This document shows, in pieces, positions 1-64,000 of a stretch of 64,000 nucleotides of DNA (the stretch's first letter is position 1; each line of letters starts with the position of its first letter). Both the position numbers and the translations under genes were made by a program. This stretch comes from Plectrocnemia conspersa. Taxonomy: Eukaryota; Arthropoda; Insecta; Trichoptera; Polycentropodidae. The stretch is taken from NCBI GenBank assembly GCA_009617715.1, contig VTFK01000227.1, positions 1 to 64,000 of the forward strand. Reading direction: 5' to 3'. The notes beneath the pieces are model-generated. The model saw only the letters and a program-made list of their open reading frames with translations, did not search any database and was not told the DNA's origin.

Positions 1-540
1 TTTTTTGGAAAAGCCCCCCGGGGCTTTTTTTCATAGAAATTTTTCCCTTTTTTTTTTTTTAAAATCCATAAATAAATAATGTTTTAAATGTTTTTTTTTT
101 TTAAAAAACGATAAAATTTGAAATTTTAAACGGTGTAATTTATCTTAAATTGTTATGATTTCAGAATCCGTCAATCAAGTGTTGGCCAATTCCCCCCTTT
201 AAAAAAGATTCACATAAAACAAAAAATTTGTTACCGACCCTAAAACGAGGGGGGAACTTTTTGATTTTTAACGTGTAAAAAAAAGTTTGTTTTTTTTAAA
301 AAGGAACAACGTTAATCGGCAAAATATCTAATTAAACCCCAATATTTTTAAGGTAACATTAAACGATGCAGAAATTTGTTTCCAGGAAGGAAATAAAAGC
401 TTTTTCCCGGGGAGACTGGGTTTGCATATGAAGAAACTCGCTGCTAAATATCCCCGGACATGCCCAAAAAAAGAATTCCATTCGCCAGCCGCCGTTTTTT
501 GACATTTTTGACAAAACCTTAGGAATGAAATGTCTTTGCC
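1..540. other. Low-quality contig edge
   Basis: This stretch is crowded with runs of C, G, A and T longer and denser than elsewhere in the window, such as the C and G runs at about 15-23 and long T and A runs around 50-110 and 270-300. No gene or known repeat is visible. The simplest reading is a poorly polished contig end with stretched homopolymers. The self-complementary AAAAGCCCC/GGGGCTTTT at about 9-28 may be a fold-back artefact. Nothing here should be used for coding predictions. Confidence 0.55.
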
Positions 541-3118
541 ACTTTTACAGTATATGCAAAAAATATAACTTGATATCCAGGTATTTAATAAATAATAAAC
601 TAATGTAAAAAGTAATAAAATTATAATGAAAATCTATTTTAGGTCCTAATTACAACGTATTTTGATGATGAATTCAAAAAAAAAGATCAAACTACATAAT
701 ACTCAAAAAACATTTGAGACCAGCACGCAAAGCGCATCAAAATTTTGAATATAACTGCAATAAAAAATCAACCAAAAATTAATTTAATATTATTTTTTGA
801 CTATTTAAATATTTATATTGACGATAATAAAAGTATATAGTAAATTAAAACATATTTTTTTATTTTTCAATCAACGATACATATTAAAAGAAACATCAAA
901 CATTAAAAATAAATGTCAAATAAGCTCCGACAGCTTTCTCGTTATTTTTATATTTTTCAATCGAACGAAACGCTAAAAACGCACGGTTTCTGTGATGCAC
1001 TTCTACAAGCATTGCAACTATCTATCAGAGCTGCACATAATGCAGCAGGCTTTAAAAAAACTTTCGCTGTCCACCTCGAAAAAAATCGTCAAGTCGTTTT
1101 ATGATCGTTTCCGGCAGGTTTCCTCCACTTGTGTAACGTCGATAATTTTACCATAAGCTTCGCAATCGTTGGGGTAGACGAACGTTATTCTTCGCAATAT
1201 ATCCTTTTCTGTCCGGCCGCTGGATTTCAAGTTTTCGGGTAACTCCTTGATTATGCTCTTCGAAAGAATACGACATTACCCCCTTCTTTCAGCTACCGCA
1301 AAGCCAAATAATAATGCTGAAAGCCTTGCTTCTCTTTTGCTATGAACGTAGTAGTACTTATTCTTTTCCGGCGCCATTTTTTGATGCCCACGTTTGACGT
1401 TTACGAACGGTCAAATTTAGCTATTAGTACTTTTTTAATTTTGGCCATAACCAAATTTAAATTAAGCATAATATTACATTTTTTGTAAGATATTAAAAAT
1501 AAATCTGAATATATTAAATGTATATTTATTAAATTTTAACATGCAAAGCATCATCCCAAATACGCAAACTTTTTTTTGGTTTAACGTCGATCAGAAAAGA
1601 GGGAAGTACTAAATGGAAAATAGTATAATAAAAACCCGAAATTTCTTGCTAAGCTGTCAAATAAATTGGACCATTTTAGTAAAATAAAATAAAATTTTGT
1701 GAAAACAATTTTCGTGCCACATTTAAATCATAAATCTAGGTAGACTTTTTGACTTTTTCAAATTAACCTCATCAATACTGACAATCTTGCCTTCGCTCCC
1801 ATTCAATATATGGGATAATAAAACTATCAGTATATAAGTAGCTTCTCAGATCGTTTATATTTTTAGCTCCATGCCTATTGGGCTAAGCAACTTCTAATTT
1901 AAATTATTATTATAAATTTGCGAGACACCGGTATAACAATTTTATATTTAAATTTATTTCGTTTAAATTAAATGTTTATATTTTGTTTTGTAAATTTTGT
2001 ATCGATTGCTGCTTTGAAAATCTGGTCCTTAAATTTAGACTGAGAATTGATTTGCGACTTAGTCTCCACAGCCCAGCTTAAACTAGCACTAAAGATATTT
2101 TTATGTGCGCTATTTCACATTTTTCCAATCTATTTTGATCCATAACCACCCTACAAATGAGATATTTTGGCTTTCTCACTATATTAAATAAATTATTCAT
2201 CATAATATCCTTTGTTAATAAAAAAAACGTTATCAATTAAATATCTTAATATTATTTTCAAATAAACCTTCAACATCGACAAAAAATCAGTTGGAATATT
2301 TAAATCAATGGCCTGGCAACAATAAATCAATTACACTGTTGTCGTGCGAGAAATCAAAATTTATTAAAAAATCAGTTTGATATTATAATAACTCAATATC
2401 ATTATTTATTTTTTGCGTTTTAGTGATAAGACAAGTAAATTAGTTTCTGCAATTCCATCACTAAATGCTAAATCTGTTGTAATATATATATTGTTTTATT
2501 GGATTCCCTATTCACACAAACGTAGACATGTCAGTAATTTTTCATGCGTTAAGCTAGCGCTGTCTTTAATTTGTATGATTCATGCAGGGAAATGCGCTTT
2601 ATTTTATTCGGTATCGCTTGGCAAATTTTTAAGTCTGCATTCAAAGTATAGAGACAAGTACCGAATTTGACAAAATGATGATATTTAAATGAACAATTAT
2701 GAATAAAGTTGTTATATATTTTTAAGCATAAATATTCTATAAACATTTAATTTAGACGGCTTCTATAAAGTATGTTACAGGTTTTTCCTAAAAAGTTTAC
2801 CCCTTTTATGTGGCAGATGAAACATTTTGCCAGATTTCTTTTAACATCGCAATTTCGTTGATCTCATTACCTCTTCTAAACTAGTGATATAATTTATAGA
2901 AACCGTCTTAAAATAAAATAAATACAACAAAACAGAAAGTCTAGCATAATTGCTTTAAATCCTAAAATATACACTTATAGTTTATTATGATTATATTAAG
3001 TGATTGTTATTCATGATAATAACAAATATTTTATTTATAAATGCATTTTACACATGGTAGGAAAATGCGTTGTTAAGGCTACATTTAAAAAGTACGCCGC
3101 TGTCAGATTGCCGTCAAA
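541..3118. other. AT-rich intergenic DNA
   Basis: Apart from the broken reading frame at 1099-1377 (listed separately), I see no gene. Short open frames at 913-1104, 2413-2670 and 2549-2746 have AT-driven composition and no recognisable motif. The promoter of Atg5 should lie in the last few hundred bases, but no clear TATA box or initiator could be assigned. Confidence 0.5.
1099..1377 (-). pseudogene. Unrecognised broken reading frame
   Basis: On the minus strand an ATG at 1377 opens 33 codons (beginning MAPEKNKYYYVHSKREAR), meets an in-frame TAA at 1276-1278, then continues in the same frame for 58 more codons to a TAA at 1099-1101. The second half contains ELPENLKSSGRTEKDILRR and ITFVYPNDCEAYGKIIDV. 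Its balanced composition, with Pro, Gly, Arg and Glu, is unlike the surrounding AT-rich noise, so it may descend from a real coding exon. The stop follows a run of five Gs, where a compensated indel error is possible. I do not recognise the family. It could be a retrogene or transposon fragment or a damaged host exon. Confidence 0.35.
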
Positions 3119-4466
3119 ATGGCTAGCGACCGAGAGGTACTGAGAGAAGTATGGGAGGGGCGTTTACCGGCGTGCTTTCAGCTTCATCCGGATGAAGTCG
3201 TAGGCTTACAACAACCGGATCCGTTCTACCTAATGATACCGCGCCTCTCTTATTTTCCAATCGTCACAGATAAGGTTTGCATTTTCAAGCGACGGATCGA
3301 TAACGCGAACCCCTCGCTTATTCCGAACGTTTGAATTATTTCAGGTTAAAAAACATTTTATGCGATATATATCTCAAGAAAAATCCGACAATGAAATGTG
3401 GTTAGAGTTTAACGGACAACCTCTAAAGTGGCACTATCCTATCGGTCTATTATATGATTTGTACGGATCCGGCGAATTGCAATTACCCTGGACGCTCACT
3501 GTGCACTTTGACAAATTTCCAGACGACGTCATAATCAGATGTCCGAACAAGTAATCACTATTTAGTTATATGTCGTAAATGAAAATAGGAAAAATATTTA
3601 TTATTTTTGTTTTAAAAATAGAGACATTGTCGAATCACATTTTATGTCGAGCATCAAAGAAGCCGACGTTTTGAAGCAACAGAGGTCAAGTTGTATCCAG
3701 TATGCAGAAAAAAGGACCATAATCAGCTGTGGTTAGGATTACAAAACGGTAATGGTAATAATATGACTATAATGTTAGGACGTGCGATGCATCATAGTGA
3801 ATCGATATTATTTTTATTAGATAAGTTCGATCAATTTTGGGCTGTGAATAGAAGATTGATGGAGGCTAATGGCGATCAAGAGCATTTTAAACACGTTCCG
3901 TCAGATTGTATTCGAAGAAGGAAACGGCGGAGCTGGACCGGTGTTACAGAGGCTCGTAAAACCGGTCACTACTACGGGAAGTCGGGCGACGCTAGCCGAT
4001 ATGCTGGCTGAAATATTTCCTGAAAAAACTGAAGGTCAAAAAAATATTTTTTATTCGTAATTAATTTTCCGTATAAGTATAATTGGTACTTAATTAGTGA
4101 TATTTGGGGTAAAAGTCTAATATGAAAATGTCTGAATGGATTTTCAGCTGTTTATTTTTAAAAGTAAATTAAATTAATTGATATTTATTTTTGTAAAAGT
4201 GAACTTTCTCAGTATCAAAAACTTTATTTTAAAAATATGATAAAAACAGTCTACTTTGATTTTCAAATTACATAAAAAAAAGTTTTGAATTTAAATCAAT
4301 TATGACTTTATAAAATGTTTATAATAGATTTAAAGTGAGATATTTTGTATGAATTCCAGTCCGCATCAGAACTCACGGAGTGACGGTTCCGTCGGATACG
4401 CCTCTTCAGTGGATGTCGGAGCACCTGAGCTATCCTGATAACTTTTTACACTTGTGCGTGTGTTGA
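3119..4466 (+). CDS. Atg5: Autophagy protein Atg5
   Basis: Atg5 is conjugated to Atg12 and, with Atg16, forms the E3-like complex that lipidates Atg8/LC3 on the growing phagophore. Five exons are supported by GT-AG sites: 3119-3274, 3345-3550, 3622-3748, 3821-4034 and 4360-4466. Family landmarks in order are DREVLREVWEGRLPACF, FYLMIPRLSYFPIVTDK, PLKWHYPIGLLYDL, IKEADVLKQQ (the Lys near residue 133 aligns with the Atg12-acceptor Lys130 of human ATG5), KKDHNQLWLGLQN, KFDQFWAVNRRLM and LQWMSEHLSYPDNFLH. The start is fixed by alignment to animal Atg5 N-termini. The predicted protein is about 268 aa, close to the usual 270-275. Three frame breaks, each a net +1 base, occur at about 3684-3685 (GG), 3706-3713 (A run) and 3895-3915. 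With one base removed at each, the frame and exon phases close, so I read them as assembly indels. Intron 3 (3749-3820) is 72 bases and happens to be open. Confidence 0.95.
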
Positions 4467-4844
4467 GAGAGCGCGCGACGATCTCGGTAAATATACTTTC
4501 GGACAAAAATAAAACGAATCGATTTAAATATAAAACATGTTTTATTCTTTTAAATTAGTCTTGACGCATTTTATATAATATACGTATATAATATAATAAT
4601 ATAATATAATAATGATATAAATTTTCGTATAAAAATAAGCGACCGCCGATCGTATGTGTATAACTGAGGTCGCTCGGCGGTCGCAATATGACGAGCTGCC
4701 TCTCATAGTCTCTATATAATAGCGCAATAGCGGATATGTACGCGAGTAAACTGTTGGCACACGGTGATATGAAGGCACGTGAAGATACCTTAATGTTTCT
4801 TTTTAACAAACGCGGATCCCCGGACTAGACCGGCGTCGCCCGTC
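4467..4844. terminator. Shared Atg5/brk 3' region
   Basis: Only 378 bases separate the stop codons of the convergent Atg5 (+) and brinker (-) genes. AATAAA occurs on the plus strand at 4508-4513 and on the minus strand at 4541-4546. A perfect 16-base palindrome, ATAAAACATGTTTTAT, lies at 4530-4545 and overlaps the minus signal. The rest is AT-rich, with an ATA-rich repeat at about 4572-4620. This probably holds the polyadenylation sites of both genes. Cleavage sites cannot be placed from sequence alone. Confidence 0.6.
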
Positions 4845-5402
4845 TCAGCTGACGGGGGGTCCGAAGCGACGGTAGTCGTCCAGGGAGGACGAAGGCGACG
4901 CGGGCGACAGGGGCGCTACCGACGCAACTAGAGGTATGTATTCGAAGTTGTCTTCCGGCAGATAGGGGCGGAAGAGGCGCAGGACTCTGGGGGCCGCGGG
5001 CGGGGGCGGAGGAGGCGGCGGCGCTTCGGGCTCGTAGCCGCATTTTCTTCTTAAGGATAGATCCCAGGCCGCCGGGTGCTGCGCTTCCGGGGAGGTGGGT
5101 CGTCTCAGCGACAGGTCTACGGGGCGCGCCGGCGGCGAGGGCGCTCTGGGGCACGTCTGCTGTCGCACGGCTGCGCCCCTCAGCGCCGATTCGGCCTGGA
5201 GCCACTTTTGTATTTGTCTCCGGTGGATGCCGTACTTCCTGGCCGTGGCTCGCTGGTTGCCGCGGCAATCCGAGTCGTGTCTGTACGAATCGAGCACTTG
5301 CAGTTTGAACTGCGGGGCGAAGATGCGCCTGGAGCCGAGTTTCGCGTCGTGCCGGCACCCTACGGTTCTCTTGGTGGCGGGGGCGCCGAATCCGTTCGCC
5401 AT
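4845..5402 (-). CDS. brk: Brinker-type transcriptional repressor
   Basis: Single-exon gene of 185 aa. Residues about 23-75 form the Brinker DNA-binding domain, a homeodomain-like helix-turn-helix that folds on DNA and binds GGCGYY-type sites. Diagnostic strings are RRIFAPQFKLQVLDSYR, GNQRATARKYGIH and RRQIQKWLQAES. Residues 94-99 (PVDLSL) match the CtBP co-repressor motif PxDLS. A second, weaker copy (WDLSLRR) lies at 113-119. FRPYLPED at 144-151 resembles the Groucho-binding FKPY motif of fly Brk. A proline run covers about 128-135. Fly Brk is about 700 aa, so this is a much shorter version that keeps DNA binding and both recruitment motifs. In flies Brk represses Dpp targets and is itself silenced by Dpp. 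The gene is far more GC-rich than the window, converges on Atg5, and has silencer-element matches upstream. The start at 5402 precedes the domain; no longer in-frame start was evaluated in detail. The long open frame on the opposite strand is a shadow. Confidence 0.93.
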   Translation of the reverse strand: MANGFGAPATKRTVGCRHDAKLGSRRIFAPQFKLQVLDSYRHDSDCRGNQRATARKYGIHRRQIQKWLQAESALRGAAVRQQTCPRAPSPPARPVDLSLRRPTSPEAQHPAAWDLSLRRKCGYEPEAPPPPPPPPAAPRVLRLFRPYLPEDNFEYIPLVASVAPLSPASPSSSLDDYRRFGPPVS

Positions 5403-5681
5403 ATCGCCGGCGATGATGCGCGTTCGGCCGCCGGCCCGCGACTGAAAAGAGGGAGTCGCGCGACCGACCGCGACTTCGAACCTTCTCCCCAGTTTTCCGG
5501 CCGGAAAAGTCGGCAGCGCGACCCGAAAGGCTTACGAGAGCTTCGGCGCGACTGCGGGAGTGTAAAAATTTGTTTAAAACGTCCGATTCGAACGTTTCGA
5601 AAATGTGTCGGGTCGCGCGTCCGCTCGGAGCGGCAACGACGGCCGCGCGGCAGACAGGAATTGTCGCCAGCCGCCGGCGGC

Positions 5682-5697
5682 CAGACGCGGCGCCGCC
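5682..5697 (-). promoter_or_regulatory. Mad/Medea/Schnurri silencer element match 1
   Basis: Read on the brinker sense strand this is GGCGGC-GCCGC-GTCTG, an exact fit to GRCGNC-N5-GTCTG. In Drosophila that element is bound by a Mad-Medea complex that recruits Schnurri to silence brk. It lies about 280 bases 5' of the brk ATG, in GC-rich DNA, either just upstream of or inside the 5' UTR depending on the true start site. Its function here is inferred. Confidence 0.6.
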
Positions 5698-5794
5698 CGC
5701 GCGCGTATGAGCCGAAGCGCCCGGACTCGCGCGCGCCGGCGAGGGCTCGTCGAGTCGCTATGCCGCGGCCTTTGACCCAAAATTCACATATTTT

Positions 5795-5802
5795 TATTTA
5801 TA
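5795..5802 (-). promoter_or_regulatory. Candidate brk TATA box
   Basis: TATAAATA on the minus strand, about 390 bases upstream of the brk start codon and at the edge where GC-rich DNA gives way to AT-rich DNA. A start site about 30 bases downstream would fall near 5765-5770 and give a 5' UTR of about 365 bases that contains silencer match 1. TATA-like strings are common in AT-rich DNA, so this is tentative. No strong initiator was seen. Confidence 0.3.
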
Positions 5803-5879
5803 ACCTCGACTTGCGTAAATTCGTACTTACGCGACTATTTTTTTTTGTCTTAGAAATAAGTCATACATAAACTTATAAG

Positions 5880-7170
5880 ATTTTGAAAATATCAAAGGAA
5901 GACACTAAAAATAAAAATTATGGCTTTTGTATAATTAAAGGACGTCTGGTCATTTAATATGCACTATACATTTAATACTTTGCACTATAAACGACCACAG
6001 ACTAAACAATTTTTGCTACCCCTCCCTAAAAAAAGGTGAAATGTCTTTCATGGACCGAATTTTTACATTTGTAGTGCAAAGTATTAATTTTATAATGCAA
6101 TTAATTCACACCCTAAAAAATATATATTTTTAAAATCAAACCACTTTTTATCACATCTAAAACCCAAGGGGTTCAACTCTTTGTATGCGGGAGACGCTTA
6201 TCGTTTAAAAGCGGGATACAAGGACGAAACTTTTTTCTACTGCGATGTTAGGGATTCGTTTATCTGCATTTATCTGTTGTAAATGTTTACTATTTAGAGC
6301 AGGAGTCTATTTTTTTAATTAAAGGATAGTCAAATAACGTACATCTGGTTATTTTCTTTACCTAATATGTACGACCTATCTCGATTTTAATTAAATATCA
6401 CTATATTCCTCCGTGAGATTAGACTAATCTAGAAAAAAAACTAAACTGCGACGATAGATCGGAATTATAGTTATATGATAATCACTAATTCCGATCATTC
6501 AGACACGATAGAAACTGAAAAACACAAAGATTCATATGAAATTCGAACCTAATAAAACTAAAAATATGGTATATATTTGTATGCAGAATAATTAAAATAA
6601 AATATATAATAATGATATATTCTTTATAATAAATCACAACATAGACCACGCTGTACAAATAGGAAGAAGTCTCTCAATTTTTCTTTAGTTCGGGATAAAT
6701 CGGCGTTCCTAATTGTATTTTTAAAAAATCTGGATATCTGGTCATCTTAAATAAAGTAAAATCGTTTTACTGTGAATAATATAAAGTAGGAGAAATTGTC
6801 ATAAATTGTATTATGGTAATTGGTATACCATCCATGAGTCCACTCATCAAACTATTTTTCTTACATTCTTAAATTTCTTCGATACCCATACTTTTATTCA
6901 AGCAATACTTACTAATTTTATATTCAGTAATCATCGGAAGTTATCGGATAGAAAAGTTTTTATTTTGCGCATTGAAACTTGAAAAATCCCTTGATAAATC
7001 CGCTGCCTGTTTTTAACGCTCCGCCTGATTTTCTACATATTGCTTTAACTGATTGACTTAATAGCACCATCCTTTATGTGACTCAATTGTTTTTCCATAT
7101 TTAAATGACATAATGTTCAAGTCATTTTCATTTGAATTATGTGGCTTATTAGTTTTAGTTTTATAAATTA
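5880..7170. other. AT-rich intergenic DNA upstream of brk
   Basis: No gene is seen. An imperfect inverted repeat of about 35 bases per arm spans roughly 5953-6106; both arms contain TAATACTTTGCACTA, and the layout is that of a small decayed MITE. The remainder has no motif I can name. Confidence 0.45.
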
Positions 7171-7173
7171 CTA

Positions 7174-7358
7174 GCTTAAGGGTGATCCAACTTCAGTTTC
7201 AGAACATTTTTTAACACCCAATCTGCAAAAATTCTTCGTTGCCCGTTGTCTCTGGACTTCAGTTCTTGTGTTATATGAAATTTATACGTGCGTAGGTCAA
7301 GATGTAAAATGCGCCATAAGAAAAGCAATATTTTCGGCTGAACGGGCGCCATGCTCAC
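7174..7358 (-). mobile_element. Mariner-like transposase fragment
   Basis: The minus-strand frame reads WRILHLDLRTYKFHITQELK and RRIFADWVLKN. This is the linker just before the catalytic core in the insect mariner-like family whose other relics lie at 13.8-14.8 kb and 35.8-36.1 kb. The frame ends in LKLDHP, encoded by the GGGTGATCCAACTTCAGTTTC block. The same block, again preceded by TA, recurs at 41646, so it may be an element end. This suggests an internally deleted copy whose catalytic half is missing. Confidence 0.65.
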
Positions 7359-7398
7359 GCACAGGCCTTACCCTATGTTCTAAAGTTTTTCACTACGT

Positions 7399-7437
7399 TG
7401 CGAATTGTTCGCTTAGTTACTAAGCGAACAATTCGCA
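7399..7437. repeat. Perfect 19-bp-arm palindrome
   Basis: The arm TGCGAATTGTTCGCTTAGT is followed, after one unpaired base at 7418, by its exact reverse complement, giving a 39-base perfect inverted repeat. It lies just right of the mariner-like fragment and could be an internal hairpin or a fused pair of termini of a transposon. Confidence 0.9.
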
Positions 7438-7439
7438 CT

Positions 7440-8390
7440 AAGCCTTAGTACGACGATAAAATTGACCATAATCTTCCCGTAAATTTTGATACATAGTTCG
7501 TACAGAATTTTTATTTCTGTAGATCTATTTTGTAAATGTTTTGTTGCAAAATAACATTTGAAACGTTCAACACGCGTGATTATTGACAGCTGTCTGATTT
7601 ACAGTGCTGCCAACATAGGAAACTCGAATTGGATATGCATAATATTAATATTACACACAAGCTTATTTTGTCTAGTCTAAATTAATCTTAAAGCAGGAGC
7701 GTAGTAAATTGTTGATAAATGCTTTTGTTCACACATTCAACTTTACTGCGAATTTGCCATCATTTGGGTATATGCTCAGAAAAAACTTAATTTGTATTTC
7801 AAAATAACAAAGTGCTATAATATAATATAGCCCTACGTATTTTTTTATAGTGCTATAAACATTACTTGCTTCTTGCTTCAATAACAAACATTAAAAATCT
7901 ACTATTTAGTCAGTTTTATTAGTAAGCCTGTGACATCATTTATTGAAGCTGCAACTTCATCATTTTCCTAAGGGAAAAGATAATCAACTGTTTAATTAGT
8001 TTAGATTGAATGCAGTAATAGACATTTTATGATGTTAACTGCACAAGAAAAGACAATATTAGTCCATCACACGTATGTTTTTTTCAGACAGGTCCGTGAA
8101 AAAAATGACTTACTTTGAAATATTTTTCGGTGGCAATAATGCAATAGTATGAATCGTGGTATAATACAATATTTAGAACTAAAAACTATTTTTACAGTTT
8201 AAACGATAATTTTATGGAAATATCAATTAACTCCCCCCTCTACCATCTTTCCCATCACTGGCAAATAAACACGTATGAACCTGCACTTGATTTGCTATGA
8301 GATCATATTATTTTAAATATTTATTTTTTGCGGTCTTATGCATATAGGTATGTATGTATGGGTAAAAAATTGTATATTGCTGCCTTTGCT
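7440..8390. other. Intergenic DNA
   Basis: AT-rich sequence with no gene, RNA or clear repeat recognised between the palindrome and the GC-rich island. Confidence 0.45.
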
Positions 8391-8446
8391 TTTCGCATAC
8401 ACTGAGACCGCCCGCGAAGCTCGCTCTCTCTCTACTCGAGAATCGG

Positions 8447-8462
8447 CAGACACCCAGGCGCC
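8447..8462 (-). promoter_or_regulatory. Mad/Medea/Schnurri silencer element match 2
   Basis: The brk sense strand reads GGCGCC-TGGGT-GTCTG, an exact match to GRCGNC-N5-GTCTG with the palindromic Mad site GGCGCC. It is about 3.05 kb upstream of the brk ATG and 65 bases from match 3, in the same orientation. Confidence 0.62.
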
Positions 8463-8526
8463 GTCTCGCCGCGCCGAGTAAACAACTCAGCCGCGGCACA
8501 GCGTCCCGAACGCGCACCTGTTGCGA

Positions 8527-8542
8527 CAGACGCGGCGGCGCC
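8527..8542 (-). promoter_or_regulatory. Mad/Medea/Schnurri silencer element match 3
   Basis: The brk sense strand reads GGCGCC-GCCGC-GTCTG, again an exact consensus match with the strong Mad half GGCGCC and the five-base spacer needed for the Mad-Med-Shn complex in flies. It is about 3.13 kb upstream of the brk ATG. Confidence 0.62.
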
Positions 8543-8910
8543 GACAAAATGGCCGCTCGCGGACACCCTCGGACGCGGAACGTCGCAAGCGCCGCATCTC
8601 TTTTAGTTTATTGTACAAAAGCTGGTGAAAAAAAAACACCATTGTGTGCATCGGGGGAATTCTCGAAAGCCGAGACTGACCGTCGCCGAGATCTACCTGC
8701 GCGCCTTCGCAGAACTCCCCGAAGGTGCGAACCGCGCCGGAAACGTGTATAGAAAATCTGCATTCTTCTGCGGGTCGCGTTACTTTCGGAGCGGCGAAGG
8801 TCCGGCGCCTTTTATGCGCCTCTCATTATACAGGCCCTAATTCGCAACGCGGAACCTCGAGGAGGTCTCGCCGAGGCGAGGGTCGATCCTTGCTGAATTG
8901 CGCATAACTT

Positions 8911-9267
8911 AGCCGACAGAAAGAAAAATATACCGATTTACAGAACTATTGCATTTACCGATTCGTATTATAAACTATGCCAACATGACCTATAATAAGC
9001 TGACCATACGTCCTCCGCATTTTTTTTCTTTTCCTTTGCCCTTCTCGAATAAAAAAATACGTGATGCTATTTTTTTAGCTCCTCGCTGTAATCAGTCCTT
9101 GAACAAAAATTTTCGAGATGACCTTTGGACAAAAATTTTTAATTTCTGAAATGATATTTTTTAGCTCCCGCAGCAATTTATCCTCCTCGAATAAAAAAAT
9201 CAATGTGCTATTTTTATTTTTAGTCTCCTTTGTATTTTCAAAATCTTAGCACCTTACCTATAAGCAT
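8911..9267. repeat. Imperfect tandem duplication
   Basis: Two related blocks of about 130-140 bases, near 9037-9130 and 9175-9240, share CTCGAATAAAAAAAT followed by GTGCTATTTTT and TAGCTCC-like strings. No gene is seen. Confidence 0.4.
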
Positions 9268-9653
9268 CTATACTTCGTTTCATTTAACAGTCACTTTGAA
9301 GTCTATCCATTTCGACATTATTCATGTGAAAAAGAGATGAAAACACGTTTGATATATCATACTTATCATTACTCCTTTCTATATTTTAAACAAATTTAGA
9401 GACATTAGAAATTTTACTTTTATTTTTTATGTTGAAATAGTGAAAGTTATAAGTAATTAAAATCAATAATTTATCAATCGTTATCATTTAAATATATATC
9501 GATAACAATTTGAAGACGTACGTGCGCTGCGAGTGTCGGAATAACAATTCAAACGAAATGACAACTTTGCTCAGTGCAAGCGGACCGATGAAATGCCGTT
9601 GTAAAATACGCGATAATCCTCAAAGTGACTCTGTTAAATGAAACGAAGTATAG
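9268..9653. mobile_element. MITE with about 33-bp terminal inverted repeats
   Basis: The left end reads CTATACTTCGTTTCATTTAA and continues CAGTCACTTTGA. The right end (9619-9653), reverse-complemented, reads the same apart from a two-base insertion before TCACTTTGA. The element is about 386 bases and non-coding. The ends carry TATA, fitting a TA-targeting Tc1/mariner-type element, though the exact target duplication is ambiguous. A diverged relative, sharing ACTTATCATTA-type internal blocks in inverted order, lies at about 26510-26760. Confidence 0.75.
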
Positions 9654-11380
9654 GTCCTAAACTGTCAAACTGTCTCCGAAGATTGATCTTTGCGTTGAGA
9701 CATTTTGAATTGCATATAACTTAGCCAACCTAATCTTTTTTGTCTTATCTCTACCTTATTATATGTTAGTTGGTAATACTTTTAGTAGTCATGAATTTGA
9801 TTTTGTTAATTGAATATATTTGTTAGTTTTAACATATTTACACGTTTAAGTCTACGTTTACTTATAATTTTATCAGTTTACTTGCCAGCATGTTTGAGTA
9901 CGATTTTAATATGTTAAAATATTGTTCACTTATCTATTTAATTGTTTCTTTTACACTGACACAGAGGGACGCCATTTCATATTTTTTCCGTGGGTAAGGG
10001 GGGGGGGTAAAAGTTGCCCACTCAGTGATCGTTATTTTAATATTTCTTAATAAACTCGAGTAGGTCTCTCTGATGGCTTTTAGGAGCAATACATTGAGCA
10101 TAATACAATCTGTTAAGTTCACAAACTCTTTGTCTTTGAAGGTAAGTTTTTGCGTTGAAGTAATTAACAACATATAAATATTAGTTATAATGATTTACAG
10201 AAATTTTGCATATGCTGACCTTAAAGTATGCACATACAATATTTAGGGTGTCTTTGAAGGTTTGTCCTTGAATTGTTAAGCTATAAAATGCGCATAACGT
10301 ACAGAATCTGGGTTCCGGAAAAAAAACCACCCGCATTTCACCGACAGCAATTAAGCGCTAGCAGTTTACCGCCGCGTCAATTGATCGCATAAACAATTTA
10401 TGACATACAAATGCTTGCTATTGCCAGGCAATACATATAATTTTGGGCATTTAAAATTGAAAATAAGGTTTTTCTTATGGAGATTTAATTTTTAGAATTA
10501 AATGTAAACTCGCGGTGTGCCAAGTCTAAAAAAAGTTAAAATCAATGCGTATTTTAAGAGGCTTAACTTATATACTGTTCTAAAATGTCTATGAAACTAA
10601 ATTTGTGCAAAACGTCCATTTGCTGTTCAAGCCCAAACCTAACCTAAACGAATTAATCTATTTTAACTTCAAAAAGTAAAATTAGTTATATAACTTTCAT
10701 TGTGTTATGTTTTGGTTTTAACAGCATGGACGTATCGCAACTGTTACAGTGAATTAATATTTTTAATAGTATGCATATAATTTTATTAACTTAAGTTAAA
10801 ATTAATCAAATATCAGTGCAACTGCATTTATTCACTGCTACGCTTCATCATATGCTACGCAAAACTACTTCCAGGAACCAGATAAGGAGTGACTCATCGG
10901 TAGAAATTTTGATCAGTTTTGATTCCGAGAATCTTTTTTCTTCCGCCAGGGTTAACGGATTCGAGCAACCGTCGGGCGGTCACAGTTTCAGTCATCGCTG
11001 AAGAAGGGCATAAGAGCGCACTACAGAAAGGGCCTTGCCCTTGGCCGGTCGAGCCTCCACAGCAGACTTGGCGCCCCCAGAGACTGCAACCTCTAGAGCT
11101 GCATCCACTATAATTGGAGAGCGTGTCCTCAGTGTCTGTATTAACAATTGCTTTCTCGCTTTCTATGTATTATATCTAACATAACTTAGCCAAATAAAGT
11201 TTTTTTAAATGGCTGAATTGCGTTTCTTTCGACATCCACAAAAATAATAAAAATGTATCATTTATAAGTATGTTTGAAACAGGTCTGTTAAAAACCTGAT
11301 AAATAAAATATAATTTGATACTATATTTCTTATATTATAAAATCTGCTGACTATAAAAAAATTACTTTTATAGTAAAAAA
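9654..11380. other. Intergenic DNA with diffuse repeats
   Basis: No gene is seen. A block around 10608-10660 (CGTCCATTTGCTGTTCAA, CCCAAACCTAA) recurs at 19748-19780 next to a hairpin, so it belongs to a dispersed repeat. A run of nine or more Gs lies at about 9998-10007. The moderately GC-rich patch at 10900-11110 has only short unrecognised frames. Confidence 0.4.
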
Positions 11381-11383
11381 AAT

Positions 11384-12710
11384 TACAGAATCTGTAGGCA
11401 CTGACAGGACCTTTAATTTCTGTTTCGATAATATACAAATGTAATCGTTTTAAAACACATAGTTTTATTATGAAAATAAAACTTATACCATAGTGAAAGA
11501 AATAAAAAATGTCTCCGAAAATTTTATGGAACAGATCTGAAGATAAATTAAATATAGCATTTTTTCAGAATCCGTTATACTCGGAAGTATTAATCTACCT
11601 TGACATTTGCGAATAAGCCTTTAGAATTGAACATTCATAATTCAAACTCATCTCATGCAGTGAGACGTGATCAATTGCACATAATTACGTGTATTGTTAC
11701 AGAATTAATTGTACATGCTATCCAAATGGCACCTGTACGTCTGTCGATACTCGAAGCGTCATCGCTTACGTTTTGAACTTTGAATCACCTATTGTCTAAC
11801 GTGTTTTAGTTTCAAATGAAAAATATGACAATTTCTCTTGACGAAGAAATATTATTTATAGAGTTTTTGCAAATTGCTTTATTAAATTGCAGAATCGCTA
11901 GTTGTCTAGTGATAAGATTCGCTAATCACTGCTGTTTTGAACTTTGAACCAAAATCACAGTCGACGTATGTGAGAAAATTTGTTTATATATTTAAGAACT
12001 CATAAAAAAAATACATGACAACAATTCTACAGATTTACAAAATTTCTGTGCTTAAAAATATAAGACGCCTGACTGTCTACCGACCACAGAAGAGTAGATC
12101 TCGCTTGCGATTGATATTATAAACGGAATTCAAAACCCAGTTAAGATCGATTTTATTTCTTACAGAATATCTGCATATTGCTTCTAGCTCTAGAGTAAGT
12201 ATTGTGTAAGAAAAATTATTTTAATTCCTCTTTTCAATTATTTTTCGATATGAAAATTTATATAAGTTCTGCATCAGAATATAAAAAGCACCTGCCTGTC
12301 TACAGATCTAATTAGCGCTAATCTCGCTTGCGATTATTGCGTCAATATTATTTCATTGTGATCATTATAGATTGCGCATAATTAGATATGATGGTTTCTT
12401 ATAGAACTTATACATAGAAATGACATAAACACAAAAAAAACACGACTGTTGCCAAAAAACAGTTTTACATGTCTAAGTAGTGTCTAGTGAAAAGAAACAT
12501 AATAATACTTCTCAAAATCTCTTCAGTGGTTTATTTTCGATATTGCTCATGATTATATATGATGATTTCTTACAGAATCTGGTAGATATAACTATAAAAT
12601 TTACAGAATTTATACAACAAATGTAAGGCGTCAGTCTGTCTACCGGTTGCGTTTAACATTCGTCTCGCTTGTGATTGTTGCGTTTTGAACTTTGAATTCA
12701 AAACAGTTAC
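11384..12710. repeat. Degenerate tandem array, units about 160-230 bp
   Basis: A recurring pattern runs: TTACAGAATCTG, a short spacer, then GGCGCCTG-CTGTCTAC-like, then TCTCGCTTGCGATT, then TTTTGAACTTTGAA. Units or unit parts start near 11729, 11891, 12059, 12287, 12441 and 12600. Identity between units is moderate with indels. No open frame crosses the units. This looks like an old satellite-type or internally repeated element; its nature is not recognised. Confidence 0.55.
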
Positions 12711-13780
12711 AATATATTATACGCCATGGTAGCTCTAAACAGGTTGATTCATTAGTCAGAGAACTGCTGTATAAAAGTCGAGGAAAAAATCATGTAAAAA
12801 ACGTTGCAATTTTTCTAGTAGACGCTTCTCTTCATCGTGAATTAAAACAATTTCACTAGAACGTTGTAATCGTTTAAAACCTGTATATATCCAAATTTAC
12901 TTTAAAACATTAGATACAAAACTATAAGACGCTATAAAATATCGTACTCCAGAAATATCTTTCGGCCTTCTTACTCATAGGTGTACTAAGCAATAACGTT
13001 ATCGCGCGATAACAGTATGACGTACCGAACGAAGTTATTTCAATACACCTGAGGTGCGAAAATGAAAAAAAATCTTTCAAGAAACTCCTTTGAGTCTACG
13101 GTTTTACTTACCTGAATGACGCATTTACCTTACTAAACGAGCTTAATCTCTCCTTTCAAGGGCCGCCAGGCAGTTCGCTCGTTATGAATGGCGAAATAAA
13201 ACCTTTTATAATAAGATAACTGTTGATGTACATGCGATAAGTGAATATGACGCCAAAGAATTATTCTTCTCACAGATTTTCGTTCCACGAACAGATCAGC
13301 CATAATCTCATAATGATTTTTTTTGAAATGTGCTAAGATCTTCCTAAGCCTATGGAATGTGTAATATTATATATTTTCGTACCCCAATTTTATTCCTGTT
13401 GGAAACAATGGTCTTCTTTTATTTTTTGCGCTGGCACCCTCTTTTTCGCATTCCACTCCTCGACATCCGTTTGGCTGTTCTTAATTTTTTTTCTCGTCGA
13501 ACTATGAAGACGCGCTGTCTAGAGATACCCGATGAATATTTGCTCCGATTCCAGGTAAATTTTTACAAAATCAATAGTCAATAATTGTTTTTATAAGACG
13601 TTTAATCACCTCACGATATAAATACAGAAAAGGGAATGGAGCATGAAGCATGAAGTTAATTCAACTCCATATTTATATGTGCATATATAATCAAAGGTGT
13701 TAAAACAAACGGTTATTTGCTATAAATATGATAGCCAGAAAAGATTTTATTAGAAGCATTATATATTATAATTTTGATAT
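12711..13780. other. Intergenic DNA with a GC palindrome
   Basis: No recognised gene. A perfect 16-base palindrome GTTATCGCGCGATAAC lies at 12998-13013, nested between short inverted AGGTGTA/TACACCT arms (about 12979-13050). The open frame at 13357-13584 has no recognisable motif. Confidence 0.4.
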
Positions 13781-13781
13781 A

Positions 13782-14790
13782 AATGTGTTTTCTTAGAGGT
13801 ATAGAACTTTAAAATAAAATAAAACACATAAAAATCGTGGTAATAGCCATGTATCAGTTTTATTAGAAAGATAATTTTGAGCATATGGTTGGTTCGAATA
13901 AAGCGCTATCTGGAAGTCCAATTTTCGAGCACTAGGGCCGTATATCGGAAATAACGCGGCGAATGTTGGCTTCTTAATCGTTCATCGTTTATCAGAAAAT
14001 AATCCGAAGGTGAGGTGTTAAATCACACGATCTTGGAGGGCAATTCACATGCGAAATTATGCGCTCATCGAATGTTTTCTTCAATAAATTAAGTGTGGCG
14101 CGCGCTGTGTGGTATGTTGCGCCATTTTGTTGAAACTAACACTCTTCCACATTAATGCCATTCAATTAAGGAATGAAAAAGTCAGTAATAATGGATCTAT
14201 AGCGCTCTACATTGACTGTAACGTTCTGGCCTGCATCATTTTTGAATAAATATGGACCAATGATTCCACCAGCCCATAAAGAAAATAAAACAGTGACTTT
14301 TTATGGATGAAATGGCGTCTCAATAATGGCTTGTGGATTTTTTTCACTCCAAATGCGGTAATTTTGCTCGTTAAAATAACCATTCATGACCTTCATCGCT
14401 GAACAAAATTTTGTAGTGAAAATTAGGATCAAGAGCAATCTCGTTTCCCACACCTCCAAATCAGAAACAACTTCTTCGGTGCGCACTGTACGACGTCTCT
14501 GCGGATGCGTGTTATCAATTAAAGTATACGTGGTGCGAAAACGATCCATGGTTATTCGAATCACTTGCTCTGATGGACGTCTATGTCGACTGTAAAATAG
14601 ACGTAGCGCACGATAAGTTTTGCAAACTGAACCACGATTTTCGAAATAAATTTGCATAGTTTCAAGAGTTGTTCTGTCGTAGGTTTATTTATATTGAAAT
14701 GGCAAATCAAACTGAGCACAAATCAGCTGTCAGCTGTCAAATTGGCTGTCGCTGGAAAAAGTGTTGCACAAACCTTTAGATATAAATGCA
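13782..14790 (-). mobile_element. Mariner-like DNA transposon relic (copy 1)
   Basis: The minus strand encodes, with breaks, a transposase of the insect mariner-like type. The N-terminal frame (14301-14657) reads QIYFENRGSVCKTYRALRLF and RIWSEKNPQAIIETPFHP. Further left, the frame resumes with GGIIGPYLFKND and a region like TARATLNLLKKTFDERIISH and CPPRSCDLTP before its end. Several stops and frame changes make it inactive. The 3' end (AAATGTGTTTT, TTAGAGGTAT) is shared with copy 2 at 36.1 kb in the opposite orientation, which sets the left border near 13782. The right border is estimated. Confidence 0.8.
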
Positions 14791-15164
14791 ATCTAATTTG
14801 AGAAACCTAAACAGTAACTTAACATTACTGATCCATATCCGATGTTAACTTAATGGATTAAGATTTATTGAATATATATATTCATAGGTCGGACAGCTGT
14901 TTTTCAGAAAGAGTATATAAATATAACGATAAATATGAGTGGAAGTAAAACAATGTTTTAATTACAGGTGAACCATAAGATGGAAATAATATATTTTCTT
15001 CAGGTACCTAAAATGCAAATGACGAGAGCGTGCCTATATTTTTTCAGGGTCTTTTAGAATAAGTATGCAAATTTATTTAAATATATTAAACATTGTAAGC
15101 TTGTATATAGAATAAATATACAAACATACATTAAATTTGATATAAATTTTGATTATTTAGAAAA

Positions 15165-15945
15165 GTTTAAATCATATCTCATATCACTAGCACCTGCCAG
15201 ATTAATTATGTTTCACTGGTAAAAATATATGTATGTATATTTACCGATGAAAATGTATTCCAATATGATTTCACTGAAATCTCATATTTAAAAAAAAATA
15301 TTTTCGGGATAGATTCGAAACTGTTTTTTTTAATTATATTTGAGAAACAACCTGAAAATTTCTAGTTTAGAATCAGGGACATAATTTCAGCTTTTTTGAC
15401 AGCAACTAGCATCAACCAGATAAATTATATTTTCACTGATAAAAATATAAATCTACTGGTGAAAATGTATTCAAATATGATTTCACTGAAATGACAAAAA
15501 AATATTTTTGAAGCAATATATTCGAGACTGATTTTTTTAGATTTTTTTTGAGGGATAAACCGAGAATTATATTTTCGCTTGTTGAAAATATATATCTACT
15601 AGTGAAAATATAACTTCACCATAAAAACACATTCACTGTAACATTTATACATCGCATATAATAAATAATGATAAGTATGTAATTGTATATATGATATAAT
15701 ATTACTACATATGGAAAAATTTAAATCATATCTCAAATTACTAGCACCTGCCAGATAAATTATGTTTTTACTAGTAAAAATATATATTTATCGGTGAAAA
15801 TGTATTCCGATATGATTTCACTGAAATGCCATATTTTAAAAAATATTTTCGGGATAGATTCGAGACTGTTTTTTCTAAAATATATTTAAGGAATAGCCCA
15901 AGAATTGCTAGTTTAAAATTAGGAATGTAATTTCAGCTTTTTTCA
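15165..15945. repeat. Three diverged direct repeats
   Basis: A block beginning CTAGCACCTGCCAGAT, followed by AATTATGTTT, a GGTGAAAATGTATTC segment and TGATTTCACTGAAAT, occurs at 15187, 15406 and 15741. The first and third copies also share ATCATATCTC upstream and TTTTCGGGATAGATTCGA downstream. Spacing is 219 and 335 bases. A short related piece is at 19655-19725. It is non-coding and its function is unknown. Confidence 0.75.
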
Positions 15946-16099
15946 TATGGAGGGGGAAGGGGTGCAAAAATTGGCTAGTCAGTGGTCGTCTTTTAAACAT
16001 TTCGATTTCATTAAAATTCATAGTATTTCATTAAATGGCATACATTTTCCTGGCCAAGTTCAAAGTGAGAAAATGCTCACATCTACCCCTCCCCCAAAG

Positions 16100-16300
16100 G
16101 ACATCCCTGGTGCTAGTGTATTAAGGAGCTGAATGGCGATAGATCTATAGGCGAGTCGGTTAGTGTGGATGTGTCCTCGCTTTAACGAGCATTAGAAGCG
16201 GACGCGATCGTAACTTTCACAAAAAAGTCATGTAATCCAAAACTGGAGTTCCTTAAGAATTGTTTGATTCAGTTGTTTGAATAAATGATTAGCGACACAT
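16100..16300. repeat. Dispersed repeat, copy at 16.1 kb
   Basis: GTATTAAGGAGC, a GCGAGTYGG-containing stretch, then GGACGCGATC and CTGGAAT/GTT blocks are shared with 24666-24800 in the same orientation. The copies are diverged. Because the 16.1 kb copy lies 0.7 kb beyond the RT relic, both may be pieces of the same non-LTR family. This is an inference. Confidence 0.5.
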
Positions 16301-16896
16301 TCATTTCTGTGAGAACTTAAGAAATCATATTCCAACGTTCCAATAAGAAAGGCATTGAGATACAAGAACGAATAATAACCGAATTTAATCATATAAAGGT
16401 ATCTCAAAAGCCTTTTCTAATCTTTTTAGTGTAAGAGGTATTATTTGATTACTCGCCCTCTTAATTTAGAAGAGGGGGTGGTAAAGTTTGTTTACGTTTT
16501 GTAAAAAAAATGCTCCTGTTTTAATTCAGTTGATTTTTATTTTCCACCTCTCAAAATATTTATTTAAGATTTTAATTTTTTTTTAATATATTCGCGATTG
16601 GTTTAAGACCGTAAGCACTAGTTAAAATAGCTGTATGGTCAGCGTACATAGATAAACGCGTAATTCGCAAATCTACGGAATCTTCTCGTGATAGTGGAGG
16701 TTTTTTCTACATACTGAAAAATCCTCCACTTGCATTTAAAAGTGAATTTCTCTAGACCTAACGTCACCACCTAGACTGTAAGAATTTGCCGATGTTGAAG
16801 GATATCTAGAAATTGACATAATATGGGATTTTCCGAAACTAAGGGGCAAACGGTTGTTGGAAGCCTATCTTCACAAATAATCTAGAATACGCAATA
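16301..16896. other. Intergenic DNA
   Basis: No gene or clear repeat unit is recognised. The stretch separates the dispersed repeat from the simple repeat and may be decayed retrotransposon sequence. Confidence 0.35.
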
Positions 16897-16922
16897 TTTA
16901 TTTATTTATTTATTTATTTATT
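16897..16922. repeat. (TTTA)n microsatellite
   Basis: About six copies of TTTA, placed immediately at the 3' side of the minus-strand RT relic. Confidence 0.9.
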
Positions 16923-17460
16923 AAAATTATAACCATCGTGACTAAACAATATTAAATTGGCACATAAAAGAAAACTGAAATTTGTAACTGGCATATGTAT
17001 GGCATTAATAAATAAAGGAAAAACAGAGGGCCCATGTTGAACCCTTGAGGAACTCCCAACGGTGTGAAACAATGGTTACGAACTGATCAAATTAAAACAT
17101 CGGAACAACCAAGGCCCCACAATTTTCCTACTAATAACCTATTTTTCAATATCAATGTATACGACCTCTGCTTATATTTCCGCATTTGAAGATTTCGTCA
17201 CTGTTTTAATGAAAGACGGGAGGCTAGTGTCGGGATGAAAATCATGACGAATGCGATGAATAATTTAGCAGGAGCAGACAGTAACATTACGACTGTTCTA
17301 TAGTTATTGATACGTTTGTCACTCTTTTTATAAATTGAGATAACTAGTGCATTACCAAAAATAAATAATAACGTCTTGAGAATCAGATCAAAAATACGCT
17401 TTCGATGAGCAGCAAGACTGATTTCGCGACCTTTGTAAATGAATCGGAGAGCAAATTAGA
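16923..17460 (-). mobile_element. Non-LTR retrotransposon reverse transcriptase relic
   Basis: The minus strand, in order, reads LFIFGNALVISIYKKSDKR followed by INNYRTVVML and KLFIAFVMIFIPTL. Next come EVVYIDIEK, LLVGKLWGLG, and LGVPQGFNMGPLFFLYLL. These correspond to the conserved YKKGD..NYRP, D(Y/F)xKAFD, and (S)GVPQGSxLGPLLF blocks of Jockey/R1/CR1-type reverse transcriptases. Frame changes and stops separate the blocks, and the FADD catalytic box is degraded (a diverged match lies about 16930-16960). The copy is inactive. Confidence 0.75.
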
Positions 17461-19780
17461 CCCAGAATAATCTTATTAACTTTTCTCTTCTAAAGTCATA
17501 TAACACTCTTCAACGCGACATTTCATCCTTAGTCTTAACCAAGTAAGAAAATTTTGAAACAAAGGATTTAAAAAATGTTCTGAATCATAGAACAATGAAT
17601 GAGCTTGTACTAGAGATGTTCTTTGTGATGGTTATGATGGCTACACATCATCTTGAAAATTATCAAAACTGACTATTATAGAGCATTTTAGGCGAGAGGT
17701 AAAAAGAACCGTCCCCCACTTAACCACCATATTCTACTCCTAGAGAGTTTTTCACCGTGTCTCTTCCGACGCAGTAGGTATTAATCTAGGCGTGGCTTTT
17801 TCGGCCGAGTCACACGAGTCGATCGGTTCGATTTATCAAGATTTTGCACCGCAGCCGGCGGGTTTATATAGAATAGTTTCGTTATGACGTCAACCGTAAC
17901 AGGTGTTCGCTTCTGTGTCATGCGATGGGAGCTGCGAAAGATGTCAACTTGAGTCTTGAGTGAATACACTCATGCTATATAGATAGAATACGCGCATTCA
18001 AGCATAGATGTAAAGAAACCTATGATGTGGCGCTTGTCCTAGATTTACTCTAAAAGTGACTCGTTAGGGTTTCCTGCAAGGGTTTTCTTTAATTGTATTT
18101 CAAATACGTTAAGTCTGTTTCAACAGAAAAGTTATCATAATAACGATGTGATTTTCAATTAGGGTATAACTCACCCCGAATTAGTGTCATTGCTCTCTCT
18201 CTTGATTTACCTACCATTTAAATTATAATTTTGGAGTTAATGCTCCAGTCAAAAACCAAAAAAGTATTCGTTGTATATGTATTATGTTTAGTAAATTTGC
18301 TTCCTAAGTAACATTTAGAATGATCTTAATCTTATCTATGTATTTACTTTTTATAGAAAACAACGCATGCATCGTTGAGTTGACTATTTGAGTTATGAAT
18401 ATGAGCAACTGAAAATTGGATTAATTTTGTGTGACGTATCTTTAATCGTAGATCGTACCATCAGTTGTTGCAAATTTCTGTCATTTTGCCAAAAGTTACT
18501 AATACATTAATTAAATTCTGTAATGAAAATCTAATCACCATAACCACTAGATTGCAAAATTATTATATGAATTCTGATTTAGTTGATCTTATAGAGACAA
18601 TGTGGACATTCTTTACACAATTTTATAGACGTATTTTTTCAACGCAATTTTGCTTTAATTTATTTTCTAGTTTAATTAGGAAGCTTGGTTCGATATTTAT
18701 TCTTACTAGCTTTACGCTTTATGTCACTAATTATATTTCAGCGATTTTAATTAACGAATTCGTCAAACCACACTTCAATAATTGTATCTATATTAAATCA
18801 ATAAGCACCTTTTCTATTGATATGTTTATTCCCATAAATCATTGAATCTTTTTTAAGGTTTCTAACCCAAAGGGGTGTGACTTCGTAGCCAGAAAAACGC
18901 CGTTGGAAACTAGTAATTGCGACAAACTATGGTGGGCGAGTATCTTTATTCTCCGAGCGGCGGAAGAGAAGCTGGTGGAGGGATGATGATCCGGTGTAGT
19001 CGAGGTTCGTTCCTCTCCGATCCTGACCGTATGTGGCCGAGAGGTCCACCGTCTGCCGTCTCAGCCCGTCTCTGACCTCTCCTCATTGAAGACCAGCCTT
19101 GTTGCAAAGCTCGCTGACGAATCACAATCATGCAGTGACCATCCAGTGACCATGCAGTGACCATACAAAATATATCCACGCCTCTATAAAGTTATATTTG
19201 CTTGCTAGACATCCTTCCGAGGACGAATGGTGCAACGGGAATATTGTGACTCTACGGTGCTTTTTGTCATCCGGTGATATATTGTTTTCCGTACCCATTT
19301 CGCAACAAAGAAATATTCTTTCAATGCATCGAAGAGTAATTACGTGTTATTTATGTGAAACATTTTTTTATGGACGTAACGAGGGCTTTTGTGTAGTCCC
19401 TCCCTTTACAATATTTAGTCAAGTTTATCCTTATTATATCGTGGTTATGGTAATTATTGCGCGAGTTTCAAGAAAAGAACCTCCACAGTTTATTTATTTA
19501 ATGTTAATTTTTCTATTGTAACATAACATGCATTATCCCAATGCCTTATAAGCACCAAGAAAGTCATTTAGGGAAGGTGCAAATGAAAGCACCCCTCTTC
19601 TCGAAATTGACTAGAAAAATGCATGTAAATTAATATTTTCACTAGCGAAGTCCAAATACATTTTCAAGAGATATATATTTCAAGGAGCGAAAATAAAATT
19701 TCACTGATAGTGAAATAATATGTTGCTTTCAATTTGACAGTTGCGAAGCGTCCATTTGCTGTTCAAACCCAAACCTAATT
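17461..19780. other. Intergenic DNA
   Basis: No supported gene. The 126-codon frame at 18465-18845 (+) is the longest in the desert, but it is rich in Ile, Phe, Asn and Thr and lacks a known motif. A GC-richer patch at 18940-19180 carries a minus-strand frame with no recognised domain and three tandem copies of CATGCAGTGAC-like 11-mers at 19128-19163. The region at 19376-19480 resembles 34071-34180 (CGTAACGAGGGC, CGAGTTTCAAGAA), indicating another dispersed repeat. Confidence 0.4.
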
Positions 19781-19824
19781 TAATGAAAGTTCTAAAACTA
19801 ATTATAGTTTTAGAACTTTCATTA
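19781..19824. repeat. Perfect 20-bp-stem hairpin
   Basis: The arm TAATGAAAGTTCTAAAACTA is followed by the four-base loop ATTA and the exact reverse complement. It lies beside the dispersed CGTCCATTTGCTGTTCAA repeat also found near 10.6 kb, so it may be the tip of a fold-back element. Confidence 0.9.
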
Positions 19825-20019
19825 GGTCAAGTCCAATAAACAAACTAAGCCAACTCATATCTCAGGGAAAAATAAACGAAAGAAGATGTACCGGAAGAAA
19901 GAACGTTTCATCTCGCATATTGCTCATAGTTTGTCTGCATTACGATATTACACTATGTTTTAAAAATATGACAGCTATTCTTACCGATATTATTACCGAC
20001 TTCTAATATAGGAGGACTG

Positions 20020-20140
20020 ATTGAAGTATATTCAAACCGAATTTTGGTCAATAAGAGAGCGCAAAAACAATTACCACTTCTCAGAAGTCAAATATTCACG
20101 TCAAAAGCAATAAAATCGTGTCGAGCTTTCTCTGCAAGCA
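20020..20140. repeat. Dispersed repeat, partner of 22.7-22.9 kb
   Basis: Shares AAACCGAATTTTG, CAATA-GAGAGCGCA, a CTTCTCAGAA block and CACGTCAAA followed by AATAAAATCGTG with 22770-22870 in direct orientation. Moderately diverged. Non-coding. Confidence 0.65.
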
Positions 20141-22140
20141 TTCTCAAATATTTTGCAGTCCATGTGCATTTTATGGATAGATTTTTTAATTAATCGGAAA
20201 TAAGAGAATAAAGTTTTGTTTGTAAAAGAAAATGAGAAACTCATTTTTTTCTTGCAAACTTCCAACTTTCGTGCTATTTTTTTGTTATCCAAGTCTTATC
20301 GGTAATGTTGTTGCCTAACAAAAGTTGAATTCTTTCCACTTTACTTCAAAAAAGATCGCAAAACACAAAATTGATTATAATATAATATGTACCAAAATTA
20401 TTCTTTATCCAACGGGTTAAGGACTTAGCAGTGGTAGAAATTGTTTTTTTTCATATTCAGCGATTAAACATGAAGTCGTAAAATCTATTTTATACTATAT
20501 CGTTTTGTTGTATGAAATTAGATATTCTCAAAGAAACTATACAATAATTTATAAAATCACCATAAGCTTAATTTGAATTGAAATTGTCTTTTATGTATGT
20601 TGTATAGATATACCTTTAGAATGACACCTATTCTGATATGACTCCACTGGCGTTTTAACAGAAAGTCAAACTACCTATAGCTATAGATAGCTCCAACTCA
20701 TTTCCTCTCGTAGAAGAGGAGGAGGTGGCGGAGGCGGTCGGCTCATTTTTTCTTTTCCTTTTTTTCCATCGTCTCCTCCAAGAAGTTTTTAATATTCGTC
20801 GAGCGCGCAAAGGTGAAAGGATTGCCGGTTTAAATAGCCTACTTCCTGGGGTCCGTCGTGCATCTTTAATCCTCGGCTCGCACCTTGTAAACCGAGACAA
20901 AGGACGAGAATAATAAAGGATAATAATAAAAGAGCTCTGCGAAGAAATTCATTGTTTGCTCTTGCCGCGTCGCGAATGGGATTTGTTGGCTCTCGCACGC
21001 ACCGCGTTGCCGTCTCGTCTGCTTTAACCTTGGAGACTGGGTATCCATAGACGCCCGTGGAAGTTAGCAGAATACCCTTGATTCTAGGGCGAAAGGAAAA
21101 TCGGCTAAATCCAAAGCTATACGATTTACTGAGGCTCATGATTTCAGGGAAATCCCTTTACTTCTGCAGAGACTTGGACATAACTAGATGCTCCAAATAC
21201 AGAGTCCTCAACTTAAGTGATTTTGAAGACTGTGTTCACGCAAGTCCCTAACACGATAACAGAGAAGAGTCGGAAAAAACTGCCAGATCAATCATAGAAA
21301 AATCTTTAACATGTTTTATAGTATCTAAAGATTGATTAACACCTCTACTTAGTGGAAATGTTACTGAGAATATCAAAAACAAATCACTTCAAATTTAATC
21401 CACAACGAAAACCTAAGTATCTAAAAGAATATTTACAAAACATTGTATGTAATATGGAAATCTAATCGAAGAGCATGAATGATTAAAGAAATTATTGGAG
21501 ACGTATAACAACAAGTAATTCGCTATGTGACTATAATATAATAAAAACATAAACATAATATTTCTTCTTCTAAATACAAACAATGGATCAAAGTGTAATA
21601 CATAAATTTAAAAAGTATTACATACAGATCACATTTGGGCAAATAGTTGGTGCTATTGATAGACAATGAACAACAAAGTGCTGATGGAGCTTAAAGACAA
21701 AGAAAATAAGACTTTTTAGAAAGACAGCAAGATAATAAATAATAGGATGACATCACATTTAAATATGATTTGCGAAAGTGTCAAAAGCAGTGATTTTTCG
21801 ACTTAAACCAAAACCTTCGGAAGCAATTAATCGCGTAAGTCAAGGACTTATTGTAATTATTTTTTTTTCAGTCTATCATCTACATAAATTATGTTATTGG
21901 ACATAATTTAACTCATTTACTTCTAGTATCTCAAGTTATATTTTTTCTTTCCTTATGAGGAAACAGCTGAAATGGACCAGTTGTTAAGATTGAGTTCGTG
22001 TTCTTATGATTTGCAAATATATGCAAATTTAAAAAACATACTGAACTATGCATAAAAATAACATTTTCTAGCAATTGTAAAATACACGATTTTGCTCTTT
22101 ATCGAAAACCTATGAATATTATTAAATACGATACGAAAGC
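20141..22140. other. Intergenic DNA with a moderately GC-rich patch
   Basis: The 20655-21060 stretch is GC-richer and open in several frames, but no frame shows a known domain. It could be a regulatory module of the brk desert. The remainder has no recognised feature. Confidence 0.35.
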
Positions 22141-22144
22141 TTAT

Positions 22145-22510
22145 CGAGCCCGGACCCTGAGAAAACAATGATTCCGGGCCTCATGACAAAAATGGCATTT
22201 TATATATATTTTCAACATCGTAATATAAGTTCTTGAATAAATAATAATAGGTACAGGTACGCCCATAAACAACATAAAATTTCAATGAAAGTCACTTCTC
22301 AAAAAGATCGTCTCGCCTTTAAAATGTAGTAAAATAAACCATAAATCAAAATCAGTACTTGAAAAACTTGCTTCTATTTATATTATATATACAGGGCCGC
22401 TGAGAGCGATTCTGTGTCCTAGGAAAACAATATGACAAAAATGGCATTTTATATATTTTTAACATTGTAATATAATTTCTTGAAAAAATAATACTAGGTA
22501 CGAGTTAACT
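22145..22510. repeat. Direct repeat pair about 270 bp apart
   Basis: GAAAACAAT, then ATGACAAAAATGGCATTTTA, then AACAT-GTAATATAA and TTCTTGAA with an AATAATA-TAGGTAC end occur at about 22162-22258 and 22421-22503, with few differences. This is a local tandem duplication with a spacer. Confidence 0.75.
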
Positions 22511-22679
22511 CTTTCTATGCTACAAATAAATATAAAAATTAGCCATCGTTACGACATATTTTTTGAAATCATATTTTTTGCGAAATGTTTTAATTAGGCA
22601 TTAAAAATGAATGAAAATATCTACTCATAATATCTACTTGCTAATTAGTCGTGTTTTCGTTCCTGCTCAGTGTTGCCAT

Positions 22680-22910
22680 ATAGTGAACTTCAAAAGCAAT
22701 AAAATCGTGCCATCGCGGTGGAAACGCTTAAGACTTTTTATAACAATATTACGAGTGAGAATCGAATAAAGCACATCAAAACCGAATTTTGACCAATAGG
22801 AGAGCGCATGAAACAATTATCTCTTCTCAGAACTCAAAAATCCACGTCAAAGAAATAAAATCGTGTCGTCGCCGTCCAAGTGGGAACGCTCGTTACCAAG
22901 CGTTCCCACT
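22680..22910. repeat. Repeat ending in a 12-bp-stem hairpin
   Basis: This is the longer copy of the 20.0 kb repeat. AATAAAATCGTG occurs twice within it (about 22696 and 22855). It ends in AGTGGGAACGCT, an eight-base loop and AGCGTTCCCACT at 22879-22910, a perfect stem. The layout suggests a small non-autonomous element. Confidence 0.7.
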
Positions 22911-24665
22911 GGTAATTTTTTTTACTTTCACTCATAAGTTGACTACCATTTTTTTTAAATAAATCTTTAATACGTAATTGGTCTTGCGGTAAGTTATAAA
23001 TAAAATTGGATACAGGGGTGATTACAGTAAAATTAAATATGCAATTCAACGTAATTTTTTGTATGAAGCTTAATTGACAAAACGCACAAATTTGTGTACA
23101 CGGTATTTAATATGTTAATAAGTATTTTAAAATTAGGTAGGATTGCATAAATTAAAGCAATTAATTTTATTTTTAGCAGTATTTCTTACAGCAAATTAAA
23201 ATATAATAAACCAGAACGAATGTAGTAATATATAAAAAATATCTCGACGCTAAGCGATCTTGTTCTTGTGGCAAAGCATATCACACGTTACATAATACGT
23301 GCTGAGAATATCAGATGACACTCGTTTAGAATGACTTATGAGCATATGACAAAGATTATTTTTATTATTATTTTTTTTTTATTTTGGGCCTCGATAATCT
23401 CGTTAAGGTCGCCAATATTTGCGATTAGATAAGATAACCTGCAATAATTTTGAAAGTCAACAATATAAAAAAATTGAGATTAATAATTGTGTCAAACTAA
23501 TTAATAAATAAATAAATTACATAAACCCACCACGCACCACCTTTTGTTGGCTGTCGTCAGTTTGTCTGCCGCTGCCTGGTACTTGACATGTGGGCAGCAA
23601 AGCGCCATTCTCGGAAACACCTTCATAAATATTCCAGCTTCAACCGAGCCTTCAATCGAATATGCCCCTTAATGCACTCAATGCGCTTAGATTATCGATT
23701 AGAATCGCTTGAATTGATTCATATTTTTTATTTGAAACTATTATCAACATTCTTTAGTAAAGCGAGCTAATATCAGCCTTATAGTAATATATAATAAGAT
23801 CTCGAATCGTATTTTGATTCGGATACAAACCATGAATGAACGGTCGTGGACGGCCGTTTCATTTCTACGTGGGACTGTGAAAATATTTCTTATAGTCGTG
23901 GATGTTTTTAAGGATCACTTTTGTATGACTATGCAACGGAAACGATTTATAAAACAGGATACGGCGGCGGCGCTTCGAGCTATAAACAACGACAAGATTG
24001 TGCGGTTTACAGTCGTTTTTTCAATATGGCGCTTGTGGGAGTTGTGACGTTTTGGTGTTGCGTTATTATTGGGTCGAATGCTTGTGACCGATTCTAGGAA
24101 AATATGTGGACAGATTTTTTCTTTTTTAATTATTTCGCAGTTGTTTTCAATTTTGTCAATTCAATCATACGAGATTTAAAGTGTGAGTTTTTCCGAAGAA
24201 TCTCATACAACTCTATTATAAAAAAATTGAATAGCAATCTTGATACTATGACAAAAATATGACAAAAAATCTCGAGTGTATACCATATTAATCATGAACT
24301 ATGATGTCACCGCTTGACGAATTCGAACGAACAGAACGGAAGCACAAAGAGAGATGACATCATGTGCTAGCAATTATGATTAATTTTAATATTTTATATA
24401 ATTATACTAATTAATTCCTGTGTTAATATGTTTATTAATTTATATAAAAATGTCTACATATTTATTTAAATTAAATTAAAACCATTGTGACATAACAGGT
24501 CCAATGCGTCACAATGGGCAAAAAACAATTTATAATATTATTTTAATACACAGGAAATAATAGATTGTAAGAAAAAAAGAAGAAAATCATGTAATATTAA
24601 AGTTTAATAATACGAACTGGACCAGCTCCTCGTAAATGATATTAAATAGTGCAATATGCAATGCC
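22911..24665. other. Intergenic DNA
   Basis: No gene is supported. Frames at 23588-23770 and 23814-24047 have no recognised motif. The strip at 24470-24520 (AAACCATTGTGACATAACA) resembles 16922-16950 next to the RT relic, suggesting another trace of the same retroelement. Confidence 0.35.
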
Positions 24666-24800
24666 AGCGTATTAAGGAGCCGGATAGCGAGTTGGCTGGT
24701 GTGGACGTGCTGGCTCTAACAGATATCAAAAGAGGACGCGATCATGATTCTTTAAGACGTTCCGGAACCAAAAGCTGGAATTTATTACGAATAGTATGAT
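24666..24800. repeat. Dispersed repeat, copy at 24.7 kb
   Basis: Diverged direct copy of the 16.1-16.3 kb block (GTATTAAGGAGC, GCGAGT, GTGTGGACGTG, GGACGCGATC). No coding potential is visible. Confidence 0.5.
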
Positions 24801-27800
24801 TGTCAACAGTATTCTTCAGTAATTTGAAGAACTACTTAGCGATAAACAACTTTCTGCGAAAGCTTAGCGAATTGTATCCCAATGCTCTTAAAAAAAGGCT
24901 GTGCTATAAAGCATCCTCAATGATATAAAGCATCCTCTACATTTTTATTCAAATTATATTTTCAAATATTTATTTTTATTGTTTTGTAAAACAAGTTTCC
25001 GTCGGTGGTGAAGTTTAACCATTTAACCGCGCGGCCTGTATAATGTTGCTGTGGTTTAAAAAATCTAATCTAGTAAACAAAGCACTAGCGGCGTAGCGGT
25101 TAGTCTTTGACTAGTAGAATCATATACATAACTGATTTTTCAACTATATTTCGACCGACGACTAACTGTGAAATATTATATCGAAAGTTTATGGATTAAA
25201 ATATGAAATACCCAGGACTCGAGATCAACATTTTAGTGTACCCACAGATCAAGAATACCGGGAATTATTTACTGAGACACGTCAAATCGACATGTCCTAC
25301 GTTAAGTGTCATAAGTTATTTACAAGGCATAGGATACTACTGTTTGTGGTTAATACATTCATGCATGACTATTTCCAGATAACATTACAGCAACGGAAAA
25401 TAAGGAAAAATTATTTACTAAAAAATTATGAAATTAGGCGTTTGCTATTGAACGAAACTCGTTTTTTCCCATTGTTCGAAATGGCTGACAATTTGACAAC
25501 AGTCTATTGACAGATGGTACCTTTTAAAAACAAACTTGTTTCGATACTACTAGCTCCATCTCTTTTTCTAAGGATTTTCTAAGGACTTATTGACCTACCT
25601 TACGCTGTTTCGACTTGCGCGATATTTCATGGAACGTATCTACCGCGTAAATCGAGGGATGAGTGTATACCTATTGTATATTAATGTTACATTGTAGTTT
25701 ATATATTTTTTCAGAACATTACGATAATAATTAATGAAAAAATTATTACCTCTTAAAATATGGGTTAAATAATTTAATTAATTTAAGTCTTCCGATATAT
25801 GTTCCAGAGCTTTTAAAATTACTTAGACGTCATCAGAAATATAATGTAAATAAATGTTTTTAGTAACTGATTATATGAATATTTACTATAAAACGAATTT
25901 GTGATCCAAACTAATTTAATAAAATTTGCAATAATGATAAATAAGACCTGTCCCTCTTTTCCCCCCTCCCCTTATACCTCCATCATGAATAATCGTATAT
26001 AAAACCGTTTTTTTTTATTATTTTGATATTTTAATTATGGTCGATTTATAAAACAAACATAGCGGCTGAATATCGGGGAGACACTTCATACTCGTACATA
26101 TACATAATTTGTTTGTAAATCGTCAATTGACCGCGAACCGGAAGCGCGAAGCGTCTGGCATACTTGGGCTTGGCTCCATGCTGGCTGGGCCGGTTTCTCG
26201 CGCGTATTTATCGCCGGCCGTAGCGACCGCCAACCGGTGGCGCAATGGAATCTTTCGACGGCGCACAGTGGTACAGATTTGCAATCTAGTGGCAAATGCG
26301 AGTTAATTTATTTGTACGACTTTAACATATTTTTTATCTATACAATTTGTCAAAATTCGGTTTAGATATGCTTCATTCGATTGTCATGGTGGTCGCGTAA
26401 TGCGTTATAAATATAACAGCATTGTTTTATTTCATCATTTACCACGAAATAAAAAATATAATGTTTACGTAAGCACAGAGACACCCTTATACTATATTTG
26501 CGTTAACACAGTCAGTTCGAGAACTATCCATTTCATCATTATTCATAATTGAGAAAGGTGGCAAGCTTAGGTTTACGCTACTATAGCTCTAGAGCACACG
26601 ATACATTCGATACACTTATCATTATTTCGATTGATTGATAAATATTAAAAATATAGTAATGATTTTAATTTCTATATATTTGTTCAAAATATAAACAGGA
26701 GTAATGATAAGTATATCTATCGAACGCATATCCATATCGTATGCTTTAGCAAGTCTAACGATACCTAGCAGTTATGTTATGTAACAGATAAATTACCGCG
26801 CCACCGGCCTAGCCTAACTTTTTTTATGATAGGGATGGCTGGCGAAGTGAAAACAAAAACAGATTTTTGATTATTTTTTCATGACCATCGGGAAGCAACT
26901 ACAATGGTTTCGTTTATGGAAGATCACCCAGGATAAAAAAAATGCTTCATTTGAGTTGGCACAGATAGAGATAGATTGCTCTAAATAAGCCTTTTACTCA
27001 TTCATCACAGCATATGTGAGAGACACAGAGAAACTTCTTTATTTTGCACTTCTTTGTATTTTAATTAACCAGAACATTTCAGTTTTCGACATCGCCATCC
27101 CAAATTGACACTGGGTGGAATTACATCTATATATTGGGTATTACCTAGTAATAACCTATTGTTCAATAAAAATATATATATCAAATAGATCTGATCACTC
27201 AGCATCAAATCCTGAAATTATTTATCGCAATTTAAACTATAGTTACCATCAATCTGTTTTCACATTTGCCTACAATATTTTACTAGGATTAAGAAGTTTT
27301 TTATTATTATTTTTATAAAAATTAAAAAGTAAAAATGTCAGTTAATGTGTTGGTCTAGACTAGAGTCACCACGTATGCAATTATATAAATGAAGTATTCC
27401 AAAATATTTTCATAGTGTCTAGATAGAATCTGGCTAGATTATATTAATCAACCACTGTGCGGCCGCGTGATATCACGGACCTACATATATACGTGCACTT
27501 ATACGGATATGTGTATGTATGCATGAAAAAAAATCAAAGAGATAATTGTTTGTAACGATACAAAAACGCCGTCGCGGCCGTTATTGTTGTTGACACGATG
27601 AGGCGATAATGTTTTTGCGAAAAGCATAAGTCATTATTTATTATCGCTATCATTGGTTGTGTTTCATAGTCGCAGGATATGGCATTTTTGTTAAATGCGT
27701 AATTCGATTTCAATTAATTCTCATGCGTTCTGAGGTAAATTTGCGTAAAAATGTAAAAAAAGTATTGTAGTAAATATAAATATAAGAACAAGATAAAGCA

Positions 27801-28140
27801 AGGATTTGAGATTGGAAAGACGCTTGTCTATATCGATCTAATATGTAGAGATATTACTATATAAAATTTTACTTTTTATATAATACTTACAATACATAAC
27901 GAGCACAAAGCGCCAATTTATAAGCGGGTAGCGCGAAACAGCCGCATTTCGCATAAAATCTAGTTATAAATATTTGTATATAATGTTAAGGACGAACTTT
28001 AAATTTTGATTCTCAGTTATTTTTAGAAAAATCGTTTTTTTTTTAATTAGACGCTGTATCAAATTTTAATTATTTAATTCAGTGTATTAGTAAATATATT
28101 AATTAAAAAAATAAAATATTGTTATATGGGCATAGTTAAA
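24801..28140. other. Intergenic DNA with a GC patch and MITE remnant
   Basis: The GC-rich patch at 26130-26250 is open on both strands but has no known domain. Bases 26510-26760 resemble the 9.3 kb MITE in inverted layout. A NotI-like GCGGCCGC and CGTGATATCACG palindrome lie at about 27461-27475. No host gene is seen. Confidence 0.35.
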
Positions 28141-28149
28141 TTTAGCCAG

Positions 28150-28320
28150 AAGCACATTATAAGTAACCTTTGTTATGGGGGCATTATCATACGATCCGTT
28201 AAGACACTGATAATACCGAGCTCGTAACAATAATAATTATTTTATGTCGTGTCAATAAGTTTATTAATAAACATGGAAGCTGAAGTTACCGAGAGTTTAA
28301 TTAGAAAACCACATACCTTC
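28150..28320 (-). repeat. Dispersed repeat family A, copy 1
   Basis: The reverse complement contains AACTCTCGGTAACTTCAGC, CCATGTTTATTAATAAACTT, ATTGACACGACATAAAATAA and GGTATTATCAGTGTC. It shares these in order with the copies at 31.2, 31.7, 33.5, 34.5 and 41.7 kb. Non-coding and diverged. Confidence 0.6.
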
Positions 28321-31234
28321 CTAGAAATATTTATGCCTGCGCTACACTTTCTGGAAGTTGGCTAAGGTTGGCCAAGGACGGAGAATATAGTGGGTTAATT
28401 CGGAGTTACTTCGGTCGAGTTCGTGTCGAGAAGTTGTCCGAGGTTACCGAGAACGGGAGGTAAAGTGGGGGTAATTCAGTCGACTTTGCCAGCTTCGAGC
28501 GCTTCCGAACATTGTCGGCAAATGGACCGAAGTCGGAGCTGCCCTTTCGAGCGCGAGTGGTGAGATACTTCCCTTTTCGCTCTCTCGCGTGTTAAGTGAC
28601 GAGAGTAAGAGAGATAACGATATGGTTTTTCGCAAACTGAGATAGAACGAGTAACTCAGTTCAATTTCAGTATGCGCGTAGGCGTCCTATAGTCAACACG
28701 CATGTCGAGCGCTGCATCGTGATCACGTGGGCAAGTTATAATACCACATGCTTATCGGGGATTTCAACAGACTCTTACTGACATCTTTGAATATTTTAGG
28801 ACACCAAAAGGGATTAATTATATTTTTGATAGTATATTCTTCTTACAGATATCGTTATTATATTTTTTTTCATATAAAATTAAATAATTAGTGTATTTTC
28901 CTAGATCGGTTTATATAAATGTCACACCATAACGAATTCTTAATTAGAATCGATGGCGACAAATTCTAGGATAGTCACAGATGTGGTGTTCGTATTCTGA
29001 AGTGTCATTTTTATGCCTTATGCCATTTTGCAAAAGCCGACAAAGATTTTGCGTAAATCGAATATTTACGACCGAAAAGTTTTCACTGATATTGTATTGG
29101 TGAGTGCCCACACAAATTTTTATAATTGTCAGTAGCGTAATTTTAATAATATGACAATTTAAAAATTGTGATTATTTGGCACATTTTTCGATCGCGCGCA
29201 AATATGCCAGCTGTACGTGACAGCAGCCGCCGTGCGAACGTCCGGACGGCATATGAATTTTGTGGCAGTGTGACTTCGGTTCGGACAACTTCCAGAGAGT
29301 GATATCATTTTGATTTTTGTCGGTTTAATAAAGCCGTAGCGTTAATTATTCGCTTAAATTACAGTCGTCAGTATTAAAGATCACAAGCTTATTTCTAAAT
29401 ATTTGTTAATTGATAATAAAGGATTTATTTTAATTAAGTTGTTACATTAAAGAGTTAATCATTACTGTACAGTATCACTGCTACTTCAATAACATAGTTT
29501 GTTGTTTTCAGATAGATTTATTAAATTATAATAATCTTTGTGGGGAATGATTTAAGCTGGCTACTTTGGACCAACGCGGTTTTTATATGGTAACACTGCG
29601 GCAGCGAAGACTGTCATTTCGATTGGCGATGTAACGGGAGGAGTAAAATTAATTTTATAACCATGTTACTATATAAACAATAAAAAAATATTCTGCAGCG
29701 GATAATCTGTGTCTCAGCAGATAATAAATGAAATTAGAATTATTAAGTTAAAATAATTATTTAGTCAATATTTAAATTTAATTTTAATTAAAAATTATAC
29801 AACATTTTTTGATGGATGGCAATTAAATACAGATAAGCCCACTGTAGTAGTATTTATTAAAGTTATTAGGTAATATAATGGTTACATTGCTATTATGTGT
29901 GTGGTCAACCAATGATTTTTAATCAAATAAATTTGCCTCCTATCATTTTTTCATATCATTGGAGCATTCGCTCCAGAATATCAACTATGAAAAAGGGTTG
30001 TATGCAACAATCTAATTGTAACGGTTAGATCCATCATACAATTCTATGTATAAGTTTGGTGGATGGATGGTGACGGGTGGCAATCAGGCAGATTGGGCTG
30101 CTACAGTAGAAGAATGGTTATAATAGTTACATAGTTACTGATTGTTATGAATGAGATCAGCGAAAGAGGCGCCGCCGGTCGTAGTCAACCAAAGAATGTG
30201 TTACTTTCGCCACCACCACGTCAATGTTACTAAAGTGCATAAAACATACACTTATATTTTATTATTATTATTATTATTATATAAAATATATTTAACTATA
30301 ATATATGTTAATTTGAGGATTAATAAGAAATACAAGTTATAGATCACGTAGCACTATTGCTAGCCGTTGCAGACTCTAGCCTTGTCTTCTATTGAATTTT
30401 AGTGAAAAATGATAATTTTCTCGTGCGAAAATAAACCATGACATCACTCGAGCGCCGGATTAATAACAATAAAAACAACGATTCAAATGTTAATAAGTTT
30501 AATTTTATGTATGCTAAAAAAGTAGCTTGACGCGCAAAATAGCTCTTTATCCCGTTTGATACCAGTTTTCCAAAATGATATCATACACGTTTGATTCGAA
30601 GTAGTATATGTATGTGTGTTTTTCGCCAAAGATTTTTTGCGAGCAAAATAAACTGTATGTATATATTCGACACCCACCCACCACCACCTGGTAGGTTACA
30701 TCACACGACCAGAAACCGGTCGCTAATTTATCGACGCCGGGTATACTTTATTTTATTGTGTTTTCTCTGGTCGGCTCTCTGTTCGTCTTATCGAAAAATT
30801 ACCATTTTTATTTTCGGCGACTCATTCATGAACGGACGTTCATTCATGCGAATAAAATTAAACGCGCGCCGTAAAAACAACAAAATAAACAAAATCTTAT
30901 AATCAATGCGACAAGATATCTATAATTAAACTTTTGATAGTTTTTTTTATATGAACACCAATCGTCTCACCTCAGCTAAAAGCTATAAAATAGCAAAGAA
31001 AAGACTCAATCAATGATGTACATATTTTTTGATGTCACCATATTTATGAAAACCTGCCACAAAATAAAGTTATAGTAAATGTATATTATCAAGCATCCTG
31101 AAGAACGACGTGTTACAGAAAGTTTTATGATAATTCCCCCAAAACAAAGGATATTCCCCTATTTATAACAATATGTTAAATATAAATTTGACTATAACAA
31201 GGAAACGAAACGTTTGCTGTCACTACGTTAACAT
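28321..31234. other. Intergenic DNA
   Basis: No gene is supported. An (ATT)n microsatellite lies at about 30258-30282. GC-richer strips at 28370-28620 and 29210-29290 are candidates for regulatory modules only. Confidence 0.35.
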
Positions 31235-31400
31235 TAAAGCTTAAAATATCATATTGCTTTCAGTATCATACGGTCGTTCATGACACTGATAATATCGATC
31301 TTCATTTAAGTCGCCGCTATTATTTTATATCTTGTCAATATGTTTAATAACAAACCTGGAGGCTGAAATTATCGACAGTTTAATTATAATATAATACCGC
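31235..31400 (-). repeat. Dispersed repeat family A, copy 2
   Basis: The reverse complement matches copy 1: a TCGATAATTTCAGCCTCCAG-type start, then GTTTGTTATTAAACATATTG, and CGATATTATCAGTGTC near the end. It is followed on the right by an inverted partner at 31690-31840, so the pair could form a fold-back. Confidence 0.6.
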
Positions 31401-31689
31401 AAATCCTTATAGAAACCATCCACGATTAATCCTCTGTTTCATAGAAAATTTTATCTTATATTTTTAATTAAGCAGCGTTTTGTCCAAGATATTATTTGAA
31501 TAACTTATTTACAGCCTTTTCCCATTCTTCGCTGTATTTCGATATATTTTTTTATGATTCATCGCTTGCTCTAATTCTTGTTTTTTGTTTGCTAGTACAA
31601 ATTCACAATAATTCAAAGATCCTTGTCGTCTATTACTGTAGAAAAGTCGATAAATGGCGCTGTGTCGTTGATGAATTCTATTGTGAAGG

Positions 31690-31850
31690 TTTCGACAAGG
31701 GTTTGAGGCCTTCCAGGCTTATTGATAAACTTATTAACATAACTTAAAATAATCGTTATCGCTATGAGCAAGCTGCGAATTGAGTGAAAATCGATATTAT
31801 CAGTGTCCTGACGGACCGTGTGGTGCGGAATGTTATATAATATGATAATG
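31690..31850 (+). repeat. Dispersed repeat family A, copy 3
   Basis: Plus orientation: AGGCTTATTGATAAACTTAT, AAAATAATCGTTATCGCTAT, then CGATATTATCAGTGTCCTGA and CGGACCGTGTGGTGCGGAAT. An AT-rich ATAATATAAT tract follows. Confidence 0.6.
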
Positions 31851-33460
31851 GTTATATATAATTTTATATAACATGATAATATAATATAATAAAGTAGAAA
31901 GTAGAATATTTTGTGGCATTTGAAACCATAAACAGATTTGAATTCAACGTATAATTTTATGTCAAGTAATTCGATCTTTATGCTCTTATTAAATCTAAAA
32001 TATATTGAATTTATATTGTTTAATATCTTAGTGGTGTAAATAGAAATGTACTAGTAATTAAACGTACACTAGTAAACTTTGCCCTTGTTACACAACTATT
32101 CAAATATATAATTCTAAAATTTAAAGTAATATAAAAAAATAAGAATTGCATAAACATGATATTAATATTTATACAATTTTGATTTAAATTAAAACATTAG
32201 TTTTGCTATAATTTTTTTCAATACATACACGTATAATTTTTTATGAAAACAATCATTATAAATTCACGAGCATAAGTTGTACCCATAAAACTGAAGAAGG
32301 AAACGTGTACCGGAAATTCTTTAAATAATTTGAGATCATTAAAAATTATAGCGCAATTTTCCAAGAAAAAAGCGTTTCATATTTCATGAAAGTATTATAT
32401 TTCGGACCGACTTAAACGAAAGAGATATTTATTAAACTTTAGAATAATTATTTTAAATGATAAAACATACAATATTCATATAACTTCTAATATTAGTTGG
32501 ATCTTAGGAACTGAAACATCTGCGTAAAAATCCAATTAGAATTTTTAGAAAAATATACAAAAATACTAATTTGAGTCTTAATTGATTTTGTAATGTTACA
32601 ATTACTTTATTGTTTATTTTATTACAATGATTATGTTAGATTAATCTAATTTGAGATGTTTTTATCTGTCCATTATTTCTATTTTAACGAATTAATCTGA
32701 TAATTAAACAAATTGCTAAAGCTTCAAAAGTCGGTTTTTAGTCCCTAGTTTGTATATTTCGGAAGCTAATTTCAGTTCTAAAAATTCTCATTGTTAATAA
32801 CACATCTTGTTTTATTGCAAAATACAACTATTAAGATACATTTGTAAACTACTTGGACACGTTATTTTCATTGCAGTGGAACTTTACTGTTTTACAAGAT
32901 AATATTGTGCAAATGGAAAATAATTTTGACGGAGCTATAATTTTACAATATCAGCTCGATGTTCTACTCCAATAGAAACTTGAATTATAGAGTTTGATAA
33001 TTTAAGTACAGCCAATTGTAAAAGACCAAAGAAATATTTCGAACAACCTTTAAAATCTTCAATTAAGTATCAGAAATGTGTTGATGTCAACAAAATGATT
33101 TACTTGCATATTATGGAACTTATGAAATAGAAGAATATATCGCGTTAACTGCTGTTTTAAAAATAGTTAATGGGAAAAGTGCGAAGAAAACATTCGTAAA
33201 ATTAATATAATAAATCATACCGTTTCCGAAAAAAAATCGTATTAAGAGAAACTCAAAGTTACATATATGAAACTGATATTTCAAACATTGACTTTGACAA
33301 CAGCACAGTTGTTATTATTTATATAAATTGCCGTTTCTCTCACCGATGCCACCAATTTTACGTATTTATTTTGCGTATCATTGATGATCCTGTGGCTGTG
33401 AAGGTTTCCAGGAGAAGAAACTTGAAGCTTTCCCTCATTTTCCAGGTTCAAAGTTTATCG
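31851..33460. other. AT-rich intergenic DNA
   Basis: No gene, RNA or identifiable repeat is seen between copies 3 and 4 of repeat family A. Composition is very AT-rich. Confidence 0.4.
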
Positions 33461-33464
33461 CGAA

Positions 33465-33605
33465 AAGTTTCTTAACTCCCATAGCTCCCAACTTCCATGT
33501 TTATTAATAGGCCTATTGACACGAGCTAGCTGCGACTCGGATTAAGGTCGATATTATCAATGATCTGACGAACCGTGTAGTATGGAATGTTATGTGATCC
33601 GACAG
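33465..33605 (+). repeat. Dispersed repeat family A, copy 4
   Basis: CCATGTTTATTAATAGGCCT, ATTGACACGAGCTAGCTGCG, GGTCGATATTATCAATG and CCGTGTAGTATGGAATGTTA align with copy 3. Confidence 0.6.
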
Positions 33606-34439
33606 AATAAATATCGTCTTAAAATAATTATGCGGTTATCATCGCCTATATAAGATTGTATAATCTAAGCATGGTTTTGTCGCCCTTTGGATGTTCATAC
33701 TAGATTTTTCAATAATGAAGATTAACAGTGGAAAGTTGCGTAAAATCTGTACGTAGATGTACATATGGTGCTAGAGCAATGATTGTCAAAATTTTTTGAT
33801 TTGTAGCAAAAGTTAAGCTGGTGGCAATGAACTTTTACTCACTGTATGATACTTCGATATACTCGTAGTAAAAAAATATTAGCAGAATTAGATGTGCTTT
33901 TCGATACTTTCATTTATTTAATTTTGACAGGTGTATGATTTCAAACTTTGATTCATATAGGTCAGGTGGGGAAAGAACGAATGAAGAGGATGTATAAGAT
34001 TAAATTGCAATAGTTTTTATTAAGTAGAAATACGATTTTGTTAATTTTATTTCATAATTACTAGTCGTAACGAGGGCCTTTTCATTTATGGTCAGTCATT
34101 AACACGAGTTTCAAGAATGAGTTCCCTCACAAACGAGGGCCTTTGTGTGGTCCCAACCTTTACACTGTATTGTCTTGTTTCTCTCAATTGTTAATGAATA
34201 ATCATTTTTGCTCACAAGAATAGGATCCCTCACACTACGTTATCTGTTTGATATTTTCGAAAAACCTAATAATATAAGAATGTCATTATTAGGAATATGA
34301 TCAAAATGGTTATAACCACAGTTTATTTTATAGTTTAATATAATCTTTCTAAAAGTCATATATATTTATATATAAAATAAATCAATTGAAAGTCATAAAC
34401 ATCATTCATTAGCTATTAAAATTTCCAGAATAATTTGAA

Positions 34440-34580
34440 ATTAAATTCAGCTACTTTTCTCACCTTCCAGGTGCAAAGTTTACTGATAAGGGTTTGAGAT
34501 CATCTAATTAAACTCTTGGTAGCTCCAGCTTCCAGGTTTATTGATCACTTAACACGCGAGCGAGCGAAAGGGAATGTATC
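34440..34580 (+). repeat. Dispersed repeat family A, partial copy 5
   Basis: Shares CCTTCCAGGTGCAAAGTTTA, GATAAGGGTTTGAGATC, and CTCTTGGTAGCTCCAGCTTC with the 5' halves of the other copies, then diverges. Confidence 0.5.
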
Positions 34581-35814
34581 TCACCGTACGCGCCTAGTAT
34601 GCACCGATAGATGTTATTCTATGATAAAAGGGATTTATTTTACTATTAAAGAAGAAATAAAATTTGACAAACCTCTTATCATTTCACTGCTTATTACACC
34701 AATAGAATTTGCCAGCACGTATTTCCATCGGCGAAGTAGATGCTGTGGTGAAAACCGTCATAAATATAGGGAATTATAACCAAGCTCAAGAACTGAAACA
34801 CAGAAAATTTTATAGTTCTTGGAAAGAATGGACAGTAATTATATAATAATAATGTTCTTTTACATACTTCGGTGCGATGGTTAAACGAAGGAAAATGTCT
34901 GGAACTGAAGAATGATGGATAGTGATGTCTTTCAGCTTTTCTATGTGACATCACAAAAAAATTAGTTTACTTAATCGTAGTTTACAGTATTTCGCAATTG
35001 GCAATTAGAGAAAATAAACAGATATCGCGAATAATAACAAACCCAAATACCGCGTAATTTTCCAACCCTAATAAAAGCTAAACGTGATGCTATTGCCATT
35101 TCTCCAGAAAACTATATTATAAATTAAATATTTTATCCAAGAAATTTAACACTTAATTTAAGAAAAATCAAGAAATGCAATTGGAAATTAAAATAGTGAA
35201 CTACTAGCAGCACTGGGATTTGACTTCGGAACGTTATTTGACGAATTTATCGAGTTAAACAAACAATATGCATCTGAAAGCAATTAAAAAAAGGGGGATA
35301 CAGAGGAGTATGCTTAATTTTAGAAATTGGTACGTGAAAAATACAAGACTACAAAATTGTGCACATCCACTGCTCACATTGTTCGTTCAACGTATCCTTG
35401 TGAATCACGAATGAAATATGTAACAAACGTATCTTGAAATCGTCTTACTGATTTTCATCTTGATGATGTATTAAGAGTAGCCTATTCTAATCAGAACCTG
35501 ATTTGTCTAAAATAGCCTGTTTGTTTCAACGTCAGAAATCATATTGATTTTTGAATAAACAAACAAATAAATAATTTATATTTGTATTTATATATTTTTT
35601 GTTTGTTGTGTTGCCCACGTATTTGTATTTGGCCCAGATGAAAAAAATGGTTGAGTATGACTGCTCCAAATCATATATATTTGGTTCTACACTTGATTTA
35701 CGTCTGGAAACTCTTTCATTGCTCATGCAGTGTACCCCAAGTTGCTTTCTGAAGAGCACGCGTGTCGTTGAAGATTTTTCTCATTTACTTTACAAGTTAA
35801 ATAAATATTAAAAA
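34581..35814. other. Intergenic DNA
   Basis: No supported gene. Short frames at 34516-34779, 35532-35759 and 35599-35811 have no known domain. Confidence 0.4.
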
Positions 35815-36140
35815 TACACAGCGCGCGCCACAATTAATATATTGAAGGAAACATTCGATGAGCGCATAATTTCGCGTAATGAACCTGTGAATTACCTTCC
35901 AAGATCGTGTGATTTAGCACATTTGAATTATTTTCTGATAAAGCAAAGACGATGATGATTAGGAAGCCAACATTCGCCGCGTTATTTCCGATATACGGTC
36001 CCAGCTGCTCGAAAATTGGACTTCCAGATATGCCCGAAATCATATTTAAACACTAATGGCATAAAATTATCTTTTCAATAAAGCCATTACCGCGATTTTT
36101 ATGTGTTTTATTTTATTTTAAAGTTTATACCTCTAAAAAA
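35815..36140 (+). mobile_element. Mariner-like DNA transposon relic (copy 2)
   Basis: Truncated 3' part of the same family as the 13.8-14.8 kb relic, in the opposite orientation. Shared strings include AAACATTCGATGAGCGCATA, CCAAGATCGTGTGATTTA and GAAAATTGGACTTCCAGATA, then the 3' end CACATAAAAATCGCGGTAA (reverse complement) and TTAGAGGTAT. The 5' half and the first catalytic Asp region are absent. The 3' border is near AAACACATTTA at about 36140. Confidence 0.8.
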
Positions 36141-37421
36141 ACACATTTACAACACAACAGGGTAATCGTCTCCGGATTCACATAAACTAAAATCTCATTG
36201 ATCACCCAAAAGGGGATAGCGTACCGGTACTTTATTTTTTAGGACTACACAACTGGTTATAAGAACTTTGTAACTAGTTTCTGGATCTCTGAACTTTTGA
36301 ACGTTAGGAGATTATGGTCAGCAAATGAATTATGTATTCAACAAGACGTACTTCTGATTTTTAAATCTCCAAAATCCCCAGATAGCCTGTCGCCAATTCG
36401 CACAGCAAAACATTCGCTCGAAAGAATGATAATTATGGCCGAGTGCCGCCAACGCCGAGTGCCGTTAGTAGGTGCCGCATAATCGGCGCTGCCATTACAC
36501 ATTCTGGCACATCGGCCTTCTCAAGGAGCTGGCGCCTCCACAAATAGCTATTGCCTCACGAACGTGCCTTGTCGACCGACCGCCGTGATTCATTTTCCAT
36601 TATCGCCAATGACATTTCGTTTCGATAAACGTACGCCAGCTGAGTTCGTTCGTACGATACTGACACGCTTTGTCCGAGTCCATTGGGGCTATTTTACCAT
36701 GCACTTTGGCAGGAGAGACATTAAACGGTGGCGCTTAGGGCTGCCAGCTCGAGCTAGACATCGAGTCTCGATTGGAACAGGTGGCCGAGTCGATGGATTG
36801 AAACAATGAGCGAGTCAGGAGTTCGAAACTTGAATGCGTTATTGGAATTTCCTGTAGGGTTAACCTGTTTTCTCTCGGATGGTGTGTATCAGTGCCTTTC
36901 GAATAGATACACAACAAATATGCATATTACTACTTATTCAAATATCGGATAATATTGTTTCGAAATACTGCGCTTGTGTTCAAAATATGAAGACACCAAG
37001 ACATATTAACTGACCTAAACATTTGAACTATTAATTAAATTGAAAGGCATGTGTCTATTTTTATGGAAGACAATGTTCATAAATTATTATTATATCACAA
37101 TTCTAAGTCAGTCCACGTATAGTTTTTAGTATGTATACGTGTAGCAAGTGTTTCTTCTCGAGAAAAATGCCAAATCGAGAATTCTTATTTCTCGAGAAAT
37201 ATTATAAAACATTTTTTATTATATAAAATTAAATTTGTACGAAAAACAAACGATAAACGGCAAGATTTTTGAATACTCTTCCGTATAAAATACATTTTAC
37301 AAAAGTATAAGTATAAAAATGGAGCCGATGCTAGACAGTTAAATACATTTTCAAGTGACAATAATTTCAGTGATCTGTATATCGAAGAGTATTTAATTAT
37401 TGCTGAAGACTTTACAGACAA
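36141..37421. other. Intergenic DNA
   Basis: A GC-richer segment at 36400-36830 has overlapping short frames on both strands but no recognisable domain. The rest is AT-rich without features. Confidence 0.4.
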
Positions 37422-39871
37422 TTAACAGCTTAACGACCGGTATTTATTTGCCGAACTTTGCTTGGTGGCCGGGCGATCTCACGGAAAAATCGCAAACAAT
37501 TATGTTTTTCAGTAAATTCCCTATAACTTGTAAACCAATTAAGATATTGTATTCAAATTTAATATGTAGCTTCCTTATGATTTTTCGCATAAATACCTGT
37601 CAAGTACGTCATTTAACCAGTGTTTCTAAACGTGTGGGTCCGATTTTTTTGAAATAATAGTTTCAAAAACAAATTTATATCATTGGCAAACATCTTACAA
37701 ATACAAAGTAAGTGAGACTCCTCAATAGATTAGTATTAATTACCTGATTTTTTATCACTTTTTAAATTTAAAAATAAAAATTTTGACTTGTTATTTCTGG
37801 GCCACCATGTCTGACCATCTGTATGTCCATACTCACGAAATGAATTTACGGTACACTTCATTAAAAATATTTTGCTTATTGCACTTAAATAAATTAAAAG
37901 TAACATGTATGCTTTCAATATATTTTATATTCATCATTTTCATTCTTTCCATAATAATAATTTGGTATTATATAGGTGATATAAACAAAAAACCAAACAT
38001 AAATTCTCAGAACAGTTTCTTTCTAATTATATTGTATGCTTTGAGCGAAGGCCAACACCCATTTCTAAAAGGTTCATTGTTGACAATTTACTACCTGCAC
38101 TTGCGATAGATAGATTGGCTCTAATCTTAGGAAAGATATTTTCTACTTAATTTTGTATTGGTTATTTACATGAAACACAAGTTAGATCAGCCCACAATAT
38201 TCGCATACACTACAAGGTGTTTAGCAATTCACAAAAATATTATGATAATATTTTATTTAAGAAATTATTATTAAAAAAAATAGTTTACGATTTTATCTAA
38301 TGTTATTGTTAATTTATTATTCTTCATCTAGTAACACATCTAAGCACTATATTTTTTACCAGCTTAACGCCCGGTGTTTTTTGCCGAACTTTCCTTGGTG
38401 GCCGGGAGATTTCGCGGAATAATAGCAAAAAATTACATTTTTTAGTAAATTCCCTATAACTTGTAAACCAAATAATATATTTTATCGAAATTTAATTTGT
38501 AGCTTCCTTATGATTTTTTGCATAAATATATTGTAATTACGTCATTTAACCAGTGTTTCTAAATATGTGGGCCGCATAATTAAGTGATATAACGAAAAAA
38601 AACTTGTTTACAAATATAATATTAAATATTTACTATAAATTACAATCAATGTTATTCTAAAAGGGTAAATCGCCACTACCTGTCCCGTCTTATCAGCTTA
38701 CCTTGTGCATACCTTTTAAGAATTCATCTATTAGGGTATATGACACTTTTTTTATTGTGGAATTCCCAAATTCGGGAATTCCACACAGATAAAAAAATGC
38801 ATTTTATAATCGAAGTAATGCAGTATATTTAGTGTCTTCTAAACTATCGGTCGAAACGTATCGCGAAAATTGCTCTTCTCTCTGTGATCTTTTGTGATTG
38901 TGATTTTGATTTAAAAAAATTTTATTTTCAATCACGGCAAAATGGACGAAAGAAATTAAACCTTTTTGGAAAATTTTGAAGACGCGTTGTCCAACGCCCC
39001 CCAGTGATTGTGAACATAGTGATGTGTGCGAAAGTAATTCTAATTCAAGTGTACGTGAACATAGACCGCGTGTGACAAATTTGCACTCATCCAGTTCATT
39101 TTTTTCATAATGACAAATGTTTTTACACGTATCACTCAGTGTAATTATGAAAATAAATGTGTTCGAAACAGTTGTACGGAGAAAATGGACGCCAAAAAAT
39201 TTAGTGAGTGCAAATTATTATTTATTATAAATGGATATTTTTTATAAATCGTTTATACAAAAAAATTTAGAAGCATTTAAACATACATGTTATTAATTTA
39301 ATTATCACATTTTTAAGCTAATGTGGTGCTCAAAAAAAAATCGTGCACTAATCAACGTTGTCAAATTTCAAAAATTTCTTTAATGATTATTTAACTATTT
39401 TTGTAAATACGCAATTCACTGTTTTTATTATTATTAACTAACTTTTACTACAAATTATCACTTATTAATAACAACAACAATAAATAAAAATATAATATTC
39501 CATAATGCAAAAAATATGGTCACTGTTAAGTGGGAGCGGCTTGGAGAACCGTTACCAAACAACCCACTAGCCCAAAAATATTAGAATATAACAAACTAAA
39601 ATAGGCGACGACTCGTTGCATTGCGACGCAGTGGGATAAAACGACTCTTTTTACGAAAAATTAAAGTAAAATATAATTTATTTTATATCTTATATTATGT
39701 AGAAATAGTATACTACCATCTCGCATTATAATATTGGGGTAAACTGTATTGTATTATAGTGTATTTTTAATAAAAGAAGACGCGTGACGCAGGACGCATG
39801 GGCGAGTCCTCGGCCGCTGCAAAAGGTTCTCTCAGGACTCGTGGGTGAGTCCTCGGTCGTTAAGCTGTTAA
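37422..39871. mobile_element. Candidate TTAA-flanked (piggyBac-like) element relic
   Basis: The left end reads TTAACAGCTTAACGACCG at 37422-37439. The right end at 39854-39871 is its exact reverse complement, so TTAA plus a 14-base inverted repeat bound a unit of about 2.45 kb. TTAA duplication is the hallmark of piggyBac. A diverged direct copy of the left terminal 220 bases lies inside at about 38357-38575. A plus-strand reading from about 38941 begins MDERN and, after a stop, gives an acidic Ser-rich stretch (CEHSDVCESNSNSS), reminiscent of piggyBac N-termini. No catalytic core is seen, so the copy is internally deleted. A perfect 12-bp hairpin lies at 38756-38785. Confidence 0.6.
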
Positions 39872-41390
39872 TATCACTGTAGAGCAGCGTACGCCACTGC
39901 TTCCACTTTTTATCCAAAAAACACGCACACTAAACTAACACAATCATATTGTAGGAGTTGACAACCAGCTACTGTGATATTATATATTATTTTTTTTATT
40001 TTGTGCCAAATGGGCCGAAATATTTACATTTATAGCCGGACATGATTCAGACGAAAAACCTTGAAACGAGCACTACCGCTTCATCAACAAGCGATGCAAC
40101 GAAGTATTTCAGGATGTTATCTCAAGTAAATGCATTGATTGGTTTATCGTGCAAGTTAACTTTAAAAAATATTTGATTATGAATCATTTGAATTGAGCGA
40201 AAGAGCTATTGCTACCATTCCAAACAACCTATCTTTATAATCAAACATTCTCAAAAATGGTCATTTAAAACCAAAAATCGCATTCAATTAGAGACACCTC
40301 TTCGAATTGCATAATCTACAAATATACCTGAGATTAACGAACTAGTGAAGAAAATATTGATCGATTTTGTACAAAAGGAAGTTGATTGTTTGTAGATTTA
40401 TATAAATATATTATTTAAAAAATCAGTATATTTACTTCCTACTTTTTTGAATTTTTATTTTTTAAATGTAATTAATTGTATTTTTAAATATGTGTATTTT
40501 CTGTAAATATATTTTCTATGTATGTAAATTCATATCTATTATATGTATATAATTTGTAACACTATATAAAAAATATGTTTTTATTAATATATCATACGTG
40601 TAACAGTATTATCGACCTCTGCATAAACTCGCCAAAATATTCCGATATGTTGCAGTTGTCCGGTAATAACCGTTATTGCAGCGCAAGTAGAAACAAAAAC
40701 AGCACACAATCGTATTTTCGTGCGACGTATACGACTTTCTTCTTTTGACTCGGCCCTAGAGCGCGCGAATGTATGTGTAATAAATTGGAAGCCGTGGCGT
40801 ACACTTCTGTAGAGTATATTTTATGGCTCGATGAATTCTAAGGAACCTTGCGACTCCATTGAATCATTAGAACAGAAATATCATTGGCTCAACAATTAGA
40901 GAAAGTAGGGTAAAAAAACCAACAACTTTCAGATTAATGGGGAAATAATTCAAAATATTTGAATCAACGTGCAGGAGAACAAATAATTTACATCAACACA
41001 AAACGAGAACATTTTTTTACAGCCGAAAATGTTTCAACAAAAAAAACAACGAGTATGTCTGATTCTACTTTAGATGGCATGTGTTTTTTAAATGGTTATT
41101 TTAAGAATAATATATCTAATAATTCATACATAATCATTTGATGAAGGTCCCTATTGAGAGTGAATAATATGCCATATATGTGCGCTTATATACGCTTGCT
41201 CAATACGGAGGAGGTTTTTAGATTCGTCTACTCTCAACGCATCGACCGATTACGGAGATTGAAGAGGGGGAGGAGGGTAATAAGATTTGTTTATTTTCAT
41301 TGTCTTACTTACAAGTCTTATTGCATGCCAATTGTAGTTTGTACAAGTGGAGAATTTGCAACACAGTAATTTCCGCATTACACTTGCTGC
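39872..41390. other. Intergenic DNA
   Basis: No supported gene. Frames at 40959-41141 and 41154-41369 show no recognisable domain. Confidence 0.35.
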
Positions 41391-41394
41391 GCTT

Positions 41395-41600
41395 GTCAAT
41401 GCAATATAAGACCACTTGAACAGCTGCTAGGGATGTGAATACCATGTAATCTCCGATCGACAAGTACAAAATTCACTTTTCATCGGCGGGTTGTAAAGTC
41501 TAAAAATAGCATTATCGTTTATTGCGCTTTTAACGCGTAAATGCGAAAATCCTTTTCTGGTGGTCAATGCGACAATGTGCACCATATATTGCCCGGGTGA
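41395..41600. repeat. Dispersed repeat family B, copy 1
   Basis: The strip GTTTATTGCGCTTTTAACG, GTAAATGCGAAAA, and GTCAATGCGACAATG aligns in order with 43938-44005 and less well with 46825-46905. Non-coding. Confidence 0.5.
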
Positions 41601-41639
41601 TTCCCATACTTATATCATTAAAAATAACTACGATATTTT

Positions 41640-41800
41640 TATAAGGGTGATCCAACTTCAGTTTCCAAATATTAAAAAAAAACATACACACACAAATTTA
41701 AGGATATAACTCGGATTAAGATCGATATTATCAAGTGTCCTGACGGACCGCGTGGCACAGAAATTGATAATGTGATTATGGCACACATAACAAAGGAGAC
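41640..41800. repeat. Mariner-like end plus family A partial copy 6
   Basis: AGGGTGATCCAACTTCAGTT at 41645 is the same block found at the left edge of the 7.2 kb mariner-like fragment, and both are preceded by TA. From 41705 on, CTCGGATTAAGATCGATATT followed by TATCAAGTGTCCTGACGGAC matches the distal half of repeat family A. Confidence 0.55.
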
Positions 41801-43600
41801 ATTATGTTAAATAAAAAATGTTGTCTAAAAATAACTACGCAGCGATCATCGGCCAAATGTGCGAGTGAAATAAATTTATATTTAGATATATAGCAACGTG
41901 GGTTTTTATTATTATTTTGCTAGTTTAGCATGCTGAATGTAAACGATAAATGGTATTTTTTAAAAGTATAATATATCAATCAAAATAACGCCGCAGCTGC
42001 TGTAGATAATCAGCAGACGACTTCGGATAGAAACACAGGTGCAGACGTAAGATTTATATTCGGTTGATTGTATCGGTTTCAATAAGTGACGTTCCGTTTA
42101 GAATTTGAAACGAAGACGTGGTTTATGACGGGTGCACGATAAAAATCAAGTACTGGAAAATGATGGAGATATTCATATTTCTTTATGAAGCAACATTCGT
42201 TCTTTAGCTTTATATATGTGAGAAAATATTATCCCTTTTAAGAACATAAGATTATGTATTTTGTATGTACATGATCTCTAATTAATAATATTAATAGTAT
42301 TTTGTATGTACATGATATCTAATTAACAGTAACAAATAAGGTTTTTATGTGTGTATCTACATAGATTAATTTAGTTAAGCTCTCTATAATACAATGTCAG
42401 TTAAAAATAACTACTGCATTTTAATAAAGTTTAGTTTAAGTCTTGAAAAAATGTATAGATTTGTTTTGCAGTATCTTGTACAAAGTATTGTGCCAACGAA
42501 TACAGACAATCCATAAAATCTAAATAAGGATTTACTCTGACTTTTCTAAGCAATTGCTGTGATACTTCTATAAAGTTGGTCGGGGCCAGTTAATAATCAC
42601 ATCGCTCCTATTGTGAATAGTGAAAACACCTTGTTTGTAAGTAGCAAGGTTTCAAGAATTACAAATAATGATAAATATCCAAATGCGTTATAGGGAATAA
42701 TAATTATTACTATCCTTATTTATATAATAAAGTATGTTCGGTTAGAAATATAATCTTGCAATGATAATTCGGTGAATGTGAAGGTCGACTAATTAATCAT
42801 GTCATTTGCTATTTTAAGAGATTATATCATTATGTCATCAAATATTTAATAACAGTAACTCAGTATATGTTTATTATATTTTATATATTAAAATAATATT
42901 ATTAATTATGTTATGACTAGATTAAACATATAATAAGTATATGAAATTGCATAATGTTGTGCAGCATAAATAAACCATGTATATCCAATTGATAATCCAT
43001 GATATCCAATTTTTTTTTCACCAGTTTTTGTAACATTGCTATTATATAATATTTAATATATTTTTTTAATACATACAATGAATAAGCGTACTTGTTTATA
43101 TGTCAGTACTGGCGTCAGTGAGTCATGTTTTATACCAACACGATTATCAGAAGTTCAAAAACATTTTATATATTAAATCTTATACAACGGAAAGGTAAAA
43201 AACATTGATTTATAAGAGGCTATAAATTAAATAATATTTTTTTAAATAAGTGGTCAGTAACATTTAATCTAAACGGTCAGTAATATTATTGATATATTGT
43301 CAGTCAAAAATGGTGAACGGTCAGTAGCTTTCTCATGTACGATGAGTAACTTTTGTTTAACGGTCATTTAACCGATTGCGGCTTAGCAACAAATGCCTAT
43401 CTTAGCAACAAATTGTTATTACAATGTTTTATGACATGTGTTCATATGCCCTGGCCTGCGTGTCAGTGCGTTAATTTTCATATAAGGCAAAGTTACTTAG
43501 TTATAAATTATAATTATTGTGCAACATTTTTTTTAATGCACGTACAGTTTAAAAATAATTGTACATACATATGTATACGTCAAGTCCAGCATCTAAAGAA
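41801..43600. other. Intergenic DNA
   Basis: AT-rich. A 30-base string beginning GTATTTTGTATGTACATGAT is tandemly duplicated at about 42258 and 42298. No gene is recognised. Confidence 0.4.
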
Positions 43601-44005
43601 TTCAGTCGTCTCCGAAGATCAGATTGAACTCTGGATTTCTCGTGCTGACGTGAAGAGGGAATCGGTATGTTGATATTCGGTGTAGCTAAACTTGGTGCGA
43701 GTTCTGATGAACTCTCTTGTGTCTCAAGTAGGGGATATCGGGCACAAGTTCTTTATGAAGTGCTGGCGGAAGCATGCCTGAGGTATCCATGCTCACCCAT
43801 TCAATGTGACAGTAAATTACAATGATTTGTGAGTGTAATAATATTTGTTTATGTCGTCAGGTACGATAATTAATTAATTATCGTCAAGTACGATATTCAC
43901 TTGTTGGGATAACAAAGTCGTAATTCTAATGGAATTTTGTTTATTACGCTTTTAATGTGTATTTGCGACAAATTTTTCTTCTAACGTTTAATGCGTCAAT
44001 ACAGG
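43601..44005. repeat. Dispersed repeat family B, copy 2
   Basis: The left part (GTCTCCGAAGATCAGATTGA, CTCTGGATTT, CGGTGTAGCTAAACTTGG) matches 46628-46760 and the right part matches 41460-41580. A perfect 22-base palindrome ACGATAATTAATTAATTATC (completed by GT) lies at 43863-43884. Confidence 0.55.
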
Positions 44006-46610
44006 ATGGTATTATTGTAGTTTACACTCAAATTTTCAGGAACAATTCCACAATGCATAATATCTAAATTGGTTAAAATAGTTTTAACAATTTAATTTTA
44101 AAACAGAAAATTTAATATAAAAAAAACTATACCGTTTAATACAAAATACTAACTAAATGTAAGCCTTTTTTATACTACTTACTCAACAATCTAAAGTTTA
44201 GATTGTATTATTTTATTCTAATCAAAAATATTGTAGATCTATGATATTGATATAATGCTCTGTAAGTAACTATTGATTTTTATTGTATTAATAAAATATA
44301 AATAAATAGTATCTGATGAAATATTTTAATTTAACTTAATGGTAATTGACAGAAATAAATCAGAATCATTATCATAATCAAGGTATTTTAGGACCAACCA
44401 ACCGCCGCTCTGTCGTTATTCCCGCTTCTTCGCATCCTATATACGATTAAATAGATTTTCATATTCGTTGAGAGTTATTTATGGGATGTTCAATGTTCTG
44501 ACCAACGCTCGCTTGCACCTAACCTGTCCGAGTTTTGGTGCCAGCGAGATATTTTATAATATTTTGTAAAATTTAGACAGTTTGTTTCTGCCTGCAGCGT
44601 CACATTGGCTAGACGGTTGTGAGTAGGAAAGAGCAAAGCACCTTTCCTAAACCCCAAAATAGTGTATTTGGAACTTCCATCAAATACTTCCAAACAAAAT
44701 AATTTTCCGATCAGAAACATTCACAAGTCAGAACTGGACTTTTCTACTACTTCGCTTCCGACTTGGAACACACAAGAGTTCAGCAGAACTAGCACGAAGT
44801 CAAGCTATAACGAGTACTGACTAAAAAATCACTTCTAGCATGCACATAATATATCTGCAAAATTATCTATGCTATGTTCTGAACAATCTCAACAAACAAT
44901 TCTGTAACTGAAAATGATTTAATCCACAATGGAAGGTAATTATCATTTCCATACACAATGAACGCTGTTGAAATTCAGTGGCAACCCTAACTGATAAAAT
45001 AATCAACTTATAAATCCTTTCGATTCTTCTGCATAGCCAAATTTAACAACCGTTCGACCCCAGGGCCGAATCGGCAGAGATACGTTGATTCTGTCACGCA
45101 GTTTTTTCGCGACGACGCACGCGTAATCTTCGAAATATTGAGAGAAGAATCACTTATGACGTCACACACGCTGATAACAACAATTGCGATAATTGTGGGA
45201 CAATGGCCGCGAGCAGGTTCACAAAACAAACAAACAATCAAATAGTGGAGGCGACTTGTTTGATCGAGTGTACAAAGCCGAACTTTCATGTTTTGACTTG
45301 TGTCATTGTTAGATAACTATATGAAATTTTTGAGATTAAGCATGGAATATTTCATGTGATATCTAAATTTAAAAATGACATAACTTCTTAATATATATAA
45401 ATTAGCTCAATTCGCAAATATTATCAGAGGTACATATTTTTATAGAGCATCGCGCACTTATTTACTTATTTGTGAAGTTTTTTTTCTTTCATTTAATACG
45501 ATTTTATCATATAGTAACAATGCATTTATTAGTATATAAAGGTGTGGTGACATCTGTGTATTTATTTATTAATTATTTTTAAGAAATGATTATTTTTGAA
45601 CAAAAATATTTTTTAACAGATTATAATAAAATGTAAACTATGTGGATTTAAATAATCAGTTAATAAGTATTGTGACTTAATTTTCAAGTCGTCAAAGTGC
45701 TATTTTATTTTATCAACTGAAATTATTTCTGAAAAATGTTGATAGCAACATATTTCAATCAACAACTTTGGATTTACTTTGTATTGTGCGTATATACACA
45801 ACTGAAACCACCAATTACAAATTTTGAAATAAAATGGTTAATATTTTGAATAATAAATTTTCAGTAACTTTTTGACAAACAGTCACATACGTATAACATA
45901 TAACAGTAAAATACGTATAACATATTGTTTTAATTTATTTGTAACATGGCCAATATAATTGTTATGGCCAATGGTCGAAGCAAAATAACAGCGTCTCGTG
46001 CGCTAGAGTTGTCGCCCGATAGTTGTAGCAAGCAGTCGTGGAGCTACGGTCTCACTCGCTTTATATATTGTAAATCATCGGTCGGCAATTGTGTGAATAA
46101 ACATGTCTTTCGATGCTTCTATAAAGCCCCATTAATTCAACTTTCTCAAGAGAGCAAGGTCACAGGTAAAAAGGAATAACATCAACTATTTCTCGAAGGG
46201 AGAAGTCAAAACATTAATAGTGCCATTAAACCTGAATGCTCTGGCATTTTTACTACGATAAAAATAATTTAGTCATATATTGTCAATAAAACTAGCATAG
46301 ATGCTGTGGTTGATATTTTAATTTTCAAATTGATATGAGCGACTGTTTTTGTTAGATCAAGTGACTTGTTTAAATAGATCAGTTATCACCGTCACATGTT
46401 GCATTGCGCGTGTGCTTTGCATTAGCACCTGTACTCGAAATTAACAATGATTTTCTGATTGCATCCACTACTAGGTCTCGGAATGTTCATAATATGTAAA
46501 CATGTAAATCACCAATTTTATATGTTTTACGTATTGCGCGCGTATATTATTGATATTATACATTATTATTATCTCGGTGCAATAGTATAGATAAGTGTTG
46601 TTGTCATAGT
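44006..46610. other. Intergenic DNA
   Basis: No supported gene. Minus-strand frames at 44490-44720 and 45008-45289 and the plus-strand frame at 45946-46179 lack a known domain or splice support. Confidence 0.35.
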
Positions 46611-46614
46611 CTTG

Positions 46615-46930
46615 TATGCATCTCGTAGTCTCCTATTGTCTCTGATCAGGTTGAATTCTTGGATTTAACATTTTGTAGATATGGAGTAGATAACGGCTGC
46701 TGCCTCGCTATTTAATGCCTCGGTCGATACTCGGCGTAGCTCCACTTGGAAGTATTAGAAAAGTTAAGTTCTTATGTAATATCCTAATGGAAGTATATTC
46801 AGAATAGAATCGATGTGAGTACATTTTGTTCGCGCTTATTTACTATTTTTGAGATAGGAGAGATGATTGGTTCTTTCATACACAACCAATGCGACAATTT
46901 GAGAAAGTAGCTCCCCTTTCATCCGGATCT
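46615..46930. repeat. Dispersed repeat family B, copy 3
   Basis: Shares CTCTGATCAGGTTGAATTC, a CTTGGATTT, TACTCGGCGTAGCTCCACTT and ACCAATGCGACAATTTG with copies 1 and 2. Diverged and non-coding. Confidence 0.5.
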
Positions 46931-49923
46931 GGATTACCTGCCGTGACATATTTATCTACATCGTGGCACTTTTATGTGCTGCTATGACCACACAGACATC
47001 GCAGACTGAGCAAACTTAATCCGAGAATTATAATAAAGTATTGAAGAAATTGTCCTGACTAGCATAACAAGCAGTCGTGCATCAGAAAAACTAAAAACAA
47101 GTCTATACACCACTGGTATTATACATATTACACCGACGGGTGTAATATGTGTACATATGTGCACCAGCGTACAATAATGAATTGTATGAGTTGTATCAGG
47201 AGCCTGACGCCGTCAAGTTTATCAAAATACATTGGACATTTGCCCAAGTATTAACGACTTTAGACAAAAGATTTGCGAACGCTCGATATACGCGATTGAC
47301 GCTGCGTGGCCCAATATACAGTTGAATGAAAATACACTTAGATTAGGTCAAAGCCCACCTCAGGCTGTAACACTATGGTGATAACCCTTTTAAATTATTA
47401 TTTAAAAAATACATATTAGGTTTATCAGGCGCAATAAGAGGGGGGGGAGACCAGCAGATGTAAATAATCGGGGCCCGAATATTTTTTATAAAGTGGAAAA
47501 TTGCGAAAATTTTAATACATTTTTATATAATTAAAAAAAATATTTTGTGAGTCGAGTTTCCGAGTATCGGATCTCCGTTTCTTTATCTATTAGGTTATGA
47601 CTTTTACAATACTCCATGGGTCAGACTTTTTGCTTTTCATTTTTTGTTTATACAAAAAAACGTGTAATTATGCGAATTTTAAATATTATGGAGGGAGGAG
47701 TAGCAACAATATGCAATGGGGCCCGATTTTTCTCTCGGTGGCCTGTGTATAACAAGCATTTTATTGAGACTAAATCAACCAGAATCGTACATCATTTTAC
47801 ACTTAAGGGCGAAACATTCCCCCTTCCCGGTACAGTTTTTAATTATCTGACATATCTAGTAAGCAATGTTCCATATTAATATTTCAATATTGTTCATATC
47901 AAAAAAGTGATGCAATATCATTGTTTACAGGACTCTTCCAAGTTTTTATTTTAAAAGCACGTGTTTATAATCAAATTAATTAGTTTTTACCTCACTATTG
48001 AGTAGTATTATTATAATTTGAAAGGGGTAAATATCGTTAGTAACACTTTTCATTTCAGTTACAAAGGCACTCACATCCCTACACAATACTAGTGTCACAT
48101 GTCTGGGCGGCATTTTCAAAGCTGCTATTGGGCGAACCCAAATTATTAGTCGAAATGAACAGGTCCGCACTGACCCGTAACGAACGAGACAAATAATGGT
48201 TACATCATTTCGTTTACTAATTCCGTCCCCGCGGTTTGACGTCATCTTCCTGGTGTTTGGCCAACAAAGTCCGCCTGTCCCGTTTGATTACTTTCTAAAA
48301 ATAGTGCAATTCTGCCAGACAATCATTATCGCCCGAAAATCTCTCGACGCTTTCATCTCGCCGCCGACAATGGTTTCTGTGTTGTTTTAAAAGTGTCACT
48401 AACCACGTGCCATTTATTCGGTCGATTAGTCATTGCGCTTTCTTGACGATTCGTAAAATAGATAAAAACGAGATGGATTTGTAAACTTTTATTTGAGAAC
48501 TTTTATAAAATATATAATATATTCGATAAAATCACAAGCTAAAATATTACAGTTATATATATAAATTTCAAACAATGCTATATATTAATATAATTCAAAA
48601 TCTGGTTATTATATATTTTATTCACATTTTTATTATGGTCACAGTAGCTTTTATAAACTGCAGTTTTAATATAGAAAAAAATATTTGGACTGTTTTTGGT
48701 TTCAATTTCATTCTTAAATATGAATACATTGATCCAAAATTCTATAAAGCTTAAAACCATTATTAAAATCACAGTATCATTCAAAATAATAAAAAATAAC
48801 ACAAGCTACAAATTTCAAACATGAAATGTTAAATAGTAATAAAGCTATAAAATGATAATAAGAAAAAACATAAATTGCAACAATTGCTTATTAATATCAA
48901 TTGAAAATCTCCAAGCAAGAACAGTATCTAGTAACAAGACAAAGTTTATGAATTCATTTTTTTATTGAAAAGCTATGAAAATAAGGTTTATCTCAAACAA
49001 AAAAATATTTTTATTTTAAGATATTCAAATACCTGTACCTGCCATTGAATAGATGACATTACAGAATAATTCAGTTTTACCTTTTAATCAACTAGTTTTC
49101 TTCTCAAAAGTAGATAAAAAAAAAAATACAAAAAATAACAAAACTATATGTTTCTTTAACTTTTCAATCATCATCTCTGCATAAAACTTTGTATTTTTGT
49201 ATAAATTATAAAAATACGTATCAATTTGCAAATGTCTTAAATATCTCTAAAGCTCGTTTATGTCAATTAACATATTCTTGCCTTGTGCTCTTCGTTTATT
49301 AAAAATATAATAAGAGTAATTGCAACTACGTTCAAGAGATGTCTCTAAATAAATATAAATAAATAAAAAAATACAATTTCTCTTCCCATATATCCCATCA
49401 AAAAGGCAATGGGAAATCACAACTATTTGCTAGAAGACTTGTATACTTAATTATTTGAATCATCATTAATCAGTGCATAAAGAAAAAGATTACGTTCAAT
49501 ATGGATTATGAAAATTACATATATTTTCTTTGAATCGGAGTAAAATTGTGATGTCTTTAAAAATGATTTAATTTCTATAATATAATTTTTTTTATAAATA
49601 AGATATTTGGTTCAAATATGATATTATAGTATTTTGAGGGTCCTCGTTGTAAGCTCTCATAATTATTAAATTGTATTTTAGTAAAATTCACTAAATATTA
49701 GATTATTAAAGGAGTTTTAAAAGCCACCTATGTATTAGTAATTATGGAAATGTAAGCGTATACATATTTAACAAACTGGTTATAATATCACACAAGTCCC
49801 ACAATTTAATTGGTCTCACAGAACGATATAAACCTTCGAATCGTATCCGACATTCCTTCGTTATATATAATCCTAGCGAACCCTGACTCTTTATTGTATC
49901 ATACACAATATAATAAATATAGA
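46931..49923. other. Intergenic DNA and 3' flank of the SMYD3-like gene
   Basis: No supported gene. 48480-49740 is very AT-rich. The 3' UTR and polyadenylation site of the minus-strand SMYD3-like gene should lie in its right part, but several AATAAA-like strings occur and none can be chosen. Confidence 0.4.
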
Positions 49924-52900
49924 TTAGATGCATGATTGAGCTTCTCTCATTAGAGGTATCAAAACTTGTTTCACAAGAGTGTGTTTTTCTCCATGAGTTA
50001 TCTTCAAAATATCGAACGCCGTCTTCAGCGATTCCAATGCTTCTCTTGCTTTGTTCGTGAACAGCTGGAGTTTTCCGAGCTTCATGTATAGCAGACCGTA
50101 GAGTGGATGCCTTTCTCCGTAATATTTCCTGTATTAAATAATATAAATTAATTAAAAACATGGATTATTGTAACATATAGATATTGTTCATACTTGAAAC
50201 CGGGCAGTAATAACTTTGAGTAGGTCAACGCTTGATCCCAGAACTCATATTGAAGAAAACCGTCCATTGCCAAGTCTAAAGTTTGGATGTGGTACAAAGA
50301 CATTGGATGCAGAACGCCTTCTTGTTTGTCTAATAACTTTCGGCAGATATCGACGTCTTTATAAAATAAGTTAAGGAGTATCATTGTCAACTTTATAGTG
50401 CGCTTAATCTATACTACAATTCGCCTTATTATGTTGATGAGAAATTAGGTTCCATCAACTGTGAAGAATATGTAATATAAAATTAAAAAATTAGACAATG
50501 TTGATGAGGGGTATTGCCTTGATATGTTTAAGAGAATGATATTCAGAGCATTTTTTAATACTATTAGTAACTAAAATCTTTAGACTGAAACATGAAATAA
50601 TTAATATATATATGGAAATGTTTCGCTAATGACATTTGCCATCAGGAATTACTAATGATCTAATTTTCTGCGTATTCTTTAATACTTTACAGATTTGTGT
50701 AAACTATCATTAAAAGCCGATGACGCAAATATGCCTTATTTGTAAAACAATGCTTTATATTGTTTATTCGAGTATATAATTCTTGAATATTAACTTTGAA
50801 AATATCTGCTAAATATATAAATTTGTATTTATTCACTTGTTTTGCTTCCAACGCATGAAAAATGTTGAATTTATACTGCAATAATATTTTGAAAGTTATG
50901 GCAATATTATAAAAGAGTTAAAAAATATAATAAAAGGATACAAGTCGTCGATCGATTCTTCATATTCTGCAACTGCTCGTCCGTAAAATCCATGACTTCC
51001 CTGAATTTCTCAACAAACTCCTGATCCACCATCTGTTCACAGCTCGGACATTTTATATTGCATGTGTCGTCGTCTTCATTATTATAATTCTTGTCGTTGT
51101 TCAGAGACAAGGAATTAAAATTAGAAAATATCGAATCAACGTCGTTATCGTGATAGCTGGTTCCATTGCTCATGTGGTTATCTATGTTTACATTATTTTT
51201 ATCACTTTTTAATGCGCCGTCTGATTCGCGCCAAGATATACTGATTGAAGAATTGCAATTAGAATTCGGACACAAAGCTGTGTTCATCGGCGATGATTTG
51301 CTTTCATCTAAAATATAACTTATAATTTAGTCAGAAGTTTTGATTAAATATATATATCCATAAGTCACTTTATTATCTAAAAAATAATAACTTTTTAATG
51401 AGGTATTTTTAATTGAACTATTATCCATAACTGTATATATGTATATCCATAACTGTATATATATGAGCTTGATTATTTTAAGTGAATAAGAAATTTTTTT
51501 GTAGTGTAAATGATTTAAAAGTTATTTTTTAAATAGCTGCTATGCCCATTACAATGATCATACGCTGATAGAAATCACTTAAATGGAACTTTATTTTATT
51601 GCATTTATTTTTCTATAGTATTTCTTTGATTTAAAAATGATTTTCCATACTTAATATATTATAATATATTAGATTGGACACCGATTTTTCAGAAAGAGTA
51701 CACATGTACAAATTTCAAAGTGAGATAGTATGACCATAATTTTTACCTAAAGTGAATCAGTAAAATTTTTAACGATAATATAATACACTAGACCCCCCAA
51801 TAACACGGTAAATTGGGGACGTGCTATTTGGGTGCATTTAGTTGGGGGACTAGAAAATATTCATACAATTTTTTGCAATACGAATCAGGGGCGCGTAGTT
51901 AGATATCCTCCCTTTGGCTCGCTCACACATAAAGTAACAGGCATCCAAATAGCGCGTCCCTAATTTACCGTGTTATTGGGGGGGTCTACTGTATATAATT
52001 TATTGGTGACATGCTATCATTTTTTATTTTACAAAACATTTTGTAAGCAGTTGAAATTAAAATTTTTATCAGAAATGAGAGTGATCTATATTTTGAGCAG
52101 GGTCCTAAGGAGTAACTATGCAAAATTTTATTTAAATCTATCAAATGGTGTAGGATTGTATCGATATGTACATACATATGTATATTATAGAAGACAGAAA
52201 CAATAAACAGGCAAAAAAGTTCTTTAAACACATGTGACTTAAGGACTATCTTATATAATACAATACCTGAACAACGCCTACATTGACACAAAAAAAGTAA
52301 TAAGCTGTCTGAAGTTCAGTTTGCCTATCGACAGTTGTATTGAGGAGATCGATGTAGGATATAAACATCTAAAAATAAATATTATTTCAAATAACATCTA
52401 TCGAGTAAATAGCATTAAATAAATATATTTTATTGTATAATCAAATTTGAAGCAATGCTTAAATTCTCCGCTTACGCAAGGCAAGAAAATATTATATCCG
52501 AAATAATCTGTCTGATCTATGAACTATTTATTTAATTGATTAATCAACTAACTTTAGACCAATCCAAAGTAGGCATGTCAACCAAAGTTCTGATGTTTAT
52601 CGTTGTGCCGTCAAAAACAGCAACGGCGTTTGGTTCACAAGAATGGTCAATTACCGAAGCTCCTAAATATACTCCGGTTCCGATGGATAGCATTTCAGGA
52701 TCTAATATAGTGAATCCGTTAATGCACATCTGAAAATCACGAACGGATCATTATTGTATGCGAATAAAAATGTATTAAATTGAAAAATATTTATTATAAT
52801 ATTATAATATTAGATTGCTGCAAATGGCATGTCTGCTATTTTCTTGCATATTTATAATTAAATATATTTGTTTACTACAATTATATATTGAAATTACTAT

Positions 52901-55900
52901 AAAGCAAATATATTGAGTTTAGATACATATACATTAGAAAGATCTTAGAAATAATAATTATTACCAAATACTTTACTTTATACATTGAATAATATAAAAT
53001 TACTAATATCGTAACCATTTTAAAAGCATAAAATTAGTGTAAAAACCAAAACCTGTCTATGTAAAATATAATTTATTCAAATATAGTTCTAAATATTTAT
53101 GAATAATCCCGATTTATAATTGTGTTTTTTAAAAACAGACTTTCTTAAAATCTGCTGAATTGATTATAGCACAGAATAATATTGTTGTATTTATAAAATC
53201 AGATAGTATGTTATTATTTATATAGATCTAATATGTATGCATGTAGAATAATTAAATATTTATTATTTCACCCACAACCAACTTAAAAGCGTTTTGTAAG
53301 AATTTTATTATATGTATGAATGAGAAAAACTTTAAAATTGAAAACTATCGTTAGTCAGATTAGGATTAGCTGGATTAAATTAAGATTAACAATAATGTAG
53401 TCACTGGGAACGTCAAATAAATAAGAGGAAGATTAGATGAAAAATTTACAAGCCTACCACTAATAGTATCGGGAGAAAAGAATATTTGTAAATAAATATA
53501 GCCAATTGGTGATATCAATGTTGGGGAGACAAGCAAAATAAGTACTTACGTCATTTGTAAAATTATCGTAAAAGTCACAAATTCTATTGTACATTTGTAA
53601 TTGTAACGTTAGTGGCCATTTAAAACACAGATAAATTGATATTGGATATTTTATATACTGAGTATAGGGTATAAATCTATATCTCTACATAATATTAAAT
53701 GAAAGGGAGTTTTTTTTTATATACAAATGTTTCGGGCCTCTGAATGATATGTGGCAAAGTTGTTGTGTATAGACATTTTTTTAACATTGTACTCTAGTTA
53801 TAAAAGTTTCACGTCTAACTTATAAAACGGTCATAATATGTATATTAACGCATTTTTGAAATACTATTTTTCTTAAATTTCAATTCATATTTATAGACAT
53901 AACAAAAACTCATGAGAGTGGTCGTTAGGTAGCAATGATTTCTTGACGTAGCAGTGCTTTCAGACGATTTATACGTATTGATTATAAGATGGAACAAATT
54001 AAACCATTTGTAAGATAATACAAAGTTATCTATTTGTTTTAGAATTAATGTATGACATACTTTGTCAAAAGCCTTTTCACAAAACAATTTAGATAACATT
54101 ACCTGATTATCAATATTGAGGTTGTAACAAAGTTAGAAAAACAGAAAATGAATTCATTTTCAATCAGAAAATCAATCGTTGATCACCAATTGAGTTTCCT
54201 AAAAGTATTCACAAAAAATAATCATATAACTGATTTATTATATTAAATCATATTTTATGACTCATTGCAAAAATGTTGTAACTGGCTGACTTGAGAAGAA
54301 TTTATATATGATATAATAATAATATTTAATATAAATTGAAAGAAAATTCAGCAGAACCCATATACGCATCAACCTAATAATAATAAAATTATATATTATT
54401 AAAATAATTAAATAAAATCACACAGTGCTTAGAATTACCCTTCCATAAATACCCATCAATTCAGCCGAATTTGGCAATGTAACATCGCTTAAGATCTGAA
54501 ATAAAATGGCGCATAAACAAGCAAAATGTTCCATACGTCTAGTATCAACTTTGATGTCATGATAATCTGAAATAATATCAATTTTATTTAGCATCATATT
54601 TATAATTTAACTTAATATAAACATATGTGACTTACGTGACATGAGATCCTTCCAGACTCTGAATGAAGTTTCAGTGTAGTAACCCCGTTCATGAGCTCCG
54701 CCGTGAGCTAATTTACGGACTATCTTAGCCAACAATCGAGCAGCATCTGGTGGAACCCTTGGAAGCACTCTTCTGAATCCGGCACACTCGGCCTAGTAAT
54801 AAATTAACATGTTAATATGCATATGAAACGATAATTATAAATATAAAACAACTCAAATGTTAATATGTACAAAATGCTCGCTATTGTTATTCAAAATTGT
54901 TGCAATAATACTTCTGCTTGTCGCATCCAATCTCGTTACGATTAACACATTTAAAAATACTGCTGTTAATGTTATACAATAATGGTATTCAAATGGTTTC
55001 ATACGTATATATGTAGGATAATTTTAGCTAAGAGATTTTTATGAAAGAAAGTATGTTTGTAAATGCTACTGGGTGTTACTCTCTTTCTTAAGGCTGTCCT
55101 GACAACATGGCCGAGATATATTATGTGGTTTATAAAAAAAAAAAAACATGTAATCATACAAACGACTGAATAAACATCCTTTCACAATCCAAATCTGTAG
55201 GCTTTCCATTTAAGATCCTACATATATAATAGAGAGGGGTAAAAGTGCGCATTAAAGACATAATTATAAGTCAGTCGAGGCGGAGCGCATTCAGATGTAG
55301 TTATATCGATGAATATTGAAAGCATTTTTCGTCTACTTCTTGCAAACTGTATTACATAATTAGATACACACTTTAGTGAATGATTTTCAAGATATGTATT
55401 TTGATGAACTCGTTTCTAGTGTGTGTGATGATATACATACATATTAAACATTTCGAGTTATTATCTATAGGTAATAGTATTTGTTGAAGACTAATAAATT
55501 CGCATGGGGCAAAAGTTTGGATACAAACTTCTTTGATATACTGCCTTATAAACCCAAACATATATCAAAGGTGTGTATTTATTTTGTGAAAAATAATGTA
55601 AAAAAATCTAGTATATTATTATAACATTGATAACCCTTTCAGTAGTGAGTTAATTATTTATTATTATTTTATATTGCATTAATAATAAATTATAGAAAAA
55701 AATTAGTGATTCTCAACGTTTAATTGCATTGATCTTTTTACTACTTTTTTTTATTAGTTTTATTAATTTATTTTACATATTTTGAATATATTATTCAGCT
55801 TCTGTGGATTTTTTTTATATCAATTCAGATGCTCTAAATATTTTTTTATAAAAAAAATATAAAATAGTTTTTGATATGTTCATTAATTTCGTACTAGCCA

Positions 55901-57707
55901 TAATTGTTGGATCAAAATTATTTATGAAAGACCTGTTAAGCTAATAGATGTATGTCTCCAATTTACTGAGAAGCAACAGTTAAGCATTTCGGCGCTGAGA
56001 TCCATTAAAGATATTAATAGGGCCGAAACAAAAGAATTTTCATTAAAACTGTTAAACCACTCTCTAATAAAAAACGGTCAGCCCCAAATATCTTCACTGA
56101 GCAGGTGCTCAAGCACAGTTTCAAAAAATTGCACATTTCTGAATCTAACTATTAAAACAGTAAATGGGTTTGGCATTCCACGTTCACGATAATATACGAT
56201 AAAATTTTAATGTTTTTTTAAAGGTTCTTGATTTTTTTTCTATATATAAAATTCGTGGTCACCAAAATTCGTTAAAAGCAAATAAAAAAAATAATTTTCA
56301 CGCTTGTCACTATCATAAAATGTCAGTATAACTAACTTAAAATTTTCACAATGACAATATGCCAGTCACAAAATATTACAAACGCATCCATTATGAACAA
56401 GTGATAGCTTGCCCGTCTTAATTTATAATACCCTAGAGCCAATATATTGGATTTAATAGAATCCACAAGAATTTAATGTGCCAATATTTTGGTTTCTCAA
56501 AATATAAAATATTTATTATCAAATTTTAAACTACTTTTGAATATGAAATGAATTTTTATGTTAGGTTATAACACAATAAGCTCCTCAAGATTTATACACA
56601 TTCATAAACACAGCAATCGAAGAAAAAAATAAATTCTTAAAAATATGAAATTTTTTTAGAAATAACATGTAAGTTTTAAGAAAATATTTTTTTTTGAAAG
56701 ATAAAAGAAGTAAAATGAAATTGAAAGTATCACACTCTTTCAAGGATATGAGCAAGTGTACACAGATTATGTTTAAGAAATGATACTGGTTTCAATTAAG
56801 AATTTTCTATGCATTTTTAATTATATTCAATGTATTCAAAATATAAATAAAAATTATAAAAGTTTACATTTTAAGATTTTTGTACGTAATTTTGCCCCAA
56901 TCTACTCTAAATATGTAAATAAATTCTTTTCGAGATATGTTATTGATGATGTTTTATTTACTACAAGAAAAACAATGGTGGAAGATGCAAGTCAAATTGT
57001 GTTGTAGACTTACGACAACATTTGATGTAATTGTATTTCGCCACCTAACTCCGAATGGTTAAAGATGGAAAAACAGGATAAGTGGATACTTCATGAGATA
57101 ACTGAACGAAACAAGATGGTAATACTCAATAATATGATACATAATTTTGATATAATATAAATAAATTAATTTTAACAGAACCACTAGTTATTTATGCATG
57201 TGAAATTTAGAAATAAGTTCATATTTTCTTTTTGTTATATCTACAACATGCTCAATTGAACGTTAAGTTAGGATAAAATTTATTGTTGAATATTTGAGAA
57301 GAATATAATGGTGTCACTAATTCAATTAAACCGTTACCTCTCTATAAGTGCGTGAGAGATAATATTTAATCCATTTTATTTTTTTATAATGAATAAACAA
57401 AATTTTGATTTTCAACATAAATAAATATTATACCTTATGATCACTCCACGCTTCCTTTTGACAAACTTTACCACAATAATGAACGTATTGGCATCCAGAG
57501 CATTTCAAAACTTTAGTCCTTAAAATAAAACAAATTCAATAGAAAATAATTAAGATCAATATATTATAAAAATACATACTTGACGAGACAATAATCGCAT
57601 CTGAAGGTACGCTCCTTGGATGAGAGAATATATACAAAGGGTTTTTCTACAAGTATAGTCGTTCCAGCTTTAATTGGTCCCATGGCGTTTTTATGAAGAT
57701 TCTTCAT
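49924..57707 (-). CDS. Smyd3: SMYD3-like SET/MYND lysine methyltransferase
   Basis: SMYD3-class enzymes methylate lysines on histone and cytoplasmic substrates. Nine coding exons are supported: 57707-57580, 57518-57434, 54792-54636, 54566-54439, 52729-52553, 52368-52267, 51307-50942, 50356-50194 and 50128-49924. Order of domains: N-terminal SET part, MYND zinc finger about 37-74 (CDYC, CSGC, YCGKVCQ, W, HKAEC), SET core with GVYLGASVIDHSCEPNA near 187-203, FISYIDLL with the catalytic-region Tyr, post-SET CQCRRC, then a TPR-like C-terminus (YHIQTLDLAMDG, THGEKHTLVKQ). The predicted length is about 502 aa, versus 428 in human SMYD3. The excess is mostly a Ser/Asn/Asp-rich insert in the 51.3 kb exon. 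Exon phases agree everywhere except the 52.3 kb exon, where a run of seven T (sense) needs two fewer or one more base. The motif residue is Asp-His-Ser-Cys where human has Asn-His-Ser-Cys. An acceptor-like site at 57725 implies a further 5' exon, so the true start may be upstream. Confidence 0.92.
51786..51991. mobile_element. Pogo/Tigger-type MITE in a SMYD3-like intron
   Basis: A 206-base element with about 50-base terminal inverted repeats, starting CACTAGACCCCCCAATAACA at the left and CAGTAGACCCCCCCAATAAC at the reverse-complemented right, is flanked by TA on both sides. The CAGT(A/T)GACCC start and TA target fit pogo/Tigger-type Tc1/mariner elements. The arms are nearly identical, so insertion was fairly recent. 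It sits in the intron between the 52.3 and 51.3 kb exons. Confidence 0.85.
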
Positions 57708-57724
57708 ATTGATTTTAATTAAGC

Positions 57725-58866
57725 CTGAAATATAGCACAGTTTATGTTATATAATTTGTATGGCAAAAACAAATCGTAAAATATTTAAATTGCATATACA
57801 AATATTTATAGATTATACTCAAATATGTTTTATTTATGTATTTTTATATATTTAGAATTAATTAAATTAAATTTAACACTTTAATAAGACATAGTTTAAC
57901 TTTTATATTTTTTTGAAAATCAATTTGTATCTAGTAATACTTATACACACTTCTCACGTGAAACACACGGTGCAAAGTGCGTTTTATGTGGGCGTGATAC
58001 ATTATTGGACAGATCCCAAATCCTCAACAATTGGAGCTCAATTTTATTAAATATTTTTAATAATATTTAAAAAACTTGTACTTTTTTTATTAAATATCAT
58101 AAAGATAAAACTATTTGTAAAAAATATGTATAATCAAGCTTAATACAAATATGTAAATGAAGTAAAAATCAAAGTTTATGTATGTATTGTATTGAAAAAA
58201 TGTTTTTTGTTCTAATTATATTTAAAAAAAATAGCACATGTTGAAGAACTGCGTTTTACACACACCTAAGACGAGACCATTTCGTAAGATATATCTTTAT
58301 TTTTGGGTCGAGCATTCAAAAGTATAAATATACTCAGCACCGGCCGTCAGCGTGGGCAGCTGTCAAAAAATATTTTTAATACCATAGCACTAAAAAAATC
58401 GGCCATGTAAACTTATATAAAAAATACAAATAAATTCGAAAAAGGGTAAATAAATAATATCGTTTGATATAAAAGTGTATTTATTATTTATTTTATAAAT
58501 AGCTCGTTAAAGTACAACAATCTATAGATTGCAATAATTTAAACCCAATACGCTTGATAAACTATCTCAGTGATATCAACATAATATTAACCATAAATTG
58601 TACATTTAAACACGAATTAAAAAAATAATAAATCCTTGAATCGCAAATAAATTAATAACCTTAAACTACGCTCTTCGGAATACGATCTTCCATTTTTTTA
58701 ACACAGCTGTCATTTTTTAACAAATCAATATGTATATACAATATCTATTCTGTATATAAATATAGTCGTAATATTATTTCATATAAAAATAAAAGCATTC
58801 ACAATCATAGGACATCTTAACGAATATACATTATTTTATAAAATATATTCCCTCTCTCCTTATTAT
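57725..58866. other. Spacer between SMYD3-like and leucine-zipper genes
   Basis: The promoter and any first exon of the SMYD3-like gene should lie here. A GC-richer strip at 58262-58372, whose minus strand ends in a donor-like CTTAG|GTGTGT, is a candidate 5' UTR exon but has no coding support. The right part is AT-rich and should hold the 3' UTR of the next gene. Confidence 0.35.
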
Positions 58867-60612
58867 TTAAATAAGACTATTATCATAACATTTCTTTTCA
58901 GCGTTTTTTTTAATTTGTTTGACCTGCTTCATGTTAAAAATTTCCTTTTTCAGTCTATCGCGCTTAACGGAAAGCTTTGTGTTCTCCCTGATCAACCGAT
59001 CCCGCTCCTTCGTCAAGTAGTGTATCGAATCTCTGATTTCATTGCCGTACCTTCCGCAAGACAAACATCCGCCTTCTTCGTTAGCAACATTCTCTACTTG
59101 CACCGTAGGAACATCTACACTTCCATTGGTTTCGGATGCTATTGACAAATTTTGAGAAGAATCAGAGATTTTCGGCGTCTCTTCCTCAACTGTCACTCCC
59201 CAAATTGTCGCCGTTGTCGTCGTAGACTTCAAGCATTTGAACTGGTATACCGTCGATTTCATTATTCGACGTATCTTGAATGAATATGATATTTTCGAAG
59301 TCGTTGACGTCTTTATCCAGTGTTTCGGAGAAGAGTTGAACGCAATTTTCGTTGTCAATGGTGTGATACAAAGCTTCCGACTCTTGCGAGTTTATTAACA
59401 TTTCGCAGTCGTTCATTATTTCTACATTGCACGGCGAACTGATTTCGTCGGTAGGCGGCACTAAAATCTTCTTATCCGTATTATCACAGACTAAGTCATT
59501 AGACAGCAATTCGATGGACTGACTAGGCAGATATTCATTCTTAAAGTTCATATTTACGTCATCTATAACAACTTCTTTACTAATATCACTACTTTCGTTA
59601 CAATCGCTAATTATGGTATCAGATTCTGAATAGATATAACTAATGCCGTCCCTAGAATATAAAAATTTGATTATTTATAACATAAGAATAAAATTAAACA
59701 ATAAAATATATTAAACGCACATGCTAGCTTCGGGAATACTATCTTCTGTGTAACATATTTCAACTTCTCTGCCTATTGGATCCATTGTAGAATCTTGATA
59801 TTGCATATTATCCCAATCTGTGAAGATAAAAATTGATATGAGACATTTATTTTTAACTAAAATACTAAACCCTTTAGTTGCCGAAATACGATATATAGAC
59901 TTTTGCTACTTTAGTGAAAATAGTCAGATTTGATGTTATCATTGAAGAAAGAGTCAGATACATTTTTAATGGGTTGTGGGGTATTTGCTTCAGAAGAAAA
60001 TAATATTCTTTTCGGAACATATAATTTATTAATATATAATACATCGTTATTTAGATTTTAGTTTTAAAACGGCCAGCAACCAAAGGGTTAAAAGTTCAAT
60101 AAATAAAGAGGGAATAACGATATGCATAAATATAACTTTCTAAAATAAATAATTCCAAAAAGTTCAGCACACACTCTGTTTGAATCATATAACGAGAAGT
60201 GTAAATATCATTAAAACTTACTTTCATTTTCTAATAATTCTGTTGTAGATATTAATTTTGATGTTAAAGAATCGTTTGAATCGGAATCAAATATATTACC
60301 ATCATTATCTACATTTTTGTATGTTATTAAAAATGTTTTATAACCTTCAGGATCAAAATCTGGAATAAATAATATATAAGTAAGAGAATTAGTATACATG
60401 TGATGAATATTACAGTAATTTAAAAAAATAAAATAACTCTTTATTTTTCTTAGTAAAGTTCGTATTCTACTCGGTTGTAGACGAACAGATCTCTTTTTAT
60501 CAAACGAGGCCATATTTATCAGATCTTTAATTGTGAGAATCTGATCACTCTGGGCTTTAGTATATCTAATAATAGTTTTTCGATTCATCCCAATGAAAAG
60601 CAGATCCAAAAT
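58867..60612 (-). CDS. Unrecognised acidic leucine-zipper protein
   Basis: Four exons with GT-AG borders and matching phases are visible: 60612-60414 (donor uncertain), 60359-60222, 59817-59721 and the terminal 59651-58867. The start is not found; the first visible exon begins at an acceptor, so an upstream exon is expected. The N-terminal part (RKTIIRYTKAQSDQILTIKD, RLQPSRIRTLLRK) is basic. The middle is long and acidic, rich in Asp, Glu, Asn and Ser. Near the C-terminus a CLSC pair is followed by a classic zipper with Leu at four heptads and Met at the fifth (from HYLTKERDRLIRENTKL on). The layout suggests a nuclear, dimerising protein, but I recognise no family. One frame break, a run of four Gs (sense) near 59199-59202, is closed by removing one base, which also fixes the exon phase. 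Confidence 0.7.
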
Positions 60613-60775
60613 CTGAAACAATAAAATTAAATAATTTACAATCACTTTACCGATACATATAAAAAATAAATAAATACATAAACATCAAAACTTCATTTTC
60701 TCTTATCAATCATATTTGAGCCTTGAAATACATTAAATAGTATATATTGTCAGTTTGGAAAAACACTGACACAAC

Positions 60776-61678
60776 CAGAGGTTAGAACCGGATATGAACC
60801 GAAAACCGTTTTTTTTTGTCGGAACGAAAACAAAAATGGGTTTATTTCGGTTTTGTCCATGTTAAAGCATACAGTCACATAAATGGAAAGCTGTGCGACA
60901 TTTAAAAAATATTTGAAACAAATTATAATTTTTAAAGAAATCAATTTTAATCACAATCATCTAGTGAAACGTCCAATGAAAAGGTAGACGATTTAGAGGA
61001 TTTCTTAAAAAGTAAAGAATTGGCAATAGACATATAGATTTTCAATTTTTACAGATGTGAACAATAATTTTAACCATGTACAAGGATTATACAGATAAAA
61101 AACATATTTTAGAATTTTGGGAGGAAAATAAATAAATACATATCCTTATTTACACAAAATTGCAATGGTGGTTTTAAAAGCTCTAGCAACACAAGTTAGC
61201 GTTCAAAGTGTCTTCTCTGGCTTAAAGTTTATTTTGCGAGACAATCGAAATACTTTAAATGAAAATACATTAGAAGAATATTAATAATTAGAAGAAACTC
61301 ACATATTTTTTAATTATAAATAAAAATACCTAAGAATCCTGTATACTTGAACCGTAAATATACAAATTTGCTTTGTTTACATATGTTGCATTGAATAAAT
61401 TATATTATCATACTTTAATTATTTATAGTTTTAATTATTTATATTATATTATTGTATCAATTAATATAGTTTGTTTATAAACAATAGAAAAATAAAATGT
61501 TTTAAAATATGGTAGAAAATTGTATTTTAATACAAATAAACCCATTTGAAATATAATCACTCGGAGCTGAACCGAAAACCGTAAAAACCGATATTTATTC
61601 CAGAACGAAAACTGGAACCGAACCGATATATATTTTTTAATTGAACCGGTACGAAAAAAGTAACGGTTTGATGCCCTG
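60776..61678 (+). mobile_element. Internally deleted hAT transposon relic
   Basis: The plus strand at about 61137-61284 encodes LATQVSVQSVFSGLKFIL followed by RDNRNTLNENTLEEY, the hATC dimerisation domain found at the C-terminus of hAT transposases. The right end, reverse-complemented, starts CAGGGCATCAAACCG, and the left end starts CAGAGGTTAGAACCG: degenerate terminal inverted repeats of hAT type. Flanking 8-mers GACACAAC (60768-60775) and GTCACAAT (61679-61686) match at six of eight positions, as expected for a decayed 8-bp target duplication. Subterminal AACCGAAAACCG repeats occur at both ends. The BED finger and the catalytic region are missing. Confidence 0.82.
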
Positions 61679-61686
61679 GTCACAAT

Positions 61687-64000
61687 CCAAAATTAAAAGT
61701 ATTCCAAAATTTAAATAATAAAAAACATCCACATCCTAACTGCAATGAATAATAAAAAAAATGCGAATCTATGGGGGATTGATGGGTATTGTAAGCTGTA
61801 TTGGGGACTTTTATGTCGAATAATTAAGTTTCTTTTAAGGCTCTATTCTGACATCTTGAATTTATAATATTTGTAGTTAATACTCTATATTCACCATTTG
61901 ACTTTTTTACATTATAGCAACTTTCAAGTTTCATTAACCATTTCATACCTGAAATATTTTTCAAGTGTTTTAAGAAACCATATTATTTTCTTTTTTTTTT
62001 TTGGGTAAATAATAAATTAAATAAAAATCTTTAGAATATTTACTCGAAAAACACTTTTTTAGAGGACAATTTAAATGAGTAATATATAAAATAATTGTTC
62101 TATAAAACGATTTGTTTGTGTATTACTGTTGGACAGATTAGATACGAGTCAGAACATTGAACACCCCATAAAAACTTCTCTGCAACGAATCCTTTTCTGA
62201 AGAAAAAATCCAAAGATATACTTTACATAAATGCACATATCTCCTAAAATAATTCCTAATTAAATCGCAACTGTTTTTTATAATATACTTTACATAAATG
62301 CACATATCTCCTATTTGCCAGATTGTTTTAAATTTGAGAAATAAATCAAAATACGCATTAGAGTATTAAAATATTACTAAACAAAAACAAAAAACAAAAA
62401 ACTCATCAAATGGATCATATAAAAAAATACACATATATGTAACGCTTGGTGAAACGCCAAGCAAAATCCCGCACATACTATGCGGATGCCAGTCTAATGC
62501 TAAATTAATCATTGATTCTGTTAGGTTTCTTTAAAACAAATAAATTTTCACAATACATTACCTACACAGTGTCATATATTGTTTATGGGCGGCAAAGATA
62601 GGTGAGGATTTCTAGAATTTTATACCTGGTCATAAACTTACTGAATGGATACTATCGCCCTCATATGGCAAGTTATGAGTTATTGTTTGTATGTGCTACT
62701 TATTTTATCATTATTTTGAGCTTCTTTCATTTTGTTAAAAATTATCAGATGTCACAAACAAATTTCATTCCTTCATATTTTTCATTGTCCAAATATAACA
62801 ACCAACTTTACAGGTATACATTTAATGGTATTTTACAGGTATACATTTTGTTAACAATGCAGTTGAATTTTGTCAATTTCACTGGTATTTACAGACACAA
62901 AATAAAGATTGTATTGATTATTTTTCATACTAAATAATGTTGATAATATAATAACGACGCTTCCACAACAGCTATGGCAATCTCTTAAAATGGCTGGCAA
63001 CACAAACTGTACCAAACGTTATCTTAAAGTTATAATTTGCAACTCTATTTTAAACATAAAAATATTTACTATTTCTAGTTGTTTCATATAAAAATCTCAA
63101 AAGGTTTTTGAGTTGTGACAGTCTTCTTTCAAACCAATAATATGTACATTGCATTCAGTGATTATATTCAGTCGGTACCGGTCGTAAATTCATAATTAAA
63201 GTGGTAAATTGTTAGAAGAAATAATATCAGAATTAATTTTTAAAACTTTAATTTCATAGATTGAAAAACATGGTCGTAATTAAAAATACTAGAAATCTTA
63301 TTTGGCTTATCGCATTCAGATATCTTTACATTTTATTTTTTCTCAAGTCAGTGAAAAAAATCAAAAACATGCAGAATTCATTTGATCACGTAAAAGTGAA
63401 AAGAATGATAAAATGATAATCTTGACAAACATATCATGAGAACAATAAACCAATACTACACTGTGCGCTTACACATATTGGTAGATACCTCAGTAGACTG
63501 TGGAAAATAAATAGACCATAGATCAGAGGTTACCGCAAAAGACGGCAAACACATACTTATGTAAATGTCTTTTATTTCTGAAAAATATGCGTAGGGATAC
63601 TGAGATTGATATATGTAAACATTACAATGAAAATATTATTTCCGTACATTTCAAAATTTAAATCTGGCATTTCTTAACAATTTTGTGAACTCATTCACTA
63701 GATGATGCAATTAAAGGTATAAAAAAGTAATATATTAGTAAAAGTAAGTGTTTCTAAGGAGCTTTGACCGTAACCAAGTATTTTAATTATAGAGTATATT
63801 TATACTTAAATATACAATCTAATGCTTTTTCAAAAATTGGGAATGCCAAACTGATTTACCGTTTTGAATGCAAAATATTAGCGTCGATTTGCTAGGAAAA
63901 AGGTTGTCTATATATTTTTAATAACTAAATCTCAATACACAATAATGAATCAGACTTTAGAACATAAATTAAATGTCACGTTGTGTAAATTAAATTAGAC
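61687..64000. other. AT-rich flank
   Basis: No gene is recognised. A 30-base string starting ATATACTTTACATAAATGCA is directly duplicated at about 62215 and 62283, and TTTTACAGGTATACATTT is duplicated at about 62807-62850. The 111-codon frame at 62602-62937 is Phe, Ile and Tyr-rich without motif. A missing 5' exon of the leucine-zipper gene may lie here, but I could not find it. Confidence 0.4.

What the first reader, a model, noticed from the sequence alone, without database searches (positions are those of the whole stretch)
5682..8542. Three exact Dpp silencer elements upstream of brinker
GRCGNC-N5-GTCTG is the Drosophila element through which Mad/Medea plus Schnurri silence brk. Exact matches occur at 5682-5697, 8447-8462 and 8527-8542, all upstream of this brk and all in brk-sense orientation. 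On scanning GTCTG and CAGAC strings by eye I found no other exact match in the window. With equal base frequencies about 0.24 matches are expected by chance over both strands of 64 kb, so three clustered next to brk is notable. GC richness of the local DNA raises that chance figure for these spots, but a rough recalculation at 66% GC still gives far below one. This would place the Dpp-to-brk switch and its cis-code in an insect with a very short Brk protein.
Basis: partly seen in the sequence, partly recalled or inferred. Interest (0 to 1): 0.88.

Follow-up and report, generated by a model that had tools for sequence, protein, structure and literature searches.

The report
BMP silencer cluster upstream of brinker
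Next to the insect gene brinker lies a tight cluster of the short DNA signs through which BMP (Dpp) signalling switches that gene off in flies; it is clustered beyond what the chance controls gave, but it is a new example of a known kind of switch rather than a new kind.

Summary
Exactly three GRCGNC-N5-GTCTG matches lie in the window, all upstream of a real brk ORF and in brk sense. Block shuffles expect 0.02-0.05; none of 300 per block size gave three. GC islands from 20 other loci of the genome predict about 0.02 in the two upstream islands. The genome holds 434 matches; among the 105 of GGCGSC type the next closest pair is 90 kb apart, against three within 2.9 kb here.

Linker 5 is special: with the published 15-bp form GRCGNC-N5-GTCT it has six sites; 40 other linkers average 0.475. 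Two more, near 12 kb, lie in a degenerate repeat and count little. The genome encodes a Schnurri-like protein with a C-terminal finger triplet.

Most likely these are working BMP silencers of brk. Binding, silencing and conservation could not be tested. Silencer elements at brk of other insects are already in print, so this is a new member of a known kind.

The parts
4845..5402 (-). brinker coding ORF, 185 aa, no intron within the ORF, BrkDBD at residues 23-77
5682..5697 (-). SE1, GGCGGCGCCGCGTCTG, exact 16-bp silencer consensus, 295 bp upstream of the brk ATG measured at its far end
8447..8462 (-). SE2, GGCGCCTGGGTGTCTG, exact consensus, about 3.06 kb upstream
8527..8542 (-). SE3, GGCGCCGCCGCGTCTG, exact consensus; same 5-base spacer as SE1; GCCATTTT just 5' of it and CAGGTG just 3' of it
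8672..8687 (-).
8351..8900 (.). distal GC/CpG island (57% GC, CpG o/e 1.49) that carries SE2-SE4; inferred distal regulatory module
4701..5850 (.). GC/CpG island over the brk ORF and proximal upstream DNA with SE1 (62% GC, CpG o/e 1.46)
12064..12078 (+). 15-bp consensus match GACGCCTGACTGTCT inside a degenerate local repeat; doubtful
12627..12641 (+). 15-bp consensus match GGCGTCAGTCTGTCT inside another copy of the same repeat; doubtful

Best explanation
SE1-SE4 are BMP silencer elements of brk. When Dpp/BMP signals, two phospho-Mad would bind each GRCGNC half and Medea the GTCT half; the fixed 5-base linker and the T at position 15 would pose the complex so that Schnurri's C-terminal fingers dock and silence brk. 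Where signal is absent, activators acting through the two GC islands would drive brk. Shown here: the gene, the sites, the linker specificity, the clustering, and a Schnurri-like gene with a C-terminal finger triplet in the same genome. Inferred: binding, silencing, which activators act, that the triplet corresponds to fly fingers 6-8, and that the distal 8.35-8.9 kb island is an enhancer or distal promoter of brk.
For: Exact consensus matches next to a true brk. Linker specificity: six sites at linker 5 against 19 over 40 other linkers (0.475 each, maximum 2); with 11700-12720 masked, four against 17 over 40 (0.425 each), Poisson P 0.001. Block shuffles of 5403-12700 never reach 4 in 2000 at three block sizes. 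Genomic GC islands predict 0.019 in the two upstream island parts. The brk trio is the only cluster among all 105 GGCGSC matches of the genome; among 171 of 434 places seen, no pair outside brk is closer than 4.7 kb. Schnurri-like finger pairs and a C-terminal triplet lie in order on contig C954; in flies ZF6-8 dock on the Mad-Med-SE complex (passage of PMC10853822).
Against: No binding, expression or conservation data. Both site clusters lie in GC-rich islands, where SE-like strings are likelier, and wrong linkers also score there (8 hits over 40 linkers in 5403-9000, 0.2 each). One of the four sites lacks the final G of the stricter consensus. With the looser form GNCGNC-N5-GNCTN linker 5 is not enriched over the whole window. 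Genome-wide the motif is only 1.7 times as common as its reversed control (434 against 251), so most single matches mean little. Mad and Medea genes were not looked for. The places of 263 of the 434 matches were not seen. The GC-island control is small (5.1 kb from 20 loci on two contigs).
Confidence: 0.82

Rival explanations
1. The matches are by-products of GC-rich, CpG-rich promoter islands and mean nothing.
For: SE1-SE4 all lie in the two most GC-rich islands of the window; some GRCGNC-Nk-GTCT hits with wrong linkers lie in the same islands.
Against: Linker 5 stands out; shuffles within 150-bp blocks keep local GC and dinucleotides and give 0.05; islands in 20 other loci of the genome give 3 hits over 31 linkers in 5.1 kb, none at linker 5; all four share brk sense.
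Confidence: 0.1
2. The GGCGCC halves are Brk autoregulatory sites (GGCGYY) and the SE match is secondary.
For: Brk recognises GGCGYY (PMC3738585 passage); palindromic GGCGCC occurs at 5689, 7345, 8457, 8537 and 8804, three of these within SE1-SE3.
Against: Autoregulation does not explain GTCT at exactly 5 bases in four places, one of which (SE4, GGCGAC) is not a GGCGYY site; two of the five GGCGCC sites (7345, 8804) have no SE.
Confidence: 0.05
3. They are Smad activation elements, so brk or another gene is switched on by BMP.
For: Mad and Medea half-sites are shared between silencer and activation elements (PMC7669266 passages).
Against: No GGCGCCA-N4-GNCV match in the window; the sites have the 5-base linker and T15 that Schnurri is said to need.
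Confidence: 0.03

Closest known systems
Drosophila melanogaster brk silencer elements (Pyrowolakis et al. 2004 and Gao et al. 2005 not read, seen only as cited; PMC3738585: abstract, passages and section 6 seen)
   Same: Same gene, same motif, exact 5-base linker, several copies in the brk locus.
   Different: Fly brk has 13 predicted elements under a looser consensus; here 4 well-supported ones. Fly Brk is far longer (about 700 aa, recalled) than 185 aa.
Silencer element plus Downstream Element upstream of insect brinker genes (Rebeiz et al. 2012, Dev Biol 362:282; not held, nothing read, content recalled; PMC3738585 cites it for other insects having fewer SEs at brk)
   Same: Silencer elements at brk outside Drosophila melanogaster.
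BMP activation element GGCGCCA-N4-GNCV (consensus in passages of PMC7669266 and PMC4161316)
   Same: Mad/Medea half-site logic.
   Different: No match in the window.

Membership tests
BMP silencer element (BMP-SE) | Mad half GRCGNC | tested here: met
   All four sites
BMP silencer element (BMP-SE) | Exactly 5 bases between halves | tested here: met
   All four sites; linker 5 enriched over 40 other linkers
BMP silencer element (BMP-SE) | Medea half GTCT with T at position 15 | tested here: met
   All four sites; consensus in passages of PMC7669266 and PMC12633792
BMP silencer element (BMP-SE) | G at position 16 (stricter 16-bp form) | tested here: inconclusive
   Met by SE1-SE3, not by SE4 (C); PMC3738585 reports complex formation also on looser GNCGNC-N5-GNCTN sites
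BMP silencer element (BMP-SE) | Lies by a gene repressed by BMP | tested here: inconclusive
   The gene is brk by sequence; that BMP represses it in this insect was not tested
BMP silencer element (BMP-SE) | Schnurri with C-terminal finger triplet in the genome | tested here: met
   C954, loci L030, L031, L033.
BMP silencer element (BMP-SE) | Mad and Medea genes in the genome | not tested
   The genome search answered 4 times only
BMP silencer element (BMP-SE) | Binds phospho-Mad/Medea/Schnurri and silences a reporter | not testable with these tools
   Needs EMSA and reporter
BMP silencer element (BMP-SE) | Conserved in close relatives | not testable with these tools
   No DNA of relatives reached (the tool states that G000 has no relatives here)
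BMP activation element | GGCGCCA-N4-GNCV | tested here: not met
   0 matches in window
Insect brk SE + Downstream Element architecture (Rebeiz 2012) | Downstream Element next to the SE | not testable with these tools
   Paper not held, motif sequence unknown to me

The most novel reading that the evidence does not exclude
The locus is a pared-down, double-reading brk switch: a distal island with three head-to-tail silencer elements in 241 bp and one promoter-proximal element do the work of the fly's 13, and because three of the four carry a palindromic GGCGCC that fits the Brk site, Brk autorepression and Smad-Schnurri silencing compete for the same DNA, in a lineage whose Brk protein has shrunk and lost the second HTH domain that some relatives keep.
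Probability: 0.2. Interest if true: 0.5.

Novelty: new member of a known kind. Interest (0 to 1): 0.38.

Why it matters
It extends the Dpp-to-brk cis-code to another insect, probably a beetle, with few, countable sites. PMC3738585 itself suggests that insects with fewer elements could be simpler models of silencer architecture (passage). It also gives a clean case in which motif grammar (the exact linker) stands above background in raw sequence.

Tried and rejected
Chance in GC-rich DNA: tested with block shuffles, linker controls and genomic GC islands; rejected as the main cause. Six sites upstream of brk: I first counted 12064 and 12627 with the rest, then found them in copies of a degenerate local repeat at about 11.7-12.7 kb; down-weighted. 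The bound 12700 was chosen after seeing the sites, so its P of 5e-7 should not be used; the whole-window figures are the fairer ones. The looser form GNCGNC-N5-GNCTN has 8 matches in the window but linkers 0 and 1 have 9 and 8, so that form shows no enrichment over the whole window; in 5400-9000 it has 4 at linker 5 and up to 3 at others. Duplication of one island into the other: no BLAST match between them at E 1e-3. Activation element: none. Dorsal GGGWWWYCM and Su(H) matches: none in 5400-9100 (motifs recalled); a looser Dorsal-like pattern gave two, not followed. Rfam at gathering scores and the tRNA scan found nothing in the window. Homologous DNA: no brk relative confirmed in the viral and prokaryote collections. 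The closest other SE pair seen in the genome (C113, 4.7 kb apart, L009) was read for ORFs only; no gene was identified.

Full report
What is there. The window is contig C215:1-64000 of a 392.9-Mb, 959-contig genome. A 185-aa ORF at 4845-5402 on the minus strand carries the Brinker DNA-binding domain (Pfam BrkDBD, E 5.2e-28; fly Brinker structure 2glo, E 2e-25). The closest protein in the database is 187 aa, 96-97% identical with the same start and end, so the short Brk is unlikely to be an assembly artefact. Motifs PxDLS, WDLS and [KR]LF[KR]PYL shared with Tribolium castaneum and Cylas formicarius Brk suggest a beetle; that is inference. The gene ATG5 lies tail to tail with brk (3119-4466, plus); I recall it as a neighbour of brk in flies too.

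The sites. Exactly three GRCGNC-N5-GTCTG matches exist in the window, at 5682-5697, 8447-8462 and 8527-8542, all minus, all upstream of brk. The consensus in its 15-bp form, GRCGNC-N5-GTCT (PMC12633792 passage; PMC7669266 gives GNCT), adds 8673-8687 on the same strand and 12064-12078 and 12627-12641 on the other. The last two sit in copies of a degenerate repeat (three copies spaced 223 and 340 bases; the third lacks the site), so they are not independent and count little. This leaves four sites: one about 0.3 kb upstream of the ATG and three within 241 bp about 3.1-3.3 kb upstream, in a CpG-rich island.

Is it chance? Five tests. (1) Dinucleotide shuffles of the whole window give 0.02. (2) Shuffles within blocks of 2000 to 150 bp give at most 0.05, and 0 of 300 reach three at each block size. 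(3) Twenty other 10-kb stretches of the genome (19 from C113, 1 from C26) contain 5.1 kb of comparable GC islands with three hits over 31 linkers and none at linker 5, predicting 0.019 for the two upstream island parts; this sample is small. (4) Keeping the real sequence and varying only the linker, linker 5 has six sites of the 15-bp form against 19 over 40 other linkers (mean 0.475, maximum 2); with the repeat masked, four against 17 over 40 (mean 0.425), Poisson P about 0.001. This is the hardest test, because it keeps the local enrichment of both half-sites. With the looser form GNCGNC-N5-GNCTN linker 5 does not stand out over the whole window (8 matches; linkers 0 and 1 have 9 and 8). (5) Genome-wide there are 434 exact 16-bp matches (reversed-pattern control 251). 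All 50 GGCGCC-type and all 55 GGCGGC-type matches were listed: the brk trio is the only cluster, the next closest pair being 90 kb apart. Of the 171 distinct places seen among the 434, no pair outside brk is closer than 4.7 kb; the other 263 places were not seen.

The machinery. Read in order they show a finger pair followed by a C2HC-like finger (L031), a second pair in two exons (L030), and a triplet near the end of the open frame (L033; zinc-finger families). This is the layout of fly Schnurri as I recall it. In flies ZF6-8 dock on the Mad-Med-SE complex and are lacking in vertebrate Schnurri proteins (PMC10853822: start of abstract, passages). So a protein of the kind that reads silencer elements is encoded here. 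Mad and Medea were not looked for.

How it likely works. Signal: phospho-Mad and Medea bind the two halves, the 5-base linker and T15 impose the conformation that Schnurri recognises (PMC7669266 passage), and brk is silenced. No signal: brk is on and represses BMP targets. The motif, spacing, clustering and a Schnurri-like gene are shown; binding, silencing and the role of the distal island as enhancer or promoter are inferred. GGCGCC in SE1-SE3 also fits the Brk site GGCGYY (PMC3738585 passage), so autorepression through the same DNA is possible.

Known or new. In D. [quoted passage not shown]). The same paper states that other insect species contain significantly fewer such elements in the brk locus, citing Rebeiz et al. 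2012. That paper is not held; I recall that it reports a silencer element with a Downstream Element conserved upstream of insect brinker genes. The finding is therefore a new member of a known kind: a sound, useful prediction, not a surprise. In the listings of nine searches (capped lists, one of 1,559 papers showing 20) and the passages that I opened I noticed no other report of silencer elements at brk of a non-fly insect; PMC4217690 (passages) compares fly and mosquito brk enhancers by Dorsal, Snail and Zelda motifs instead.

Noticed in passing
window 3119-4466: ATG5 gene, plus strand, tail to tail with brk (378 bases between the ends); its frame breaks twice by apparent 1-base shifts (about 3690 and 3900, my reading), which may be assembly indels or decay.
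   Followed up: partly
window 4845-5402 and P0003-P0006, P0008, P0009: Tribolium, Cylas, Cimex, Blattella and other Brk proteins carry a second BrkDBD-like HTH; in this insect it is gone apart from a possible SSSLDDYRR remnant, and some relatives (P0004, P0011, P0013) show a shortened one.
   Followed up: partly
window 8515-8553: SE3 is flanked 5' by GCCATTTT (Pho/YY1-like, motif recalled; GCCATNTT occurs 14 times in the window) and 3' by CAGGTG (17 times); they might be part of a brk module or chance.
   Followed up: no
window 11700-12720: Degenerate repeat with units about 220-340 bases apart, two of whose copies carry a 15-bp silencer consensus, so local repeats could seed new silencer elements.
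   Followed up: partly
window 14304-14684: ORF with DUF4817 helix-turn-helix (E 2e-8), a transposon-type domain (nature recalled). One search also lists a TPR_12 match (E 2e-5) in an ORF that I did not locate.
   Followed up: no
window 8614-8636 and 43010-43032: A 23-base, 96% identical stretch shared in opposite orientation between the distal island and a place 34 kb away; may be chance.
   Followed up: no
L009 (C113:936001-945000): The closest other pair of exact silencer matches among the places seen in the genome, 4.7 kb apart; a candidate second BMP-silenced gene, not identified.
   Followed up: partly
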